NCBI RefSeq assembly: GCF_034259325.1
Contig: NZ_JAXIVS010000001.1
Span: 806,001 to 870,000 of the forward strand
Source of the DNA: Hyalangium ruber
GTDB taxonomy: Bacteria; Myxococcota; Myxococcia; Myxococcales; Myxococcaceae
Direction of reading: 5' to 3'
DNA length: 64,000 nucleotides
The notes beneath the pieces were generated by a model. It saw only the letters and a program-made list of their open reading frames with translations, ran no database searches and was not told where the DNA came from. Below are positions 1 to 64,000 of this stretch, one piece after another (the first letter of the stretch is position 1; each line of letters opens with the position of its first letter). The translations under genes and the position numbers were made by a program.

Positions 1-364
1 AGAGGTCCAACCCCAGCCCACCCTGCTCTTCCGCGGCGGGCGCGGCGGCCGGCGGCGCGGCGGGCGACGGCGTGGGCGCCTCGGTGCCGGAGCCGGCCGG
101 CGCCGCGGGCGGGGTGGTCGTCGGCGCCGCGGGCGGAGTCGCCAGGGGCGAGCTCTCCGCGGGAGTCTCCTCCTCCTCCTCCGGCGGGGGCGTGCCCTTC
201 TTGCCCTTGGCGGTCTTCTTCTTCTTGGGGGTGGCCTTCTTCTTCTTCTTCTTCGAAGAGCCAGGCAGATCGAGGCCTTCGAAGCTCTGGGCAGGGGCCG
301 GCATGGCCCAGGTCAGCGCGAGCCCGAGGAGCGCGAAGCGGAGCAGTCGGAGAGAGCGGATCAT
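1..364 (-). CDS. gltC: Exported Lys/Pro-rich protein, GltC-like, partial (C-terminus outside window)
   Basis: Only the N-terminal ~121 codons are present. A signal peptide (about residues 1-25, ending in PAPAQ) is followed by SFEGLDLPG, a run of six lysines, further KKKK blocks, an acidic EEEEE stretch and long Pro/Ala-rich repeats. The ATG overlaps the stop codon of the upstream barrel gene as ATGA, so translation is probably coupled. In Myxococcus the pair of barrels GltB/GltA is followed by gltC, a periplasmic TPR protein of the gliding machinery. The naming here rests on that gene order and the exported N-terminus; no TPR is visible in the part present. Confidence 0.55.
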   Translation of the reverse strand, partial: MIRSLRLLRFALLGLALTWAMPAPAQSFEGLDLPGSSKKKKKKATPKKKKTAKGKKGTPPPEEEEETPAESSPLATPPAAPTTTPPAAPAGSGTEAPTPSPAAPPAAAPAAEEQGGLGLDL

Positions 365-1194
365 GACTCGGGAAGGGCGGTGGGGAAGAAGAAGGAGAAG
401 CCCAGCTCGAACATCAGCTGGTTGCGCAGGGTGGTGGCCGGCAGCACGGCCTTCTCCACGTAGATGAGGTCCCTCACCTCCGTGCGCAGCGTCATGTGGC
501 GGTTGAGGAAGAAGCGCAGGCCGATGCCGACGTTGCCGCCCACCGCCGTGTACGAGGTGCTGCTCGAGGCGGGGTTCTCGGGCGGGCCCTTGTACTGCAC
601 CATCGAGACGCCGCCGACGCCGTACAGATCGAAGTGGGCGAAGCTCTCGGCCAGCAGGGAGATCTTCCCGTAGATGGGGGCCCACTGCACATCCAAGCCG
701 CCCATCAGGGTGAGCTGACCGGGAGCGGAGCCATCGAGCTGCTCGAAGGTAGGCGAGCGGCAGCCGCGCTGCACGTCGCCGTCGGTGCCGTTGTCGAACC
801 TGCAGATCTGCGCCGAGCCGGACACCGTGGGCAGCGAGTAGCCAGCGCGCAGGCTGATGCCCAGCGTCTCCGCGGGGTGGTAGGTGACGGTGCCGCCGAA
901 GATGTACTTGCGGAAGAAGGCATCGCGCAGCGTCACGGTGGCCGAGGGGCTGAACTCGAAACGGCCCTTCTTGAGGAACAGGTGGCCGGAGACGGGGCGG
1001 ATGCGCTCGCGCAGCGGGCCCACCCGGTCCTTGTCCACTTCGGACACGTCACCCGCCTCGGTCTCCGAGGAGGAGGAGGAAGCGGGCGCCGGAGCGGGCT
1101 TGGGGTCGGAGGCGGGAGCCGGCGCGGGCGCCGTCTGGGCCAGCGCCGCCATGGGAGCAAGCCACAGGGCCGCGATCAGTCGGAGGGAGCGCAT
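361..1194 (-). CDS. gltA: Outer-membrane beta-barrel protein, GltA-like (gliding motility)
   Basis: About 277 residues: signal peptide ending in ALAQ, a Pro/Ala/Ser-rich and acidic linker to about residue 55, then a C-terminal domain with alternating hydrophobic strands and an aromatic end (ELGFSFFFP), typical of the myxobacterial outer-membrane beta-barrel family. It is a paralogue of the next gene upstream (shared motifs RFE.SP, W.P.YGK). ATG at 1194 overlaps the previous stop as TGATG; a GTG one codon earlier is an alternative. In Myxococcus, GltA and GltB are barrels of the outer-membrane gliding complex. The A versus B assignment is inferred from gene order only. Confidence 0.65.
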   Translation of the reverse strand: MRSLRLIAALWLAPMAALAQTAPAPAPASDPKPAPAPASSSSSETEAGDVSEVDKDRVGPLRERIRPVSGHLFLKKGRFEFSPSATVTLRDAFFRKYIFGGTVTYHPAETLGISLRAGYSLPTVSGSAQICRFDNGTDGDVQRGCRSPTFEQLDGSAPGQLTLMGGLDVQWAPIYGKISLLAESFAHFDLYGVGGVSMVQYKGPPENPASSSTSYTAVGGNVGIGLRFFLNRHMTLRTEVRDLIYVEKAVLPATTLRNQLMFELGFSFFFPTALPES

Positions 1195-2012
1195 CACTCG
1201 GCCTCCCGTCCCGTGGACGACAGCGGGAAGAACAGCGAGATGCCGGCATTGATGGTCATGACGTTCTGGATGGCGCCCTTGCTGGTACCCAGGGGCTGAT
1301 CCACGTACGAGGTGTTGATGAGGGCCACGTTGACGGCCAGGAAGTCCTTGGCCACGAAGCGCATTCCCAGGCCAAGGTCAGCGCCCACGTTGAGGCCGCG
1401 ATTGGGCAGCGCCGAGGTCTCCGTCCGCACCGCGCCCAAGCCGCCCAGCAGGTAGCCGTCAAAGTGGAGGATGGAGTTGAGGAAGGCCACCTTGCCGTAG
1501 AGCGGGCTCCACTCCACATCGCCCATCGCGGTCCACTGGGGCACCGAGTGGAAGATGCGGCTCTGGAAGGCGCGCTTGGCGATGTTCACGTCATCCGAGG
1601 GCAGCACCTGCATGACGGACACGCGGGCGGCCACCGAGAGGGTGTCGGCGAAGTAGTAGGCGCCGCGCACCGAGGCGCCGAACTTGGAGTAGTACGGATC
1701 ATTGATGGAGAAGCTCACCATGGGGGTGAGCTCGAAGCGGCGCGCCTTGAGGTACACCTTGCGCTGCACGCTCTTGACGCGGTCCTCCTGAGTGATGTCC
1801 GTGGGCACCACGGGCTCGGGCTCGGGGGCCGGAGCGGCGGGGGTCGAGAGGGCAGGAGGCGGCGCCGTCTCCTCGGCAGGAGCTTCCGTCTGCTCCTCCT
1901 CGGTCTTGTTGGCGTCTTCTGAGAGATCCAGCCCCATTCCTGGGTCGGTCTGGGCGAGCGCCAGCGCGGGCCAGAGGCACAGCGCGAGCAAAATAGCCTG
2001 AGGGCGATTCAC
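1194..2012 (-). CDS. gltB: Outer-membrane beta-barrel protein, GltB-like (gliding motility)
   Basis: About 272 residues. The GTG at 2012 is preferred because it begins a clean signal peptide (ILLALCLWPALALAQ) and follows a Shine-Dalgarno-like GGAG; a reading frame extending to 2084 would put 24 unrelated residues before it. An acidic then Pro-rich linker (residues ~25-65) leads to a barrel domain with alternating strands ending in NAGISLFFPL. First gene of a three-gene unit with overlapping stop and start codons, and divergent from the cglC-like lipoprotein. The family is the myxobacterial outer-membrane beta-barrel family; the role in gliding is inferred from synteny. Confidence 0.65.
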   Translation of the reverse strand: MNRPQAILLALCLWPALALAQTDPGMGLDLSEDANKTEEEQTEAPAEETAPPPALSTPAAPAPEPEPVVPTDITQEDRVKSVQRKVYLKARRFELTPMVSFSINDPYYSKFGASVRGAYYFADTLSVAARVSVMQVLPSDDVNIAKRAFQSRIFHSVPQWTAMGDVEWSPLYGKVAFLNSILHFDGYLLGGLGAVRTETSALPNRGLNVGADLGLGMRFVAKDFLAVNVALINTSYVDQPLGTSKGAIQNVMTINAGISLFFPLSSTGREAE

Positions 2013-2263
2013 TTCCGGAGGCTCCGTAGGGTGGCGGGCGAGCTGCTGTTCGCGAGTATTCGGGAGTGTCGACGGCCAGGGCATCCTATCTGCCCTCCGC
2101 CGCTACCCGTCAACCAATCCGCACTTGCCTGCTGCGCATCTATCCCTGCGGTATTCCTTCACAATTCCACTCCGGGCACCTTCCGCAAGAGTGAGTTGGC
2201 AGGACGAACCGGTGTGCTAGCTTTCCGGGCCCACCGCCAGCTCTTCCCCGAGGTGCATGCGAC

Positions 2264-2764
2264 ATGTCTCCGCGTCTGGTCATCTTCCTGAGCGCCGCCT
2301 TGCTGGCCAGCGGGTGCAGCGTCACCTCCGAGCTGGGCAAGGAGTGCGTGTTGGTGAAGAAGCCCACTCAAGAGGAGCTGGATCAGGGGATCTTGTCGGT
2401 GCCGGTGCTGGAGTCGGATGTGGCGCCGCGGCAGGACTTCATCTCCTTCGGCTCGACGTCCTGCGTGGAGCTGATCTGCGTGCGAGACGCGGACTTCCCG
2501 CGCAACCCGGATCAGAACGCGGTGGCCCTGGGCTACTGCAGCCAGGCCTGCATCGAGGGCGCGGACGCGACGGCGTGCGAGGTGACGGAGCCGAGCGCTC
2601 CGGAGGAATTGCGCGCGCGCATGGAGTGCCGCTCGCTGCTGCTGGACCAGGCCTCGCTGGAGCGGCTGCGCGCGGAGGACCCGGCGGCGTACCGGGCCAC
2701 GTTCGGGGACAACAATTCTCCGTACTTCTGCGCCGGCGGTCTGGCCACGCTGCCGGAGGGCTGA
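2264..2764 (+). CDS. cglC: Gliding-motility lipoprotein, CglC/GltK-like
   Basis: 166 residues with a lipoprotein signal (LLASGC, lipidated Cys about residue 18). The mature part is acidic and rich in cysteine (seven after the lipobox, e.g. GKECVLV, SCVELICVRD, GYCSQACIEG, YFCAGG), suggesting disulfides in the periplasm. In Myxococcus the lipoprotein CglC/GltK is encoded beside gltB-gltA-gltC, matching this layout, although here the gene is divergent from them. CglC is one of the contact-stimulable (transferable) gliding lipoproteins. Identification rests on size, lipobox and context. Confidence 0.6.
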   Translation: MSPRLVIFLSAALLASGCSVTSELGKECVLVKKPTQEELDQGILSVPVLESDVAPRQDFISFGSTSCVELICVRDADFPRNPDQNAVALGYCSQACIEGADATACEVTEPSAPEELRARMECRSLLLDQASLERLRAEDPAAYRATFGDNNSPYFCAGGLATLPEG

Positions 2765-2770
2765 GAAACT

Positions 2771-2798
2771 CGGGCCCGCGGCCCGTTTAGACCTTTTT
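2771..2798 (+). terminator. Intrinsic terminator after cglC-like gene
   Basis: A 6-bp GC stem (CGGGCC / GGCCCG, loop CGC, 2771-2785) is followed by TTT and, after six bases, TTTTT. It begins 7 bases after the stop codon. Confidence 0.55.
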
Positions 2799-2848
2799 AG
2801 CGCGTCGTTCGTCCTAGCAGGGCCTGCTGGATTTCAAGGAGCCCTGCC

Positions 2849-4297
2849 ATGAACAAGACGTTCACCTTCCTGGCCCTGGCCGGAGCACTCGCGCTGGTGG
2901 CCCTGGTGTTGGGCATGCCGCGCGTGGCGCCCCCAGGGCCGCCGGCGGTCCACATCGCCACCCCGGTCCCCACACCCCCTCCCCCGCCGCAGCCGCCTCT
3001 GCCGCCACAGCCGCCGGCGAGCACCTCGCATGGCTCGCTGGCGATGACGAGCCGGCTGTCGCACCCCTACATCAACCCGGGCAGCACGGATCTGTTCGTC
3101 ACGGTGGACGTGACGGGGGCGGAGGTGCCGGGCTCGCGACGCAGCGCGGTGAACCTGGCGCTGGTGATTGACCGGTCGGGCTCGATGAGCGGCTACAAGC
3201 TGCAGCAGGCGAAGCAGGCGGCGCGGCACCTGGTGGGGCTGCTGCGGGACGAGGATCGGCTGGCGATCGTCCACTACGGCTCGGATGTGAAGAGCCTGCC
3301 GAGCATGGCGGCGACGGCGTCGAACCGGGCGCGGATGCTGGAGTACATCGAGGGCATCTGGGACGAGGGGGGCACGAACATCAGCGCGGGGCTGACGACG
3401 GGACAGCACCAGGTGAACAGCGCGCGGCGTGCGTACCAGGTCAACCGCATCATCCTGATCAGCGACGGGCAGCCGACGGAGGGGGTGACGGACGAGGAGA
3501 GCCTGAAGCGGGTGGTGAAGGACATCCGGGCGGAGGGAGTGACGGTGAGCTCCATCGGCGTGGGGACGGACTTCAACGAGGACCTGATGCAGGCGTTCGG
3601 GGAGTACGGGGCGGGGGCGTACGGCTTCCTGGAGGATGCGGGGAAGCTGGCGACGATCTTCCAGAAGGACTTGCAGCAGGCGACGACGCAGGTGGCGCGC
3701 AACGTGGAGCTGTCGTTCGAGCTGCCGGCGGGGGTGACGCTGGGAGAGGTGCTGGGGTACCGGGCGCACCAGGCGGGGCGGCTGGTCCGGGTGCCGATGC
3801 CTGACTTCTCGGCGGGACAGACGGAGCGGGTGGTGGCGCGGGTGACGGTGACGGGCGGGGCGGTGGGCCAAGCGGTGAACGTGACGGGGTTGAAGCTGAC
3901 GTACACGGACCTGATGAAGGATGGGACGGTGGAGAGCGCGGCGAGCCTGTCGGCGATGGTGACGGACCGCCGGGAGGAGGTGCTGGCGCGGCAGGACAAG
4001 GACGCGACGGTGTACGCGGTGCGAGCGCGGAGCGCGGCCAATCTCCAGAAGGCGGCGGAGGCGCTGAAGGGTGGGCGCAAGGAAGAGGCGCGGCAGTTCA
4101 TCCAGCTGAACCAGGAGATGTTCAACGAGGCGGCGTCGGTGGCGGGAGCGCCGGCGGTGGCGGCGGACATGGCCGAGCAGCAGGCGGCATATGAGGAGTA
4201 CGAGAAGGCGGAGAGCTCCGAGCAGGTGAACTCGGCGGTGAAGCGCTCGAAGGCGAAGGCGCTCAAGGACTTCGGTCGCCTGGGCTCGACGTACTGA
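2849..4297 (+). CDS. Membrane-anchored or exported von Willebrand factor A (VWA) domain protein
   Basis: 482 residues. An N-terminal hydrophobic segment (residues ~5-23) and a Pro-rich linker (29-57) precede a VWA domain from about residue 100. The metal-ion-dependent adhesion site is visible: DRSGSMS (D108, S110, S112), GGTNIS with the Thr, and LISDGQP with the Asp. A beta-rich region (about 285-375) and a helical Lys/Glu-rich C-terminus follow. The architecture resembles YfbK-type VWA proteins of envelope or surface function. It stands alone between the terminator and a convergent immunity gene. The partner bound by the MIDAS site is unknown. Confidence 0.8.
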   Translation: MNKTFTFLALAGALALVALVLGMPRVAPPGPPAVHIATPVPTPPPPPQPPLPPQPPASTSHGSLAMTSRLSHPYINPGSTDLFVTVDVTGAEVPGSRRSAVNLALVIDRSGSMSGYKLQQAKQAARHLVGLLRDEDRLAIVHYGSDVKSLPSMAATASNRARMLEYIEGIWDEGGTNISAGLTTGQHQVNSARRAYQVNRIILISDGQPTEGVTDEESLKRVVKDIRAEGVTVSSIGVGTDFNEDLMQAFGEYGAGAYGFLEDAGKLATIFQKDLQQATTQVARNVELSFELPAGVTLGEVLGYRAHQAGRLVRVPMPDFSAGQTERVVARVTVTGGAVGQAVNVTGLKLTYTDLMKDGTVESAASLSAMVTDRREEVLARQDKDATVYAVRARSAANLQKAAEALKGGRKEEARQFIQLNQEMFNEAASVAGAPAVAADMAEQQAAYEEYEKAESSEQVNSAVKRSKAKALKDFGRLGSTY

Positions 4298-4307
4298 GCC
4301 CCCTGCC

Positions 4308-4871
4308 CTACACCTCTTCGAACTTCACGCCCGTGGCGCCCATCCGTTCGAGGGCGCCCTTGATGTCCTCGGAGATGATCAAGGTGCCCAGCCAGCCCTC
4401 GGGGCGGAACACCTTGGTCGTCCCGACCCGAGCCTTGTCGATGTGCAGGTCCCGGACGTCTCGGTACTGCCCGACCTTGTGAGGCACTCCATCCTCGGGC
4501 GTCCAGAGCCGCACTCTGGACGCCTTTTCATCGATGCAGCGGACGCGACGCGTGGCCACCAGGATGAGGTACTGGTCCGGTTGGCCCTCGATGTCCACGG
4601 GGATGAGCTGCACGTCATCGGGGGCAAGCTCCGCGAACACGGTGGCCACCCGGACATGGACGACCGGGATCTTCAGGTTCGTCTCGGAGAAGTCCAGGGG
4701 CCGGCCCTCATGCTCCACGGGAACCTTCAGCCGCCCTTCGATGTGAAGCAGCTTCCCATCGGTGAACTGCCAGTCTTCCACCTCTTCGCCCTGCATGGAC
4801 GTAGGGCTGCCCAGGTGCCAGCGCCCCGGGGCAGAGACATCGTCGTACAGTTCAAAGAAGCGCGGGTGCAT
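4308..4871 (-). CDS. Imm11-family (DUF1629) immunity protein
   Basis: 187 residues. The sequence matches the family long known as DUF1629/Imm11, which is expanded in myxobacteria: an N-terminal RFFELYDDV, a central FTDGK, LIPVDIEGQPDQYLILV, RCIDEKAS, and a C-terminal VFRPEGW followed by SEDIKGALERMGATGVKFEEV. Such proteins neutralise a polymorphic toxin encoded directly upstream. Here the expected toxin gene is not intact: only a short frame ending 10 bases before the ATG remains (see 4881-5155). It may be an orphan immunity gene protecting against kin that still carry the toxin. Confidence 0.8.
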   Translation of the reverse strand: MHPRFFELYDDVSAPGRWHLGSPTSMQGEEVEDWQFTDGKLLHIEGRLKVPVEHEGRPLDFSETNLKIPVVHVRVATVFAELAPDDVQLIPVDIEGQPDQYLILVATRRVRCIDEKASRVRLWTPEDGVPHKVGQYRDVRDLHIDKARVGTTKVFRPEGWLGTLIISEDIKGALERMGATGVKFEEV

Positions 4872-4880
4872 CGAGCCTCT

Positions 4881-5155
4881 CTATCGCGGCTTGCCGACGG
4901 TCACGAGTTGGTTGAGCTCGGTGCCGGGTGTGGCGATTGGGCTTGCCCCGGCTACATGGCTCGCCCTTACATCGTGTGGATTCGCTGCGATGAGCCATTG
5001 CTGCATGAGGATCGCTGCACATGGCGCCAAGCACTGTGCTGCACATGGCTTGGCCCCTCCTTGTGCGCTTGCCATTCCGCGCCGTCTACCCCAAGCCTGA
5101 TCCAAAATCGGCCGTTTGCGATGACGTGAGCAGAGCAGGATAGGAGCGGGAGCAC
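4881..5155 (-). pseudogene. Probable decayed toxin gene, 3' end only
   Basis: Two short minus-strand frames run into each other. One (5155-4967) contains SAHVIANGRFWIRLGV and GAEWQAHKEGPSHV; the other (to the stop at 4881) contains MQQWLIAANPHDVRASH and TPGTELNQLVTVGKP. Joined by a frameshift around 5000-5040 they read like the C-terminal end of an AHH/HNH-type myxobacterial toxin. The second frame stops 10 bases before the Imm11 start, exactly where a cognate toxin would end. No intact reading frame exists upstream. The toxin reading is inference from context and motif style, not a confirmed match. Confidence 0.35.
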
Positions 5156-5509
5156 GAAGGCAATGAGGCGCCGTGCGGTGAGTACGACACCTCCAGCGCG
5201 CTCAGAACGGCAGCCTGCAACGCTCGCTCACCAGCAGGACACTACCTCGGCGGCGCAAGCACCCGACCTCACTCGCCTTATGCGCTCCGTAACTCCGGAC
5301 CTTGAATCAGGCCCGGGATTAGGCGGAGGCACCTGGCGTTGGTGCTCAAGCACTGCTCCCACTTCGCTCTACGGCGTAGTGAATTCGACGCCATCAAAAT
5401 CGGCCATAGTGACGTTTCCGCAGAAACATATTCAAATCACTGCTCAGCCCCTGCGCCTTGTCCCTGTCAGCCCAGTGTCAGGACAGGGCGCGGCGAGCTG
5501 TTTACATGT
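5156..5509. other. Gap with no recognisable gene
   Basis: Between the decayed toxin fragment and the next gene I see no frame with coherent codon use or family motifs on either strand. Base composition drifts towards AT across it, consistent with the edge of an acquired segment. Confidence 0.5.
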
Positions 5510-6142
5510 TCATCGCTCGATGACCAAAGCCGGCCCCCAAGTGACTTGGGGACGGTTTTCGAGTGTAGACAAAAGGTAGCCGTAGCGACCTAATAGGCCC
5601 AATGCCACGTGATTGAGATGCCCTCCGCCTTTCCATGTCCATTCCGCGAGAATGCCAATTGACACATTGAAGAATGCCGCTGTGGCAGTGTCCTTGGTGG
5701 AGATCTCTTGGTCGGCAATCGTCAGTTGGCGTTCCTTTTCGTCGTTCTGAATTAATGCGCCAGCAGATCCCACGACAGCCAAGGTGAAGCCTGTTTTTGG
5801 TGCATAGATTCGAGTATCATCGACCTTACCTATCAGACTGATGCTTGGCCTGAAGGGCGTAAACCATACAGATCCAACCTCAAGCCCGGCGGCTGGGCTA
5901 ATTCGGGTTTCGCCGCCTTCTCTAATGATAAGCAGAGAGATTGGCATGGCAGAAAGGCTGCGCACTTCCACAATTGGCGCAAGCTCGTTTTTGCACTCAG
6001 CCTCTGCTCCGTTGCCTTTCTTTCTGCACAATCGGTCGACACCCTCGGGAAGAGGGAGCTCGGACTCAGTGGTTTGTGCCATGGCGGTTGTTACGACGAG
6101 CACGCTTAGTGCAGTAACCATTCGCATATCTACTGCCCTCAT
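5510..6142 (-). CDS. Exported protein of unknown function
   Basis: About 210 residues from the ATG at 6142; a TTG at 6148 overlapping the preceding stop is an alternative. A signal peptide (MVTALSVLVVTTAMAQ) is followed by a domain with many beta-prone segments (ISLLIIREGGETRIS, GFTLAVVGSAG) and a Gly-rich membrane-like stretch (HVALGLLGRYGYL), which could be a small beta-sandwich or barrel. It lies directly downstream of another exported unknown gene, so the two probably form an operon. Base composition is clearly more AT-rich than in neighbouring genes, suggesting acquisition by transfer. I do not recognise the family. Confidence 0.6.
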   Translation of the reverse strand: MRAVDMRMVTALSVLVVTTAMAQTTESELPLPEGVDRLCRKKGNGAEAECKNELAPIVEVRSLSAMPISLLIIREGGETRISPAAGLEVGSVWFTPFRPSISLIGKVDDTRIYAPKTGFTLAVVGSAGALIQNDEKERQLTIADQEISTKDTATAAFFNVSIGILAEWTWKGGGHLNHVALGLLGRYGYLLSTLENRPQVTWGPALVIER

Positions 6143-6144
6143 AT

Positions 6145-7698
6145 TCAATGCCCCTTCTGAGCAAAAGGTTGTTCGGGTGAGATCGTTGCTTGGGCTGACT
6201 CAGAGGCCAAGATGATGCGCCTCTTATTTCCTAATTGTTGCTCGGCTACTTTGAGCCACACTCGGTTCTTGGGAATGCGGCGCTCATCTGGTTCGGACTC
6301 GGCGTAGTCGCAACGATCAACCGCGCTTGAGGCTTTTCCTTGCTGTAGAACGCTCCAGGAAGGAGGAGTCTTGCTAGGGTAAAATTCAGGAGCCGCGCCT
6401 TCCTTCCTGCAGATAGCCAAAAACACAGAGGTTGGATTGCAGCACGTACCGGCACTGTTGGTGCAAACTCGAAAGTAGGCCCAGGTGCGGTCTGTTTTGC
6501 ATGTCGCCAGTTCTTGCTCGTCGAATGTCTTCTCCTGAAATATATCGTCCTGTCTTGCAATAATTCCAACGTTGTGGTCCCGTTCAGTCGGAATGAAACT
6601 CCAGGCGCCGTCTACTTCGTCTCTCTGGGGAGATATGCCGACGAAATGAACGACGAGGGAGTTGGCGGCCCCATCAGGCTGGAACGACATCGGTTCCTCT
6701 ATGACGTCCACGTTGAGTGACTTCAGTCCAAGTGTGCTGGTGAATGTAAAGGACTCGAAGCTCTCATCAGACGCGTAAAGGGAGATGGGCTGGACATGAG
6801 ACGCGGAGATCGTCGTCTCCCCCGTGCCTTTCCAGGCGATAACACCAATTTGAGCGGACTTTCTTGGAATGGTGTATATGTCTTTGGCGAGTTCTGATTT
6901 GAACATCACTGAACCAAGTGCTGGACACTCTGGGTGTGCGACTCTTAGCGCCGTTCCGCGAAGAGACGGGAAGCGCAGTCTCCCTGCGTTTTGAATCCCT
7001 TCCTCTATGGCATTTCGACCATTGGCCACACAGCCCTTAGGTGTTGGATTCGTAAGGTCCGAGGGCGGGTCCAACTCAAGCGGCATGAAGACTATCGGAT
7101 CAAGAACTTTATCCTTGGGCTTGGCAAGTATGGAGAATTTAATTCTATCGGCAATTGAGTAGGTAAAGCCCTTGACTATCTTTGATACAAAATCTTCGGG
7201 AAATCGGGGCACAAGCCAGCATATTGCTTTATCCCTCGTTTCAGGGTCCGGGCAGTTCCAGGCAAGAAAGGAGGCGATCTCTATCTTAGGAGGAGCAGTT
7301 GTTGTTATGCGTGTTTCACACCGTCCAGTGCCGCCGCCAACAGCATCAAACCGGTACTTGAGCACGAGGGCATTCCAGCCGGATTGTTCAATCCTTCCAA
7401 GGAGGTCGGACTCCACGGACGAGTTGATTGGAGCCATTACCAAACCCACTGGCTTGTGGTCGACCGGGTCTCTGGCCGTGACAATCGTTACCGTGCTTTG
7501 CTTAGACGATAGATCAATTTTCCAATCTGAAACCGCAACGGTTGGGCACTTATTACATGATTGAGTCGTGTCAGCCAATTCAATTGGGTGGGCCTGCCCT
7601 CCTGCTACTGCAGATGTCAATACCCAAATGAAGGCGACATATCGGCTCGCCGCGCTTAACCCTCGTTTGTATCCACGAGTGATCACAATTCGGTTCAT
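6145..7698 (-). CDS. Large exported protein of unknown function
   Basis: 517 residues with a probable signal region near the N-terminus (YVAFIWVLTSAVAGGQA). The mature part has scattered cysteines, some close together (CNKC, CTNSAGTCCNP), as in disulfide-bonded extracytoplasmic proteins. No catalytic motif is recognised. It is AT-richer than the flanking chromosome and is followed immediately by a second exported gene. A near-perfect 20-bp palindrome lies 30-50 bases upstream of its ATG. The pair sits between a decayed toxin and transposase scars, so it is probably accessory DNA. Confidence 0.6.
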   Translation of the reverse strand: MNRIVITRGYKRGLSAASRYVAFIWVLTSAVAGGQAHPIELADTTQSCNKCPTVAVSDWKIDLSSKQSTVTIVTARDPVDHKPVGLVMAPINSSVESDLLGRIEQSGWNALVLKYRFDAVGGGTGRCETRITTTAPPKIEIASFLAWNCPDPETRDKAICWLVPRFPEDFVSKIVKGFTYSIADRIKFSILAKPKDKVLDPIVFMPLELDPPSDLTNPTPKGCVANGRNAIEEGIQNAGRLRFPSLRGTALRVAHPECPALGSVMFKSELAKDIYTIPRKSAQIGVIAWKGTGETTISASHVQPISLYASDESFESFTFTSTLGLKSLNVDVIEEPMSFQPDGAANSLVVHFVGISPQRDEVDGAWSFIPTERDHNVGIIARQDDIFQEKTFDEQELATCKTDRTWAYFRVCTNSAGTCCNPTSVFLAICRKEGAAPEFYPSKTPPSWSVLQQGKASSAVDRCDYAESEPDERRIPKNRVWLKVAEQQLGNKRRIILASESAQATISPEQPFAQKGH

Positions 7699-7727
7699 GG
7701 CCCCCCTGCCTATTTGGATCTGTCAGT

Positions 7728-7747
7728 ACTGTGCCATATAGCACAGT
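7728..7747. promoter_or_regulatory. 20-bp palindrome upstream of the unknown exported operon
   Basis: The arms ACTGTGC (7728-7734) and GCACAGT (7741-7747) flank CATATA. The whole 20 bases match their reverse complement except at one symmetric pair. It lies 30-49 bases upstream of the minus-strand gene starting at 7698, in operator position. The cognate regulator is unknown. Confidence 0.45.
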
Positions 7748-7796
7748 TGATGCCCATGGTCACGCGGCCAGCCAATCTGCCTGAGGCTGCTCATGC

Positions 7797-8557
7797 TACG
7801 TGTGGCTGAGCGTGCAGAAATCCACCCTCAGGGGCCTGCGCAACGAGGTGGAAGACGCCGTGGTGCTCAGGCTGCGCGAAGCCATCCCCGCCGAGGTGAA
7901 GGTGACGCTGGTGGCGGACCGAGGCTTCGCCGACCAGAAGCTCTACGCCCTACTGGGACAGGTGGGCTTCGAGTACGTGGTGCGTTTCCGTCAGTGCATT
8001 ACCGTCACCAACGACAAGGGCGCGCGGCGCACGGCGGCAGACTGGGTGCCCAAGGCCGGCCACCTGCGCAAACTGCCGCAGGCCCTCGTCACTGCGGACT
8101 GCACGCAGGTGGGCACGGTGGTGTGCGTGAAGAAGAAGGGCATGAAGGAGCCTTGGTGTCTGGCCAGCAGCCTGCACTTGGCCTCGGCGGCCGAATTGGT
8201 GGCGCTCTACAGCCGTAGATTCACCATCGAGGAGAGCTTCCGGGACATCAAGGACCTGAGGTTCGGCATGGGACTGTCCCAGGTGCGCATCGCAGCGCCT
8301 GAGCGCAGGGACAGACTGCTGCTGCTCAGTGCCTTGGCTTGTGCGCTGCTGACGCTGCTGGGCGCTGCCGGTGAGAGTCGCGCCAGCTCAAGGCCAACAC
8401 CGACAAGCGTCGCACCTACTCACTGTTTCGCCAAGGCGGCATGTACTACCAAGCCATCCCCAACATGCCCGAGCACCGCCTGCGCCCTCTCATCGAGCGA
8501 TTCGCTCAACTCCTCAGCCAGCAGCCTCTTTTCCGCCAAGCCTTCGGGGTCATTTGA
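7797..8557 (+). pseudogene. IS4-family transposase remnant
   Basis: The frame starts abruptly with VWLSVQKSTLRGLRNEVED, in the middle of an IS4-type transposase, so the N-terminus and first catalytic Asp are missing. VADRGFADQKLY carries the second Asp, and YSRRFTIEESFRDIK is a perfect Y-(2)-R-(3)-E-(6)-K signature. Near 8376 the reading frame is lost; the remaining C-terminus (LKANTDKRRTYSLFRQGG to QAFGVI) continues in another frame to a stop at 8557. Truncated and frameshifted, so not functional. Confidence 0.85.
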
Positions 8558-8582
8558 GGGGATGCCTCAGAGCTCAACCCCC

Positions 8583-8918
8583 TGAAAGTGCGCTCCACTA
8601 CCCAGCGCTTGGCTTGAGCTATGACCCTAGCAGGCTGCTGGGCCAGACGCGCGACGCGCGGCGCAGCACCCCGTGGATGAGTTTGAGCGTGCCGTCCTTC
8701 TTCCATGGCCGGAAGTAGGAGTACACGCTCTGCCAGTCGGGAGAGTCGTCCGGCAGGTAACGCCACTGCACGCCGGTGCGCGAGCCGTAGAGCAGGGTAT
8801 TGACCACGTCGCACCGCGAATACACCATTAGCTGTGGACCGATAGAGTTGCCGCGCACGAAGGGCTCGACCAATTTCCACTGCGCGTCGGTCAAATCCGC
8901 GTGGTACTCCCGTCGAAC
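8583..8918 (-). pseudogene. IS5-family transposase remnant with internal deletion
   Basis: The N-terminal domain typical of IS5-type transposases is readable (YHADLTDAQWKLVEPFV, TGVQWRYLPDD, YFRPWKKDGT). After about 8655 the frame jumps to KRWVVERTF, which belongs near the C-terminus of the same protein, so the DDE core has been deleted. The remnant ends a few bases from the end of the IS4 remnant, in the opposite orientation. Confidence 0.75.
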
Positions 8919-9144
8919 AGGAAGCTGGAGAGCAGAGCTTATGTCCGGCCTATAGAACGCGCGGCCAGAATGGGACAACTTGGTAAGTAGGACAATCCGT
9001 GTCCCACCTGCTAGAGCATTAGCACAGACAGGCGGCATCCTAGCCGTATGCACGAGCCTTGTGTCCGTTAGACTGCTGAGGGAGTACTACATCTAGGGCC
9101 TGCTCCCCTGATCAGCACTCTCTTAGCGCTGTGCCAATTCTGGG
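8919..9144. other. Gap between the IS5 remnant and the purE promoter, no gene seen
   Basis: The minus-strand frame of the IS5 remnant stays open to 9053, but those extra residues have no transposase character. I see no other gene. Confidence 0.5.
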
Positions 9145-9174
9145 TTGACCGGTGGAATCCCCTGGCCCTATCTC
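9145..9174 (+). promoter_or_regulatory. Candidate sigma-70-type promoter of purE-purK
   Basis: TTGACC (9145-9150), an 18-bp spacer and TATCTC (9169-9174), about 50 bases upstream of the purE ATG. A similar arrangement (TTGACA, 17 bp, TATCTA) precedes the TPR gene at 29833. Confidence 0.4.
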
Positions 9175-9224
9175 CGCGTTCTTCCTGCCTTGGGCGGGAG
9201 AGCGCACTGGAGGCGCGAGACAGC

Positions 9225-9722
9225 ATGGCGAGCGCGGACACTCCCTGGGTCGGGGTCATCATGGGCGGCAAGAGTGACTTGGAGTACCTGCGCCCGGCGA
9301 TCGACATCCTCACCGAGCTGGCCATTCCCCACGAGGTGCGCGTCGTGTCAGCGCACCGCACGCCCGACTGGATGATGGAGTACGCCTCCACCGCGGAGTC
9401 GCGAGGCCTGTCGGTCATCATCGCGGCGGCCGGGGGCGCGGCACACCTGCCCGGCATGGTGGCGAGCAAGACGCTGCTGCCCGTGCTCGGCGTGCCCATG
9501 CCCACCACGGTGCTCAACGGGCTGGATGCCCTCATGTCGATCGTCCAGATGCCCAAGGGCGTCCCCGTGGGCACGCAGGCCATCGGCAAGCCGGGAGCGG
9601 CCAACGCCGCGCTGCATGCCGCTTCCATCCTCGCCCTCAAATACCCGGAGCTGCGCGAGCGGCTGGCCTCCTGGCGCAAGGCCCGCACCGACGAGGTGCT
9701 TCGGGATCGGGAGCTCTCATGA
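9225..9722 (+). CDS. purE: 5-(carboxyamino)imidazole ribonucleotide mutase (class I PurE)
   Basis: 165 residues, normal family length. It moves the carboxyl group of N5-CAIR to C4 to give CAIR in purine synthesis. The nucleotide-binding start [10 protein letters not shown], the catalytic-histidine motif [15 protein letters not shown] and the C-terminal signature MPKGVPVGT followed by [13 protein letters not shown] are all present. The ATG follows GGAGGCGCGAGACAGC. Its last bases overlap purK (ATGA), so the two are co-translated, as expected for enzymes that share the unstable intermediate N5-CAIR. Confidence 0.96.
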
Positions 9723-10855
9723 AGACGATCCTCCCTGGTGGAACCATCGGTATCCTCGGCGGCGGGCAGCTGGGACGAATGATGGTGCTGTCGGCACGCA
9801 CGCTGGGCTTCCAGGTGCAGGCGCTGGATCCGGATCCCGCCTGCCCGGCGCGCTGGGTGGTGGACCAGTGCTACACGGCCGACTTCAGCGACGCGAGGGC
9901 AGCGGCGCAGATGGCCCGCGCGTGCGACGTGGTGACGCTGGAGATCGAGAAGATCCCCCTGGCCTCCCTGAACGCCGCGGCCGAGCACGCCCCGCTGCGC
10001 CCCTCGGCGGCCGTGCTGGAGATGGTGCAGCACCGCGGACGTCAGAAGGCCTGGCTGGCGAAGAACGGCTTTCCCATGGGCCCTTGGCAAGAGGTGAACG
10101 ACGCCGAGGCGCTGCGCACGACGGTGGTGGCGCTGGGCGGGCGTTGCTTCGTGAAGTCCTGCGAGGGCGGCTACGACGGACGCGGTCAGGTGCCTGTGAA
10201 GTCCGCCACCGAAGCGCCCCAAGCGTGGCGTGAGCTGGGCGAGCGCGCGGTGGTGGCGGAACAAGCGCTGGAGCTGCAAGCCGAGCTGTCAGTGCTGGTG
10301 GCGCGCAGCCCGCGCGGAGAGACGGCGGTGTACCCACCGGCCTTCAACCACCACGAGGAGCGCATCCTCGCGTGGTCGCTGCTACCCGGCCCCCTGCCGC
10401 CCGAGGTGACGAAGAAGGCCACGGAGATTGCCCGCGACATGGCCAATGCCCTGCAGGTGGAGGGGCTCCTGGTGGTGGAGATGTTCCTGCTCAAGGACGG
10501 GCGGCTGCTGGTGAACGAGCTGGCGCCCCGCCCCCACAACAGCTTCCACGCCACGGAGGTGGCCTGCCTCACCAGCCAGTTCGAGCAGGCGGTGCGCGCG
10601 GTGTGCAACCTGCCGCTAGGTTCCGTCGAGGTAGTGCGCCCGGCGGCCATCGTGAACCTGCTCGGAGACTTGTGGCTGAGCGAGGGCGGACCGCGCTTCG
10701 AGCAGGTGCTGTCAATGCCAGGAGTCCGGCTGCACCTGTACGGAAAGCGCGACGCGCGCAAGGGCCGGAAGATGGGACACCTGTCGGCGGTGGGAGCCAC
10801 CTCCGAGGAGGCGCTGGCGCGGGTGCAGGCCGCCGCCCAGGCCCTGGGGGTTTGA
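9719..10855 (+). CDS. purK: 5-(carboxyamino)imidazole ribonucleotide synthase (PurK)
   Basis: 378 residues. An ATP-grasp enzyme that carboxylates AIR with bicarbonate and ATP to N5-CAIR, the substrate of PurE. The N-terminal [12 protein letters not shown] and [10 protein letters not shown] are the family hallmark; the ATP-grasp centre includes [14 protein letters not shown], and [10 protein letters not shown] followed by [14 protein letters not shown] lies near the C-terminus. The ATG overlaps the purE stop by four bases. Four bases after its stop a deacylase gene starts, so it may be cotranscribed. Confidence 0.96.
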
Positions 10856-10859
10856 GCCC

Positions 10860-11336
10860 GTGAAGACGAACGCCGCCCGCGCCCTGGACACGCTGGGCAT
10901 CAAGTACGAGCTGCGCGAGTACGAGGTGGATCCCGACGACCTGACCGCCGAGACGGTGGCGGCGAAGGTGGGGCTACCGGCGGAGCAGGTCTTCAAGACG
11001 CTCGTGGCGCGAGGAGACCGCACCGGCGTGCTGATGGCGGTGGTACCCGGCGACGCGGAGCTGGACCTGAAGGCGCTGGCGCGGCTGAGCGGAGACCGGA
11101 AGGTGGACACGGTCCCCCTCAAGGAGCTGCAACCGCTCACAGGCTTCATCCGTGGAGGCGTGACGGCGATCGGCGGCAAGAAGGAGTACCCCGTCTTCGT
11201 GGACGAGACGGTGGAGCTCTTCGACATCATCTCCGTGTCCGCCGGAGTCCGGGGAACGCAGATCCTCATGGCCCCGGCCGACTACCTGAAGGTGACCAAG
11301 GGCAAGCCGGGCCCCATCTCCCGCCCCAAGACCTGA
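10860..11336 (+). CDS. ybaK: YbaK/EbsC-family Cys-tRNA(Pro) deacylase
   Basis: 158 residues. The family hydrolyses mischarged Cys-tRNA(Pro) in trans, protecting against proline-to-cysteine errors. Typical features are the N-terminal [12 protein letters not shown], the conserved VFKTLVARG with its lysine, [14 protein letters not shown], and [18 protein letters not shown] followed by [15 protein letters not shown]. The start is a GTG four bases after the purK stop, so this gene is probably read with purEK although it has no role in purine synthesis. Confidence 0.9.
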
Positions 11337-11370
11337 GCAGACGACTTGCCAGGTCGCCCCCGGTTGGAGC

Positions 11371-11376
11371 TATAAG
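11371..11376 (+). promoter_or_regulatory. Candidate -10 element giving a near-leaderless mRNA
   Basis: TATAAG lies only 10 bases upstream of the ATG at 11387; a TTGCCA at 11345-11350 is 20 bp away. No Shine-Dalgarno sequence sits at normal distance (nearest GGAG is about 19 bases upstream), so a leaderless or near-leaderless transcript is possible. Confidence 0.3.
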
Positions 11377-11386
11377 CCGCGCCCGT

Positions 11387-11722
11387 ATGCGGCTCCCCCT
11401 GGTCCTCCTTGCCTCGCTGTGCCTCGGTTTCGTGGCTTGCGGTCCCTCCATGGAGGACGACGCGCCTGTCACCGAGGCGCCCCACTCCGGGCGCTACCTC
11501 GTGCGCCTCCGGGAGCCCGCGTCCCGGGACGCGGCCCCCAGTGTCCGTGACCAGGCCCTCGAGCTGACCGCGCGCTACGGCGGGACGCTGGTCTCCGTGT
11601 ACGAGCGCAGCTTCCGCGGGTTCACCGTGGAGGCGCTCCCCGCTCCGCAGGCCCAGGCGCTGGCCGGAGACCCCGCCGTGTCTCAAATCGAACAGGACTC
11701 CCGGCTCGGCCTCACAGATTGA
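11387..11722 (+). CDS. Small lipoprotein with a peptidase-inhibitor I9 (subtilase propeptide-like) domain
   Basis: 111 residues. A lipoprotein signal ends in GFVACG. The mature ~90 residues read as a stand-alone I9 domain: GRYLVRLREPA, ELTARYGGTLVSVYERSFRGFTVEALP, then VSQIEQDSRL. In subtilases this domain is the N-terminal propeptide and is followed by the catalytic domain; here the gene stops just after it. It could inhibit or chaperone an envelope subtilase encoded elsewhere, or be a truncated subtilase gene. Its 3' end overlaps the convergent TonB-receptor gene by 11 bases. Confidence 0.7.
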   Translation: MRLPLVLLASLCLGFVACGPSMEDDAPVTEAPHSGRYLVRLREPASRDAAPSVRDQALELTARYGGTLVSVYERSFRGFTVEALPAPQAQALAGDPAVSQIEQDSRLGLTD

Positions 11723-13925
11723 CCTCCAGGCTGATCAGGAAGCGCCGCGCGTCCATCCGGTAGTCGAAGGGAAGATCTCCCGTCCGCACCAGGTAGCTCT
11801 CGGTATTGAGCAGGTTCGTCACCGACACCCCCACGGCGGACCATGCGTTGACCTGGAGCCGCGTGTTCAAGTCGAAGCGCACCCAGGCCGGCACGGACAC
11901 GGGCCGTGCGTCGATGAAGGCCGGCGTCAACCGATCCATCTCCCGACGCCGGACGCTGCCCTGGTAGCGGCCCTGGAGCGCGGCGCTGAAGCGCCTCAGC
12001 CGATAGCTCACCCCCGCCTTCACCGTATGCGCGGGTGCCCAGGTCAGGCGCTCGGCGGTCTCCGTGGTGCCGGACTTGCCATCCACCTCCCCCAGCAGAT
12101 GCACGAAGCTGTAGTTGCCGAACCCCATCAGGCGGCCTCGCGCGCCCAGCTCCGCGTCCGCCATCAGCTCGAGTTCCACCCCCGCGAAGCGGCGGGAGAA
12201 CAGGTTGCCCAGCTGGCCGCCGGTATAGCCAATCAGGTTCTCGAACCGGGAATGGAACGCGGTGGTGCGCCAGCTCAGGTGGCGGTGCAGCGTCCAGTCC
12301 GCGGTGAACTCGAAGGTGCTTACCCGCTCGGGCAGGATCGTTTCGAGATCCGTATCCGCCATCCAGCTGTTGGTGCTGAAGAGCTCGCTGGGTGAGGGGG
12401 CTCGGAACGCGCGGCTGGCCTGGAGCTTGAGGCTCAGCGTGGCCGTGGGGGCGTAGACCAGCGCGAGCCGGGGGCTGAACTGCTCATACGCCTTGCGGCT
12501 CACCCGGTCGTCGAAGGAGGTCGTGTCCCGGTAGGCGAAGAACTTCAGGTCGTAGCGCAGCCCCGCCGTCAGCGACAGGGGTGTGTCCAACAAGCGGCTC
12601 CAGGCGAGCTGGACATAGGCCGCCGCGTTGTTCACCGGGTGGCCGATGATGGCCTCGTAGAACGGGCCGAGCTCCACCCGCTCATCCGAGGGAGGAGCAC
12701 CCGCCCCCGTATTGAGCAGGTCGACGTTGCTGTAATGCGCCTCGTCACCGCCATACATGAAGACCGAGTACTCCACCCCACCAAGCAGGGAGAGGCGCTC
12801 GGCCAGCTCGCCCGAGAGCTGGGCACGCCCGAAGACTTCGTCCATGCGCGTCTGGAGGCTCTCCGTCATGCCAGCGGGGTAGAACCCATCGAACGCCCCG
12901 CTCGGATAGAAGCGCACGTCCAGGTCGTAGTCGTGCCGCTGGAACGTGAGCACGTACTCGTGCTGGAGCCCGCTCGCGGCCGGCGAGTGATAGCGCAGCA
13001 CCGCGAGGTGGCGTCCCTCGCGCAGGGGCTCCTCGGCATCCGGCACCCAGAACGACCACCCATGCGCGGTGCCCTGCTCCCACGCCTGCTGGTGGTAGCT
13101 CAAGGACAGCCCCTCCAGCGCCTTGCGGGGCTCCAGCTTCACGTAGAGGTAGCGACTGCCGAGCGGCTCTCGAACCAGGAAGCGCCGGAGCGTGCCCGTA
13201 TCGTCGATCCGCTCCGAGCCGTCGTAGGACAAATAGGAAACTCCATCCGAGTCGTAGTAGCGAAACCCCAGGACGGCGGAGATGTGCTCCGAGCGCGTGG
13301 CCGCCACCGCCTCCACGCTCGCCGTCCCCCAGTTCCCGAGCCGCAGCCGCGCCTCGCTGTTGACCTCCAGGTGCTCGTCGTCGGTCAAGGTCTTCGGCGC
13401 GGAGATGGTGTTGATGGCCACCACGCCATTCGTGGCGCTGGAGCCATACAGGGCCGAGCCCGGCCCACGGATGATCTCGACGCTGCGCACCAGGAACAGC
13501 GGCGTGACGTCCCACGTATAGGCGCCGCCCGTGTCGTGGTCGTTCACCGGCACGCCGTCCACCAGCAGCAGCAGGTGGTTGTTGTTCCACCCCTCGTGGA
13601 GGCCTCGGGAGCCCACCACCGAGCGCTCGTAGTCGCGCGAGGGGAAGAAGCCGGGCTGGCTGAAGAGGAGGTCGTTGAGGCTCGTCCAGCCGAACTGTCG
13701 GATCTGGTCGCGGGTCACCAGGGAGGCGGCGCCAGGAGCCTCCCGCGCCAGCTGCCGCTGCTTGGAGGGAGCGGCGAGCTCGATCTGCAGCAACTCCTCG
13801 AGCGACAGGTTCTGGGACCAGTCGACCGGGGCCTCCTCGGGAGCATCCGGGGGATGGGCAGCGGCAGGGCCCGCGAACAGGGCCACTCCCAGCAACAGCA
13901 CGCAAGCACGGGTCGAGGGGGCCAT
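11712..13925 (-). CDS. TonB-dependent outer-membrane receptor
   Basis: About 737 residues. Signal peptide (CVLLLGVALFAGPAAA), then NLSLEELLQIEL, a plug domain (QIRQFGWTSLNDLLFSQPGFF, LLLVDGVPVND, VRSVEIIRGPGSALYGSSATNGVVAI) and a 22-strand-type barrel with a C-terminal strand FLISLEVNL. The ATG at 13925 lies five bases after the kinase stop, so it is the last gene of a three-gene operon with a YfiR-like protein and a hybrid kinase. The substrate is unknown. The start is chosen because it yields a signal peptide; a longer open frame upstream overlaps the kinase. Confidence 0.9.
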   Translation of the reverse strand: MAPSTRACVLLLGVALFAGPAAAHPPDAPEEAPVDWSQNLSLEELLQIELAAPSKQRQLAREAPGAASLVTRDQIRQFGWTSLNDLLFSQPGFFPSRDYERSVVGSRGLHEGWNNNHLLLLVDGVPVNDHDTGGAYTWDVTPLFLVRSVEIIRGPGSALYGSSATNGVVAINTISAPKTLTDDEHLEVNSEARLRLGNWGTASVEAVAATRSEHISAVLGFRYYDSDGVSYLSYDGSERIDDTGTLRRFLVREPLGSRYLYVKLEPRKALEGLSLSYHQQAWEQGTAHGWSFWVPDAEEPLREGRHLAVLRYHSPAASGLQHEYVLTFQRHDYDLDVRFYPSGAFDGFYPAGMTESLQTRMDEVFGRAQLSGELAERLSLLGGVEYSVFMYGGDEAHYSNVDLLNTGAGAPPSDERVELGPFYEAIIGHPVNNAAAYVQLAWSRLLDTPLSLTAGLRYDLKFFAYRDTTSFDDRVSRKAYEQFSPRLALVYAPTATLSLKLQASRAFRAPSPSELFSTNSWMADTDLETILPERVSTFEFTADWTLHRHLSWRTTAFHSRFENLIGYTGGQLGNLFSRRFAGVELELMADAELGARGRLMGFGNYSFVHLLGEVDGKSGTTETAERLTWAPAHTVKAGVSYRLRRFSAALQGRYQGSVRRREMDRLTPAFIDARPVSVPAWVRFDLNTRLQVNAWSAVGVSVTNLLNTESYLVRTGDLPFDYRMDARRFLISLEVNL

Positions 13926-13930
13926 ACGCG

Positions 13931-16291
<2,361 letters not shown>

Positions 16292-16293
16292 GG

Positions 16294-16920
16294 TCAGTGA
16301 ACCTCCTTCTCGGGCTCGACGAGGCGAGAGAGGCTCAGCAGGCCAGCATCGAGATCGGCGCCCTCGGCGCGCGCCGCCGACAGGTGTACGAGGATGACGG
16401 GGCTGTTGCCCTTGCGGCTCAGGCCGATGGCCAGGCCATGGTTGACCTGGGCCTCGCTGCCGGCGATCGACAGCACCGAGAGCCGTCGCGTCACCTGGGC
16501 GATGCGCTCGGAGTCTCCCTCCAGCCCATCACAGACATAGAGCGCCACCGCGCGCTCCTGGGAGAGCTTCTCCTGGAACTGGAGGGTGTCGGTGAAGCCG
16601 ATGCGCACCACGCGCAAGGGGCGCCCGGCGATGACTCGCCCCCGCGACACCGTCTCCAGGGCACCGCTGAGCTCCCGGCCCTGGTCCTCCGAGGACACAT
16701 CTCCCTCGCGGTGGATGACGGCGAGGGTCAGCGGCGGCGGCTGCTGCCCCATCCTCCGGTCGTAGGCGAGCACCCGCACCAGCATGGAGGCCCGCAGCGT
16801 CGTGGGCAGCTCCTCCGCGAAGGCGGAGGAGGCCAGGCACACCCCCACCATGAGCGCAAAGGCCCGCCGAGGACGGAGCCCATGCACCAGAGCCCTCGGG
16901 CTCCCAAAGTGCGTTGCCAT
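16294..16920 (-). CDS. YfiR/DUF4154-family periplasmic protein
   Basis: About 208 residues from the ATG at 16920, preceded by an AAGGGGGG-type ribosome-binding site. A signal peptide (FALMVGVCLASSAFA) precedes the YfiR-type fold: VRVLAYDR, LTLAVIH, RVVRIGF, ALYVCDGL, RLSVLSIAG and GLAIGLSRKGNSPVILVHL. In Pseudomonas, periplasmic YfiR restrains the diguanylate cyclase YfiN. Here the downstream partner is a hybrid kinase rather than a cyclase, followed by a TonB receptor, an arrangement that suggests periplasmic control of the kinase. First gene of the operon. Confidence 0.75.
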   Translation of the reverse strand: MATHFGSPRALVHGLRPRRAFALMVGVCLASSAFAEELPTTLRASMLVRVLAYDRRMGQQPPPLTLAVIHREGDVSSEDQGRELSGALETVSRGRVIAGRPLRVVRIGFTDTLQFQEKLSQERAVALYVCDGLEGDSERIAQVTRRLSVLSIAGSEAQVNHGLAIGLSRKGNSPVILVHLSAARAEGADLDAGLLSLSRLVEPEKEVH

Positions 16921-17029
16921 GTTGGTGACCCCCCTTGGGCAGTGTACACCCAACAGGAAGGCACCGCTTACGCAGGCGGTGTGGCTACCTTGGCGTCAAT
17001 CCCAGTCATGGACGTATGACGTAGGGGGC

Positions 17030-18061
17030 TCAACGCGCATCGGTCGAGGCATTGGGCGTGAAGAGCACCTTGCCCGCCGTCATGTCCGAGGCGGCGATGC
17101 GCAGCGCCTCGGCCGCGGACTCCAGCGGCAGCTTCGCGCGGATGGGCGTCTCGAGATCCTTGCCCACCATCGTCGCCACCCCGACGAGCGCTCGGAGCTG
17201 ATCCCTGTTGAAGCCCTTGCTGAAGAAGTCCGACACCCAGAAGCCCTCGATCTTCTTGCGGCGAAAGATGAGTTCTTTCGGGTGGATACGGGACTCCTGC
17301 TCGGACAGCCCGCCATAGACAACCACCGTGCCGCCGTCGACCAGCGCCTGGGCCAGCTGGCCCGTCATCGGCCCGGCCACCGCGTCGAAGGCCAGCGTCA
17401 CCCCCAACTCGTGGCATTTGATGCGCAGGCGCTCCTCGAACTCGGGCTCGCTGCTGTTCACCACGTGCTCGGCGCCCAGCTTGCGCAGCAGCGCCTCCTG
17501 CTCCGCGCGGCGAACGATGTTCACCAGTGGAAGGTTTTCCTTGAGTGACAATTTCAACACCATGCGCCCCAGCGCGCTCGCCGCCGCGCTCTGCGCCAGC
17601 GCCAGGTGCTTGCCCCGGCGCGCCAGGTCCATCATCGCCCAGGCCGAGAACGGGTTGATGAACATGCTCGAGCCCTGCTCATCGCTGATGCGCGGCAGGA
17701 GTGGCAGGCATTGCATGGCCGGCACCACCACGTACTCGGCCCACATGCCGTCCATGTTCGGCGTGGGGATGCACCCCACCCTCCGGCCCACCAGCAGCCG
17801 CCCCGCGACGCTCCCCGCCGCCACCACCGTGCCGCTGCCCTCGAAGCCCGGCACCGTGGGCAGCGAGCGCTTCACCCCGTACAGTCCACGAACGAACATC
17901 AGGTCCGCGGGGTTGATGGGGGCCGCGGAGACGCGCACCAGCACCTGGCCCGCCGCGGGCTTGGGCACGGGCATCTCCGTGACCTGCAAGGACTCCGGCC
18001 GGCCGTCATAGGCCGTGAGGCACAGCGCGCGCATCGTCTCGGGCAGGGCGGAGTTCATCAT
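17030..18061 (-). CDS. Zinc-free MDR-family NAD(P)H oxidoreductase (quinone/enoyl reductase-like)
   Basis: 343 residues. Medium-chain dehydrogenase/reductase fold: the GroES-like N-domain (GQVLVRVSAAPINPADLMFVRGLYG, PGFEGSGTVVAAG) and a Rossmann part (ASALGRMVLKL, LRKLGAEHVVNSS, AFDAVAGPMTG, GGTVVVYGGLS). The catalytic and structural zinc cysteines of alcohol dehydrogenases are absent, pointing to the quinone-oxidoreductase or MECR-type 2-enoyl reductase branch. The cofactor motif differs from the usual GxGxxG (AQSAAASALG). Divergent from the membrane coiled-coil gene with a 71-bp gap. Confidence 0.85.
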   Translation of the reverse strand: MMNSALPETMRALCLTAYDGRPESLQVTEMPVPKPAAGQVLVRVSAAPINPADLMFVRGLYGVKRSLPTVPGFEGSGTVVAAGSVAGRLLVGRRVGCIPTPNMDGMWAEYVVVPAMQCLPLLPRISDEQGSSMFINPFSAWAMMDLARRGKHLALAQSAAASALGRMVLKLSLKENLPLVNIVRRAEQEALLRKLGAEHVVNSSEPEFEERLRIKCHELGVTLAFDAVAGPMTGQLAQALVDGGTVVVYGGLSEQESRIHPKELIFRRKKIEGFWVSDFFSKGFNRDQLRALVGVATMVGKDLETPIRAKLPLESAAEALRIAASDMTAGKVLFTPNASTDAR

Positions 18062-18132
18062 CCACAGACCTTTTTATTCGCCCGCGCGTTGCCACGGGAA
18101 CCTTTCTCTCTCCCGCCGCGTCGGAGTGCCCG

Positions 18133-19344
18133 ATGTCCGCCACAGTCCTGCAGCTGCACCACCGTGAAGCCTTCGAGCGGAATGTGAGCCGCGCGCTCGC
18201 CGCCGGAGCCGGCGCCGGCCTGCTGCACCTGGGCGCCAGCGCGGTGGGACTGCCCCTGCCCCTGGCCTACCTGGTCATCGCCGGCACGGTGCTGGCCGTG
18301 TCCCAGGGGGACAAGTGGGACCGGCTGCTGCTGTCGGGCCTGGGGGTGCTGCTGCCCGCCCTGCCCTACGCGCTGGGCATGGCGCCCGCGTGGACGGCGG
18401 GCCTGAGCGCGGGGGCGGCCGGAGCCCTGCTGGTGCGCGCGCACCTCAACGAGCGCGGCGAGGAGGGGCAGGTGGGCGAGCGGCGCCCCACCCTCGTCAA
18501 CTACGTGCTCGGCGCGGGCCTGTGCGCCGCGCTCACCCTGGGAGGCGTGGAGGTGTCCCACGTCCTCGTGGCGCGGCTGGCCGACTGGGCCACCCCGGTG
18601 CTGCTGGCGGCGGGGCTGGCCGGTGCCATCGTCGGCCTCTTCGTGGGGCTCAGCTCCGTGGCGGCGCACCTGGCGCTCGCCTCGGATCCGGTGGAGGCGC
18701 GCTGCGAGGAGCTGCTGCCCCAGCTCTCGGGGGACTTCCACACCCTGGCGCAGCGCGCGCTGACGATCTACCGGCAGTGCGGCCAGTCGCTGGCGCAGCT
18801 TCCGCGAGAGCCCGCCCGCGAGGAGCTGGCACGGACGCTGTCGCGAATGACGCGGGACGCCGTGGAGCTGGCCTCGGAGTGGGCGGGCGTGGAGGCCCAG
18901 CTCGAGGAGCGCGCGCAGTCGGAGCTCCAGGCCGAGCGCGAGGAGCTGCTCCGGGCCGCGCACGCGAGCACGGACGCGGTGGCGCGCCGGCAGCTCGAGT
19001 CCGCCGCCGCCTCGCTGGCCGAGGAGGTGGAGCGGCTGGGAGAGCTCAAGCAGCGCCGGGAGCGGATCCTCGCCCGGCTGCGCGCTCAGGTGGCGCAACT
19101 GGACCGGGCCCGCGTGGCGCTCCTGTCGCTGCGCAGCGGGCAGGCCCAACTGAAGGCCGCGGAGCTGTCGGCGCTGTCCCGCCGCTTCCGGGCCCTCTCC
19201 AGCGCCCAGATGGAGGAAGGGCAGGTGATGGACGCGGTGGCCGCGCAGGCGACGCTCGCCCAGACCGAGGCCATGCCCCCCATCGCTCCCATCGCCGAGA
19301 GCTCCGAGGCACCGCCTCCGGCCGTGCGCCAGCGGGAGTCCTGA
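18133..19344 (+). CDS. Membrane protein with C-terminal coiled coil, function unknown
   Basis: 403 residues. The N-terminal ~175 residues hold several hydrophobic segments (about 28-57, 65-100, 125-145, 155-180). Residues ~215-370 are helical, rich in Ala, Glu, Leu and Arg, with strong coiled-coil character (LEERAQSELQAEREELL, LAEEVERLGELKQRRERI). The tail is Pro/Ala-rich. I do not recognise the family; the layout suggests a membrane-anchored scaffold. Downstream is an EAL gene after a 150-bp gap. Confidence 0.65.
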   Translation: MSATVLQLHHREAFERNVSRALAAGAGAGLLHLGASAVGLPLPLAYLVIAGTVLAVSQGDKWDRLLLSGLGVLLPALPYALGMAPAWTAGLSAGAAGALLVRAHLNERGEEGQVGERRPTLVNYVLGAGLCAALTLGGVEVSHVLVARLADWATPVLLAAGLAGAIVGLFVGLSSVAAHLALASDPVEARCEELLPQLSGDFHTLAQRALTIYRQCGQSLAQLPREPAREELARTLSRMTRDAVELASEWAGVEAQLEERAQSELQAEREELLRAAHASTDAVARRQLESAAASLAEEVERLGELKQRRERILARLRAQVAQLDRARVALLSLRSGQAQLKAAELSALSRRFRALSSAQMEEGQVMDAVAAQATLAQTEAMPPIAPIAESSEAPPPAVRQRES

Positions 19345-19494
19345 CAGCCCTGTCACACCCAGGCGAGGCAGGCCGCCCGCCTCCCTCTCTGGGAGCCGAG
19401 CCCCCGGTCGTGACACCGCCGCCACGGGTTTGGCACCAGGCGCTTGCTCTCCTGGCAGAGAGTGGGTCAGAGGGATCCGTTACATCTTCCAGTC

Positions 19495-20316
19495 ATGAGC
19501 CTTCCTCTGCCCCGCGCTGCAGGCCCCCTACCCGCCTGGCTCTGGAGTGGAGACGAGCCGCGAATCGTCTCCGTCTTCCAGCCGATCGTGGATCTGCGCA
19601 GTGGAGCAGCCATCGGATACGAGGTGCTCTCCCGGGGCCTGGGGCCGGCGCAGGTTCCTCCCCAGGTGCTCTTCGGTCGGGCGCGGGTGGAGGGCGTCAC
19701 CTGGGAGCTGGAGCGAGCGTGCTGGACGGCGGCGCTCCGACGCATCTCCACGCTGCCGGCGACGGACCGAACCGTCCCCTTCTTCTTCAACGTGGGTCCA
19801 GACGTGTTGAGCGATCCACGCTTCCAGGATGGCTCCACGCTGGAGCTGCTGGCGCGCCACGGCATCCACCCGCGCGAGCTCGTGCTGGAGATCACCGAGA
19901 CGAGCGTCATCGACGACTCGGAGCAACTGCAGCGGCTCTCACGGGAGCTGCGGGAGCACGGCTTCGGCGTCGCGCTGGATGACTTCGGCGCGGGGCACTC
20001 GGGGCTGGTGACGCTGGTCCACAGCGAGCCGCAGTTCATCAAGCTGGACCAGGCGCTGGTGCGGGGCATCCACCAGCATCGCTACCGCCAGCACCTGGTG
20101 AAGGCGCTGGTCGATTTCGCCGCGAGTGTGAGCGCCACGTTGATCGCCGAGGGCATCGAGACGTGGGAAGAGCTGAACGTGCTCATGACCCTGGGCATCC
20201 GCTACGTGCAGGGCTTCCTGGTGGCACGGCCTGCCCTGACGCCGCCGCGTCCCTCGGAAGAGTTCGACGCGCGCCGCCGCGAGGCCCTGCGCACCCTGCT
20301 CCCCATCTCGCCCTGA
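19495..20316 (+). CDS. EAL-domain cyclic-di-GMP phosphodiesterase
   Basis: About 273 residues, essentially a single EAL domain. The catalytic motifs look intact: YEVLSRG (EVL variant of EAL), FFFNVGP with the metal-binding Asn, LEITET, DDFGAGHSGL, IKLDQALV, AEGIETWEEL and the terminal QGFLVARP. It should hydrolyse c-di-GMP to pGpG in the cytoplasm. No sensory or receiver domain is attached, so control is probably by expression or partners. The ATG at 19495 is preferred over an upstream in-frame start because the EAL-type sequence begins shortly after it. Confidence 0.88.
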   Translation: MSLPLPRAAGPLPAWLWSGDEPRIVSVFQPIVDLRSGAAIGYEVLSRGLGPAQVPPQVLFGRARVEGVTWELERACWTAALRRISTLPATDRTVPFFFNVGPDVLSDPRFQDGSTLELLARHGIHPRELVLEITETSVIDDSEQLQRLSRELREHGFGVALDDFGAGHSGLVTLVHSEPQFIKLDQALVRGIHQHRYRQHLVKALVDFAASVSATLIAEGIETWEELNVLMTLGIRYVQGFLVARPALTPPRPSEEFDARRREALRTLLPISP

Positions 20317-20375
20317 CCCCTCAATGCCGGCTAACCTCCGGCCACCTCCCATCCCGGGAGTGGAACCCATCCCCT

Positions 20376-22367
20376 ATGACTCCATTTAGAACGGTTCGTT
20401 CCGTACGGGCTGCCTTGTTCGCGGGCGCCCTGGCTCTCACGTCCTGCACGGGTGACAAAGGCGACTCGGGCGCCCCTGGCAAGGAGGGGCCCACCGGAGA
20501 CGTTGGCACCGAGGGCCCTCAGGGCCCCCAGGGTCCTCAAGGCGAGGGCATGAAGTGGCTCTCGTTCGAGGACGTGGGCTTTGCCCGCACCGACGCCGAG
20601 AAGCACAAGGTACGCGCCTCGACCAAGGCCAACGTCAACGGTCGCGAGGTCTCCATCGGCTTCACCACGCTGCTGCGCGGTCGCCAGGATCCCTCCCGCC
20701 CCGAGCGCCAGTGTGATCTCGCCAACAGCCCCGCCACCTGTATGGGCGTGCTCCTGTCCGCCTCCGGCCAGCCCCTGCGCGATGACGCGGGCGCGGTCGT
20801 CGTCTCCACCGCCCACGACAACACCACCCTGCAGAAGGTCGGCGACAAGATCTTCATGGTCAACTCGACCGAGTCGATCCCCGCCGCGATGTTCGTGACC
20901 ACCCTCGCGCAGGATCCGGCGACTGGCGCCCTCTCGGCCACCGCCACGCGCGCCCTGGACACCTCGCCCATCGATGGCTTCTGGTACTCGTGCGCCGGCT
21001 CGAAGTCGCCCTGGGGCTCGCACCTGGCCTCCGAGGAGTTCCCCGTCGACGCCCGCTTCATGCAGGAGCGCACCAGCTGGGCCGACCTGCGCACCCGGGC
21101 CACCTCGCCCACCTTCCCCGAGTTCAAGCTCGCCGCCCAGTACTGGGGCGTGAACCTCGAGGACGCCAACCAGGACGGCACCCCGGATGGGGACATCGCG
21201 GACTTCAAGGCGGTGTTCTCGCCCTACTTCTACGGCTTCGCGGTGGAGGCCACCGTGGCCGAGAACGGCCAGGCCACGCTCAAGAAGCACTACGCCATGG
21301 GGCGCCACTCCATGGAGCTGCCCCTCGTGATGCCGGACAACAAGACCGTGCTGCTGACGGATGACGGCACCAACGTGACGCTCTCCATGTTCGTCGCCGA
21401 CACCGCGGGCGACCTGAGCGCGGGCACGCTGTACGTCATGCGCGCGTACCAGACGACGCCCGCCGGCAGTAAGGACTTCATCGCCGACGTCGACTGGGTC
21501 AACCTCGGCCACGCGACGAACGACCAGGTCCGCGCGCTGCTCCACCCGCCCGCGGGCACCCCGCGCATCACCTTCTCCGACATCTTCGAGACGGAGGCGC
21601 CGAACGCGGGCGCCTGCCCGACGGAGGGCTTCAAGCCGGTGCGCGGCGCGAACTCGGAGACGCTCGAGTGCATCAAGCTGCGGCCGGGCATGGAGCTGGC
21701 GGCCTCGCGGCTCGAGACGCGCCGCTACGCCAACTACCTGGGCGCCACCACCGAGCTGAACAAGGAGGAGGGCATGACCTATGACCCCGACTCCCACACG
21801 CTCTACGTCGCGCTGAGCGACATCTCCAAGGGCATGGGCGGGCAGACGGGTGGCGATGACCACATCAACGTCGCCACCAACCTGTGCGGCGGTGTCTTCG
21901 GCCTGAACGTGGGCCCGTGGATGAACGCCAGCGGCACCGTGGTGACCAACTACGCGCCCCTGAACTGGTACCCCGTGCTCGTGGGCGTGCCGCAGACCTA
22001 CACGGCCGGCAGCCCGTACGTGGGCAACACGTGCAGCGTCAACGGCCTCGCCAACCCGGACAACCTGGCCTACCTGCGCGGGTACAACACGCTGATCATC
22101 GGCGAGGACACCGGCTCCGGGCACCAGAACGACGCCATCTGGTCGTTCAACACCGTCACCCGCAAGCTCACGCGCATCATGACGACGCCCTTCGGCGCGG
22201 AGACGACCGCGCCGGGCTGGTTCCCGGATATCAACGGCTACGGCTACCTGACGGCCGTCGTCCAGCACCCCTATGGCGAGAGCGACGCCAACCGCCTCAC
22301 GGAGCCCGAGGCGACCGGCCGTGAGAGCTGGGTGGGCGTCGTCGGTCCGTTCCCGGCGTTGAAGTAG
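20376..22367 (+). CDS. PhoX-like (DUF839) phosphatase lipoprotein with collagen-like linker
   Basis: About 663 residues. Lipoprotein signal with C24 (LALTSC), then 11 uninterrupted Gly-X-Y triplets (residues 26-58, e.g. GDSGAPGKEGP, GPQGPQGPQG), then a large domain resembling PhoX/DUF839 alkaline phosphatases: FWYSCAGSKSPWGSHLASEE, EDANQDGTPDGD, a central YAMGRHSMELPLVMPDNKTV, and GMTYDPDSHTLYVALSD, which are typical calcium/iron-site regions. PhoX enzymes release phosphate from esters outside the cytoplasm. The collagen-like stalk may hold the enzyme off the outer membrane. A heme-motif lipoprotein gene follows. Confidence 0.75.
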   Translation: MTPFRTVRSVRAALFAGALALTSCTGDKGDSGAPGKEGPTGDVGTEGPQGPQGPQGEGMKWLSFEDVGFARTDAEKHKVRASTKANVNGREVSIGFTTLLRGRQDPSRPERQCDLANSPATCMGVLLSASGQPLRDDAGAVVVSTAHDNTTLQKVGDKIFMVNSTESIPAAMFVTTLAQDPATGALSATATRALDTSPIDGFWYSCAGSKSPWGSHLASEEFPVDARFMQERTSWADLRTRATSPTFPEFKLAAQYWGVNLEDANQDGTPDGDIADFKAVFSPYFYGFAVEATVAENGQATLKKHYAMGRHSMELPLVMPDNKTVLLTDDGTNVTLSMFVADTAGDLSAGTLYVMRAYQTTPAGSKDFIADVDWVNLGHATNDQVRALLHPPAGTPRITFSDIFETEAPNAGACPTEGFKPVRGANSETLECIKLRPGMELAASRLETRRYANYLGATTELNKEEGMTYDPDSHTLYVALSDISKGMGGQTGGDDHINVATNLCGGVFGLNVGPWMNASGTVVTNYAPLNWYPVLVGVPQTYTAGSPYVGNTCSVNGLANPDNLAYLRGYNTLIIGEDTGSGHQNDAIWSFNTVTRKLTRIMTTPFGAETTAPGWFPDINGYGYLTAVVQHPYGESDANRLTEPEATGRESWVGVVGPFPALK

Positions 22368-22373
22368 GCGCCA

Positions 22374-22406
22374 GGGCCCGGGCGGTCTCCAGGCCGGCCC
22401 GGGCTC
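22374..22406 (+). terminator. GC hairpin after the PhoX-like gene
   Basis: Two copies of the self-complementary GCCCGGGC (22376-22383 and 22397-22404) can pair across a 13-base loop just after the stop codon. There is no T-run, so the call is tentative. Confidence 0.35.
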
Positions 22407-22481
22407 GGCTCCATGCAGCAACCCCTTCCGCGGGGGGCCCTGGCCCTCCGCGGTTCCTTCTCACCGGAGTGTCTTGTCCTG

Positions 22482-24281
22482 ATGTCGCCGCGCGCCGCTG
22501 TCCTGCTCTCCTCGCTGCTCCTTCTGGCCAGTGCGTGCCGCCGCACGGAGGCCCAGTCCTCGAAAGATGCGGGCACCCCGAGCGCCACGGCCGACGCCGC
22601 CACGCAGGCGCGGGTGGACCTGCGCAACGACGTGCTCTCGCACCGCACGCCGTACATTCCTCCGCAGTGCTACACGAAGACGCGAGGGGCCCAGGGGCGC
22701 ATCCACAACCCGTGCTTCGTGTGCCACCAGTCGTCGCGCGCGCCCAACTACATCGATGACGCGGCCCTGCAGCTCGACTTCGCCTTCCCCGCGGTGGCGC
22801 GGCGCAACCCGTGGGCCAACCTCTTCGTGGACCGCCGCAAGGCCATTGCCGCCATGCCGGACGCAGAGCTGCTGGCCTACGTCCGCCAGAGCAACTACCT
22901 CGCCCCGGATGGCGCACCCGCCCTCGCGCGCACGCTCCAGAAGGTCCCGAAGGACTGGGACCTCGATGGCAATGGCCGCTGGGACGGATGGAGCCCCGAC
23001 ATCGCCTTCCGCTTCGATGAGCGCGGCTTCGACGTGCGCCCGGATGGGAGCCTCACCGGCTGGCGCGCGTTCGCGTACTACCCCTTCCCGGGCACCTTCT
23101 GGCCCACCAACGGCTCCTTCGGGGACGTGCTGATCCGCCTGCCCGAGGCGTTCCGCCAGGATGAGAACGGCCAGGCGGATGTCACGGTGTACACGCTCAA
23201 CCTCGCCATCCTCGAGGCGCTCGTGGCGCGCCGGGATGTCCCCATCGAGCCCCTCGAGGAGAAGCGCTTCGGGGTGGATCTCGACGGAGACGGCAAGCTC
23301 GCCACCGCGAAGCAGGTGCGCTACCTCTGGAAGCCCCCTCAGCTCACCATGAGCTGGGTGGGCCGGGCGCGCGCGCTGCAACAGCAGGAAGCCGTTCACC
23401 TCGCTGCGGGCCTCTTCCCCGAGGACACGGAGTTCGCCCACACCGTGCGCTACCTGGACGTGGTGGAGGGCAAGCCCCGCATGGCGGCGCGGCTCAAGGA
23501 GCTGCGCTACATGGTGAAGAAGGGCTGGATCAGCTACGGCGCGTTCATGCAGGCGGCGAGTCGGGAGGCGCGCGAGGCGGAGCAGACGCCCGACAAGACC
23601 CGCGCCCTCGGCGGCGTCTTCGAGCAGGGCGTCGGCAACGGTGCGGGCTGGCGCCTCCAGGGCTTCATCGAGGATGCCCAGGGCCAGCTGCGTCCCCAGA
23701 GCCGTGAGGAGCACGCCTTCTGCCTCGGCTGCCACTCCGGCGTCGGCGCGACGGATGACAGCGTCTTCTCCTTTGGCCGCAAGCTCCCCGCCTCCGAGTT
23801 CCAGGCCGGGTGGTTCCACTGGTCGCAGCGGGGCCTGGAGGGCGTACGCGAGCCAGTGCGCGCCGACGGCCACGGCGAATACGCGTACTACCTGAAGCAC
23901 AACGGCGCTGGGGACGAGCTGCGCGCGAACACCGAGGTACTCGAGCGCTTCTTCAACCCGGACGGCGCGCTCCGCCCCGAGGCCGCGCAGGCGCTCCGCG
24001 AGGACATCTCCACCCTGCTCCTGCCGAGCCCCGAGCGGGCGATCCAGCTCGACAAGGCGTACCGGCTGATCGTCCGCGAGCAAAGCTTCACGCGCGGCAG
24101 GGATGCCATCCTCGCCCCCGCCGACAACGTCCACCGTGAGCTGCCCGCAGACGGCCCCGAAATGGAGACGGGGGTGAGCGACGCACTGCCCGGACCGCGC
24201 GAAGGCAAACTCGGCCCCTACCCGGGCCTGCTCGCCCGTCCCAAGCCGGAGCCCTCCAAGGGGCTCACGGACGCGCGCTGA
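22482..24281 (+). CDS. Lipoprotein with two c-type heme motifs (cytochrome-like), function unknown
   Basis: About 599 residues from the ATG at 22482, chosen because it gives a lipoprotein signal (LLLLASAC). Two CxxCH motifs are visible: NPCFVCHQS (C78-H82) and FCLGCHSG (C414-H418), so the protein probably binds two covalent hemes in the periplasm or at the outer membrane. Two Asp-rich calcium-like loops also occur (DLDGNGRWDG, DLDGDGKL). Lies just downstream of the PhoX-like gene and may be cotranscribed. I know no named family with this layout. Confidence 0.7.
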   Translation: MSPRAAVLLSSLLLLASACRRTEAQSSKDAGTPSATADAATQARVDLRNDVLSHRTPYIPPQCYTKTRGAQGRIHNPCFVCHQSSRAPNYIDDAALQLDFAFPAVARRNPWANLFVDRRKAIAAMPDAELLAYVRQSNYLAPDGAPALARTLQKVPKDWDLDGNGRWDGWSPDIAFRFDERGFDVRPDGSLTGWRAFAYYPFPGTFWPTNGSFGDVLIRLPEAFRQDENGQADVTVYTLNLAILEALVARRDVPIEPLEEKRFGVDLDGDGKLATAKQVRYLWKPPQLTMSWVGRARALQQQEAVHLAAGLFPEDTEFAHTVRYLDVVEGKPRMAARLKELRYMVKKGWISYGAFMQAASREAREAEQTPDKTRALGGVFEQGVGNGAGWRLQGFIEDAQGQLRPQSREEHAFCLGCHSGVGATDDSVFSFGRKLPASEFQAGWFHWSQRGLEGVREPVRADGHGEYAYYLKHNGAGDELRANTEVLERFFNPDGALRPEAAQALREDISTLLLPSPERAIQLDKAYRLIVREQSFTRGRDAILAPADNVHRELPADGPEMETGVSDALPGPREGKLGPYPGLLARPKPEPSKGLTDAR

Positions 24282-24290
24282 GCCGGCGGC

Positions 24291-24830
24291 TCAGGGGATG
24301 ATGGGGATCGCGGAGACACCCTCGAACTCCACCGTGCCGCCCTTGGTGATGCCCACCGACTGGCACCAGCCGCCGGGTACCTCCAGCACGAACTGGCTGG
24401 GTATCCCCACCGAGCGCGGGGTGGTCGTCTTCGGCTCGGCCCGCTCGATGATGCCCACCACCTGGTTCTTCGTGTTGATGAAGAGGATGTCCAGGGGGAT
24501 GAGCGTGTTGCGCATCCAGAAGCTCTGCACCTCCTCCACGGGGAAGAGGAAGAGCATGCCCTTGCCGGCGGCCAGCTCCGTGCGCCACATGAGCCCGCGC
24601 TGGCGGGAGAGCGGCGTGGCGACCACCTCCACCTCCACCCGGTGGACCCCACCGAAGGCGTCCTTCAGGCGCACGTACGCTCGCGGCAGCGGCGGCATCT
24701 CATAGTCCTTGTCCGTGACATCCGTGGGCGCAGGGCGTGGAGCGGCCGGCGGCTTGCCCTCGGCCTCGGGTGCCTGGCAGGCCAGGAGCAACAGCGCGGC
24801 CAGCAGGCCGCGAAAGCAGGTGTGCGTCAT
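24291..24830 (-). CDS. DUF192-family lipoprotein
   Basis: About 179 residues with lipobox LLLLACQ and a Pro/Ala linker. The DUF192 domain covers about residues 55-175: VEVVATPLSRQRGLMWR, GMLFLFPVEEVQSFWMRNTLIPLDILFIN, VLEVPGGWCQSVGITKGG. The family is widespread and exported, with no established biochemical role. The ATG overlaps the stop of the upstream PilZ gene (ATGA), so the two are translationally coupled. Confidence 0.88.
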   Translation of the reverse strand: MTHTCFRGLLAALLLLACQAPEAEGKPPAAPRPAPTDVTDKDYEMPPLPRAYVRLKDAFGGVHRVEVEVVATPLSRQRGLMWRTELAAGKGMLFLFPVEEVQSFWMRNTLIPLDILFINTKNQVVGIIERAEPKTTTPRSVGIPSQFVLEVPGGWCQSVGITKGGTVEFEGVSAIPIIP

Positions 24831-25219
24831 GATTGGAGGGGCTTGTTGAGCAGCTTCTCGGTCAGGTCCTGTCCCAGGCTGTCGGCCATCAGCTTCTCGA
24901 CGACGGCCTCGAACTCGGAGCGCTGCGAGTCGTTGCTGTAGATGAAACGGATGCCCATGCCCGGCTCCTCGGCATCCCCCTTGGACCAGACCACTTCGCC
25001 CAGCAGCTCGAAGGGCTCCTCGCGCTGGGGCACCGTCAGTTTGAAGAGGAAGCGCGTGCCAATGGGCAGCGGCTTCTTCGTCTTGATGAAGGTGCCACCC
25101 TTGGAGATGTTCTTCGTGTAGTCGGCGAAGAACGAGTTGAGCTTCTTGTAGTCCACCTTCAGCTCGATGGGCACGCGCGTCTGTTGGCGCTGCTCTGGAC
25201 CGGTCTTCTGTTCGGGCAT
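24827..25219 (-). CDS. PilZ-domain protein (Myxococcus TIGR02266-like)
   Basis: 130 residues, one PilZ domain. The two c-di-GMP contact motifs are intact: RQQTR (RxxxR, residues 11-15) and NISKGG (NxSxxG, residues 37-42), followed by typical strands (GTRFLFKLTV, FELLGEVVWSK, GMGIRFIY). This fits the myxobacterial PilZ family that includes the reversal regulator PlpA, but I cannot tell which paralogue. The start at 25219 is the ATG before the domain. Only 25 bp separate it from the divergent peptidase gene, so their promoters must overlap. Confidence 0.85.
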   Translation of the reverse strand: MPEQKTGPEQRQQTRVPIELKVDYKKLNSFFADYTKNISKGGTFIKTKKPLPIGTRFLFKLTVPQREEPFELLGEVVWSKGDAEEPGMGIRFIYSNDSQRSEFEAVVEKLMADSLGQDLTEKLLNKPLQS

Positions 25220-25244
25220 GCGGGGTCGGAGTATAGGGGAGCCT

Positions 25245-27617
25245 ATGCGGCAAGTCCTGCTATCCCGGCTTCGCACCCTGGTACGGCGCCCCGCGGTGAT
25301 CACCGTGGTAGGAATTCTGGCGCTCGGCGGTTCCGCGCTCGTCTTCCTGCCCCTCTTCGGGATGCCCGGCTTCGAGCTGGGGCTGGCCCTCTCCATCGCC
25401 GTGGGCACCCTGGGAGGTGGGGTGGGCGTCGCCGCCGCCGCGCAGGAGCGCCGCATCCTCCTGGGCGAGGAGCTCCGCCTGAAGGAGCTGCCTCGCCCCG
25501 AGCGTCCCTCCCAGGCACTGGCGCTCGCCCTGGGCACCGCCCTGCTGCTGAACGTGGGGGTGCTGGTGCCCCCCTTCCTCAGCGCTACCCTCTTCTCCGT
25601 CCTGGGCACGGCGTGTGATCCGTTCGAGCTGGTGGGCTTCTACCCGCTGCTCACCCTGCCCTCCGCGCTGCTGGCCTCCACCGTGGGCGTCCTCTGTGGC
25701 TTCGGAGTCCGGCGGCCCGGGCGTGCGGTGCTCGCCTACATCGGCCTGGTGCTCCTCTCGGGGCTGCCCACCGCGTGGCCCATCGTCTTCGGGCCCCAGG
25801 TGTATGCCTTCAACCACTTTCTCGGACATCTGCCCGGCCCGCTCTATGACGAGGCGCTGACGGTGACGCCCCGGCTGGCCTGGTTCCGCCTGGAGACGCT
25901 GCTGCTGGCGGGGCTGGTGGCGCTGCTCACCGGGGTGAGCCTGAGGGTGCCGGAGGGCCGCCTCGCCCGGCCGAAGCTGGGACTCGGCGCATGGGGGTTG
26001 GTGGCACTGCTGATGGGAGGGGTGGTCCTCATCGAGGCGAACGGCCCCGCCCTGGGGCTGCGGATGAACGCGGAGTACCTCGCCGAGCAGCTCGGCGGCG
26101 TGCGCGGCTCCCCCCACTTCCGCCTCTACTACCCGCGCGGCATGGACCGCGAGGCGGTGGAGCGCACCGTGCGCGACTTGGAGTTCCGCCACGCGCAGCT
26201 CTCTCGCTTCCTGGGCGGCGCGCCCTCGGAGACGATCCGCGTCTACCTGTACCGCACCGAAGAGGAGAAGCAGGCGCTGGTGGGCGCCGGGCGGACCCAG
26301 TTCGCCAAGCCCTGGCTCTACGAGCTGCACATCAACGACCGGCCCTTCCCCCATACGAGCCTCCACCACGAGCTGGCGCACGTCATGGCGGCCCCGGCGG
26401 GCAGCGGCCCCTTCCGTGTCACCACCCGCCTCGGGCTCTGGCCACTGATGGGCGTGATTGAAGGCTTCGCGGTGGCGGCGGATGACCCCATCCAGGGCGA
26501 GATGACCCTGCACCAGTGGGCAGCCGGCATGCGCCGCCACAAGCTGGCCCCGGACATGCGCAAGCTGATGGGCACCGAGGGCTTCTACCAGGCGGCGCCC
26601 TCGCGGGCGTACACGGTGGCGGGCTCCTTCCTGCGCTACCTGGCGGACACCTACGGCGCGGAGAAGGTGCGGGTGCTCTACGCGCACGCGGACTTCCAGG
26701 AGGCCTATGGCCGCTCGCTGGACGAGCTCGTCACCGAGTGGGAGCGCCACCTGGACACGCTGCCGCTGGACGAGGACGCGGCCAGCCGGGCCTTCCTGCG
26801 CTTCCGCACCGGCAGCCTCTTCACGCGCATGTGCGCCCGTGAGGTGGCGCGGCTCCAGGAGGATGCCCGCGACGCGCTGGTGAGTGATCCGCAGGATGCG
26901 CTCGAGCGCTACCAGCGCGCCGCGAAGCTCCAGCCCGAGGAGCCCGGCTACGTCATCGGCCAGGCCGCCGCGATGGACCAGCTGGACCGCACCGCCGACG
27001 CCGCCAAGCTGCTCGCCACCCTGGCCGAGCGGGTGAAGGACCAGCCGGCGATGGAGGCCGAGGTGGCCATGGATCAGGCGGAGATGGCGCTGCGCCTGGA
27101 GAAGCTGGACGAGGCCCGCGCCCACCTGGAGCGGGTGCTGGCGCTGGCCCCCAGTCCCGAGCTGGCACGCGGCGCCCACATCCGGCTGGCGGCGCTGGAG
27201 TCCCCCTCGCTCCTGAGGGCCGTGGAGTCCTTCTTCCGCTCCACCCGCGACGAGCTGCGCCTGCTGCAGCTCTCTCGCGCGCTGGAGCTGAACCCCAAGG
27301 AGCCCTACCTCCTCTATTTGCTGGGGCGGCGCGTGCAGCAGGTGGGCGGGGCGCCCGGGATGGCGGTGGAGTACACCTCCCGCTCGCTCGCAGTCGGGGG
27401 CCCCACGCTGCCCGAGCCCATCCGCCGGGAGGCGCTGCGCTCGCTGGTGGAGGCCTCCTACCTCGCCGGAGATTGCGGCGCGGTGCGGCATGAGGTGGGC
27501 GCATTGCCCGATTTTGGACCTGCCTTCAAGGCGGCGGCCCTGGAGTGGATGGCGCGGTGTGATTTCGAGGATGGTGCCTTCCAAGGACCTCTGGTGCCCC
27601 GGCAGGCTTTCCGCTAG
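25245..27617 (+). CDS. Integral-membrane gluzincin peptidase (MA-like) with TPR region
   Basis: 790 residues. About eight hydrophobic segments occupy residues ~15-280. A metallopeptidase domain then carries HHELAHV (zinc ligands H375 and H379, catalytic E376) and a downstream GVIEGFAV whose E406 fits the third ligand of gluzincins. From ~residue 530 the chain is helical, with TPR-like repeats (ALERYQRAAKLQPEEPGYV, ARAHLERVLALAPSPEL, RALELNPKEPYLLYLLG). The peptidase probably acts outside the membrane on an unknown substrate. Divergent from the PilZ gene by 25 bp. Confidence 0.75.
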   Translation: MRQVLLSRLRTLVRRPAVITVVGILALGGSALVFLPLFGMPGFELGLALSIAVGTLGGGVGVAAAAQERRILLGEELRLKELPRPERPSQALALALGTALLLNVGVLVPPFLSATLFSVLGTACDPFELVGFYPLLTLPSALLASTVGVLCGFGVRRPGRAVLAYIGLVLLSGLPTAWPIVFGPQVYAFNHFLGHLPGPLYDEALTVTPRLAWFRLETLLLAGLVALLTGVSLRVPEGRLARPKLGLGAWGLVALLMGGVVLIEANGPALGLRMNAEYLAEQLGGVRGSPHFRLYYPRGMDREAVERTVRDLEFRHAQLSRFLGGAPSETIRVYLYRTEEEKQALVGAGRTQFAKPWLYELHINDRPFPHTSLHHELAHVMAAPAGSGPFRVTTRLGLWPLMGVIEGFAVAADDPIQGEMTLHQWAAGMRRHKLAPDMRKLMGTEGFYQAAPSRAYTVAGSFLRYLADTYGAEKVRVLYAHADFQEAYGRSLDELVTEWERHLDTLPLDEDAASRAFLRFRTGSLFTRMCAREVARLQEDARDALVSDPQDALERYQRAAKLQPEEPGYVIGQAAAMDQLDRTADAAKLLATLAERVKDQPAMEAEVAMDQAEMALRLEKLDEARAHLERVLALAPSPELARGAHIRLAALESPSLLRAVESFFRSTRDELRLLQLSRALELNPKEPYLLYLLGRRVQQVGGAPGMAVEYTSRSLAVGGPTLPEPIRREALRSLVEASYLAGDCGAVRHEVGALPDFGPAFKAAALEWMARCDFEDGAFQGPLVPRQAFR

Positions 27618-27648
27618 ACGCAGGCGCTTCAACGCGCACGGAGGGTGT

Positions 27649-28173
27649 ATGCGGTTCGAATCGCGGCAGCGGATCCTGGGGACGGTGGACGAGGTAGAGC
27701 GTGCGATCCTCGACCCGCGGTACTTCGACTTCCTGCTCAAGCACCACGGGGTGCTGCTGGAGGTGCAGCCGCTGGAGGTCAAGGACGAGGGCGACAAGGT
27801 TCGGCGCCGGGTGCGCTACCGCCCCAAGCCCGTCATCGCGGCGATTGGCCCGAAGAAGGTGCCGCCCGAGTACTTCGCCTTCATCGAGACGTCGACGTAT
27901 GACCGGAAGAAGAAGGAGCTGACGTTCAGCAACGTGCCCACCTCGAACGCCATCTCGAAGATGCTGGTGAACACGGGCACGCTGCGGCTGCGCGACATCG
28001 GAGGTTCGACCGAGCGCACCATGGACGGGGAGATCTCCCTGAAGCTGCCGCTGCTGATGAAGCCGCTGGCGATGATCGGCGAGAAGATCATCCAGGCCGA
28101 GGGCTTGAAGATCCTCGATGGCGAGGCGCCGGTGCTCAACCGGTTCATCGCCGAGGTGCTGCGCAAGGGCTGA
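27649..28173 (+). CDS. DUF2505 (SRPBCC-fold) protein
   Basis: 174 residues. It resembles the DUF2505 branch of START/SRPBCC ligand-binding folds: an N-terminal FESRQRILGTVDEVERAILDPRYFDFL, a central VRRRVRYRPKPVI and a C-terminal amphipathic helix ending ILDGEAPVLNRFIAEVL. No signal peptide, so cytoplasmic. Ligand unknown; hydrophobic molecules are usual for the fold. The ATG follows GGAGGGTGT, 31 bp after the peptidase gene. Confidence 0.75.
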   Translation: MRFESRQRILGTVDEVERAILDPRYFDFLLKHHGVLLEVQPLEVKDEGDKVRRRVRYRPKPVIAAIGPKKVPPEYFAFIETSTYDRKKKELTFSNVPTSNAISKMLVNTGTLRLRDIGGSTERTMDGEISLKLPLLMKPLAMIGEKIIQAEGLKILDGEAPVLNRFIAEVLRKG

Positions 28174-28203
28174 GCGGGTGATGGGGCAAGGCTGGGGAAT
28201 GAG

Positions 28204-28232
28204 TTGACACCGCGGCGGTTGCCCCCTTAGAG
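28204..28232 (+). promoter_or_regulatory. Candidate sigma-70-type promoter of the NTF2-like lipoprotein
   Basis: A consensus TTGACA (28204-28209), a 17-bp spacer and TTAGAG (28227-28232). This places transcription start at about 28239, only a few bases before the ATG at 28243. Confidence 0.35.
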
Positions 28233-28242
28233 GCGACCGACC

Positions 28243-28707
28243 ATGACCTTCCGAGCCCTTCTCATCGTTCCCCTGCTGCTGGCTGCGGCTTGCACTCCCC
28301 GGCGCATCCCGGGCACCGAGCTCGCCGACACCGAGGACACGCGCGCCATCCTCGCCGTGATGGAGCGCTACCGCAGCGCGCTGGAGGCCAAGGACGCCAA
28401 GGCCATCCAGACGCTGGTGTCCAAGAACTTCCGCGAGGACGGCGGCACCGAGACGACGGACGACGATCTCACGTACGAGAACCTGGACGAGCACCTGTCC
28501 AACCTCTTCCAGCGGCTGGACAACCCCAAGGTGGAGCTGAGCATCCGCCGGGTGGACGTGCAGGACGAGCAGGCCACCGCCATCTACTACTGGAACGCGA
28601 GCTGGAAGCTGCCCTCGCTGACCAACCGGGGCCAGAACGACTCCGAGCTGGAGCAGATGCTCTTCCAGCGCCAGGACGGCGAGTGGAAGATCGTCTCGGG
28701 CATCTGA
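28243..28707 (+). CDS. NTF2-like lipoprotein
   Basis: 154 residues. Lipobox LLLAAAC, then an NTF2/SnoaL-like fold of about 125 residues: ILAVMERYRSALEAKDAKAIQTLVSKNFRED, VELSIRRVDVQDEQATAIYYW and a terminal QDGEWKIVSG. Stand-alone lipoproteins of this fold usually act as binding modules; no catalytic residues can be named. It converges on thrB with a 7-bp gap. Confidence 0.75.
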   Translation: MTFRALLIVPLLLAAACTPRRIPGTELADTEDTRAILAVMERYRSALEAKDAKAIQTLVSKNFREDGGTETTDDDLTYENLDEHLSNLFQRLDNPKVELSIRRVDVQDEQATAIYYWNASWKLPSLTNRGQNDSELEQMLFQRQDGEWKIVSGI

Positions 28708-28714
28708 GCCGCGC

Positions 28715-29686
28715 TCAGAGCCCCAGCAGCGTCCGCAGGCCCGAGGGCCCCATGGCATCCAGCGCCCGCGCCCGCGCCAGGTAGGTGCGGAAGTCCTTGC
28801 GGGTGAGCTGCTCGGGCGGCAGCGGCGACAGGTGGAAGTCGCGGATGCGGCTGGCGGTGTAGCGCACCGCCCCGAAGAGCGCGTGGCCGAAGAGGTTCTC
28901 GCGCTCCACGGCGGCCAGCGGTCGCGCGTCCTGGTAGCCCCGGATGAAGGCGCGGCACAGCTCCGGCTGGTACTTCCCGTCGAAGCACCAGGCGTTCAGG
29001 GTGATGGCCACGTCCAGCCCGTAGGCGTCCCGGCACGCCATCTCGAAGTCGAAGAAGGCCCCCACCCGGTCCGCCAGCCACTTCACGTTGTCGGTGAAGA
29101 GGTCCGCGTGGATGACGCCGCGCGGCTCCAGGCCGTGGTTGCGCTCCTTGTCGGCCCGGAGCAGGTGCTCCTCCAGCTCCTCGGCGACGACGGACACCTC
29201 GTCATCCGAGTGGCCCTTCAGCCCCGCCAGCCAGCTGCGCACCAGCCCGGCGCTGTAGGGGTTGTCCCGGCTGCCGCCGAAGGACTGGGTGATGCGGTGC
29301 ATCTTCGCCAGCTCCAGGCCCAGGCGCTCGGCGTGCTCGGGAGTCACCTGGGGGCGCTTGAGCTCCTCGCCCGCCAGCCACTGGAAGACGGTGACGCGGC
29401 CTCCTTCCAGCTCCAGGAAGGGCTTGCCCTGCTGGGTGGGGACCAGGGTGGGCGAGGGAAAGTGGGACTCGGTGAGGTGAGCGAGCAGCGCCGCCTCGAA
29501 GCGGAGATCCTCGGCGGAGCGCACCGTCGTGTGGCGAACGAAGAAGCGGCCGCGCTCGGTGCCCACGCGGTGGTTGGTGTTGATGGAGCCCTCGGGGATG
29601 GGCACGACTTCCTTGACGGCTCCCAGAGCGAACGCCTCGGCCACCTGGACGAACGCCTCGGGCTTCAGCACCGTGTACACCGCCAT
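28715..29686 (-). CDS. thrB: Homoserine kinase, ThrB type II (APH fold)
   Basis: 323 residues. Phosphorylates homoserine to O-phosphohomoserine in threonine synthesis. The aminoglycoside-phosphotransferase-like fold is shown by INTNHRV in the N-lobe, VFQWLAGEEL, the catalytic GVIHADLFTDNVKW and the metal-binding AFFDFEMACRDAYG, with YDVAITLN-like following sequence (LDVAITLNAWCFD). Length and motifs fit the type II enzyme, unrelated to the GHMP-type ThrB of enterics. No other threonine genes are adjacent. Confidence 0.9.
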   Translation of the reverse strand: MAVYTVLKPEAFVQVAEAFALGAVKEVVPIPEGSINTNHRVGTERGRFFVRHTTVRSAEDLRFEAALLAHLTESHFPSPTLVPTQQGKPFLELEGGRVTVFQWLAGEELKRPQVTPEHAERLGLELAKMHRITQSFGGSRDNPYSAGLVRSWLAGLKGHSDDEVSVVAEELEEHLLRADKERNHGLEPRGVIHADLFTDNVKWLADRVGAFFDFEMACRDAYGLDVAITLNAWCFDGKYQPELCRAFIRGYQDARPLAAVERENLFGHALFGAVRYTASRIRDFHLSPLPPEQLTRKDFRTYLARARALDAMGPSGLRTLLGL

Positions 29687-29738
29687 CGCGCATCCTCCCG
29701 GAGTGGACAGCCGCCCGAGCCTCCGTCGCCCCCCTCCG

Positions 29739-29767
29739 TTGACACCCGACAGGGGCGGACATATCTA
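29739..29767 (+). promoter_or_regulatory. Candidate sigma-70-type promoter of the TPR membrane protein
   Basis: A perfect -35 TTGACA (29739-29744), exactly 17 bp, then TATCTA (29762-29767). The predicted start near 29774 leaves a leader of about 60 bases before the ATG at 29833. Confidence 0.5.
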
Positions 29768-29832
29768 GGCCCGGCTCCCTTATCAGGCATAAACGTCCGA
29801 AACCATTCAAATTTCTGGTGGAGAAAGTCCGC

Positions 29833-31440
29833 ATGGGCATGGCAGACGGCGGTGGCGTCTCGCAGCGGGAGGGCCGGCGGAGGGAGAGCCTCGCCAGCGC
29901 GCTGGTGCAGGTGGGACTGGTGGCGGTGCTGCTGGGGGCGGCGGTGGCGTACGTCGTCCACCGGGGCCGGGTACGCCAGGAGACGGACACGCGGCTGAAG
30001 GCGGCCCAGGCGGCGGCACAGCGCGGCAACCCAGCGGATCTCCAGAAGGCGCTCCAGGAGCTGGACGCGCTCTTCACGGTGGATGGGGACGTGTACGGGG
30101 CGCATGCGCTGGCCGCGGATCTCCATGCGGAGTTGTGGCTGGAGCACCACCAGCCGGGCGCGGAGGCCAAGGCGCGTGAGCACCTGGCCCGGGCCGAGGC
30201 GCTGGAGTCCAAGGATGTGGAGCGCTACGGGGCCAAGGTGGTGCGGGCCTCGGTGCTGCTGGCCGAGGGCAAGGCGACCGAGGCGGAGCAGGCGCTGAAG
30301 ACGCTGCGGGATCGCGGAGCGAACAACCCGAAGCTGTGGCTGGCGCAGGCGCGCACGCTGCAGGCGCTGGGCAACTTGCAGGGCGCGAGGCATGCCTACT
30401 CGAAAGCCACGGAGGCGGCGTGGAAGGATCCGCGCTTCTCCACGGCTTATGGGGAGGCGCTGCTCGAGGAGGGGCTCTTCGCGCAGGCGGGCGAGGCGCT
30501 GGGGCGGGCCACCTCGGCCAACCCGGAGCACCTGGAGTCACGGGTGACGGCGGCGCTGGCCTCGCTGTACCTCAAGCAGAAGCCGGACGATGCGGCGGCG
30601 CGCACGATTCAGGACGTGATGGCACGCGAGGCCGAGCTGACGCCGTCGCTGAAGGCGCGCGCGCTGGCGGCCCGTGCGGAGCTGGCGCTGGTGGGTGGCA
30701 ACGCGGACGAGGCGCTGAAGGACGCGGACGCGGCGCTGGCGCTGGCACCAGAGGAGCCCTACGCCCTCTTCGGCCGGGGCAAGGCGCTCGCGGCGAAGAA
30801 GGATCCGGGCGCGCGTGCGGCCTTCGAGGCGGCGGTGGCGAAGCGCCGGACGGCTCCCCTCCTTTATATGGAGGGCGCGAAGGTGCTGCAGCACGCGGGA
30901 GATAACGCGGGAGCGCTGGCGCTGCTGGACGCATACGAGGCCGTCTTCCGCGAGGTGCAGGTGTCGGCGGGAGAGGACAAGACGGTAAGCGCGCTGGAGC
31001 GGGATGATCGCTACTGGCTGGCGCGCGGCGGCCTCCTCGACGCGGCGGGCCGGCAGGACGAGGCGCTGGCGGCGTATGACAAGGCCATCACCGTGCAGGG
31101 CTCTTCGCTGGCCCGGGCCAAGTACGCCAAGGGCGCGTTGCTGCTGGCGCGCAAGGACTACCCTGGGGCGCAGGCGGTTCTGGCGGAAGTGACGCCGGAC
31201 AGTGGAGCAGGCCCGGTGCCTGAGGCATATGCGGCGATGGGAGAAGTGCTCTTCGGCCTGGGCGACTACGCGACGGGCTGCCAGCACTACTACTTCGCGC
31301 TGAGCCGCGACCGCGTCCGAGGGGTGCCGCTCGATCAACTCCAGGCCAAGGCGACGGACATCAGCAAGCGGCTGACGACGGCAGGGCAGGCCAACATGGC
31401 CAAGGCCTGGAAGGCCGAAGCGGACGCCCTGCTGAAGTAA
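29833..31440 (+). CDS. Single-pass membrane TPR protein
   Basis: 535 residues from ATG 29833, which lies 9 bases after GGAG; a GTG at 29818 precedes the ribosome-binding site and is rejected. A TM helix (about residues 23-43, VQVGLVAVLLGAAVAYVVH) anchors a long array of helical repeats of TPR type, rich in Ala, Glu, Lys and Leu (ARTLQALGNLQGARHAYSK, DADAALALAPEEPYALFGRG, AAYDKAITVQGSSLARAKY). Probably a periplasmic scaffold. No family name is justified. Confidence 0.75.
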   Translation: MGMADGGGVSQREGRRRESLASALVQVGLVAVLLGAAVAYVVHRGRVRQETDTRLKAAQAAAQRGNPADLQKALQELDALFTVDGDVYGAHALAADLHAELWLEHHQPGAEAKAREHLARAEALESKDVERYGAKVVRASVLLAEGKATEAEQALKTLRDRGANNPKLWLAQARTLQALGNLQGARHAYSKATEAAWKDPRFSTAYGEALLEEGLFAQAGEALGRATSANPEHLESRVTAALASLYLKQKPDDAAARTIQDVMAREAELTPSLKARALAARAELALVGGNADEALKDADAALALAPEEPYALFGRGKALAAKKDPGARAAFEAAVAKRRTAPLLYMEGAKVLQHAGDNAGALALLDAYEAVFREVQVSAGEDKTVSALERDDRYWLARGGLLDAAGRQDEALAAYDKAITVQGSSLARAKYAKGALLLARKDYPGAQAVLAEVTPDSGAGPVPEAYAAMGEVLFGLGDYATGCQHYYFALSRDRVRGVPLDQLQAKATDISKRLTTAGQANMAKAWKAEADALLK

Positions 31441-31449
31441 CTGGGAGCG

Positions 31450-31842
31450 TTACGCGAGTTCCGCGAGCCGTTCCAACTGTCCCTCGGCAATGTCCCGGTA
31501 CAGGGGGACCACCTCGACAGCGAGGAGGTCCCTCATCTGTTGGCACGCGCCATCGAGATCGCCTGCGTCACGAAGGCTGTACATCCGGTGCAGGGCATCG
31601 CTCAACCGGTTTGAGCCCTCGCGAACACGTGCCCGAATCTCTCGGAGCAGTTCCGTGGCGCGTTCCGTGCTGCCCAGAGCCGTCTCGGCCTCCATTGCAT
31701 GGATAGCCACCGTGGGAGCCGCACTCCGCAGCAAGTCGCGAACATCCTCCGTGAGCTTCAGGGTTTCACCTCGGTGGACCTGGCTCTCCAACTCCCAGAG
31801 TTGATTCCAGATCGCATCCACGTCCGCATCCAGGCGCGCCAT
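31450..31842 (-). CDS. DUSAM-domain protein
   Basis: 130 residues, all helical. It matches the Myxococcales-restricted DUSAM (formerly DUF2379/TIGR02267) family: IWNQLWELESQVHRGE, LTEDVRDLLRSAAPTVA, ATELLREIRARVREGS, RLSDALHRMYSLRDAGD and LAVEVVPLYRDIAEGQLE. The function of the family is unknown. The ATG at 31842 follows AAGAGGTGAGGTG; an open frame to 31929 adds unrelated residues. Divergent from a transmembrane Ser/Thr kinase. Confidence 0.88.
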   Translation of the reverse strand: MARLDADVDAIWNQLWELESQVHRGETLKLTEDVRDLLRSAAPTVAIHAMEAETALGSTERATELLREIRARVREGSNRLSDALHRMYSLRDAGDLDGACQQMRDLLAVEVVPLYRDIAEGQLERLAELA

Positions 31843-31934
31843 CACCTCACCTCTTCTTTGGGCTCCTGGAGGGACCGCACATCGCGATGGGCCATTCGTG
31901 TTGCCCTTCGCATCTTCTGAGGCAGTCATGACAG

Positions 31935-31966
31935 TTCCGTGCCGTCACGGAAAGCGTGATTCACGC
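31935..31966. promoter_or_regulatory. Two adjacent inverted repeats between DUSAM and kinase genes
   Basis: TTCCGTG-CCGT-CACGGAA (31935-31952) is followed two bases later... the second repeat is GCGTGA-T-TCACGC (31954-31966), a perfect 6-1-6 palindrome one base further on. Both sit in the divergent control region and are candidate operators. No regulator is known. Confidence 0.4.
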
Positions 31967-31992
31967 GACGTCTCATGTCGGATGCGTTTTCG

Positions 31993-32038
31993 CCTACCCA
32001 TGAGGTAGGATGACCTCCCTACCCTGGAGGCCCTACCC
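31993..32038 (+). repeat. Three CCTACCC direct repeats upstream of the kinase
   Basis: CCTACCC occurs at 31993-31999, 32018-32024 and 32032-32038; the last touches the ATG of the kinase gene. The spacings are 25 and 14 bases. The GGAGG ribosome-binding site (32026-32030) lies between the second and third copies. Confidence 0.4.
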
Positions 32039-33424
32039 ATGCCCTCTGTCTCTGGCACGGACACCACTGCTTCGCAGGAAGTGCGCATCGGCTCCTGGCG
32101 GGTGCTCCGATTTGTCGACAAGGGCAGCTACGGATTGGTCTACCGCGTCGAGCACACCAAGGGACTCCCTTCAGGTACCTACGCCCTGAAGCGGGCCATC
32201 TACCCGGGAGATGAGCGCTTCGCTCGAGAGAAGGAGCTGCTCGCGCGCCTCAACCACCCGAACGTGCCTGGGCTTCAGGACTCGGGGGAGTGGACTGACG
32301 CGCAAGGCCAGCGCTTTCCCTACCTCGTGCTGCAGTGGGTGGAAGGCAAGACGCTTTACGAGTGGGCGCCCAAGGGAATGCTCACCTCGCGCCAGGCGCT
32401 GCGCCTGCTGGCCCAAATCGCCCGAGCGCTCCAAGTCACCCATCTGCATGGCGTGCATCGGGATGTAAAGGGCGACAACGTCAGAGTGAATGAGCAAGGC
32501 CATGCCGTCCTACTGGACTTCGGGGCTTGCGGGTACCCCGGTGCCCGCCCCCTCACCGATACCGCCATTCCCCCGGGCACCGAGCTCTACCGCAGCCCTC
32601 AGTTGCTGCGCTTCCGTTACAAGTTCCGTAGAAGCCCCGAGGCTCACTACCTCTCCCGCTCCGAGGATGACATCTATGCCCTGGGGGTGATGGCTTACCG
32701 CCTCGTGACTGAACTCTATCCACCGCCTCGCACCGAGCCTGAATGCACGGATGATCCCAAGCGTCCGCTCCCCGCGAGGCTGCTGGCTCCGAGTGACTGG
32801 GCTTCGGTGGCTCCCGTGCTGGACCGCCTCATCCTGCGCATGCTCTCCGAGGAGCCCGAGGCGCGAGGCACCGCCGAGCAGTTGGCCCAGGAGATGGAAG
32901 AGGCTGCGGCGAGCACAGAGCCAGCCCTCGACAGGCCGATCATTCCGGACCCGTGCCAGGTGGAGACCGAGCGTGCCACCCGTCCAGGACCTCCCCGCGA
33001 GCGGGCCCATCTCCTGCGCCCTCTGCCGCTCGTAGCGCTTCTGGGGATGATGGTCGTACTCCTCGTCTCTCGCCCTGCGCCGCATCCCTGGGAACCCCTC
33101 AGCGAACCCAGCGAGGAACCTCTAGAGACAGGCAGGGATGGAGGCAGCGTGGCCCTGGGAAGCACGGCCCTGGCCTCCGCGCTGCCGGGCGGGGTCGGCC
33201 CGGTCGAACTACGCGCTGTGAGCCTCGACGTGCCCAGCCGTCCACTCAAGGGACAGAAGCGTGCCCCATGCGAGTCTCGTGAGTTGGTGGAGATCAACGG
33301 AGGCTGCTGGGTTCATGGCGGCGGACTCAAACCTCCATGCGATCGGGACTGGTACGAGTGGGAGGGGCGTTGCTACTGGCCGTTCATGGTCCGCGAGCGT
33401 CCGCCAACATCCGAAGAACCGTGA
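32039..33424 (+). CDS. Transmembrane Ser/Thr protein kinase (Hanks type)
   Basis: 461 residues. N-terminal kinase domain (about 18-290): G-loop KGSYGLVY, lysine K51 (YALKRA), catalytic HRDVKGDN (D142), DFG at 160-162 (LLDFGACG), and DDIYALGVMAYRL. A Pro/Glu juxtamembrane region leads to a TM helix (about 325-344). The ~115-residue extracytoplasmic tail ends with a four-Cys motif (PCESRELVEINGGCWVHGG, PPCDRDWYEWEGRCYWP) seen in many myxobacterial kinases. The signal sensed is unknown. Divergent from the DUSAM gene. Confidence 0.92.
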   Translation: MPSVSGTDTTASQEVRIGSWRVLRFVDKGSYGLVYRVEHTKGLPSGTYALKRAIYPGDERFAREKELLARLNHPNVPGLQDSGEWTDAQGQRFPYLVLQWVEGKTLYEWAPKGMLTSRQALRLLAQIARALQVTHLHGVHRDVKGDNVRVNEQGHAVLLDFGACGYPGARPLTDTAIPPGTELYRSPQLLRFRYKFRRSPEAHYLSRSEDDIYALGVMAYRLVTELYPPPRTEPECTDDPKRPLPARLLAPSDWASVAPVLDRLILRMLSEEPEARGTAEQLAQEMEEAAASTEPALDRPIIPDPCQVETERATRPGPPRERAHLLRPLPLVALLGMMVVLLVSRPAPHPWEPLSEPSEEPLETGRDGGSVALGSTALASALPGGVGPVELRAVSLDVPSRPLKGQKRAPCESRELVEINGGCWVHGGGLKPPCDRDWYEWEGRCYWPFMVRERPPTSEEP

Positions 33425-33472
33425 GCTACTCTGAAGTGCCGTTCGTCCCGGTAGATGCAGCGGTCGCTCCAC

Positions 33473-33967
33473 TCAGAACAGCTCGGTGGGCTCCATCCGG
33501 CGGTGGCGCGCCTGCACCACGCGCCACTCTCCGTCCTGCTCCTTCTCGAACGTGCCCTCCACCACCCAGGCGTTGAGCACGCTCTCCTGCGCCAGCTGCT
33601 CGAACTGCTCCGCCTCCGAGCGCGCGAAGATGAACTTCACCGTGAAGTCACCTTGGGTCGGTGACACCTCGGTCACCTCCAGGCCCGTGTGGAAGATGCG
33701 CACCCACTGCCCACGCAGCACCTGCGCCACCATCACGCCCTTCACCTGATCCTTGCCCCACCCCTGTCCGCCCTTGAAGCGATCGGACACCCCCTCCATC
33801 ACCCCGCTCACGTCCTTCGCCTCGGCCGCGCGCGTCATCTCGATGATCTTCCGCGTAATGGCCTCCTGCACCGGAGGCTCCTCGCGCGGCCAGAAAGCCA
33901 GCACCAGCCCTCCCACCACCAGGGCCAGCACCACCCCCACCGCCCGCGAGCGCGTCAGCGTCACCAT
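33473..33967 (-). CDS. Membrane-anchored NTF2-like protein
   Basis: 164 residues. An uncleaved N-terminal TM helix (AVGVVLALVVGGLVLAFW) is followed by an NTF2-like domain: ITRKIIEMTRAAEAKDVSGVMEGVSDRFKG, TGLEVTEV, GDFTVKFIFARSE and a terminal DGEWRVVQARHR. No catalytic residues recognised. It lies 13 bases downstream of the cNMP-fold gene and probably belongs to the same transcript. Confidence 0.7.
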   Translation of the reverse strand: MVTLTRSRAVGVVLALVVGGLVLAFWPREEPPVQEAITRKIIEMTRAAEAKDVSGVMEGVSDRFKGGQGWGKDQVKGVMVAQVLRGQWVRIFHTGLEVTEVSPTQGDFTVKFIFARSEAEQFEQLAQESVLNAWVVEGTFEKEQDGEWRVVQARHRRMEPTELF

Positions 33968-33980
33968 CGCGCCGGCCCGC

Positions 33981-35321
33981 TCAGGCCCCTCCTGCCGAGT
34001 CCGGCTCGATCACCAGCTCGTCCGCGTCGATGATCTCCGCGGGCCGCAGCGCCTCGGCCGTCATCTTCTGCCGCCGCTCCGAGAGCTGCTCCAGGTACGT
34101 CTTGAGCGACGGATACTCCTTCACCAGCTCGCCGAACGCGGTGCGGTCGATGAACGCGGTGGCCGTCTTCCGCGTGGCCACCACCGTGGCCGTCGCGGGC
34201 ACGCCCGTCAGCAGGGAGATCTCCCCCGCCACCTCGCCCTCGCGGAGGATCCCCAGGCTCACCACCCCACCCGTCGGATCGTCCTTCTGCACCACCAGCT
34301 CGCCAGCCAGCACCAGGAACAGGCCCGGAGACAGCTCGCCCTCGGTCAGCGCCTTGTCCCTCGGCTGCAGCGCCCGGAACGTGAAGCGCCCCAACAGCGC
34401 CGCGCGCTCGGACTCGGGCAGCTGCTGGAACAGCGGCGAGGTCGCCATCATGTTGCGCGCCATGCGCTGCTGGGCGAACTCCGCCAGCACCTGCGGCACC
34501 GACGGATACGTCCGGGCCACCGCGTTGAGGTGCTCACGGCGCACCTCGAACACCTCCGTGTCCACCGTGGCGCTCACCGAGGCCGTGGGCGGCGTGCCCG
34601 TAATCAGCGACAGCTCTCCGAAGATGGAGCCGCCGCCCAGGAAGCCCAGCGTCTTGCGCTGCCCGTCCACCAGCCGCGTCACCTCCGCCTTGCCGGCGAC
34701 GATCACGTTCAGGTGGTCACCCGCATCCCCCTCTTGGCTGATGACGGTGCCCGGCGGAACGCTCTTCCAGCTCATCCGCTGGACCAGGTCCATGAAGGCA
34801 TCCCGCTCCAGGTCCGCGAAGAGCGGCAGCGGCGGCCGGCTGTTCGGATCCGCCGCGCCTCCCGTGTCCGGCGCCGACAGCACCTCGATGGCGCGGGCGA
34901 TCAGCTCCTCGCCCATCAACTCCATCAGGTCCGTCTCCACCTTCCCGTCGAACATGGGATCCGGAGGCAGCGGCGGAGGCACCGAGGCGCGGCCCGGGGC
35001 GTTGCGCGACGCGCGCGCGTAGATGCGAGAGAGCGTGTCCTTCAGCCGGCGCTCGTTGGGCGCCAGCTCCAGCGCCAGCTTGCAGGCCGTCATCGAGCTC
35101 AGCAGGTAGTCGCGCTTGAGCAACCCCTCGGCGCACGCGTGGTACGCAGTGACGGCGCGCTCCCGCTCTCCCAACTCCGCCAGGCAGCGCGCCGCGAGCA
35201 GCCGCGAGCGGTGATCCGCGGGCCTGCGACGCACGGACTCGGCGAACACGGCGAGGCCGCGCTCGAACTGGCGCTCCTCCAGCAGGTCCATCCCGAGTTC
35301 CCGCAGCGACGACTCACTCAT
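33981..35321 (-). CDS. TPR protein with two cyclic-nucleotide-binding-fold domains
   Basis: 446 residues. TPR-like helices at ~5-100, then two CNB domains (about 165-285 and 290-410). Their phosphate-binding cassettes read GSIFGELSLITGTPPTASVSA-like and AGEISLLTGVPATATVVA. In both, the Arg that normally contacts the cyclic phosphate (P-R-x-A) is replaced by Thr, so classical cAMP/cGMP binding is doubtful. No DNA-binding or catalytic output domain. Lies between an FHA-TPR gene (68 bp upstream) and an NTF2-like gene; probably cytoplasmic. Confidence 0.82.
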   Translation of the reverse strand: MSESSLRELGMDLLEERQFERGLAVFAESVRRRPADHRSRLLAARCLAELGERERAVTAYHACAEGLLKRDYLLSSMTACKLALELAPNERRLKDTLSRIYARASRNAPGRASVPPPLPPDPMFDGKVETDLMELMGEELIARAIEVLSAPDTGGAADPNSRPPLPLFADLERDAFMDLVQRMSWKSVPPGTVISQEGDAGDHLNVIVAGKAEVTRLVDGQRKTLGFLGGGSIFGELSLITGTPPTASVSATVDTEVFEVRREHLNAVARTYPSVPQVLAEFAQQRMARNMMATSPLFQQLPESERAALLGRFTFRALQPRDKALTEGELSPGLFLVLAGELVVQKDDPTGGVVSLGILREGEVAGEISLLTGVPATATVVATRKTATAFIDRTAFGELVKEYPSLKTYLEQLSERRQKMTAEALRPAEIIDADELVIEPDSAGGA

Positions 35322-35389
35322 GCCGACTCTCCCGAAGGTGTGCAGCGAAGGACGTCAACGGAGCGGCACCTTACCGCACCCTCAGTCCT

Positions 35390-37519
35390 TCACGGCTGCA
35401 GTTCCTTCAGGTGTACCTCGGCCTTGCGCCTCAACTCCGAGCCCTCGGGAGCCGTGTCGATGACAATCTTGAATTTTTCCGCTGCCGACCGAGGATCCCG
35501 GTCCCGCTCGATGTAGGCACGCTGGTAGAGGTTCTCCACCTCTTCCTGCATGCCGTCGAGCCCATCCTGGGCGCGCCGGTCGCCGGGGTTGAGCCGCAGC
35601 GCTTCGCGGAAGTGGATGCCCGCGCTGGCGATGTCCCGGCGCGCCAGCGAGGCTTTGCCCGCCTTCACCGAGGCCTCGGCCAGCTGCTCGCGGATGGCGT
35701 CCAGCATCGCGCCCCGGAAACCGATCTGCGTGTAGAGCTCCTCGGCCTTGCGCAGCGGCCGCACCGCCGACTCCAGCGAGCCCGACTGCACCTTGCGCTG
35801 GGCGTCCTGGTAGGTGCGGGCGAACTGGGGAATGAGGCGCTTGAGGTTGCGGGCGCGCTCGCGAATCTCGTTGTCGCCCTTGTTCGCCTCGACGACGCGG
35901 TCGCACTCGAGCACCGCGCGCTCGTAGTCGCCGTTGTCGAACTTGCGCTCCACCACGTCGAAGGCCTCGGCGACGATCTGCGCGCGCTTCTCCGCCGCCC
36001 GCTTCGCCGCCAGGACCTTGTTCGTCTTCTCCAGCTTCTCCTGGTCCTGGGCCTCCTGGGCCAGCGCCATCTCCAGCTCTTCCAGCTTCGCGCGGTAGAG
36101 CGGCCGGGCGTTGCTGGGCAGCTTGTCGATGAGCGCGCGCACCGACTCCACGTCCCGCTGCTCCAGCAGGGAGTCCAGCCGCTTCGTGTAGAAGCCCGCC
36201 TCGGCCGTGCTCAGCTCCTTGTCCAGCGCCTGGCGCTCCTCGTCGCTCTTGGCGGTGATGCCCTTGGGCGCCTCCTCCAACTGCTGGCGCGCCTCCTCGT
36301 AGCGCTCCTCGGCCATCAGCGCGCGCACCGTCTTGAGCGCCTCGATGAGCGCCTGCTCGGCCTGCGCCGTCTTCGCCAGCCCCTCGGCGTCGATGCCCGG
36401 CTTGAGCTTCTCGGCCTCCTCGATGAGCGTCACCGCGTCCGAGTAGCTGCCCTCGCGGATGGCCGTGCGCGCCCGCTGCATCTTCGTGGCGGCCAACTCC
36501 TCGCGCGGATCCGGCGGAGGCGGCGGGGGTGGCTCCTTGTTGGCGAAGACGATGACGATGATCACCGCCAGCACCACCACCGCCACGCCCAGGCCGCCAT
36601 AGACGAGGACCTTGGTGTCCGGCGTCCCACTCCGGCCGGGCCGCCGCGTGGGGATGTCGCGCAAGCCCTCGGGCGGCACGAAGCGGGCGTTGGTGGCCTC
36701 GTTGAAGCGCGGATCATTCGGATCCACGTCCGCCTTGCTCGCCGCGGTGGCATTGGCCGCCGCCTTCTTGCGGGCCGCGGCCTCCTCCTCCTTCTTCTTC
36801 TTGGCCTCTTCCTCGGCCTTCTTCGCCTCGGCCTCGCGCGCCTCGGCCTCCGCCCGGAGCTGCTTCACCTGCTCCAGCTCATCCACGAAGCGGATGCTCG
36901 TCTTGCCGATGGAGATGACGTCGCCGTGCTTGAGCGTGCATTCATCCACGCGCTCGTCATTCACCCGGGTGCCGGAGGCGCTCACCAGGTCCCGCAGCAC
37001 CGTGCCGGTGTCCCCGTGGACCAGCTCCAGGTGGCGGCGCGACACGGACTGGTCGCTCAGCTTCAGGTCCACGCCGTTGGCGCGCCCCAGCACCATGCGC
37101 ACGCTCTTGAAGCGCCGCTTCTTGCCCTTGTCCGGGCCCTCGATGATGTGGAGCGAGACGGGCGGACCGGCGCGCGTGGCGTCCGGGTTGTCATCGTCCT
37201 CCTCGGTCTGCTCCTCCTCCTGCTCCTGGTCCTCCAAGGAGACGAACTCCTTGGAGACGGCCCGGGGATCATCCCCGACCGGAGTGCCCTCACCGGGCTC
37301 CTCCTCGCCCTCGCCCGCGAAGTGGTTGGACGTGTGGTAGTCCTCCTCCATGGGGTTCTCCATGGAGGGCTCCAGGTCCTCCTCTTCCGCGGAGGGCTCG
37401 CCCCGGGGCTGCTTGTTGGCGAAGGGAGAGGGCTTGAGCTCCGTGCGATCGCCCTGCGGCGCGCCGGCGGGGGGCCTGGAGGAATTGGCGCGGGAGGAGG
37501 TCGGTCGGCGAGGGGGCAT
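35390..37519 (-). CDS. FHA-coiled coil-TM-TPR protein
   Basis: 709 residues. An acidic low-complexity N-terminus (40-112) precedes a cytoplasmic FHA domain (120-212) with the phosphothreonine-pocket residues G145-R146, S160 and H163 (SVSRRHLE). A highly charged coiled coil (213-255), a TM helix (304-326) and a periplasmic C-terminal half with TPR-like and coiled repeats (335-709) follow. FHA domains bind phosphothreonine, so a Ser/Thr kinase is a likely upstream partner. The layout recalls envelope-spanning scaffold proteins, but I cannot assign it to a known machine. Confidence 0.82.
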   Translation of the reverse strand: MPPRRPTSSRANSSRPPAGAPQGDRTELKPSPFANKQPRGEPSAEEEDLEPSMENPMEEDYHTSNHFAGEGEEEPGEGTPVGDDPRAVSKEFVSLEDQEQEEEQTEEDDDNPDATRAGPPVSLHIIEGPDKGKKRRFKSVRMVLGRANGVDLKLSDQSVSRRHLELVHGDTGTVLRDLVSASGTRVNDERVDECTLKHGDVISIGKTSIRFVDELEQVKQLRAEAEAREAEAKKAEEEAKKKKEEEAAARKKAAANATAASKADVDPNDPRFNEATNARFVPPEGLRDIPTRRPGRSGTPDTKVLVYGGLGVAVVVLAVIIVIVFANKEPPPPPPPDPREELAATKMQRARTAIREGSYSDAVTLIEEAEKLKPGIDAEGLAKTAQAEQALIEALKTVRALMAEERYEEARQQLEEAPKGITAKSDEERQALDKELSTAEAGFYTKRLDSLLEQRDVESVRALIDKLPSNARPLYRAKLEELEMALAQEAQDQEKLEKTNKVLAAKRAAEKRAQIVAEAFDVVERKFDNGDYERAVLECDRVVEANKGDNEIRERARNLKRLIPQFARTYQDAQRKVQSGSLESAVRPLRKAEELYTQIGFRGAMLDAIREQLAEASVKAGKASLARRDIASAGIHFREALRLNPGDRRAQDGLDGMQEEVENLYQRAYIERDRDPRSAAEKFKIVIDTAPEGSELRRKAEVHLKELQP

Positions 37520-37625
37520 GGGAGTACAGGGGCCAGTCGATACGGGCCGGCATCTTAGAGCGCCCGCCCGTCGAGGGGAATGCGGACAGAGCCGTTGGGC
37601 TGGAACACCCGGTGTGTGTTGTTCG

Positions 37626-37655
37626 TTGCCGGGTGACAGCCCCCGCCATTAGGGT
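37626..37655 (+). promoter_or_regulatory. Candidate promoter of tldD
   Basis: TTGCCG (37626-37631), an 18-bp spacer and TAGGGT (37650-37655), about 35 bases upstream of the tldD start. The -10 resembles the AAGGGT of a known Myxococcus vegetative promoter. Weak evidence. Confidence 0.3.
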
Positions 37656-37690
37656 GGCTACCACCTCTCACAGTGTTCTGGAGAATGCGA

Positions 37691-39175
37691 ATGCCCCGAG
37701 CGTCGGCGACGACGACGAAGCGTCCCACCCCGGCCCAGCTCGCCCCCTTGGCCACCCGGCAAGTGGCGGCGGCCCCCCTGCTCCCCCAGCCCCAGCTCGA
37801 GCGCCTGCTCGCGGTCGCCATGGAGCGCGGCGCCGACTTCGCGGAAGTCTATGTCGAGCGCGGCCTGCTCACCGCCGTGGTGCTGGAAGAGGGGCGAATC
37901 AAGAGCGCGCAGACGGGTCTGACGCAGGGCGTTGGGGTGCGCGTCATCTCCGGGGCCAAGGTGGGCTATGCCTACTCGGACGACCTGGAGGAGGCGGCGC
38001 TGCTGCGCACGGCGCGCACGGCGGCGATGATCGCCCAGGGCGGTGGCTCGGAGCAGAGCTATAAGGTGAGTCGCACTCCGGCGCCCAGCTACTACAAGGT
38101 CCCCACGCCGCTGGCGGACATCGACGTGGCGCGCAAGGCGGAGCTGGTGCTGCGGGCGGACAAGGCGGCGCGCGGCTTCGACAAGCGGATCACGCAGGTG
38201 AACGGCTCGTACGCGGACGTCACCAAGCGCATCGCCGTGGGCAACACGCTGGGCCACTACACCGAGGACACGCAGGACCTGTGCCGGCTCTCGGTGCAGG
38301 TGGTGGCCGAGGGGAAGAACAAGGAGCGGCGCACGGGCTTCTACGGCGGCGGCGGCCGGGTGTCCTTCAGCCACTTCGACACCTTCACGCCGGAGTCGGT
38401 GGGGCGCGAGGCGGCGCGGCAGGCCATCGCCACGCTGGGCGCGGCCGAGTGCCAGGCGGGCCCGCAGACGGTGGTGCTGGCGCCGGGCTGGAGCGGGATT
38501 CTCCTGCACGAGGCGGTGGGCCACGGCCTGGAGGCGGACTTCATCCGCAAGGGCACCTCGCTGTTCGCGGGGAAGGTGGGCCAGAAGGTGGCCTCGGATC
38601 TGGTCACCGTCATCGACGATGGGACGGTGGCCAACAGCCGCGGCTCCATCAACGTGGATGACGAAGGCGTGGCCGGTGAGCGCAAGGTCCTCATCGAGAA
38701 GGGCGTGCTCAAGGGCTACATGTACGACAGCTTCAACGCGAAGCTGATGGGGCAGCGCTCCACGGGCAGCGGGCGGCGTGAGTCGTTCAAGCACATGCCG
38801 CTGCCGCGCATGACGAACACGTACCTGGCGCCGGGAGACCACCACCCCGAGGACATCATCAAGGAAGTGAAGCGCGGGCTGTACTGCGCGCACTTCGGCG
38901 GCGGGCAGGTGGACATCACCAACGGCAACTTCGTCTTCGAGGTGAGCGAGGCGTACCAGATCGAGGACGGCAAGCTGGGCCGGCCGGTGAAGAACGCGAT
39001 CCTCATCGGCGTGGGGCCAGAGGCGCTGAAGAACGTGTCGCGCGTGGGGTGTGATCCGATGCCGGACCCGGGCCTGGGTACCTGCGGCAAGGATGGCCAG
39101 AGCGTGCCGGTGGGCGTGGGGCTGCCCACGCTGCGCATCGACAACATGACGGTGGGCGGGACGAAGGTCGCCTGA
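37691..39175 (+). CDS. tldD: Metalloprotease TldD
   Basis: 494 residues from ATG 37691, which sits 8 bases after GGAG; ATGs at 37673 and 37685 are too early or too close. TldD is the catalytic subunit of the TldD/TldE heterodimer that degrades unfolded peptides and matures microcin-like peptides. The zinc motif HEAVGHGLEAD (H276, E277, H281) is intact; other family blocks are LLTAVVLEEGRIKS, FYGGGGRVSFS, VIDDGTVANSRGS, and C-terminal RVGCDPMPDPGLGTCGKDGQ. Eleven bases separate it from tldE. Confidence 0.95.
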   Translation: MPRASATTTKRPTPAQLAPLATRQVAAAPLLPQPQLERLLAVAMERGADFAEVYVERGLLTAVVLEEGRIKSAQTGLTQGVGVRVISGAKVGYAYSDDLEEAALLRTARTAAMIAQGGGSEQSYKVSRTPAPSYYKVPTPLADIDVARKAELVLRADKAARGFDKRITQVNGSYADVTKRIAVGNTLGHYTEDTQDLCRLSVQVVAEGKNKERRTGFYGGGGRVSFSHFDTFTPESVGREAARQAIATLGAAECQAGPQTVVLAPGWSGILLHEAVGHGLEADFIRKGTSLFAGKVGQKVASDLVTVIDDGTVANSRGSINVDDEGVAGERKVLIEKGVLKGYMYDSFNAKLMGQRSTGSGRRESFKHMPLPRMTNTYLAPGDHHPEDIIKEVKRGLYCAHFGGGQVDITNGNFVFEVSEAYQIEDGKLGRPVKNAILIGVGPEALKNVSRVGCDPMPDPGLGTCGKDGQSVPVGVGLPTLRIDNMTVGGTKVA

Positions 39176-39186
39176 GGACATCGCAC

Positions 39187-40536
39187 GTGAACAACTACGA
39201 GCAGATCGCGAAGAAGATCGTCCAGCGCGCGAAGAAGAAGGGCGCCAAGCAGGCCGAGGCCTTCCTCGAGGTGGGGCGGCAGAGCTCCTGCCGCGTGCGC
39301 GAGGGCGAAATCGAAGACCTGACCGAGGCCACGAGCAAGGGCGTGGGCCTGCGGGTCATCACCAAGGACAACCGACTGGGCTTCTCGTACACGTCGGACT
39401 TCGATCCGGCGTCGGTGGACACCTTCGTGGACATGGCGCTGCGGCTGGCGCAAACGGCGGCGCCCAACAAGCTCAACGGGCTGCCCACGGCGAAGGAGCT
39501 GGGCGAGCCGTCGGAGACGGGAGAGCTCTTCGACCCCAAGGTGGCGGAGCTGCCCGGGGACTGGAAGATCAAGACAGCGCTGGAGATGGAGAAGGCGGGC
39601 AAGGCGGTGGACGCCCGCATCACCACCTTCAACAGCGTGGGCGCCGGAGACTACGTCGCCGAGGTGTACGTGGCCTCCAGCGAGGGCCTGTCGGCGGGCT
39701 TCGCGGGCACGTACGTGTACCTGTTCGCGTCGCCAGTGGCCGCGGCGAATGACCAACTCCAGACGAGCTACTGGATGGACTACAAGCGCTTCCTGGGCGA
39801 CCTGGACTCTCCGGAGCAGGTGGGCCGGGAGGCGGCTCGGCGCGCGGTGCGGATGCTGGGCGCGAAGCGGGTGAAGTCGCAGCAGGTGCCGGTCATCTTC
39901 GATCCGATGATGGCCTCCTCGTTCGTGGGCAGCATCGCGGCGGCGGCGGACGGCAACGCCATCTACAAGAAGTCGAGCATCTTCGTCTCGAAGCTGGGCA
40001 AGAAGCTGGCGCCCGAGCACGTGACGGTGGTGGACGACGGGCTCTTGAAGCGCGGGCTGGGCACGGCGCCGTTCGACGGCGAGGGCGTGGCCACGCGGCG
40101 CACGCCGCTGCTGGAGAAGGGCGTGCTGCGCAGCTACCTGTATGACGCCTTCACCGCGCGCAAGGCGAAGGCGAAGACGACGGGCAACGCGGCGCGCGGG
40201 TACAACTCGCTGCCGCACATCGGCACCAACAACCTGTACCTGGAGCCGGGCACGAAGCCTCCGGAGGAGCTGATCCGCGAGGTGAAGAGCGGCTTCTACG
40301 TGACGGCGATGCTGGGCCGCGGGGCGGATCCGGTGACGGGCGAGTACTCGCGCGGCGCCAACGGCCTGTGGATCGAGAACGGCGAGTTGGCCTACCCGGT
40401 CCAGGAAGTCACGGTGGCCGGCAACCTGCTGCAGATGCTGCAGGACATGGACGGCATCGGTAGCGACCTGCAGTTCCGAGGCTCGTCGGGAGCGCCCACC
40501 ATCCGCTTCAAGCAGCTCACCGTCTCCGGCGACTGA
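39187..40536 (+). CDS. tldE: TldE/PmbA, non-catalytic partner of TldD
   Basis: 449 residues, GTG start 11 bases after tldD. Homologous to TldD but without the HExxxH zinc motif: the equivalent region reads FDPMMASSFVGSIAAAADG, typical of PmbA/TldE. Other family blocks are REGEIEDLTEATSKGVGLRV, DDGLLKRGLGTAPFDGEG, NSLPHIGTNNLYLEPG and GANGLWIENGELAYPV. Forms the heterodimeric protease with TldD. No modified-peptide precursor gene is seen nearby, so the role is probably general. Confidence 0.94.
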   Translation: MNNYEQIAKKIVQRAKKKGAKQAEAFLEVGRQSSCRVREGEIEDLTEATSKGVGLRVITKDNRLGFSYTSDFDPASVDTFVDMALRLAQTAAPNKLNGLPTAKELGEPSETGELFDPKVAELPGDWKIKTALEMEKAGKAVDARITTFNSVGAGDYVAEVYVASSEGLSAGFAGTYVYLFASPVAAANDQLQTSYWMDYKRFLGDLDSPEQVGREAARRAVRMLGAKRVKSQQVPVIFDPMMASSFVGSIAAAADGNAIYKKSSIFVSKLGKKLAPEHVTVVDDGLLKRGLGTAPFDGEGVATRRTPLLEKGVLRSYLYDAFTARKAKAKTTGNAARGYNSLPHIGTNNLYLEPGTKPPEELIREVKSGFYVTAMLGRGADPVTGEYSRGANGLWIENGELAYPVQEVTVAGNLLQMLQDMDGIGSDLQFRGSSGAPTIRFKQLTVSGD

Positions 40537-40553
40537 GCTGCTTTCATCCTGGC

Positions 40554-40588
40554 GCTGACGCGTCAGCAGCACCCGCTGACACGTCAGC
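40554..40588. promoter_or_regulatory. Twin 14-bp palindromes, candidate tandem operator
   Basis: GCTGACGCGTCAGC (40554-40567) is a perfect palindrome. GCTGACACGTCAGC (40575-40588) differs from it by one base. The two centres are exactly 21 bp apart, two helical turns, so a dimeric repressor could bind both on the same face. They lie 120-154 bases upstream of the amine-oxidase lipoprotein start. With no loop and no T-run they do not look like a terminator for tldE. Confidence 0.6.
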
Positions 40589-40619
40589 AGGCCGCGATGG
40601 CCTCTCCTCCCTCGTAGCG

Positions 40620-40649
40620 CCCCTCCAAAGATCTTTCTCTTTGTTGGGG
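40620..40649. repeat. Interrupted inverted repeat in the leader of the amine-oxidase gene
   Basis: CCCC-TC-CAAAGA, a six-base loop, then TCTTTG-TT-GGGG: six plus four base pairs around a 2x2 internal mismatch. Lies 59-88 bases before the ATG. Role unknown. Confidence 0.35.
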
Positions 40650-40707
40650 CACTCTACGTGCCACTCCTATATTCACGGCGCGTATTACCAATCGAGGAGA
40701 GGAACAC

Positions 40708-42231
40708 ATGCTGAAGAAGTGGTTTGGGCTCTCGTACCTGCTGGTGGCGATGCTCGCCCTCCAGGGCTGCGCGGGCTGGTCTCAACAGAAGCGCGACGAC
40801 GCCAGCGGCTCAACACCGGCCGCGGTAGTTACGGCGAAGAAGGACGCCCCCGTCATCATCGTTGGCTCCGGCCTGACGGGGCTCACCATCGCCTACGAGC
40901 TGAAGAAGAAGGGCATCGACTCGCTGATCATCGAGTCGTCCCCTCGCATCGGCGGCCGTATCCAGACGGTCACCTTCGCCGACGGCATGACGGCCGAAGC
41001 GCACATGGAGGAGTACTTCGCGCGCAGCCCCGCCGTGGCGCTGCTCAAGGAGCTCAACCTGCCGCTGATCGAGGACGTCGCCCACTCCACGGTGCGGCTC
41101 GAGGGGAAGATCTACCCCTACCAGGGTGAGGGCGATCGCGATCAGTACCTCGCGGGCATCTTCAACGCGGAGGAGCGCGCGGCGTTCCTCAAGTGGAACG
41201 CGAAGGCCTGGGACATCTACTCCAAGCTGCACGCCAGCCACTACGAGGGCAAGCCGCTGCCGCCGGAGCTGGCCGAGCTGCTGCGCATCAGCTTCGCGGA
41301 GTTCATCGGCCGCGACAAGCTGCCGCGCAAGGTCAGCGAGTGGATCCGCGCCACGGTCGAGCCGGAGATGGCGATCGAGTGGGACAAGATCGCGGCGCTC
41401 GACGGCATCGATGAGATTCGCCTCTTCCTGGATACGCCGGAAGGCTTCGGCGAGAAGAACTACCACGTCGACGGCGGCAACACCCGCTTCACCGAGGCGC
41501 TCACCGCCCGCCTGAACCCGGATCAGATCATGACGCAGGGCCGCGTCACCGCGATCGAGCAGACGGCGACGGGCGTGAAGCTGCGCGTCCTGGAGAAGGA
41601 GCGTCAGTACATCGAGGTGACCGGGCGCATGGCCGTGGTCACCGTCCCCGTCAACCACATCGGCCGGATCCAGTTCTCGCCCGCGCTCACCGCCGAGAAG
41701 TGGAAGGCCATCAACACGACGAAGATGGGCAGCTACATCAAGGTCCACTTCCGCGTCGCCCCCGAGGCGGTCCCGCTGTGGAGCGACAAGAACGGCGAGA
41801 GCATCCTCACGATGCTGTCGGACACCCAGGCGGGCAGCATCTACGACGTGACGAATCTGCAGGGGGGCGAGGGCGCGGGGAAGGACTCGCTGCTCACCCT
41901 GCTGCTGCACGCGAAGTTCGCGCAGAACCTGATGAACCTGCCTCTCGATGAGGTGCGCGAGAAGAGCGCGGAGGCCCTCGACGGCCTCTTCCCGGGCGTG
42001 CGCAAGCACATCAAGTACTCCGAGATCTTCGTCTATCCGCAGGCGGTGGCGTACTGGCCCCTGGAGCTCGGGCGTTCGCGCTTCGATGCGCTCGCCGATG
42101 ACCTGCGCCGTCCGCAGGGCCGCCTCTACTTCGGTGGCGACACGACGGTCGACAGCCACTCGGAAGGCGCCGTCGTCTCGGCGCTCAACATCTCGAAGTC
42201 GATCATCGCGCGTCAGGCCGAGCTGAAGTAG
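40708..42231 (+). CDS. Exported FAD-dependent amine oxidase-like lipoprotein
   Basis: 507 residues. Lipobox ALQGC (C21), a short Ser/Ala/Lys linker, then a flavin amine-oxidase/protoporphyrinogen-oxidase-type fold: dinucleotide motif IIVGSGLTGLTIAYELKKKG, IESSPRIGGRIQT, FHVDGGNTRF-like YHVDGGNTRFTEAL, VVTVPVNHIGRIQFSP, and C-terminal LYFGGDTTVDSHSEGAVVSA. The substrate is unknown. The signal has KK but no twin-arginine, although flavoproteins usually fold before export. The ribosome-binding site is AGGAGAGG. Twin palindromes and an inverted repeat occupy the promoter region. Confidence 0.82.
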   Translation: MLKKWFGLSYLLVAMLALQGCAGWSQQKRDDASGSTPAAVVTAKKDAPVIIVGSGLTGLTIAYELKKKGIDSLIIESSPRIGGRIQTVTFADGMTAEAHMEEYFARSPAVALLKELNLPLIEDVAHSTVRLEGKIYPYQGEGDRDQYLAGIFNAEERAAFLKWNAKAWDIYSKLHASHYEGKPLPPELAELLRISFAEFIGRDKLPRKVSEWIRATVEPEMAIEWDKIAALDGIDEIRLFLDTPEGFGEKNYHVDGGNTRFTEALTARLNPDQIMTQGRVTAIEQTATGVKLRVLEKERQYIEVTGRMAVVTVPVNHIGRIQFSPALTAEKWKAINTTKMGSYIKVHFRVAPEAVPLWSDKNGESILTMLSDTQAGSIYDVTNLQGGEGAGKDSLLTLLLHAKFAQNLMNLPLDEVREKSAEALDGLFPGVRKHIKYSEIFVYPQAVAYWPLELGRSRFDALADDLRRPQGRLYFGGDTTVDSHSEGAVVSALNISKSIIARQAELK

Positions 42232-42241
42232 CGCCCCCTCT

Positions 42242-42275
42242 TCCTGGCCGGTGGGAAGTGAACTGCCGGCCAGGA
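42242..42275 (+). terminator. Strong hairpin after the amine-oxidase gene
   Basis: A 10-bp perfect stem TCCTGGCCGG / CCGGCCAGGA with a 14-base loop begins 10 bases after the stop codon. No T-run follows, which is common in high-GC genomes. Confidence 0.5.
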
Positions 42276-42352
42276 GGTGAAGTCAGGAAGTGCGGCACCG
42301 TCCCTGCGCCTCACATAGCATCGGGCGGTCCACGGCTTCACAAGGGGAAGAC

Positions 42353-43345
42353 ATGGCAGCGAAGAAGGCAGCCTCCAAGGCCCGCAGCACCACACCGCGC
42401 AAGCCGCGCCGCAAGAAGGTAGAGCCCCGCTCCAAGGGGCTGTCCGCGGCCGAGGTGGCGAGCGAGGCCGCCGCCCAACCCACGGAGCTCATCCAAGGCA
42501 TCCAGGAGGACGGTGGCCAGGTGCTCTCCGTGTACCGGGATCCGCTGGGCGCCCACACGGTGGTGTTCGCGGCGCTGCCCATCGACAAGGTCGAGCCCAC
42601 GCCGTACCAGCGCGACCTCTCCGAGCCGCACGTGAAGCGGCTGGCCAACGCCATGGAGCGGCTGGATCGCTTCCTGGATCCGGTCATCGCCGTCCGCAAG
42701 GAGGGCAAGTACTGGACGCCCAACGGCAACCACCGGCTGAACGCCTCGCGGCTCCTGGGCGCGAAGTCCATCGTGGCGCTGGTGCTGCCCGAGGAGGACG
42801 TGGCGTACCAGATCCTCGCGCTGAACACGGAGAAGGCGCACAACCTCAAGGAGCGCTCGCTGGAGGTCATCCGCATGCACCGGGGGCTGACGGGCTCGCG
42901 GGCGGGGCGAGAGGCGGACTTCGCCAACCTCTTCGAGGAGCCGGCCTTCATCACCCTGGGCGCGGCCTATGAGAAGCGGCCGCGCTTCTCCGCGGGTGCG
43001 TACCACCCGTTCGTGAAGCGGGCGGAGCGCTTCCTGGATCTGCCCATGGTCGAGGCGCTGAAGGTGCGCGAGGCGCGGGCCGACAAGCTGCTGGAGTTGG
43101 ACGACGCGGTGACGCGGGTGGTGACGGCGCTCAAGGACAAGGGGATGCAGAGCCCCTACCTGCGCAACTTCGTGGTGGCGCGCATCAACTTCCTGCGCTT
43201 CAAGAAGGACGACAGCCCGGTGGAGTTCGACTCCACGGTGGCGAAGATGCTGGCCAGCGCCCAGAAGTTCAACGTGGAGAAGGTGAACAAGGACGACATC
43301 ACCCGAATGGGTGGGGCTGGCGGCGCGGAACCGGACGAGGAGTAG
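42353..43345 (+). CDS. ParB/Srx-like N-terminal domain protein with Lys-rich tail
   Basis: 330 residues from ATG 42353. The first ~28 residues are basic and Ala/Lys/Arg-rich (AAKKAASKARSTTPRKPRRKK), resembling a histone-like DNA-binding tail. A ParB/sulfiredoxin-like domain follows (about 75-160): VEPTPYQRDLSEPHVKRLANAM, FLDPVIAVRKEGKYWTPNGNHRLNASRLLGA. The nucleotide-binding GERR-type box is represented by GNHRLNAS. The rest is helical. No parA and no parS-like palindromes are adjacent, so this is not the chromosomal ParB; a DNA-associated or CTP-switch role is inference. Confidence 0.78.
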   Translation: MAAKKAASKARSTTPRKPRRKKVEPRSKGLSAAEVASEAAAQPTELIQGIQEDGGQVLSVYRDPLGAHTVVFAALPIDKVEPTPYQRDLSEPHVKRLANAMERLDRFLDPVIAVRKEGKYWTPNGNHRLNASRLLGAKSIVALVLPEEDVAYQILALNTEKAHNLKERSLEVIRMHRGLTGSRAGREADFANLFEEPAFITLGAAYEKRPRFSAGAYHPFVKRAERFLDLPMVEALKVREARADKLLELDDAVTRVVTALKDKGMQSPYLRNFVVARINFLRFKKDDSPVEFDSTVAKMLASAQKFNVEKVNKDDITRMGGAGGAEPDEE

Positions 43346-43401
43346 CCCCGAGGTTTCGTACCGGTTCAGTTGTCAGACAGGACTGCTTCTGGTGAGTGCC
43401 C

Positions 43402-43426
43402 CCCCGGGCGATGCCTCCGCCCGGGG
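43402..43426. terminator. Hairpin between convergent genes
   Basis: A 9-bp perfect GC stem CCCCGGGCG / CGCCCGGGG with loop ATGCCTC lies between the convergent ParB-like and DUF1826 genes and may end transcription from both sides. No T-run on either side. Confidence 0.4.
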
Positions 43427-43443
43427 AGAAGGCTGAAGGCTCC

Positions 43444-44094
43444 TCAGTCGACGGCGTCGATGGAGAGCATGATGCGGCGCTGGCCCGGCGGAAGACGGGG
43501 TGAGCGGTGGACAGCCCCATTGCCCGCGTTCTTCGGCCACGCCTCTCCCTTCAACAGGGCCACGTCGAAGCGCTCCAGCCGCTGCACGCGTCCTCCCAGG
43601 CGCAGCACTTCGCCCTTCGGCCCCAGGCCGCTGCGCACCACGTCCGCGTTCTCCACCCACTCGGTGGCGGGCCCGGCATAGGTGCAGAGCAGCCGGACGC
43701 CCACACGATCCACGTGGAAACGCGGGCACATCTCCTGATCCAGCGTGGTGAGCCGCACGCCCAGCCAGCGAGCTTCGAAGAGATCCGCGTACACCTGCAG
43801 CAGCAGGTGCAGCTCCTCGCTCCAGGCCTCGCGCTCCTGCGTGTCAGGCAGCTCCGCGAGCGCCGAGCGCAGATCCGCGCGCTTCACGTCCACCCGCTCG
43901 ACGACATGGAGCGTGTACCGGGAGCAGACCTCCTCCAGCCATGGGCCCAGGGCGGGGCTCAGGCTCCGTCGCCACACGCACAGGTTGACCCCCTGGCGGT
44001 AGATCTCCGTGAGCTCCGCGGGCTGCCGGACGAGGACGTGCGAGCCCTGCCACACCGCTGGCTCCCTGACGCTCGAGTGCAGAACGGTCTCCAT
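43444..44094 (-). CDS. DUF1826 protein of a zinc-limitation operon
   Basis: 216 residues. DUF1826 proteins are of unknown function but recur beside COG0523 metal GTPases under zinc control. Recognisable parts: GVNLCVWRRSLSPAL near the N-terminus, then MCPRFHVDRVGVRLLCTYAGPATEWVENADV and a C-terminal FDVALLKGEAWP followed by AVHRSP. The HVD...TYxGPxT arrangement recalls dioxygenase-like jelly-roll metal sites. The ATG overlaps the stop of the GTPase gene (TGATG). Last gene of the operon. Confidence 0.8.
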   Translation of the reverse strand: METVLHSSVREPAVWQGSHVLVRQPAELTEIYRQGVNLCVWRRSLSPALGPWLEEVCSRYTLHVVERVDVKRADLRSALAELPDTQEREAWSEELHLLLQVYADLFEARWLGVRLTTLDQEMCPRFHVDRVGVRLLCTYAGPATEWVENADVVRSGLGPKGEVLRLGGRVQRLERFDVALLKGEAWPKNAGNGAVHRSPRLPPGQRRIMLSIDAVD

Positions 44095-45338
44095 CACGCG
44101 CTCCGCTCCTCGGTAGCCTCTTCGTCCGTCCGCATCACCTCCCAGGCCGGGAAGGGGTCCTCCCATTCCCTCCAACCCTCTGGCCCCTGCTCGAGCTCCT
44201 TCGGGGTCAGCAGGCATGCCTCGAGCTGGCGGCGGATCTCCTCCGGTTCGGCATCTCGGGTGATGAAGACGATCTCCTGGCGCCTGTCTGCGTAGGGCCC
44301 CACCAGCTCGCGCTCGATCTCGGCACGGACCTCCGGCTCCTCCGGCCACTGCTCGCGCGGCACCGCGGCCCACCACAGCCCCGCGGGCTCGAAGCTGCAC
44401 GCGCCACCGGCCTGGGCCCACACGCCGGTGACTTCCATACGCGTGGCGAGCCAGAAGAAGCCCTTGCTGCGCAGCACCCCCTTCCAGCTTCCATGGATGA
44501 AGTCCCAGAAGCGCTGGGGGTGCAGCGGCAGGCGGCTGCGGAAGACGAAGCTGCGGATGCCGTACTCCTCCGTCTCCGGCACGTGCTCGCCTCGCAGCTC
44601 CTTGAGCCAGCCCGGCGCCCGGCGCGCGCGCTCGAAGTCGAAGCGGCGGGTGTCGAGCACTTCCGAGAGCGGCACCTGCCCACGCTCCGCCAATACCAGG
44701 CGCGCCTCCGGGTTGAGCTTGCGCAGGATTCCCTGGAGCTCGGCGAGCCGTTCGGAGGAGACCAGGTCCGTCTTGTTCAGCACCAGGACATCCGCGAACT
44801 CCACCTGCTCCACCAGCAGGTCCACCACGGTCCGCTCGTCCTCCTCGGCGGCGGCCAGGCCGCGCTCGTCGAGCCCCTGCGCGCCCTCCCAGTCATCGAG
44901 GAAGTTGAAGGCGTCCACCACCGTCACCATCGTGTCCAGCCGCGCCACCTCCGACAGGCTGCGCCCCGACTCGTCGGCGAAGGTGAACGTCTCCGCGACA
45001 GGCAACGGCTCGGAGATGCCAGTGGATTCGATGAGCAGATAGTCGAAGCGGTTTTCCCTGGCCAGTCGCCCCACCTCCTGGAGCAGATCCTCTCGGAGCG
45101 TGCAGCAGATGCAGCCGTTGGACAGCTCCACCAGCTTCTCCTCCACCCGGCTGAGGGAAGCGCCTCCCTGGACAAGCCGGGCGTCGATGTTCACCTCGCT
45201 CATGTCATTGACGATGACGGCGACGCGCCGGCCCTCGCGGTTGTTGAGGACGTGGTTGAGCAGCGTCGTCTTCCCGGCCCCCAGGAAACCGGAGAGGACG
45301 GTGGTGGGCAGGCGACGATCCACGGAGGGGCCACTCAT
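44094..45338 (-). CDS. COG0523 GTPase, putative zinc metallochaperone (ZigA/ZNG1-like)
   Basis: 414 residues. Walker A GFLGAGKT (17-24), the metal-binding CxCC motif at GCICC (C76, C78, C79), Switch-like [18 protein letters not shown], and a C-terminal CobW-like domain ([27 protein letters not shown]-like [13 protein letters not shown]). Members of this branch hand zinc to client enzymes when zinc is scarce. Start and stop overlap neighbours on both sides (ATGA with L33, TGATG with DUF1826). The association with a cysteine-free L33 strongly suggests zinc-starvation expression. Confidence 0.9.
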
Positions 45339-45499
45339 GGCTTGCCCTCCACGAACATCACGTGCTTGCGCACGCGCGGGTCGTACTTCTTGAACTGGAG
45401 CTTGTCCTGCGACTTCCGCTTGTTCTTCGTCGTTGTGTAGAAGTAGCCGGTGCCGGCGGTGGAGACGAGATGGATGATGGTTCGGTTGCCTTTGGGCAT
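45335..45499 (-). CDS. rpmG: Ribosomal protein L33, zinc-independent (cysteine-free) form
   Basis: 54 residues. Full L33 pattern: [44 protein letters not shown]. The two CxxC pairs that bind zinc in the other L33 type are replaced (STAGTG, YDPRVR), so this is the C-minus paralogue that can replace the zinc form when zinc is short. Embedded in an operon with a COG0523 GTPase and DUF1826, and overlapping the GTPase start by four bases. The ribosome-binding site is GGAGTCACGACC. A 7-bp hairpin lies just upstream. Confidence 0.95.
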
Positions 45500-45513
45500 G
45501 GTCGTGACTCCGG

Positions 45514-45531
45514 GTGCGCGTCGCCGCGCAC
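45514..45531 (-). promoter_or_regulatory. Small hairpin just upstream of the rpmG ribosome-binding site
   Basis: GTGCGCG-TCGC-CGCGCAC, seven base pairs, ends about five bases upstream of the Shine-Dalgarno sequence of rpmG in the 136-bp gap after the exported-protein gene. It could be an mRNA processing or stability element. Confidence 0.3.
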
Positions 45532-45635
45532 GGTGAATGGGGGGAGCAAGCAGGGGGTGAGCCGCGCGAGCCACGCCGCCGCGGGCGCCTGGCTGCCCGA
45601 AGGCATGGCACCTACGGGGTGGCGGCGAAGCAGAC

Positions 45636-46058
45636 TCAGCGGCTCGGCGGGGACGCTTTAGGAGCCAGCGCCAGCAGCGGGATGGCAAAGCCATGCCACG
45701 CCGCGCTTGCGAGTGTGCGGAGCTCCTGAGGCTCGCCAGTCCGCAGCGGGATATCGCAGCTCGGACACCAGGCTCGCCGCGGCTCTGCCCATGCGAGGGG
45801 ACACCGCTCGTGCCCATCCCCCTGCTCCGCCGCGCTTTCGAGCCGCTCCCCCTCCCCACGCTCGGTCCCCTGAGCAGGGGTCGGGGCACTGGGCGCATCG
45901 AGCTCCAGCTCCTCGAACACCTGGTGCTCGGCGCAGTAGCGGTGCGCGTGTTCACCAGCGTGGAGGAGCTCCACCAGCGGCAACATCAGCCACAGCACCG
46001 CGAGAGCCGCCGCGCAGGCACGCTGGAGAGAGAGCAGAGGAGAACGCATCAGACCCAT
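45636..46058 (-). CDS. Small exported His/Cys-rich protein, putative metal-binding
   Basis: 140 residues. An N-terminal hydrophobic segment ([19 protein letters not shown]) is followed by [13 protein letters not shown], an acidic Pro/Ser/Glu linker, and [20 protein letters not shown], then a hydrophobic stretch near the C-terminus ([11 protein letters not shown]). The clustered His and Cys suggest metal binding outside the cytoplasm. It reads towards rpmG and the COG0523 gene. A 15-bp candidate Zur operator lies 5 bases before its ATG; a second in-frame ATG at 46049 is possible. The family is not recognised beyond resemblance to DUF2946-like small exported proteins. Confidence 0.6.
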
Positions 46059-46062
46059 TTTC

Positions 46063-46077
46063 TGTAACCTGGTTGCA
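46063..46077. promoter_or_regulatory. Candidate Zur/Fur-family operator, copy 1
   Basis: TGTAACC-T-GGTTGCA: a 15-bp inverted repeat of 7-1-7 form with one mismatch between arms. It abuts the start codon of the divergent exported-protein gene, where a bound repressor would block transcription. Confidence 0.6.
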
Positions 46078-46110
46078 AAAACAGATCAAGCCCAGATGTC
46101 GCTCTTTACA

Positions 46111-46125
46111 TGCAACTCAATTGCA
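46111..46125. promoter_or_regulatory. Candidate Zur/Fur-family operator, copy 2
   Basis: TGCAACT-C-AATTGCA: the same 7-1-7 form with one arm mismatch, 48 bp from copy 1, sharing the pattern TGYAACY-N-RRTTGCA (one position differs here). It lies 40-54 bases upstream of the ABC transporter ATPase start. Confidence 0.6.
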
Positions 46126-46164
46126 TCTACCATCCGCCTTCACCGAAAGACAGGGGCGTAATCC

Positions 46165-46869
46165 ATGCTTGAGGCAGTGGGGTTATCCAAGCGCTATGGC
46201 GAGCACCTGGCGCTGGCGGGCCTCGATCTGAAGGTCGAGCCAGGTGAGGTGTTCTGCCTGCTGGGCGCCAACGGCGCTGGGAAGACCACCACCCTCAACC
46301 TCTTCCTGGGCTTCATCGAGCCCACGGCGGGAGAGGCGCGCGTGGGCGGATTGGAGGTGCGGGCCAACGCCGCCGAGGTACGCCGCCGCGTGGCCTACGT
46401 TCCCGAGCAGGTGATGCTCTACCCTCGGCTGACGGGACGGGAGAACCTGGCCTACTTCAGTGCCCTGGCTGGCCAGCCGAACCTCCCGAGGGAGACCCTG
46501 GGGGAGTGGCTCACGCGGGCGGGGCTTGCGCCCGAGGCCATGGATCGACCGGTGGGCACCTACTCCAAAGGCATGAGGCAGAAGGTGGGCATCGCCATCG
46601 CCCTGGCCAAGGGCGCTCAAGCGCTGCTCCTGGACGAGCCCACCTCCGGGCTGGACCCGCTGGCTTCGAACGAGCTGTCGGACCTACTGCGCGCGCTGAG
46701 TGGGCAGGGGATGACGGTGATGATGGCCACGCATGATCTGTTCCGGGCCAAGGAGTCCGGCACGCGTGTGGGCATCATGAAAGCCGGGAGCCTGGTGGAG
46801 ACCCGACCCACGCGAGAGCTGGGGCATGCCGAGCTCGAGCAGCTCTACTTGCGGCACATGCGTGGGTGA
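46165..46869 (+). CDS. ABC-2 transporter ATP-binding protein
   Basis: 234 residues. Walker A LLGANGAGKTTT, Q-loop region VAYVPEQVMLYPRLTGRENL, signature YSKGMRQKV, Walker B ALLLDEPTSGLDP and the switch His in MMATHDL. Energises the two permeases encoded directly downstream. The operon starts in a divergent region with two candidate Zur boxes, so it may be induced by zinc limitation. ABC-2 systems of this branch are generally exporters or act in envelope assembly; the substrate is unknown. Confidence 0.92.
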   Translation: MLEAVGLSKRYGEHLALAGLDLKVEPGEVFCLLGANGAGKTTTLNLFLGFIEPTAGEARVGGLEVRANAAEVRRRVAYVPEQVMLYPRLTGRENLAYFSALAGQPNLPRETLGEWLTRAGLAPEAMDRPVGTYSKGMRQKVGIAIALAKGAQALLLDEPTSGLDPLASNELSDLLRALSGQGMTVMMATHDLFRAKESGTRVGIMKAGSLVETRPTRELGHAELEQLYLRHMRG

Positions 46870-46879
46870 GGGCTCCCGA

Positions 46880-48295
46880 ATGATCTTCACCATCGCACGC
46901 AAGGAATGGGTGGATCTCACCCGGGATGGACGCTTCCGCGCGGCAGCCGTCTTCATCTCACTCCTGGCCGCCATGGGCCTCGTGGCGGGAGCACGGCACC
47001 TGCAGACCACGCGCGCCGAGCGCGAGGAGGGTCGCCGCCTCACACGCCAGCAGTGGCTGGAGCAGGGCGAGAAGAACCCCCACTCCGCCGCTCACTATGG
47101 GGTGTGGGCCTTCAAACCCGAATCTCCGTTGGCCGCTTTCGACCGAGGGCTGGAGCCCTACCTCGGGGTGGCCGTGTACCTGGAAGCGCACAAGCAGAAC
47201 CTGGCGCGATACCGCCCGGCCATGGACTCGACCACAACGGCGCGTTTTGGCGAACTCACCGGAGCGGGCGTGTTGCAGCTCCTCATCCCGCTGCTCGTCA
47301 TCCTCCTCACCTTCTCGGCCTTCACCGCCGAGCGTGAGGGCGGCACGCTACGGCTGCTGCTGAGCACGGGGGTACGCCGCCACCAGCTCGTGCTCGGAAA
47401 GGCGCTCGGGGTGGGGCTGGCGCTGCTGATCTTGCTGGTGCCGCTGCTCGTGCTGGCGGTGGGTGTGCTGCTCGCGCTGGGAGCCAGCGCCTCGGACACG
47501 CTCACCCGCATCGCGGTGCTGGTGCTGGGCTACGCGCTCTACCTGGGCAGCTTCATCTTCCTGGGACTGGCGGTCAGCGCCACGGTCCGCTCCTCGCGCC
47601 TGTCCCTGGTGGTCCTGCTGGGATGCTGGGCACTCAACGGGCTGCTGGTGCCACGGCTGGCCTCGGACATGGCGAGCACGTGGGCGCCCGCCCCTTCCGT
47701 GGAGGGCTTCAGCCGCCGGATCGCCGAGGACTACGAGAAGGGCATGAACGGGCATGATCCGGCGGACGCACGGCGAGTCGCACTCGAGAACGAGGTGCTG
47801 GCCCGCTACGGGGTGACCTCCAAGCAAGAGCTGCCCATCAACTTCGATGGTCTGGCGTTGCAGGCCGGTGAGGAGTACAGCAACCGCGTGCATGCCCTGC
47901 ACTTCGGCGAGCTGTGGGGGACGTATCGCCGCCAGGAGGGTTTGCACCGCGCCTTCGCACTCGCGGCGCCGCTGCTGGCCCTGCGCGCCCTTTCCTCGGC
48001 GCTGGCCGGCACGGACCTGGAGGCCCACCTCCACTTCACCCGCGAGGCGGAGGCCTACCGACAGCTCCTGGTGCGGCAGATGAACGACGCCGTCACTCAT
48101 CGCTCGCGCACGGGAGACTGGACCTACAAGGCGAACAAGGCCCTCTGGCAGGAGGTGTCGGACTTCCAACCCGTCCTGCGCCCCTGGAGCCATGCGCTCC
48201 AGGATCAGGGCATCTCCCTGGCGCTGCTCGCCGGCTGGCTCCTGCTGACGGCAGTGCTCGCCTTGCGCACTGGGGCGCGCATGAGCGCTGTTTAA
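46880..48295 (+). CDS. ABC-2 permease with DUF3526-type extracytoplasmic domain (1)
   Basis: 471 residues from ATG 46880, 10 bases after the ATPase stop. One TM near the N-terminus (about 20-37), a large soluble loop (~40-135), then five TM helices (about 140-290) beginning with FTAEREGGTLRLLLSTGVRRHQLVLGKALG, the hallmark cytoplasmic segment of ABC-2 permeases. A second large loop (~290-440) and a final TM follow. A paralogue follows; the pair probably forms a heterodimeric channel. Confidence 0.85.
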   Translation: MIFTIARKEWVDLTRDGRFRAAAVFISLLAAMGLVAGARHLQTTRAEREEGRRLTRQQWLEQGEKNPHSAAHYGVWAFKPESPLAAFDRGLEPYLGVAVYLEAHKQNLARYRPAMDSTTTARFGELTGAGVLQLLIPLLVILLTFSAFTAEREGGTLRLLLSTGVRRHQLVLGKALGVGLALLILLVPLLVLAVGVLLALGASASDTLTRIAVLVLGYALYLGSFIFLGLAVSATVRSSRLSLVVLLGCWALNGLLVPRLASDMASTWAPAPSVEGFSRRIAEDYEKGMNGHDPADARRVALENEVLARYGVTSKQELPINFDGLALQAGEEYSNRVHALHFGELWGTYRRQEGLHRAFALAAPLLALRALSSALAGTDLEAHLHFTREAEAYRQLLVRQMNDAVTHRSRTGDWTYKANKALWQEVSDFQPVLRPWSHALQDQGISLALLAGWLLLTAVLALRTGARMSAV

Positions 48296-48306
48296 GAAGG
48301 AATGCC

Positions 48307-49749
48307 ATGTCCCTACTCCGACACGAGTGGCGCCTGCTCGCGGCCGATCGCACCCTGATTGTTACCGCCTCGCTCCTGCTGGCCTTGATGGTGCTGGGCC
48401 TCTACAACGGCTGGCGCTTCACGCATGAGCTGACCGCCCGTCAGGAGGCGATCGCCGCCGAGGAGACGGCACGGCGCGCTCAACTTGCCCATCAGGCAGA
48501 GGCCCTCCTCCAAGCGAAGGATGACAGCATCCCGGCCTGGAAGAGCCCCACCCGTCCCTTCCCCGTGGGCAACCGGCTCGTCCAGCCCATGGCCACCCTG
48601 CCTCCCGGCCCGCTGAACGCCTTCGCCATCGGGCAGTTGGATCTGCTGCCCACCTCCTTCCAGGTCTCCCTGCTGGGGCAGGTGGCGGACTTCGGCCAGG
48701 AACCGCTCGATCACCCCGCGCATCTCTCGACCGGCTCGCTGGATCTGGCCTTCGTGCTCCTCTACCTGCTGCCGCTGTTCGTGCTGGCGCTCTCCTTCGA
48801 TCTGCTCTCACGCGAGCACGAGGATGGAACCCTGAGGCTGGTGCTCGTCCAGGCCGGCAGCCTGCGCCGCTGGGTGCTGGGGCGGCTGGTGGTGCGTGCG
48901 CTCACCGTGCTGGGGCTGTGCGCGCTGGCGGGAGGCGCGGGCTACCTCGTGACAGGGGCCTCGGGCGGCATGGCGCGGCTGCTCGCCTGGATGGGGCTGG
49001 TCGCTGCCTATGGTGCCTTCTGGTTTGCGCTCGCGCTGGCGGTGAACGCGCTCGGGCGCGGCTCAGCCACCAACGCCCTGCTGCTGGTGAGCCTCTGGCT
49101 CCTGATGGTGGTGGTCATACCCGCCGCGGTACAGCTGGGCGTCAGCCAGCTCTACCCCGTGCCCTCACGGGTGGCACTGGTTGGCGCGGCTCGGCAGGCC
49201 GCGGCCGAAGCGGAGAAGGAAGGCAGCCAACTGCTCGCGCGCTATTACCAGGATCACCCAGAGCTGGCTCCCCAGGACGGCAAGGCCGACACCTTCCTTC
49301 CCACCTACCTGGCCGTCCAGAGCGAGGCGGCGCGGCGTACCGCTCCTGTCCTCGAATCCTTCCAGACCCAGCTCACCCACCAGCAGCAGATGCTCGGGGC
49401 CTTGCGTTTCCTCTCCCCTGCGCTGGCTTTCCAGCAAGCGCTGCAGGACGTGGCGGGAACGGGACACTCACGCCACGCGCACTTCCTCCAGCAGGTCAGC
49501 GTCTTCCATGAGGACTGGCGCTCCGCACTGCTGCCCCGCGCCTTCGCGCAGCAGGTGCTCGGCGCGGAAGCGCATCACGGCTTGCCACGCTTCACCTGGC
49601 GGGAACAGCCGGTGGCCGAGGCGCTCTCCGCAGCCGCCGTGGGGTTGCTCGCCCTCTTGCTACCCACGATCGCGGCGCTGACCTTTGGCCTCCTTCGCCT
49701 GCGGCGCTACCCCGTGGGAGGCTCCGGCTTCCCCGCGTCTACCGGCTGA
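48307..49749 (+). CDS. ABC-2 permease with DUF3526-type extracytoplasmic domain (2)
   Basis: 480 residues. The ATG at 48307 follows AAGGAATGCC, 11 bases after the first permease. Same topology: N-terminal TM (about 18-36), extracytoplasmic loop (~40-150), TMs at ~150-300 with SREHEDGTLRLVLVQAGSLRRWVLGRLVVRA split over the coupling helix region, a second loop (~300-440) and a final TM. Completes a three-gene ABC-2 transporter. Confidence 0.85.
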   Translation: MSLLRHEWRLLAADRTLIVTASLLLALMVLGLYNGWRFTHELTARQEAIAAEETARRAQLAHQAEALLQAKDDSIPAWKSPTRPFPVGNRLVQPMATLPPGPLNAFAIGQLDLLPTSFQVSLLGQVADFGQEPLDHPAHLSTGSLDLAFVLLYLLPLFVLALSFDLLSREHEDGTLRLVLVQAGSLRRWVLGRLVVRALTVLGLCALAGGAGYLVTGASGGMARLLAWMGLVAAYGAFWFALALAVNALGRGSATNALLLVSLWLLMVVVIPAAVQLGVSQLYPVPSRVALVGAARQAAAEAEKEGSQLLARYYQDHPELAPQDGKADTFLPTYLAVQSEAARRTAPVLESFQTQLTHQQQMLGALRFLSPALAFQQALQDVAGTGHSRHAHFLQQVSVFHEDWRSALLPRAFAQQVLGAEAHHGLPRFTWREQPVAEALSAAAVGLLALLLPTIAALTFGLLRLRRYPVGGSGFPASTG

Positions 49750-49831
49750 GACGCCTGTTGCTCGCTTCCCTGCCCGCCACCACCCTGACTGGAATCGGGC
49801 TCCTAACGGGCACCTGGGCTAGGCTGCGCGC

Positions 49832-51535
49832 GTGGCGGAAGGCATGGGAAGTGCCCGGATTGCTTCTCCGGGGAATCATCGGCGCCGCACGGGGCTCCTC
49901 GCGGCGCTCGTGCTGTGTCTCGCCGTCGCATGCCGCACGCCTCCGCCGCCTCCGGCCGCGCCTCCCTCCGCTCCGCCCCCCAGTCCCCCTGTCGTCTCCG
50001 CGCCCTCCCCTGCTCCCGCGCCAGTTCCGGCTCCCGTAGCGCCCGCCAGGCCCGCCCCCCGAGTCTTCGACGTCGCGGCGAACGAGACGCAGCTCGCCAG
50101 CTACCGGGTGACGATCAAGGACAAGCAGCTCGGCGCGCCTCCTCCCTGGATGGCCCAGGTCTTCCCCGAGCGCTACTCGGAGGCGCCCGGAGTCTTCACC
50201 TTCCGCGGAGACTCCACCCGCACCGGCGGCGCCTGGGGCACCTGCCCCATGAAGGAGCGGAAGCTCGAGCTCGTCTGGACCGCCAACACCACTCCGGGCA
50301 AGCCGCCCTGGCGTGGCGGCGCGGGATGGACGGGCCAGCCCGTCATCGTCCAATGGCCGGACGTCATGCGCCACTCGATGAGCAAGCTGGGCCGCCGCCG
50401 CTTCGAGAAGGGCTTCGTCGAGGTCATCCAGGGCTCCCTGGATGGCTCGGTGTACTTCCTGGACCTGCGCACGGGCCGGGCCACGCGGCCGCCCATCGTC
50501 ACCGGCAACCCCATCAAGGGCAGCGTCTCGCTGGACCCTCGCGCCTACCCGCTGCTCTTCGTCGGCCAGGGCATCCCCCAGAAGAAGCCCATCGGGCTGC
50601 ACGTCTACAACCTCATTACCCACAAAGAGGTCTTCTTCCTGTCCGGCAAGGACAAGGCCTCGCCGCGCCGCTGGGGCGCCTTCGACAGCTCTGGGCTGCT
50701 CAACCGCGCCACCGATAGCTACCTGCTGGGCGGTGAGAACGGGCTGTTCTACGCCCTGCGACTCAACACCAACTTCGACGCCATCAAGCTGACGCTCAAG
50801 GTGCGCCCCGAGGTGCTGCGCTACCGCTACACGCCCACCGATAGCGCGCACTACGGCATCGAGAACTCCATCTCCGTGGTGGGCAACCTGGCCTTCTTCG
50901 CCGACAACGGCGGCACGCTGCAGGCGATCGATCTGCGCACCTTCCAGCCGGTGTGGGCCTTCCCCGCCGGAGACGACACCGACGCCAGCATCCCCGTGGA
51001 GCTCGAAGAGGGCCGCCCCGTGCTCTACACCGGCACCGAGGTGGACAAGACAGGCCCCAGCGGCAAGGCCTGGCTGCGCAAGCTGGACGGACTCACGGGC
51101 CAGGTCCTCTGGGAGCGCTCCTATCCGTGCCAGGGCGCGCGCACGCCGAAGAAGGTGGACGCCGGCGTGTTCGCCACGCCCCTGGTGGGCACGGGCGACA
51201 TTGGAGACCGCGTCCTCTTCACCCTCTCGCGCTGCCCGGGCTTCACCGAGGGCCTGATGGTGGCGCTCGACAAGGCCACCGGCGAGGAGGTGTGGCGCAA
51301 GCCCCTGGACAACTACGCCTGGTCCTCGCCCACCGCGTGCAAGGACGAGCAGGGCCACACCTTCATCCTCCAGGGTGACATCCTCGGCACCGTCCACCTG
51401 CTCGACGGGCGCACCGGCGAGGAGCTGGACTCGCTGAAGCTCAGCGGCCTCATCGAGGCCTCTCCCGCCATCTTCGGAGACATGGCGGTGCTCGCCACCC
51501 GGGGACAGTGGATCCACGGCCTGCGCCTGCGCTGA
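49832..51535 (+). CDS. PQQ-like beta-propeller lipoprotein
   Basis: 567 residues with a GTG start (ATG at 49844 is an alternative). Lipobox CLAVAC, then a Pro/Ala-rich linker to ~75. The rest reads as a PQQ-like (BamB-type) propeller: GSLDGSVYFLDLRTGRATRPP, GGENGLFYALRLNTNFD, FADNGGTLQAIDLRTFQPVWAFPAGD, RKLDGLTGQVLWERSY, ALDKATGEEVWRKPLDN and DGRTGEELDSLKLSG. No PQQ-dehydrogenase catalytic residues are apparent, so a structural or binding role is more likely than quinoprotein activity. Confidence 0.82.
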   Translation: MAEGMGSARIASPGNHRRRTGLLAALVLCLAVACRTPPPPPAAPPSAPPPSPPVVSAPSPAPAPVPAPVAPARPAPRVFDVAANETQLASYRVTIKDKQLGAPPPWMAQVFPERYSEAPGVFTFRGDSTRTGGAWGTCPMKERKLELVWTANTTPGKPPWRGGAGWTGQPVIVQWPDVMRHSMSKLGRRRFEKGFVEVIQGSLDGSVYFLDLRTGRATRPPIVTGNPIKGSVSLDPRAYPLLFVGQGIPQKKPIGLHVYNLITHKEVFFLSGKDKASPRRWGAFDSSGLLNRATDSYLLGGENGLFYALRLNTNFDAIKLTLKVRPEVLRYRYTPTDSAHYGIENSISVVGNLAFFADNGGTLQAIDLRTFQPVWAFPAGDDTDASIPVELEEGRPVLYTGTEVDKTGPSGKAWLRKLDGLTGQVLWERSYPCQGARTPKKVDAGVFATPLVGTGDIGDRVLFTLSRCPGFTEGLMVALDKATGEEVWRKPLDNYAWSSPTACKDEQGHTFILQGDILGTVHLLDGRTGEELDSLKLSGLIEASPAIFGDMAVLATRGQWIHGLRLR

Positions 51536-51625
51536 GCACTCGCCCCGCAGAAAGCTGGATAAAACAGAATTCCTGGGATTAGTGTGTGAACCCTCCCCTG
51601 GCCAAGAGCCCAAGGAGGTTCCCCC

Positions 51626-53287
<1,662 letters not shown>

Positions 53288-53298
53288 CCGGCGGCCTG

Positions 53299-53328
53299 GG
53301 GCCCTGCGTCACCCACGGCGCAGGGCCC
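53299..53328. terminator. Bidirectional hairpin terminator between convergent genes
   Basis: A perfect 10-bp stem GGGCCCTGCG / CGCAGGGCCC with a 10-base loop lies 12 bases after the carboxypeptidase stop and overlaps the last codons of the convergent small gene. No T-run. Confidence 0.5.
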
Positions 53329-53596
53329 TGACCACGCGCAGCGCCCAGGCCTCCGCCGAATCGAGCTCCGCCCGCGCTTCGGCGTAGCGGTCGAGGCTCT
53401 CGTCGGAGCCATCCTGGGCGAACAGCGCGTCCTGAAAATCCCGCTGGGCCTGGATGAGCCAGCAGCGCGCCTCCGTCTGGAGCTTGTCCGCCACGTCGGG
53501 CGTGAGCTTCGTCATCTCGGCGACACGAAGCTCCAGGGCTTCAGGGCGATGAGGGGTCCTCTCTCCACACTCGGCATGCGCTTTGGTCGTAGGCAT
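53309..53596 (-). CDS. Small helical protein of unknown function
   Basis: About 95 residues from the ATG at 53596; a later ATG at 53518 would give about 69. The C-terminal 70 residues are predicted helical (VADKLQTEARCWLIQAQRDFQDALFAQ, LDRYAEARAELDSAEAWALRVVRAL). No family recognised. Its 3' end lies in the hairpin shared with the carboxypeptidase gene. Confidence 0.5.
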   Translation of the reverse strand: MPTTKAHAECGERTPHRPEALELRVAEMTKLTPDVADKLQTEARCWLIQAQRDFQDALFAQDGSDESLDRYAEARAELDSAEAWALRVVRALRRG

Positions 53597-53677
53597 GCGC
53601 GAAGTGTTGCTACGACCCCCGCCGGATGGACCTGCACGAATGGGCGATGCTGTTGCCAGTTCTGGGCATTTCACCGC

Positions 53678-54064
53678 TCACTGCACGCTGGGCGCAGCCT
53701 CTTCCTCTCGCTGCGCGTAGTCCGACATGCCCTCGAAGTCCACCAACACACAGGGCTCGTCGCCGACCACCCATGCGTCATGCCCGGGGGGAATGTAGGC
53801 CACGTCCCCCGCGTGGAGCGTCCTCCGGGTGCCGTCGTCCATGCGGATCTCCATGCTCCCGGAGACGTAGTAGCAGGAGTGGGCGGCCTGGCAGCTCGAG
53901 GTCCCCGCGATCGGCTGTACATCCTTCGACCACTTCCACCCCGGCTCGAAGACAGCCAACCCCATGGTGCGTCCGCCGAGACGGACGATGTCCACGTGGC
54001 CGTGCTCGACGAAGGATCGTCGCTCATCGGGCTGGGAGAACTTCTTGGTGACAAGCTGGCTCAT
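53678..54064 (-). CDS. Cupin-domain protein
   Basis: 128 residues. A single cupin barrel: CYYVSGSMEIRMDDGTRRTLHAGDVAYIPPGHDAW contains the second-motif GDVAYIPPGHDAW; the first motif is atypical (CQAAHSCYYVSGSMEI), keeping one His. Metal and substrate are unknown. The ATG at 54064 follows GGAGGGCACACGTC. Divergent from an FAD oxidase, with 212 bp between. Confidence 0.82.
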   Translation of the reverse strand: MSQLVTKKFSQPDERRSFVEHGHVDIVRLGGRTMGLAVFEPGWKWSKDVQPIAGTSSCQAAHSCYYVSGSMEIRMDDGTRRTLHAGDVAYIPPGHDAWVVGDEPCVLVDFEGMSDYAQREEEAAPSVQ

Positions 54065-54276
54065 GACGTGTGCCCTCCATTCAAGGAAAGCTAGGGACGT
54101 CCTCCGGCGTGGAGCAGCCCACTCCATGATCCACCCCTACGAGGAAGCCAGGGGCTGTCAAGCCGCCCTGCCCGCTCTCTCCTCCCCTATCCGGACAAGC
54201 CCCCCCGGGTTCCTTGGGTCGTCGCGGGGCTGCTAGGCTCCCAGCCCTCCATTACAAACCCTCTAGGAGTTCCAAC

Positions 54277-55671
54277 ATGGAAGCGAGCCTCGAAGCATTC
54301 AAGCGGCGCTTTGGTGGTCGGATCGTGCTGCCGGCGGAGGCGGGCTATGAGAAGGCGACCAAGCTCGACATCTCCCTCGAGTCGGCCCGGCCCGCCATGG
54401 TGGTCTGGCCCCGGAACCCAGAGGAGGTCGCCGAGGCGCTTCGCTATGCCCAGGAGGCAGGGCTGCCCATCTCCGTGCGCTCCGGCGGGCACGCCGCCTC
54501 GGGCCAGGCCCTGGTGGACAAGGGCATGACGATCCACGTGGGGGACATGAAGGGCCTGAGCATCAACCGCGAGCGCGGCACGGTACGGGCGCAGGCGGGC
54601 TGCCTCTTCTCCGACATCGACAAGTTCACCCATGCCGAGCTGGGCTCGAAGGCGGCCGTGCTGGGGTTCGCCGACACGGTGGGCTCGGGCTACGCGCTCT
54701 ACGGCGGCTTCGGCAGCATGTCGCGCAAGCACGGCCTGTGTATCGACAACCTCGTCTCCGTGGAGCTCGTCACCGCGGACGGGCGCATCCTCAATGTGAG
54801 CGAGACCGAGAACCCGGACCTCTGGTGGGCGGTGCGCGGCGGCGGCGCGACGCTGGGCATCGTCACCGCGTTCGAGCACCGCCTGTTCGACGTGAGCACG
54901 TTCTACGGGGGCTCGATCATCCTCCCGGAGAACCGCTTCCACGAGTACAACCGCTTCATCCACCAGCTGCGCCACGACAATGATCTGGTCAGCATCAACT
55001 ACCTGATGCGCACGCCGCAGGGGCCGGTGGTCTTCATCTTCCTGGCGCACTGGGGCAGCCAGAGCCGGGCGGAGAAGGAGGCGCTCTTCGCGCCGATCCA
55101 GAAGATGGCTCCCATGCAGTACACGGTGGGGCAGTACGACTACTTCCAGTTCCAGGGCATCTTCGCCCCCATCTGGCACTCGCTGCCCTCGCCGCGCCGC
55201 GCCTACTGGACCTCGGGCTCGCTCAAGGGGCTGGAGAACGAGGCGGGCTTCAACAGCTTCCTGGATGCCTACTTCGAGGTGTGGAAGAGCGTTCCGCCGA
55301 GCGTGGTGATGGCGGTGATGAACATCGAGCTCTACGGCGGCGCCATCCGCAACGTGCCGCGCCAGGCGACCGCCTACTGGCCGCGTGAGACCGAGATGCT
55401 CTTCGGCCTGATGCCCACGTGGTTGGATCCGGCCATCGACGCCGAGGTGGTGGCCTTCACGCGCAAGGCGAAGGCGCACCTGAGCAGCCACCCGCTGGCG
55501 ATGCCCGAGGGCTACCTCAACTTCTCGATGCACGAGGAGGCGGAGGTCTACTACGGCGGCAACCTCGAGCGCCTGTCGGCCATCAAGGCGCAGATCGATC
55601 CGAAGAACATCTTCCATCGCTGCGTGGACGTGCGCTCGAAGCAGGGCAAGAAGGCGGTCTCCGGCGCCTGA
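54277..55671 (+). CDS. FAD-linked oxidase, berberine-bridge-enzyme type
   Basis: 464 residues from ATG 54277 after TAGGAG. PCMH-type FAD domain: VVWPRNPEEVAEALRYAQ, SVRSGGHAASGQALVDKGMTI with the His that usually carries 8-alpha FAD, VRAQAGCLFSDID, GSGYALYGGFGSMSRKHGLCIDNL, DLWWAVRGGGATLGIVTAFEHRLF. The second FAD-linking Cys of bicovalent family members is not at its usual site. The C-terminal LNFSMHEEAEVYYGGNLERLSAIKAQIDPKNIFHRC is a BBE-type substrate domain. No signal peptide. Substrate unknown. Confidence 0.88.
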   Translation: MEASLEAFKRRFGGRIVLPAEAGYEKATKLDISLESARPAMVVWPRNPEEVAEALRYAQEAGLPISVRSGGHAASGQALVDKGMTIHVGDMKGLSINRERGTVRAQAGCLFSDIDKFTHAELGSKAAVLGFADTVGSGYALYGGFGSMSRKHGLCIDNLVSVELVTADGRILNVSETENPDLWWAVRGGGATLGIVTAFEHRLFDVSTFYGGSIILPENRFHEYNRFIHQLRHDNDLVSINYLMRTPQGPVVFIFLAHWGSQSRAEKEALFAPIQKMAPMQYTVGQYDYFQFQGIFAPIWHSLPSPRRAYWTSGSLKGLENEAGFNSFLDAYFEVWKSVPPSVVMAVMNIELYGGAIRNVPRQATAYWPRETEMLFGLMPTWLDPAIDAEVVAFTRKAKAHLSSHPLAMPEGYLNFSMHEEAEVYYGGNLERLSAIKAQIDPKNIFHRCVDVRSKQGKKAVSGA

Positions 55672-55808
55672 GGTTGGACGCGGCGCGGGGCTCCGAGGAG
55701 CTCCTAGCGCTTGAGAGGCCTCTCGGCCCCACCGACAGGCGGGGAAGTAGAGGGGACTAGGTGAAGGGCCCCCCCTGGTTGCTACGAAAGGACCCGGGGG
55801 AGTTCATC

Positions 55809-58800
55809 ATGCGGACTGGCCACGCCCATGCAGGGCCGCCCACAAGACCGGTGGCCATCCACTGGGAGGCGAACGCGGAGACCCTGCGCTGCCTCTCGGT
55901 GGACGAGCATGCCCGGCGCCTCGGCTTCCCCCGGGAGCGATGGCTGCGCGAGGAGGGATTCCTCGCACGCACGGTCTTCGCGCCCGACCAGGACGTCTTC
56001 CTCCACGGGTGCCGGGCCGCCGCGAAGGGGGTAAAGGTCGAGGACTGCTACCGCACCCGCGCGGCGGATGGCCGCTCGCACGTGTTCGGGCTCACCCTGG
56101 AGGTGAAGCGCCAGGGTCACGAGCGCCGCCTCCGGGGGCGGATGGTCGAGTGCCCGCCCGAAGCCACCCTCCAGCCAACGAAGTCTCCCCTCATCGTCGC
56201 CTACTTCGACCGCCAGCAGCGCCACCTCTATGTCAATCGCGGGGTGGTGGGGGTCACCGGGCTGCCGCCCGCCCTCTTCATCGGCAGGACGAACGCGGAG
56301 CTCGGCATGCCCTCGAGGCTCGTCCAGCTCTGGCGTGCGGAGTGCCAACGGGTGTTCCAGCGGGAGGAGGCCTTGGCCTTCGAGTTCGAGTTTCCCGCCC
56401 TGGACGCGGTCAGCATCGAGGGGAGCACGCTCTTCCAGGCCCATCTGACGCCCGTCTTCGACCACCAGGGACGCATTCGGTCGGTGCGGTGCGAAACGTA
56501 CCGGCTCGCTTCCTCGCAGCGCCGGTACACGTCCACCCAAGCCCTGCCTCCGCCCGCAGCGGATCAGCGTCTCCGGGGTGTCGCGCTCCTGGGTCAGCTC
56601 CACAAGGGACTGGGCACGGCCTCCGGGCGGAAGGACGTGCTCCGCGCCCTGGGGCAGTTGGTGGGCACCGAGCTCGGGGACTGGTGTGACGTGGACCTGC
56701 TGAACGGCGAGGTGCTCGAGCACGTCGCCTCCTTCGGGCAACCGGGCGGGACAGCGCCGAGCCCTCCGGGAGAAGTGCCCGCGCCCCTGGCCTGGCGGGT
56801 GTCCCTCACAGGCATCTCGGAGCTGCTCGCCGGTCCCTCCGAGCAGGTAGCCGCCTCCCTCGCGCCGGACCAGGCGCGGCTGCTGGCATTTCGGGAGGCC
56901 GGGCTCCTGGACTGCCTGGCGGTGCCGCTGCGGCTGGGGGAGCGCACCCTGGGGGTGCTCACGTTCGCCACGCGGGACCCGGCCGCGCGCTTCGACACGG
57001 ACACGCTGGCGCTCGCCGAGAGCGTGGCGGGGCTCGCGGCCTGGGCCTTCGAGGTTCACCAGTTGCGTCAGGGTGAGCACGTGTCGCGCGGGCGCATCCA
57101 ACACTTCCAGCGGGTGGTGGCCGCTCTCGGAGAGGCGCGCCAGCCCTCCCAGGTCGCCGACGTGGTCATGGGCGAGGTCTCCCGTGCGCTCTGCGCGCGC
57201 ACCGCCGTGGTGTACCGGCTCGACCCCAGCGGCCAGGCACTCGAGATGCTGGCGTCCCGAGGCGGCACCGAGGCGGGCCCTCGGTGCTTCGTGCGCCTGC
57301 CGCTGAACTTCTCCGCGCCCATCACCGACGCCCTGAAGCAGCGGGAGTCCATCTGGCTCGACTCCCCCGCCACGTTCCGGCGCCTGTACCCCATGCTGGC
57401 CAGACGTGCTTCGTTCGCCCCCCCGGGCGCCTTGTGCGCGGTGCCGTTGCTGCTGGAGGGGCGAGCGCTCGGGGTGCTCGCCCTGGGCTTTGAAACTTCC
57501 CGCGACTTCTCGGAGGCGGAGCAGGCCTTCGCGCTCGCCGTGGCCCGCCAGTGTGCCCAGGCCCTGGAGCGTACCCGCCTCTTCGAGTCCCTGGAGCAGG
57601 CCTGGCAGGGGCTCGATGCCATCCTCGATGCTGCGCCGCTCGCCCTGCTCGTGCTCGACGGGGACGGCACCGTCCGCCGCTGGAACCCCGCGGCCACCCG
57701 CATCTTCGGCTGGAGCGCGGAGGAGGCAGTGGGCCACTTCCTGCCGACGACTCCGCCAGAGGCCCGCGACGAGCTGCTCACGCACCTGCGGGCGGCCTCG
57801 CGGGGCGAGCGCGCTCCCGCCCGCGAGCGCCGGCACCTGTGCAAGCAGGGGCAACCCATCGACGTGGTGTACTGGCTCTCCTCGCTCGTGGACGCGAGCG
57901 GCCAGCGCCGGTGCATCTACATCGCCGCGGACGACACCCTGCGCAAAGAGGCGGAGCGGCGTGCAGACGGGCTCACCCACGAGCTTCAGCGCCAGGTGGC
58001 CGAGTTCCAGACACTGCTGAACGTCGTCCCCGCGGGCATCGCCATCGCTCGGGAGCCCCAGTGCCAGCGCATCCAGGCGAATGCCTGGCTCACGCAACTG
58101 CTGGACCTCCCCGAGGGCACCAACCTCTCGCTCAGCGCACCCGAGGCCGAACGTGTCCAGGGCATGCGGTTCCTGCGGAGGGGGCGGGAGCTGCGGGCCG
58201 AAGAGCTGCCCATGCAGCGGGCCGCCGCGACCGGCGAGGAGGTGCTCGACGTGACGCTGGACGTGGAGCTGCGGGGGCGGCGCTTCACCCTGCTCACCTC
58301 CACGGTCCCCCTCTTCGACGAGGAGCACAAGCCTCGCGGCGTCATCGCCAGCTTCCTCGACATCACCTCCCGCACGCGCGCCATGGAGGCCCAGCACTTC
58401 CTGGCCGAGTGCAGCGCCGCGCTCTCCTCCACCCTGGACCAGGAGCAGACCTTCCAGATGCTGGCCCGGCTCTGCATCCCCGGGCTCGCCAGCATGGCCA
58501 TGCTCTTCGGCTCCAAGGCCGATGGCACCCTCGGCCTGCTGTCCACGGCGCATGCGGATCCCGAGCTGGAGAGGCTGCTGGTCCGGCGCGGCCAGCACCT
58601 GCGCGCCACCGATGAGAAGCTCCTCCGCGAGGTCCTACGCACCGGGAGGCCCCGACTCATCCCGACGCTGGACGAGCCGGGCCTCGGTGAAGCCGGGGAT
58701 GATCCGGAGCGGAGGCTCATCCGCGAGCGGCTCGCCCTGCGCTCCGCCATGCTCATCCCCATCTGCTCTCAACAGCGCGTCACCAATGTGCTGGTGCTCG

Positions 58801-60110
58801 GCTCGTCGGAACGGACCTACACCTGCGATGACTGCACCTTCGCCCAGGAGTTCGCCGCCCACGCCGCCTCCGCCCTCGACAACGCGAGGCTCTACCGCGA
58901 GGCCCGCGAGGCGGTGGCCCTGCGCGACGAGTTCCTCGGCATCGCCGGGCATGAGCTGCGCACGCCCCTCACCGCGTTGAAGCTCGGGCTGCAGAGCCTC
59001 TCGCGGGAGGGCGTCGCCGTGGGACAGCACGAGCGGCTGACGAAGTGGATCAACCACTGTCAGCGCCAGGGCGAGCGGCTGGGCCGGCTGGTGAATGATC
59101 TGCTGGACGTGGGGCTGATCACCTCCGGGCGCATGCCGCTGGTGTGCGAGGAGCTGGATCTCTCCGCGCTGGTGGAGGAGGTGGTGGCGCGGCTGCGGCC
59201 CGAGCTGGAGCTGGCGGGCTGCCCCGTGTCGCTGAGGCTGGAGTCTCCCCTCATGGGCTCCTGGGATCGCTCACGGCTGGAGCAGGTGCTGACCAACCTC
59301 CTCTCCAACGCGGCGAAGTACGGCAATAGCCGGCCCATCCAGGTCCACGCCTCGGCCCTGCCCGGGGACAGGGTCCGATTGAGCGTGCGGGATGAGGGCA
59401 TCGGCATCTCCCCCGAGGACCAGGCGCGCATCTTCGGACGCTTCGAGCGCGCCGTCTCCGAGCGCCACTACGGCGGCTTGGGACTCGGGCTGTGGATTAC
59501 CCAGCAGATCGTTCGCCGGTTCGGCGGCCACATCGGCGTGGCCAGCGCGAGGGAGCAGGGTTCGACCTTCACGGTGGACCTGCCTCGATACGTCGAGGTG
59601 GAAGCCCCGGAGGCGCTCAGGAGAGGGGCCCGCTCACGCCCCAGCCTGGAGCAGGCCGCGACCGCCGAGACACTGGCGCGGGCGGAGGGCGAACCCCTGT
59701 ACCGCTCCATCCTCACCGCGCTCTGGGAAGGCATCGTCGTGCAGAGCCGCGACGGCAACATCCTCACCGCCAACGCGAGCGCCGAGCACATCCTCGGGCT
59801 GTCCGTGGACGAGATGACGGGCCGCACCTCGATGGATCCCCGGTGGCGAGCCATCCACGAGGATGGCTCGGACTTCCCCGGCTCGGAGCACCCCTCGATG
59901 GAGGCGCTGCGCACCGGCAAACCTGTCCGCAGCGTGTTCATGGGCGTCCAGCGGCCCGACGGCTCCCGGGTGTGGCTGATCGTCAACGCCCAGCCGCTCC
60001 AACGGCCGGGAGAGCCGGCGCCCTATATGGTGGTGACCTCCTTCTTCGACGTGACCGAGCTGCGGCGGGTCCCACCTCAGGTGCTCCCCGTTCCGTCCGA
60101 GGCGCCCTGA
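55809..60110 (+). CDS. Soluble multi-PAS/GAF histidine kinase with PAS after the ATPase domain
   Basis: 1433 residues from ATG 55809, which follows GGGGGAG; no TM segment. Order: PAS-like regions (~10-230), GAF (~265-410), GAF (~425-590), PAS (~600-715), PAS (~730-855), GAF (~870-1030), HisKA with H1048 (IAGHELRTPLTALK), HATPase with NLLSNAAKYG, DEGIGI and GGLGLGLWIT (~1160-1265), then a further PAS (~1297-1420, ALWEGIVVQSRDGNILTANASAEHILGLS). A PAS domain C-terminal to the catalytic core is unusual. No receiver domain. Its 3' end overlaps the convergent sigma-54 activator gene by 34 bp. Confidence 0.9.
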   Translation: MRTGHAHAGPPTRPVAIHWEANAETLRCLSVDEHARRLGFPRERWLREEGFLARTVFAPDQDVFLHGCRAAAKGVKVEDCYRTRAADGRSHVFGLTLEVKRQGHERRLRGRMVECPPEATLQPTKSPLIVAYFDRQQRHLYVNRGVVGVTGLPPALFIGRTNAELGMPSRLVQLWRAECQRVFQREEALAFEFEFPALDAVSIEGSTLFQAHLTPVFDHQGRIRSVRCETYRLASSQRRYTSTQALPPPAADQRLRGVALLGQLHKGLGTASGRKDVLRALGQLVGTELGDWCDVDLLNGEVLEHVASFGQPGGTAPSPPGEVPAPLAWRVSLTGISELLAGPSEQVAASLAPDQARLLAFREAGLLDCLAVPLRLGERTLGVLTFATRDPAARFDTDTLALAESVAGLAAWAFEVHQLRQGEHVSRGRIQHFQRVVAALGEARQPSQVADVVMGEVSRALCARTAVVYRLDPSGQALEMLASRGGTEAGPRCFVRLPLNFSAPITDALKQRESIWLDSPATFRRLYPMLARRASFAPPGALCAVPLLLEGRALGVLALGFETSRDFSEAEQAFALAVARQCAQALERTRLFESLEQAWQGLDAILDAAPLALLVLDGDGTVRRWNPAATRIFGWSAEEAVGHFLPTTPPEARDELLTHLRAASRGERAPARERRHLCKQGQPIDVVYWLSSLVDASGQRRCIYIAADDTLRKEAERRADGLTHELQRQVAEFQTLLNVVPAGIAIAREPQCQRIQANAWLTQLLDLPEGTNLSLSAPEAERVQGMRFLRRGRELRAEELPMQRAAATGEEVLDVTLDVELRGRRFTLLTSTVPLFDEEHKPRGVIASFLDITSRTRAMEAQHFLAECSAALSSTLDQEQTFQMLARLCIPGLASMAMLFGSKADGTLGLLSTAHADPELERLLVRRGQHLRATDEKLLREVLRTGRPRLIPTLDEPGLGEAGDDPERRLIRERLALRSAMLIPICSQQRVTNVLVLGSSERTYTCDDCTFAQEFAAHAASALDNARLYREAREAVALRDEFLGIAGHELRTPLTALKLGLQSLSREGVAVGQHERLTKWINHCQRQGERLGRLVNDLLDVGLITSGRMPLVCEELDLSALVEEVVARLRPELELAGCPVSLRLESPLMGSWDRSRLEQVLTNLLSNAAKYGNSRPIQVHASALPGDRVRLSVRDEGIGISPEDQARIFGRFERAVSERHYGGLGLGLWITQQIVRRFGGHIGVASAREQGSTFTVDLPRYVEVEAPEALRRGARSRPSLEQAATAETLARAEGEPLYRSILTALWEGIVVQSRDGNILTANASAEHILGLSVDEMTGRTSMDPRWRAIHEDGSDFPGSEHPSMEALRTGKPVRSVFMGVQRPDGSRVWLIVNAQPLQRPGEPAPYMVVTSFFDVTELRRVPPQVLPVPSEAP

Positions 60111-61720
60111 TATTGCTTGAGCTTTCGGAACAGGGTGGACGTGCCGATCTTCAACTTCTCGGCGGCCTTGAGCTTGTTGCCCCCCATCGCCTCGAGCACG
60201 GCGAGGATGTAGTCGCGCTCGACCTCCTCCAGCGATCGGAGGTTGTCCGGCGTGTAGACCGGAGTGACCGCGCCCCGGATTTCATCGGGCAGGTCCTGGA
60301 CCTCGATGCAGTTGCCCTGGGTCAGCACCACGGCGCGCTCGAGGGTGTTCTCCAACTCCCGCACGTTGCCCGGCCAGGGGTGGCGCAGGAGCTGGTTGGC
60401 GGCCTCGGGGCTGAGCCCGGACACCTTCCGCTGGAGCCGTGACGCGGAGCGCGCCAGGAACATCCGCGCGAGCGCGAGGATGTCGTCATGCCGCTCTCGA
60501 AGCGGAGGGATGCGGATCTCCACCACGCGCAGCCGGTAGTAGAGGTCCTGCCGGAAGCGCCCCGCGCGGATCTCCGCGGTCAGATCCTTGTTGGTGGCCG
60601 CCAGCACCCGTACGTCGACGGAGCGGTGGGTGTTCTCCCCCACGCGGCGGATCTCCCGCTCCTGGAGCGCGCGGAGGATCTTCACCTGCATCGAGAGCGG
60701 CACCTCTCCGAGCTCGTCCAGGAAGAGCGTGCCGCCCTGGGCGGCCTCGAAGAGCCCGGTCCGGTCCTGGGTCGCGCCCGTGAACGAACCCCGCGTGTGC
60801 CCGAAGAGCTCGCTCTCCAGCAGGTTCTCGGGCACCGCCCCACAGTTGATGGCCACGAAGGGGCCCGCCGCGCGAACCGAGCGCTCGTGGATGAAGCGAG
60901 CCAGCACCTCCTTGCCGACGCCGCTCTCGCCGGTGATGAGGACCGTCGAGTCGACCTGGGCCACGCGCTCTGCGAGATCTCTCACGCGCCGCATGGCCGG
61001 ACTCTTCCCCAGGCTGTCCTTCGGGCCCTCCTCCCCTTCTGTCCGAGCCAGCTCCCGCTTCTTTGCCCGCAGCGTTCGCTCGGTGTTCTTCAGGGCCTGG
61101 GTCACCCGGCTGAGCGTCTCATCGAGACCATCCTTCTCGAAGTAGACGAGCTGAGCGGCGACCTCCTCGCCCCACTCCTCTCGAGGCCGGCCCACCATGA
61201 CGCAGGTCGCGTCTCCCTTCCCCCGGCACCGCTCCTCGATGCAGTACATGGGGCGCCCCTGGCCGTAGCTCAAGTAGCCGCTGGCGAAGCCGCACAGCGT
61301 CCAGCAGACCGGCTCCTCGGACAGCCCGATGTGCAACAGGTGCTGCTCGGCCTCGAACGACTCGTTCCAGAGCCCCTCGGCGAAAGGGGCATTCTCCACG
61401 GGTCCCTCGCGATGGATGGGCTCGAAAATCACCAGCCCCTGGAGCCGATGCAGGCGACCTCCCGCGCGCCGCCACTCGTCCGGGGAATCCCACGGGAAGG
61501 AGTCCTTCAACGTCTCGGCGGTGCGTCGGCCCAGGGCATAGCCGAACCGGGTGAGCAGGGCCCGCGCCCCCGCCAGCCCCAGGGTGTCGATGAGCTGCTT
61601 GCGCAGCAGCCCCAGGGCCACCGCGTCGAGCAAGAGGGCCCGCTGGCCCGCGAAGCGAAGGATTCCCCCCTTCGGCTCGAACTGAAGCAGCTCCCGCAGG
61701 TCCAGCTCTTCCAAGCGCAT
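60077..61720 (-). CDS. XylR_N/V4R sigma-54-dependent transcriptional activator
   Basis: 547 residues. XylR-type N-domain (~10-110), V4R domain (~120-178, with C160, C165 and C173 as a likely metal or ligand site), coiled linker (200-230), AAA+ domain with Walker A GESGVGKE (264-271), the sigma-54 contact loop GSFTGA (311-316) and Walker B GGTLFLDE (329-336), and a C-terminal Fis-type HTH (NKLKAAEKLKIGTSTLFRKLKQY). Layout matches DmpR/XylR, which sense small aromatics. The ATG at 61720 follows GAGAGGAAGCAC. Divergent from the hydrolase gene it probably controls. Confidence 0.92.
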   Translation of the reverse strand: MRLEELDLRELLQFEPKGGILRFAGQRALLLDAVALGLLRKQLIDTLGLAGARALLTRFGYALGRRTAETLKDSFPWDSPDEWRRAGGRLHRLQGLVIFEPIHREGPVENAPFAEGLWNESFEAEQHLLHIGLSEEPVCWTLCGFASGYLSYGQGRPMYCIEERCRGKGDATCVMVGRPREEWGEEVAAQLVYFEKDGLDETLSRVTQALKNTERTLRAKKRELARTEGEEGPKDSLGKSPAMRRVRDLAERVAQVDSTVLITGESGVGKEVLARFIHERSVRAAGPFVAINCGAVPENLLESELFGHTRGSFTGATQDRTGLFEAAQGGTLFLDELGEVPLSMQVKILRALQEREIRRVGENTHRSVDVRVLAATNKDLTAEIRAGRFRQDLYYRLRVVEIRIPPLRERHDDILALARMFLARSASRLQRKVSGLSPEAANQLLRHPWPGNVRELENTLERAVVLTQGNCIEVQDLPDEIRGAVTPVYTPDNLRSLEEVERDYILAVLEAMGGNKLKAAEKLKIGTSTLFRKLKQYQGASDGTGST

Positions 61721-61741
61721 GTGCTTCCTCTCCCAACAACA

Positions 61742-61772
61742 CCAAAATGGTATGGCCGGAATGCCATCTTGG
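61742..61772. promoter_or_regulatory. Candidate enhancer (UAS) for the sigma-54 activator
   Basis: Inverted repeat with 12-base arms CCAAAATGGTAT and ATGCCATCTTGG (10 of 12 pairs match) around GGCCGGA. It ends 65 bases upstream of the -24 element of the candidate hydrolase promoter and 22 bases from the activator start codon. A shorter palindrome CAAGG-GCG-CCTTG follows at 61784-61796. Confidence 0.6.
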
Positions 61773-61837
61773 GAGTGTCGAAGCAAGGGCGCCTTGAGGC
61801 CCCTTGTAATTTCAGCCACTTGAGCACCGCCAAGGAC

Positions 61838-61853
61838 TGGCATCGCTCTTGAT
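61838..61853 (+). promoter_or_regulatory. Candidate sigma-54 (-24/-12) promoter
   Basis: TGGCATCGCTCTTGAT: GG and the -12 element are 10 bases apart as required, close to TGGCAC-N5-TTGC, but the -12 has GA in place of GC. Predicted start about 61864, giving a leader of about 37 bases. Confidence 0.5.
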
Positions 61854-61900
61854 AAGGAACAGTGCGTGCGCTTCAGCACGAGACCACAGGAGAAGCAGCA

Positions 61901-62674
61901 ATGAACGTCGGCAACAGCCTCAAGGTCCTCGGCAGTCGGTCCACCCTGGCGGCCCTGGTCGTCACGATGCTCGTAGCGGGAACGAGCGCTTTCGCGCAGA
62001 AGGCCACGGGCAAGCCCAGCCCGCGCCTGCTCACCCCGCAGAACTCGGCCATCATCCTCATCGATCACCAGCCGCAGATGGCGTTCGCGGTGCAGTCCAT
62101 CGACCGCACGCTGCTCACCAACAACGTGACGGGGCTGGCGAAGACCGCGAAGATCTTCAATGTCCCGACCATCCTCACCACGGTGGCGGAGAAGAGCTTC
62201 AGCGGCCCTCTGTTCCCGGAGATCACGGCGGTCTTCCCGAACGTGAAGCCGATCGACCGCACCACGATGAACTCGTGGGAGGACGCCAACTTCATCCAGG
62301 CGGTGAAGCAGACGGGCCGCAAGAAGCTGGTCATCGCGGCGCTCTGGACCGAGGTGTGCCTCATCGGCCCCGCGCTGTCGGCCATCGACGAGGGCTATGA
62401 GGTCTACATCGTCACGGACGCGTCGGGCGGCGTGAGCAAGGAAGCGCACGACATGGCGGTGCAGCGCATGGTGCAGGCCGGCGCCATCCCGGTGACCTGG
62501 ATGCAGGTGCTGCTCGAGTACCAGCGGGACTGGGCGCGCCAGGGCACCTACGAGGCGGTGACCTCGCTGGCGAAGCAGCACGGCGGCGCGTACGGCACGG
62601 GCATCTTCTACGCCAAGACGATGCTGGGTGAGCACGCCAACGAGGGCGGCGCCAGCAAGAGCACCAGCAAGTAA
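61901..62674 (+). CDS. Exported isochorismatase-family (YcaC-like) hydrolase
   Basis: 257 residues. Signal peptide (LAALVVTMLVAGTSAFA) and a cysteine-hydrolase fold. The catalytic triad is visible as D55 (IILIDHQPQM), K98 (TTVAEKSF) and C153 (ALWTEVCLIG). Motifs place it nearer YcaC-type amidohydrolases than true isochorismatases. Export is unusual for the family. The ATG follows CAGGAGAAGCAGCA. Lies downstream of a candidate sigma-54 promoter divergent from an XylR-like activator, and upstream of a lipoprotein amidohydrolase. Confidence 0.88.
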   Translation: MNVGNSLKVLGSRSTLAALVVTMLVAGTSAFAQKATGKPSPRLLTPQNSAIILIDHQPQMAFAVQSIDRTLLTNNVTGLAKTAKIFNVPTILTTVAEKSFSGPLFPEITAVFPNVKPIDRTTMNSWEDANFIQAVKQTGRKKLVIAALWTEVCLIGPALSAIDEGYEVYIVTDASGGVSKEAHDMAVQRMVQAGAIPVTWMQVLLEYQRDWARQGTYEAVTSLAKQHGGAYGTGIFYAKTMLGEHANEGGASKSTSK

Positions 62675-62684
62675 CCCGGACTTT

Positions 62685-62765
62685 GGGCGCGGAGCGACGG
62701 TAGGTTTCCCTCGGGTTTCCCCCCCTCCCGAGGATCCCCGTCGCCTCCGCGCCCGCTTTCTTTTT
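62685..62765 (+). terminator. Large two-part hairpin with T-run in the leader of the amidohydrolase gene
   Basis: Outer arms 62685-62700 and 62738-62754 pair over 16 bp with one bulge (GGGCGCGGAG / CTCCGCGCCC). An inner 7-bp stem CCTCGGG / CCCGAGG (62709-62733) sits within. TTTCTTTTT (62757-62765) follows and runs straight into the GGAGAACC ribosome-binding site of the next gene. Confidence 0.75.
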
Positions 62766-62776
62766 GGAGAACCGCC

Positions 62777-64000
62777 ATGCGCTCGCTCAAAACCCTCCTG
62801 TCTCGCACCTCGCATCGACTCGGTGTCCTGGCGATCACCGCCAGCCTCTTCGGAGCCTGCAGCCACACCGCTTCCACGACCCGTGGCGAAACCCACGCCG
62901 ACCTCATCCTCCACCATGGCAAGGTCGTCACCCTGGATGCGGAGAACCGGATCGCCTCCGCGATCGCCATCCGGGATGGCAATGTCCTCGCGGTGGGCAG
63001 TGACGCGGAGGTCGAGCGGTACCGCACCGGAGAGACCCAGGTGATCGACCTGGGCGGTCGCACGGTCATCCCCGGGCTGAACGACTCTCATATCCACGTC
63101 ATCCGAGGGGGCCTCAACTACAACCTGGAGCTGCGCTGGGAAGGTGTCCCGAGCCTCGCCAAGGCGCTGGAGTTGGTCCGTCTCCAGGCGGACCGCACAC
63201 CTGCCGGACAGTGGGTCCGCGTGGTGGGAGGCTGGTCGGAGTTCCAGTTCGCCGAGCGCCGCCTGCCCACGGTGGCCGAGCTGAACGCGGCCGCGCCGAA
63301 AACGCCGGTGTTCGTGCTGTACCTGTACGGCAAGGCGCTGCTGAACCAGGAGGCCCTGCGAGTGCTGGGCATCACCAAGGACACGCCGAACCCTCCGGGC
63401 GGGGTCATCGAGCGCGACGCACAGGGCAACCCCACGGGCATGCTGGTCGCCAAGCCGGATGCCTTCATCCTCTATTCGACCCTGGGGCGCTTGCCGAAGC
63501 TCTCGCCCGAGGAGCAGGTGAACTCCACGCGGCAGTTCATGCGCGAGCTCAACCGGCTGGGCGTGACGAGCACCATCGACGCGGGCGGCGGCGGGCAGAA
63601 CTTCCCGGACGACTACGCGGTGGGCACGGAGCTGGCCAAGCGCGGTGAGCTGACGCTGCGCATCGCCTACTACCTCTTCGCGCAGAAGCGAGGCCAGGAG
63701 CTGCAGGACTACCAGCGGTGGTCGACGATGACGCGTCCGGGGACCAACGCGGACCTGCTGCGCCCCAACGGGTACGAGATGGAGGGCGCTGGCGAGAACG
63801 TGCTCTGGGAGGCCGCCGACTTCGAGAACTTCCTGGAGCCGAGGCCGGATCTTCAAGCGGGCATGGAGCCGAAGCTGGAGGAGATCTTGTCCCTGTTCGC
63901 GGAGAAGGGCTGGCCCTTCCGCATCCACGCCACCTATGACGAGTCCATCTCCCGCATCCTCGATGTCATCGAGCGGGTGAAGGAGAAGCGGGGCTTGGAG
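62777..64000 (+). CDS. Lipoprotein amidohydrolase (YtcJ-like), partial (C-terminus outside window)
   Basis: 408 codons are present; the frame is open at the window end. Lipobox LFGAC (C28), then an amidohydrolase-superfamily start: ADLILHHGKVVTLDAENRIASAIAIRDGNVLAVG and TVIPGLNDSHIHVIRGG with the metal-binding HxH (H105, H107). Later blocks (WVRVVGGWSEFQFAERRLPT, GITKDTPNPPGGVIERDAQGNPTG) are typical of YtcJ-like enzymes. The ATG follows GGAGAACCGCC. It probably hydrolyses an amide outside the cytoplasm; pairing with the upstream YcaC-like hydrolase suggests a shared substrate pathway. Confidence 0.88.
   Translation, partial: MRSLKTLLSRTSHRLGVLAITASLFGACSHTASTTRGETHADLILHHGKVVTLDAENRIASAIAIRDGNVLAVGSDAEVERYRTGETQVIDLGGRTVIPGLNDSHIHVIRGGLNYNLELRWEGVPSLAKALELVRLQADRTPAGQWVRVVGGWSEFQFAERRLPTVAELNAAAPKTPVFVLYLYGKALLNQEALRVLGITKDTPNPPGGVIERDAQGNPTGMLVAKPDAFILYSTLGRLPKLSPEEQVNSTRQFMRELNRLGVTSTIDAGGGGQNFPDDYAVGTELAKRGELTLRIAYYLFAQKRGQELQDYQRWSTMTRPGTNADLLRPNGYEMEGAGENVLWEAADFENFLEPRPDLQAGMEPKLEEILSLFAEKGWPFRIHATYDESISRILDVIERVKEKRGLE

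Follow-up and report, generated by a model that had tools for sequence, protein, structure and literature searches.

We analysed a window of 64,000 nucleotides from the Hyalangium ruber genome (10.8 Mb), and the features described below lie on its forward strand. An open reading frame of 663 codons plus stop (20376..22367) encodes a PhoX-like lipoprotein with a collagen-like spacer; the coordinates were confirmed, and the start codon is backed by signal peptides of equal length in three homologues (L003-L005). The nearest named relatives at this gene come from a Myxococcaceae metagenome bin and from Hyalangium versicolor. A promoter scan of the gene region found none. Read by eye, residues 1-23 form a hydrophobic signal peptide that ends, as in bacterial lipoproteins, in a lipobox (LTSC; 20376..20447) whose last residue, Cys24, is encoded at 20445-20447. 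No RR motif of a Tat signal peptide precedes the hydrophobic stretch at this N-terminus, where the lipobox is found instead. The lipid anchor proposed in the sequence-only reading thus stands as a prediction, with a lipobox in all 26 homologues described below.

Only one residue, Thr25, separates Cys24 from the first glycine of a run of eleven uninterrupted Gly-X-Y triplets (residues 26-58; 20451..20549): GDK GDS GAP GKE GPT GDV GTE GPQ GPQ GPQ GEG. The last triplet itself ends in glycine, and the catalytic domain then opens with MKWLSF. The run, which the sequence-only reading had also placed between the lipidated cysteine and the PhoX domain, has the unbroken triplets of bacterial collagen-like proteins. 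The Pfam Collagen profile (PF01391) matched residues 26-56 with an E-value of 3.2e-4 and 20.8 bits, short of the curated cut-off of 27.2, the model having 60 positions and the run only about half that length. A genome-wide search with the profile gave a hit at the same place. It lies far beyond chance: at the glycine frequency of the catalytic domain (0.093), the probability of eleven glycines at every third residue is about 4e-12 per start. In the DNA, tandem repetition was confined to the 3' end, where a 9-base unit recurs 3.6 times, and nine of the eleven triplets are distinct. On these figures we rejected an origin of the run by chance or as a DNA-repeat artefact.

The rest of the protein (20550..22364) is a PhoX-type beta-propeller domain. 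The PF05787 (PhoX) profile matched it at an E-value of 2.6e-15 with 57 bits, the curated cut-off being 24, so that the assignment to a PhoX/DUF839-like family made earlier from the letters was borne out by a profile search. Searched against the PDB, a profile built from 57 relatives hit P. fluorescens PhoX (E-value 3.5e-16) and, up to an E-value of 1, nothing else. The AlphaFold model, made from the same 57 sequences, had a mean pLDDT of 94.6, and its best match among solved structures was again P. fluorescens PhoX (4a9v; Z 25.2, rmsd 3.9 Å, 459 of 606 residues aligned at 21 percent identity), while the next-best family reached Z 21 over 270 residues. The PF05787 score and the match to 4a9v exclude a domain other than PhoX. 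Matches to NCBIfam models of type III pantothenate kinase reached only 16 bits, where the cut-offs are 487 and 388, and were rejected.

Six residues out of a published set of ten were compared at the active site, and five of these six are identical: C206, E221, E314, D330 and E465 are the equivalents of PhoX C179, E194, E273, D292 and E387, and R385 is replaced by K463. We take C179, E194, E273 and E387 to be active-site or metal-ligand positions of PhoX. A literature search for PhoX ligands by residue name gave nothing relevant among the matches listed. The numbering of R385 and D292 agrees with the residues named in the accessible part of PMC11098088. K463 does not argue against activity, because Psip1 of marine picocyanobacteria, an active alkaline phosphatase according to the same part of that source, also has lysine at the position of R385. 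We regard the PhoX fold and metal site of the Hyalangium ruber protein as practically certain, and phosphatase activity as likely. The same genome also holds a second PhoX (L052, G000:C8 near 306227-307381), which is closer to the Pfam model, has no stalk and carries a Tat-like RR motif (RRRTLLRAG).

Among 145 genomes searched within the order, 18 hold a total of 26 full-length homologues, the window gene included, all at least 45 percent identical to the window protein. All 26 have a lipobox, as judged by eye, followed by 6-16 unbroken triplets, and none lacks the repeats. The spacer is thus real and conserved, and its triplet number varies between orthologues, a comparison suggested together with the original claim. 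In a more distant PhoX-like protein of 37 percent identity (L020 in G028) the signal peptide is of the ordinary kind and triplets are absent, and a second distant PhoX-like place, in G035, is split in pieces.

In a scan of named genomes we examined the best 80 of 197 wider relatives, whose N-termini were classed by eye. A lipobox followed by Gly-X-Y triplets was seen in 17 of them, and 11 have a lipobox with a linker that is short, Asp/Pro/Gly-rich or nearly absent. In 48 an ordinary signal peptide leads straight into the domain, and the N-termini of four (L098, L121, L126 and L144) are fused, shortened or ambiguous. Collagen-like stretches therefore occurred solely behind a lipobox among these 80 (17/28 lipoproteins against 0/48 proteins with an ordinary signal peptide); the 11 lipidated relatives without a run indicate that the lipoprotein form does not require it. 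A quick tree by maximum likelihood, with an unsettled root, was built from one outgroup and 79 family members, namely the window protein and 78 of the 80; L098 and L126 were omitted, and L121 and L144 were counted as soluble. The stalked sequences formed a Myxococcota-type cluster and a separate cluster of Oceanospirillaceae (Thalassolituus, Oleispira). The state of the stalk needed three changes on this tree, so it was gained or lost more than once, with gain and loss not told apart.

Directly downstream lies a gene for a two-heme c-type cytochrome lipoprotein (22482..24281, with an alternative ATG at 22413), recognised from its sequence and a structure model. It has a lipobox (ASAC) and two heme motifs, CFVCH (22713-22727) and CLGCH (23721-23735). 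A terminator-like hairpin of 11 pairs (22428..22453) separates the two genes and counts against their unconditional co-transcription; two such sites were found in the region, where 1.2 were expected. The model of the cytochrome had a pLDDT of 87.2, and its best Foldseek match, a cytochrome P460, was not confident (E 0.0094). The 14 structure matches listed in a second look were all cytochrome P460 or c'-beta, the best of them weak (6hiu, Z 5.4 over 135 residues), and the Pfam Cytochrome_P460 profile (PF16694) scored 19.1 bits where its cut-off is 27. These matches give weak support to a P460-like core. MauG or cytochrome c peroxidase, to which no profile or fold match was obtained, was set aside as the less probable identity, and the cytochrome family beside the PhoX-like gene is an uncharacterised one.

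The pairing of the two genes, which the sequence-only reading did not include, is widespread. A homologue of the cytochrome (tblastn, 43-79 percent identity) was located directly downstream on the same strand in 62 of the best 80 of 197 relatives, among them all 17 stalked loci, and upstream in one (L140). It was not found nearby in the remaining 17, two of which have 0 and 759 downstream bases. Within the order, 25 of the 26 homologues have the cytochrome as a neighbour, L013 (G080) being the sole one with none detectable. The pairing extends over Myxococcota, Alphaproteobacteria and Thermodesulfobacteriota; in several loci of the last group the cytochrome frame is about 1000 residues long with a third CXXCH, and in one such long frame that was scanned (L078) a TolB-like propeller is fused to it. 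The cytochrome is lipidated or apparently membrane-anchored in 23/29 loci with a tethered PhoX against 0/32 with a soluble one, where the classes were assigned by eye, three loci with ambiguous PhoX N-termini were excluded, and the co-variation amounts to one independent change on the tree only. In the loci of the wider relatives no other family of neighbours recurred to an extent comparable to the cytochrome, and no phosphate-related gene recurred. Extracellular phosphate scavenging, the role originally suggested for the enzyme, is thus not supported by its surroundings, where the cytochrome is the only gene common to the loci. A functional link between the PhoX-like protein and the cytochrome is probable.

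The anchor is shared with other proteins. Many other open reading frames across the order matched the PhoX-like lipoprotein in its N-terminal 50 or so residues only. Five of the proteins so found (L025, L029, L024, L031 and L048) are OmcA/MtrC-like multiheme cytochrome lipoproteins with Gly-X-Y triplets directly behind the lipidated cysteine. NCBIfam identifies L025 (1537-3141) as a decaheme cytochrome of the OmcA/MtrC type (389 bits, with 209 as the cut-off), and L029 was assigned by its near-identity to L025, which had been scanned. Among nine module-bearing proteins scanned, four, L025 included, exceeded the cut-off of the MtrC/MtrF domain and two contained DUF7151. Another of the nine, a metallo-beta-lactamase-fold lipoprotein of the same genome as the window (L043, G000:C2:746500-749500), has seven Gly-X-Y triplets behind its lipobox. 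Lipid anchor and Gly-X-Y run form a general module in these bacteria, fronting unrelated lipoproteins. Three further lipobox proteins of the same genome (L056, L057 and L059) have a Gly-X-Y run close behind, and one of them, scanned as L042, carries DUF7151 repeats.

What the stretch does physically can be approached through its composition. In 37 stalks, with 6-22 triplets each and 429 in total, proline was the commonest residue at X and at Y. Where lysine occupies Y and the X of the following triplet is Asp or Glu, the two make the classic inter-chain salt bridge of triple helices, as established in work on collagen peptides. This pairing was seen 11 times against 2.8 expected when triplets were shuffled in the 26 stalks, and 8 times against 2.2 in the 18 non-redundant stalks of the 37; not one of 5000 shuffles reached either observed count. 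The reverse pairing, Asp or Glu followed by lysine, was not clearly enriched (2 against 0.8 expected). The enrichment favours collagen-like selection on the stretch over selection for a generic linker, with residual kinship among the stalks remaining.

The odds are about even that the run forms no triple helix and acts only as a spacer, a single chain, either flexible or polyproline-like, whose variation comes from slippage of 9-base repeats. Such a spacer would account for the free variation in length (6-22 triplets), for the Asp/Pro/Gly-rich linker or near absence of one in L084 and L148, and for those stalks that are simple repeats (GDP, GTN). On the other hand, the stretch in the window is mostly not a DNA tandem repeat, yet its glycines are strictly periodic, and a plain linker leaves the Lys-Gly-Asp/Glu pairing without a reason.

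Both of these features are what a true collagen triple helix would show, glycine recurring without a break at each third residue and X and Y differing. A trimeric enzyme would then be displayed on its stalk outside the outer membrane, and the OmcA/MtrC family, whose cytochrome the same module fronts, consists of cell-surface lipoproteins. A precedent is available in Burkholderia Bucl8, a lipidated collagen-like protein for which a trimeric partner domain has been proposed (PMC4565658, accessible part). The window protein itself offers less to this idea: no trimerisation domain was found in it, its catalytic domain does not differ from that of soluble relatives without a stalk, and a hinge is nearly absent, since the structured domain starts at most about four residues past the last triplet. 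Several homologues of the order have runs of only six to eight triplets, which would hardly hold a trimer alone without hydroxyproline, and several distant stalks (GTN/GQD type) are almost without proline. The trimer put forward in the sequence-only reading did not find support here; we consider such a displayed trimeric enzyme unlikely, and are equally doubtful about a stable trimer in the cell.

The reading that we favour, with some reservation, is a tethered, probably metal-dependent PhoX-like phosphatase working with a heme partner. The gene product would be a metallophosphoesterase of the PhoX type (Fe/Ca) with a lipid anchor; once Cys24 is lipidated, a short collagen-like spacer would hold the enzyme off the membrane, the choice of membrane being, like lipidation, a prediction. 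The rise of a triple helix is about 0.29 nm per residue. The 33 residues would reach about 9 nm if fully triple-helical, and similarly far as a single polyproline-II-like strand. Spacing is very probably the main job of the stretch, and a triple helix could be aided by the crowding of lipid anchors. The adjoining lipid-anchored cytochrome is probably a dedicated partner, which most likely sets or keeps the redox state of the iron/cysteine site of PhoX, or otherwise matures the enzyme. We read it as a maturation or redox partner, and not as a bystander, mainly because a PhoX of Flavobacterium is likewise encoded beside a MauG-like cytochrome; in the accessible parts of PMC8115612 and PMC8812569 this PhoX is an outer-membrane lipoprotein, and both proteins increase on phosphate depletion.

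The pairing could also mean that the PhoX-like domain is no phosphatase and provides the metal site of a redox pair whose other half is the two-heme cytochrome. This would fit the spread of the pairing over Myxococcota, Alphaproteobacteria and Thermodesulfobacteriota without recurring phosphate genes, and also the low sequence identity to PhoX, about 20 percent. Flavobacterium PhoX produced in P. putida showed no detectable activity, and the authors point to the adjoining cytochrome; in its own host, however, it adds to the inducible phosphatase activity (PMC8812569, accessible part). The five retained active-site residues and the relatives without a cytochrome also speak against a pure redox pair, which we hold to be rather improbable. 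More ambitious still, and quite improbable as a whole, is a widespread two-gene system in which a two-heme P460-like cytochrome activates or rewires the metal centre of a PhoX-type Fe/Ca protein. In Myxococcota and some Oceanospirillaceae this protein would sit on the membrane as a trimer on a lipid-anchored mini-collagen, a display module that in Myxococcota also serves multiheme cytochromes and a metallo-beta-lactamase-fold lipoprotein.

Our searches of the open-licence literature, where absence is weak evidence, found no prior description of a bacterial PhoX with a collagen-like stretch, of a collagen-like decaheme cytochrome, or, in myxobacteria, of a collagen-like lipoprotein or collagen triple helix. 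As far as the same literature shows, and with the same weakness, a conserved heme partner of a PhoX-like lipoprotein of this kind has not been described in print. If the tethered-phosphatase reading is true, a minimal collagen would serve bacteria as a modular piece that sets an enzyme apart from its lipid anchor, and the stalkless, linker-bearing and soluble relatives are natural controls for this. With a heme protein conserved as its neighbour, the family also allows one to ask whether metal sites of the PhoX type depend on redox maturation, a question which the accessible part of PMC8812569 raises for Flavobacterium PhoX.

The architecture is real, conserved and unusual, a PhoX variant on a known kind of tether. 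As for the tether, Burkholderia Bucl8 and Bucl3 are likewise predicted lipoproteins with a collagen-like region; Bucl8, however, is an efflux outer-membrane protein with no PhoX enzyme, and a Gly-X-Y spacer directly behind the lipidated cysteine is not among the features described for either protein in the accessible part of the source (PMC4565658). As for the enzyme, the protein shares with P. fluorescens PhoX (PF05787; PDB 3zwu, 4a9v) the beta-propeller and the equivalents of C179, E194, E273, D292 and E387, and differs from it in its low identity (about 20 percent), the lysine in place of R385 and the neighbouring cytochrome. PhoX usually, though not obligatorily, has a Tat signal, whereas the window protein has a lipoprotein signal and a Gly-X-Y spacer. 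With Psip1 it has in common a PhoX-like propeller with lysine at the R385 position; by its description in the accessible part of PMC11098088, Psip1 has no recognised conserved domain or counterpart of D292, whereas the window protein has PF05787 and D330. The closest parallel in gene arrangement is F. johnsoniae, where the PhoX-like lipoprotein Fjoh_2478 adjoins the c-type cytochrome Fjoh_2477 (PMC8115612, PMC8812569, accessible parts). Compared by description and not by sequence, Fjoh_2478 has no Gly-X-Y stretch mentioned in these parts, and its partner is MauG-like (PF03150), unlike the weakly P460-like core found here. Since the two cytochromes belong to different families, the association of a PhoX-like protein with a heme partner may have two separate origins.
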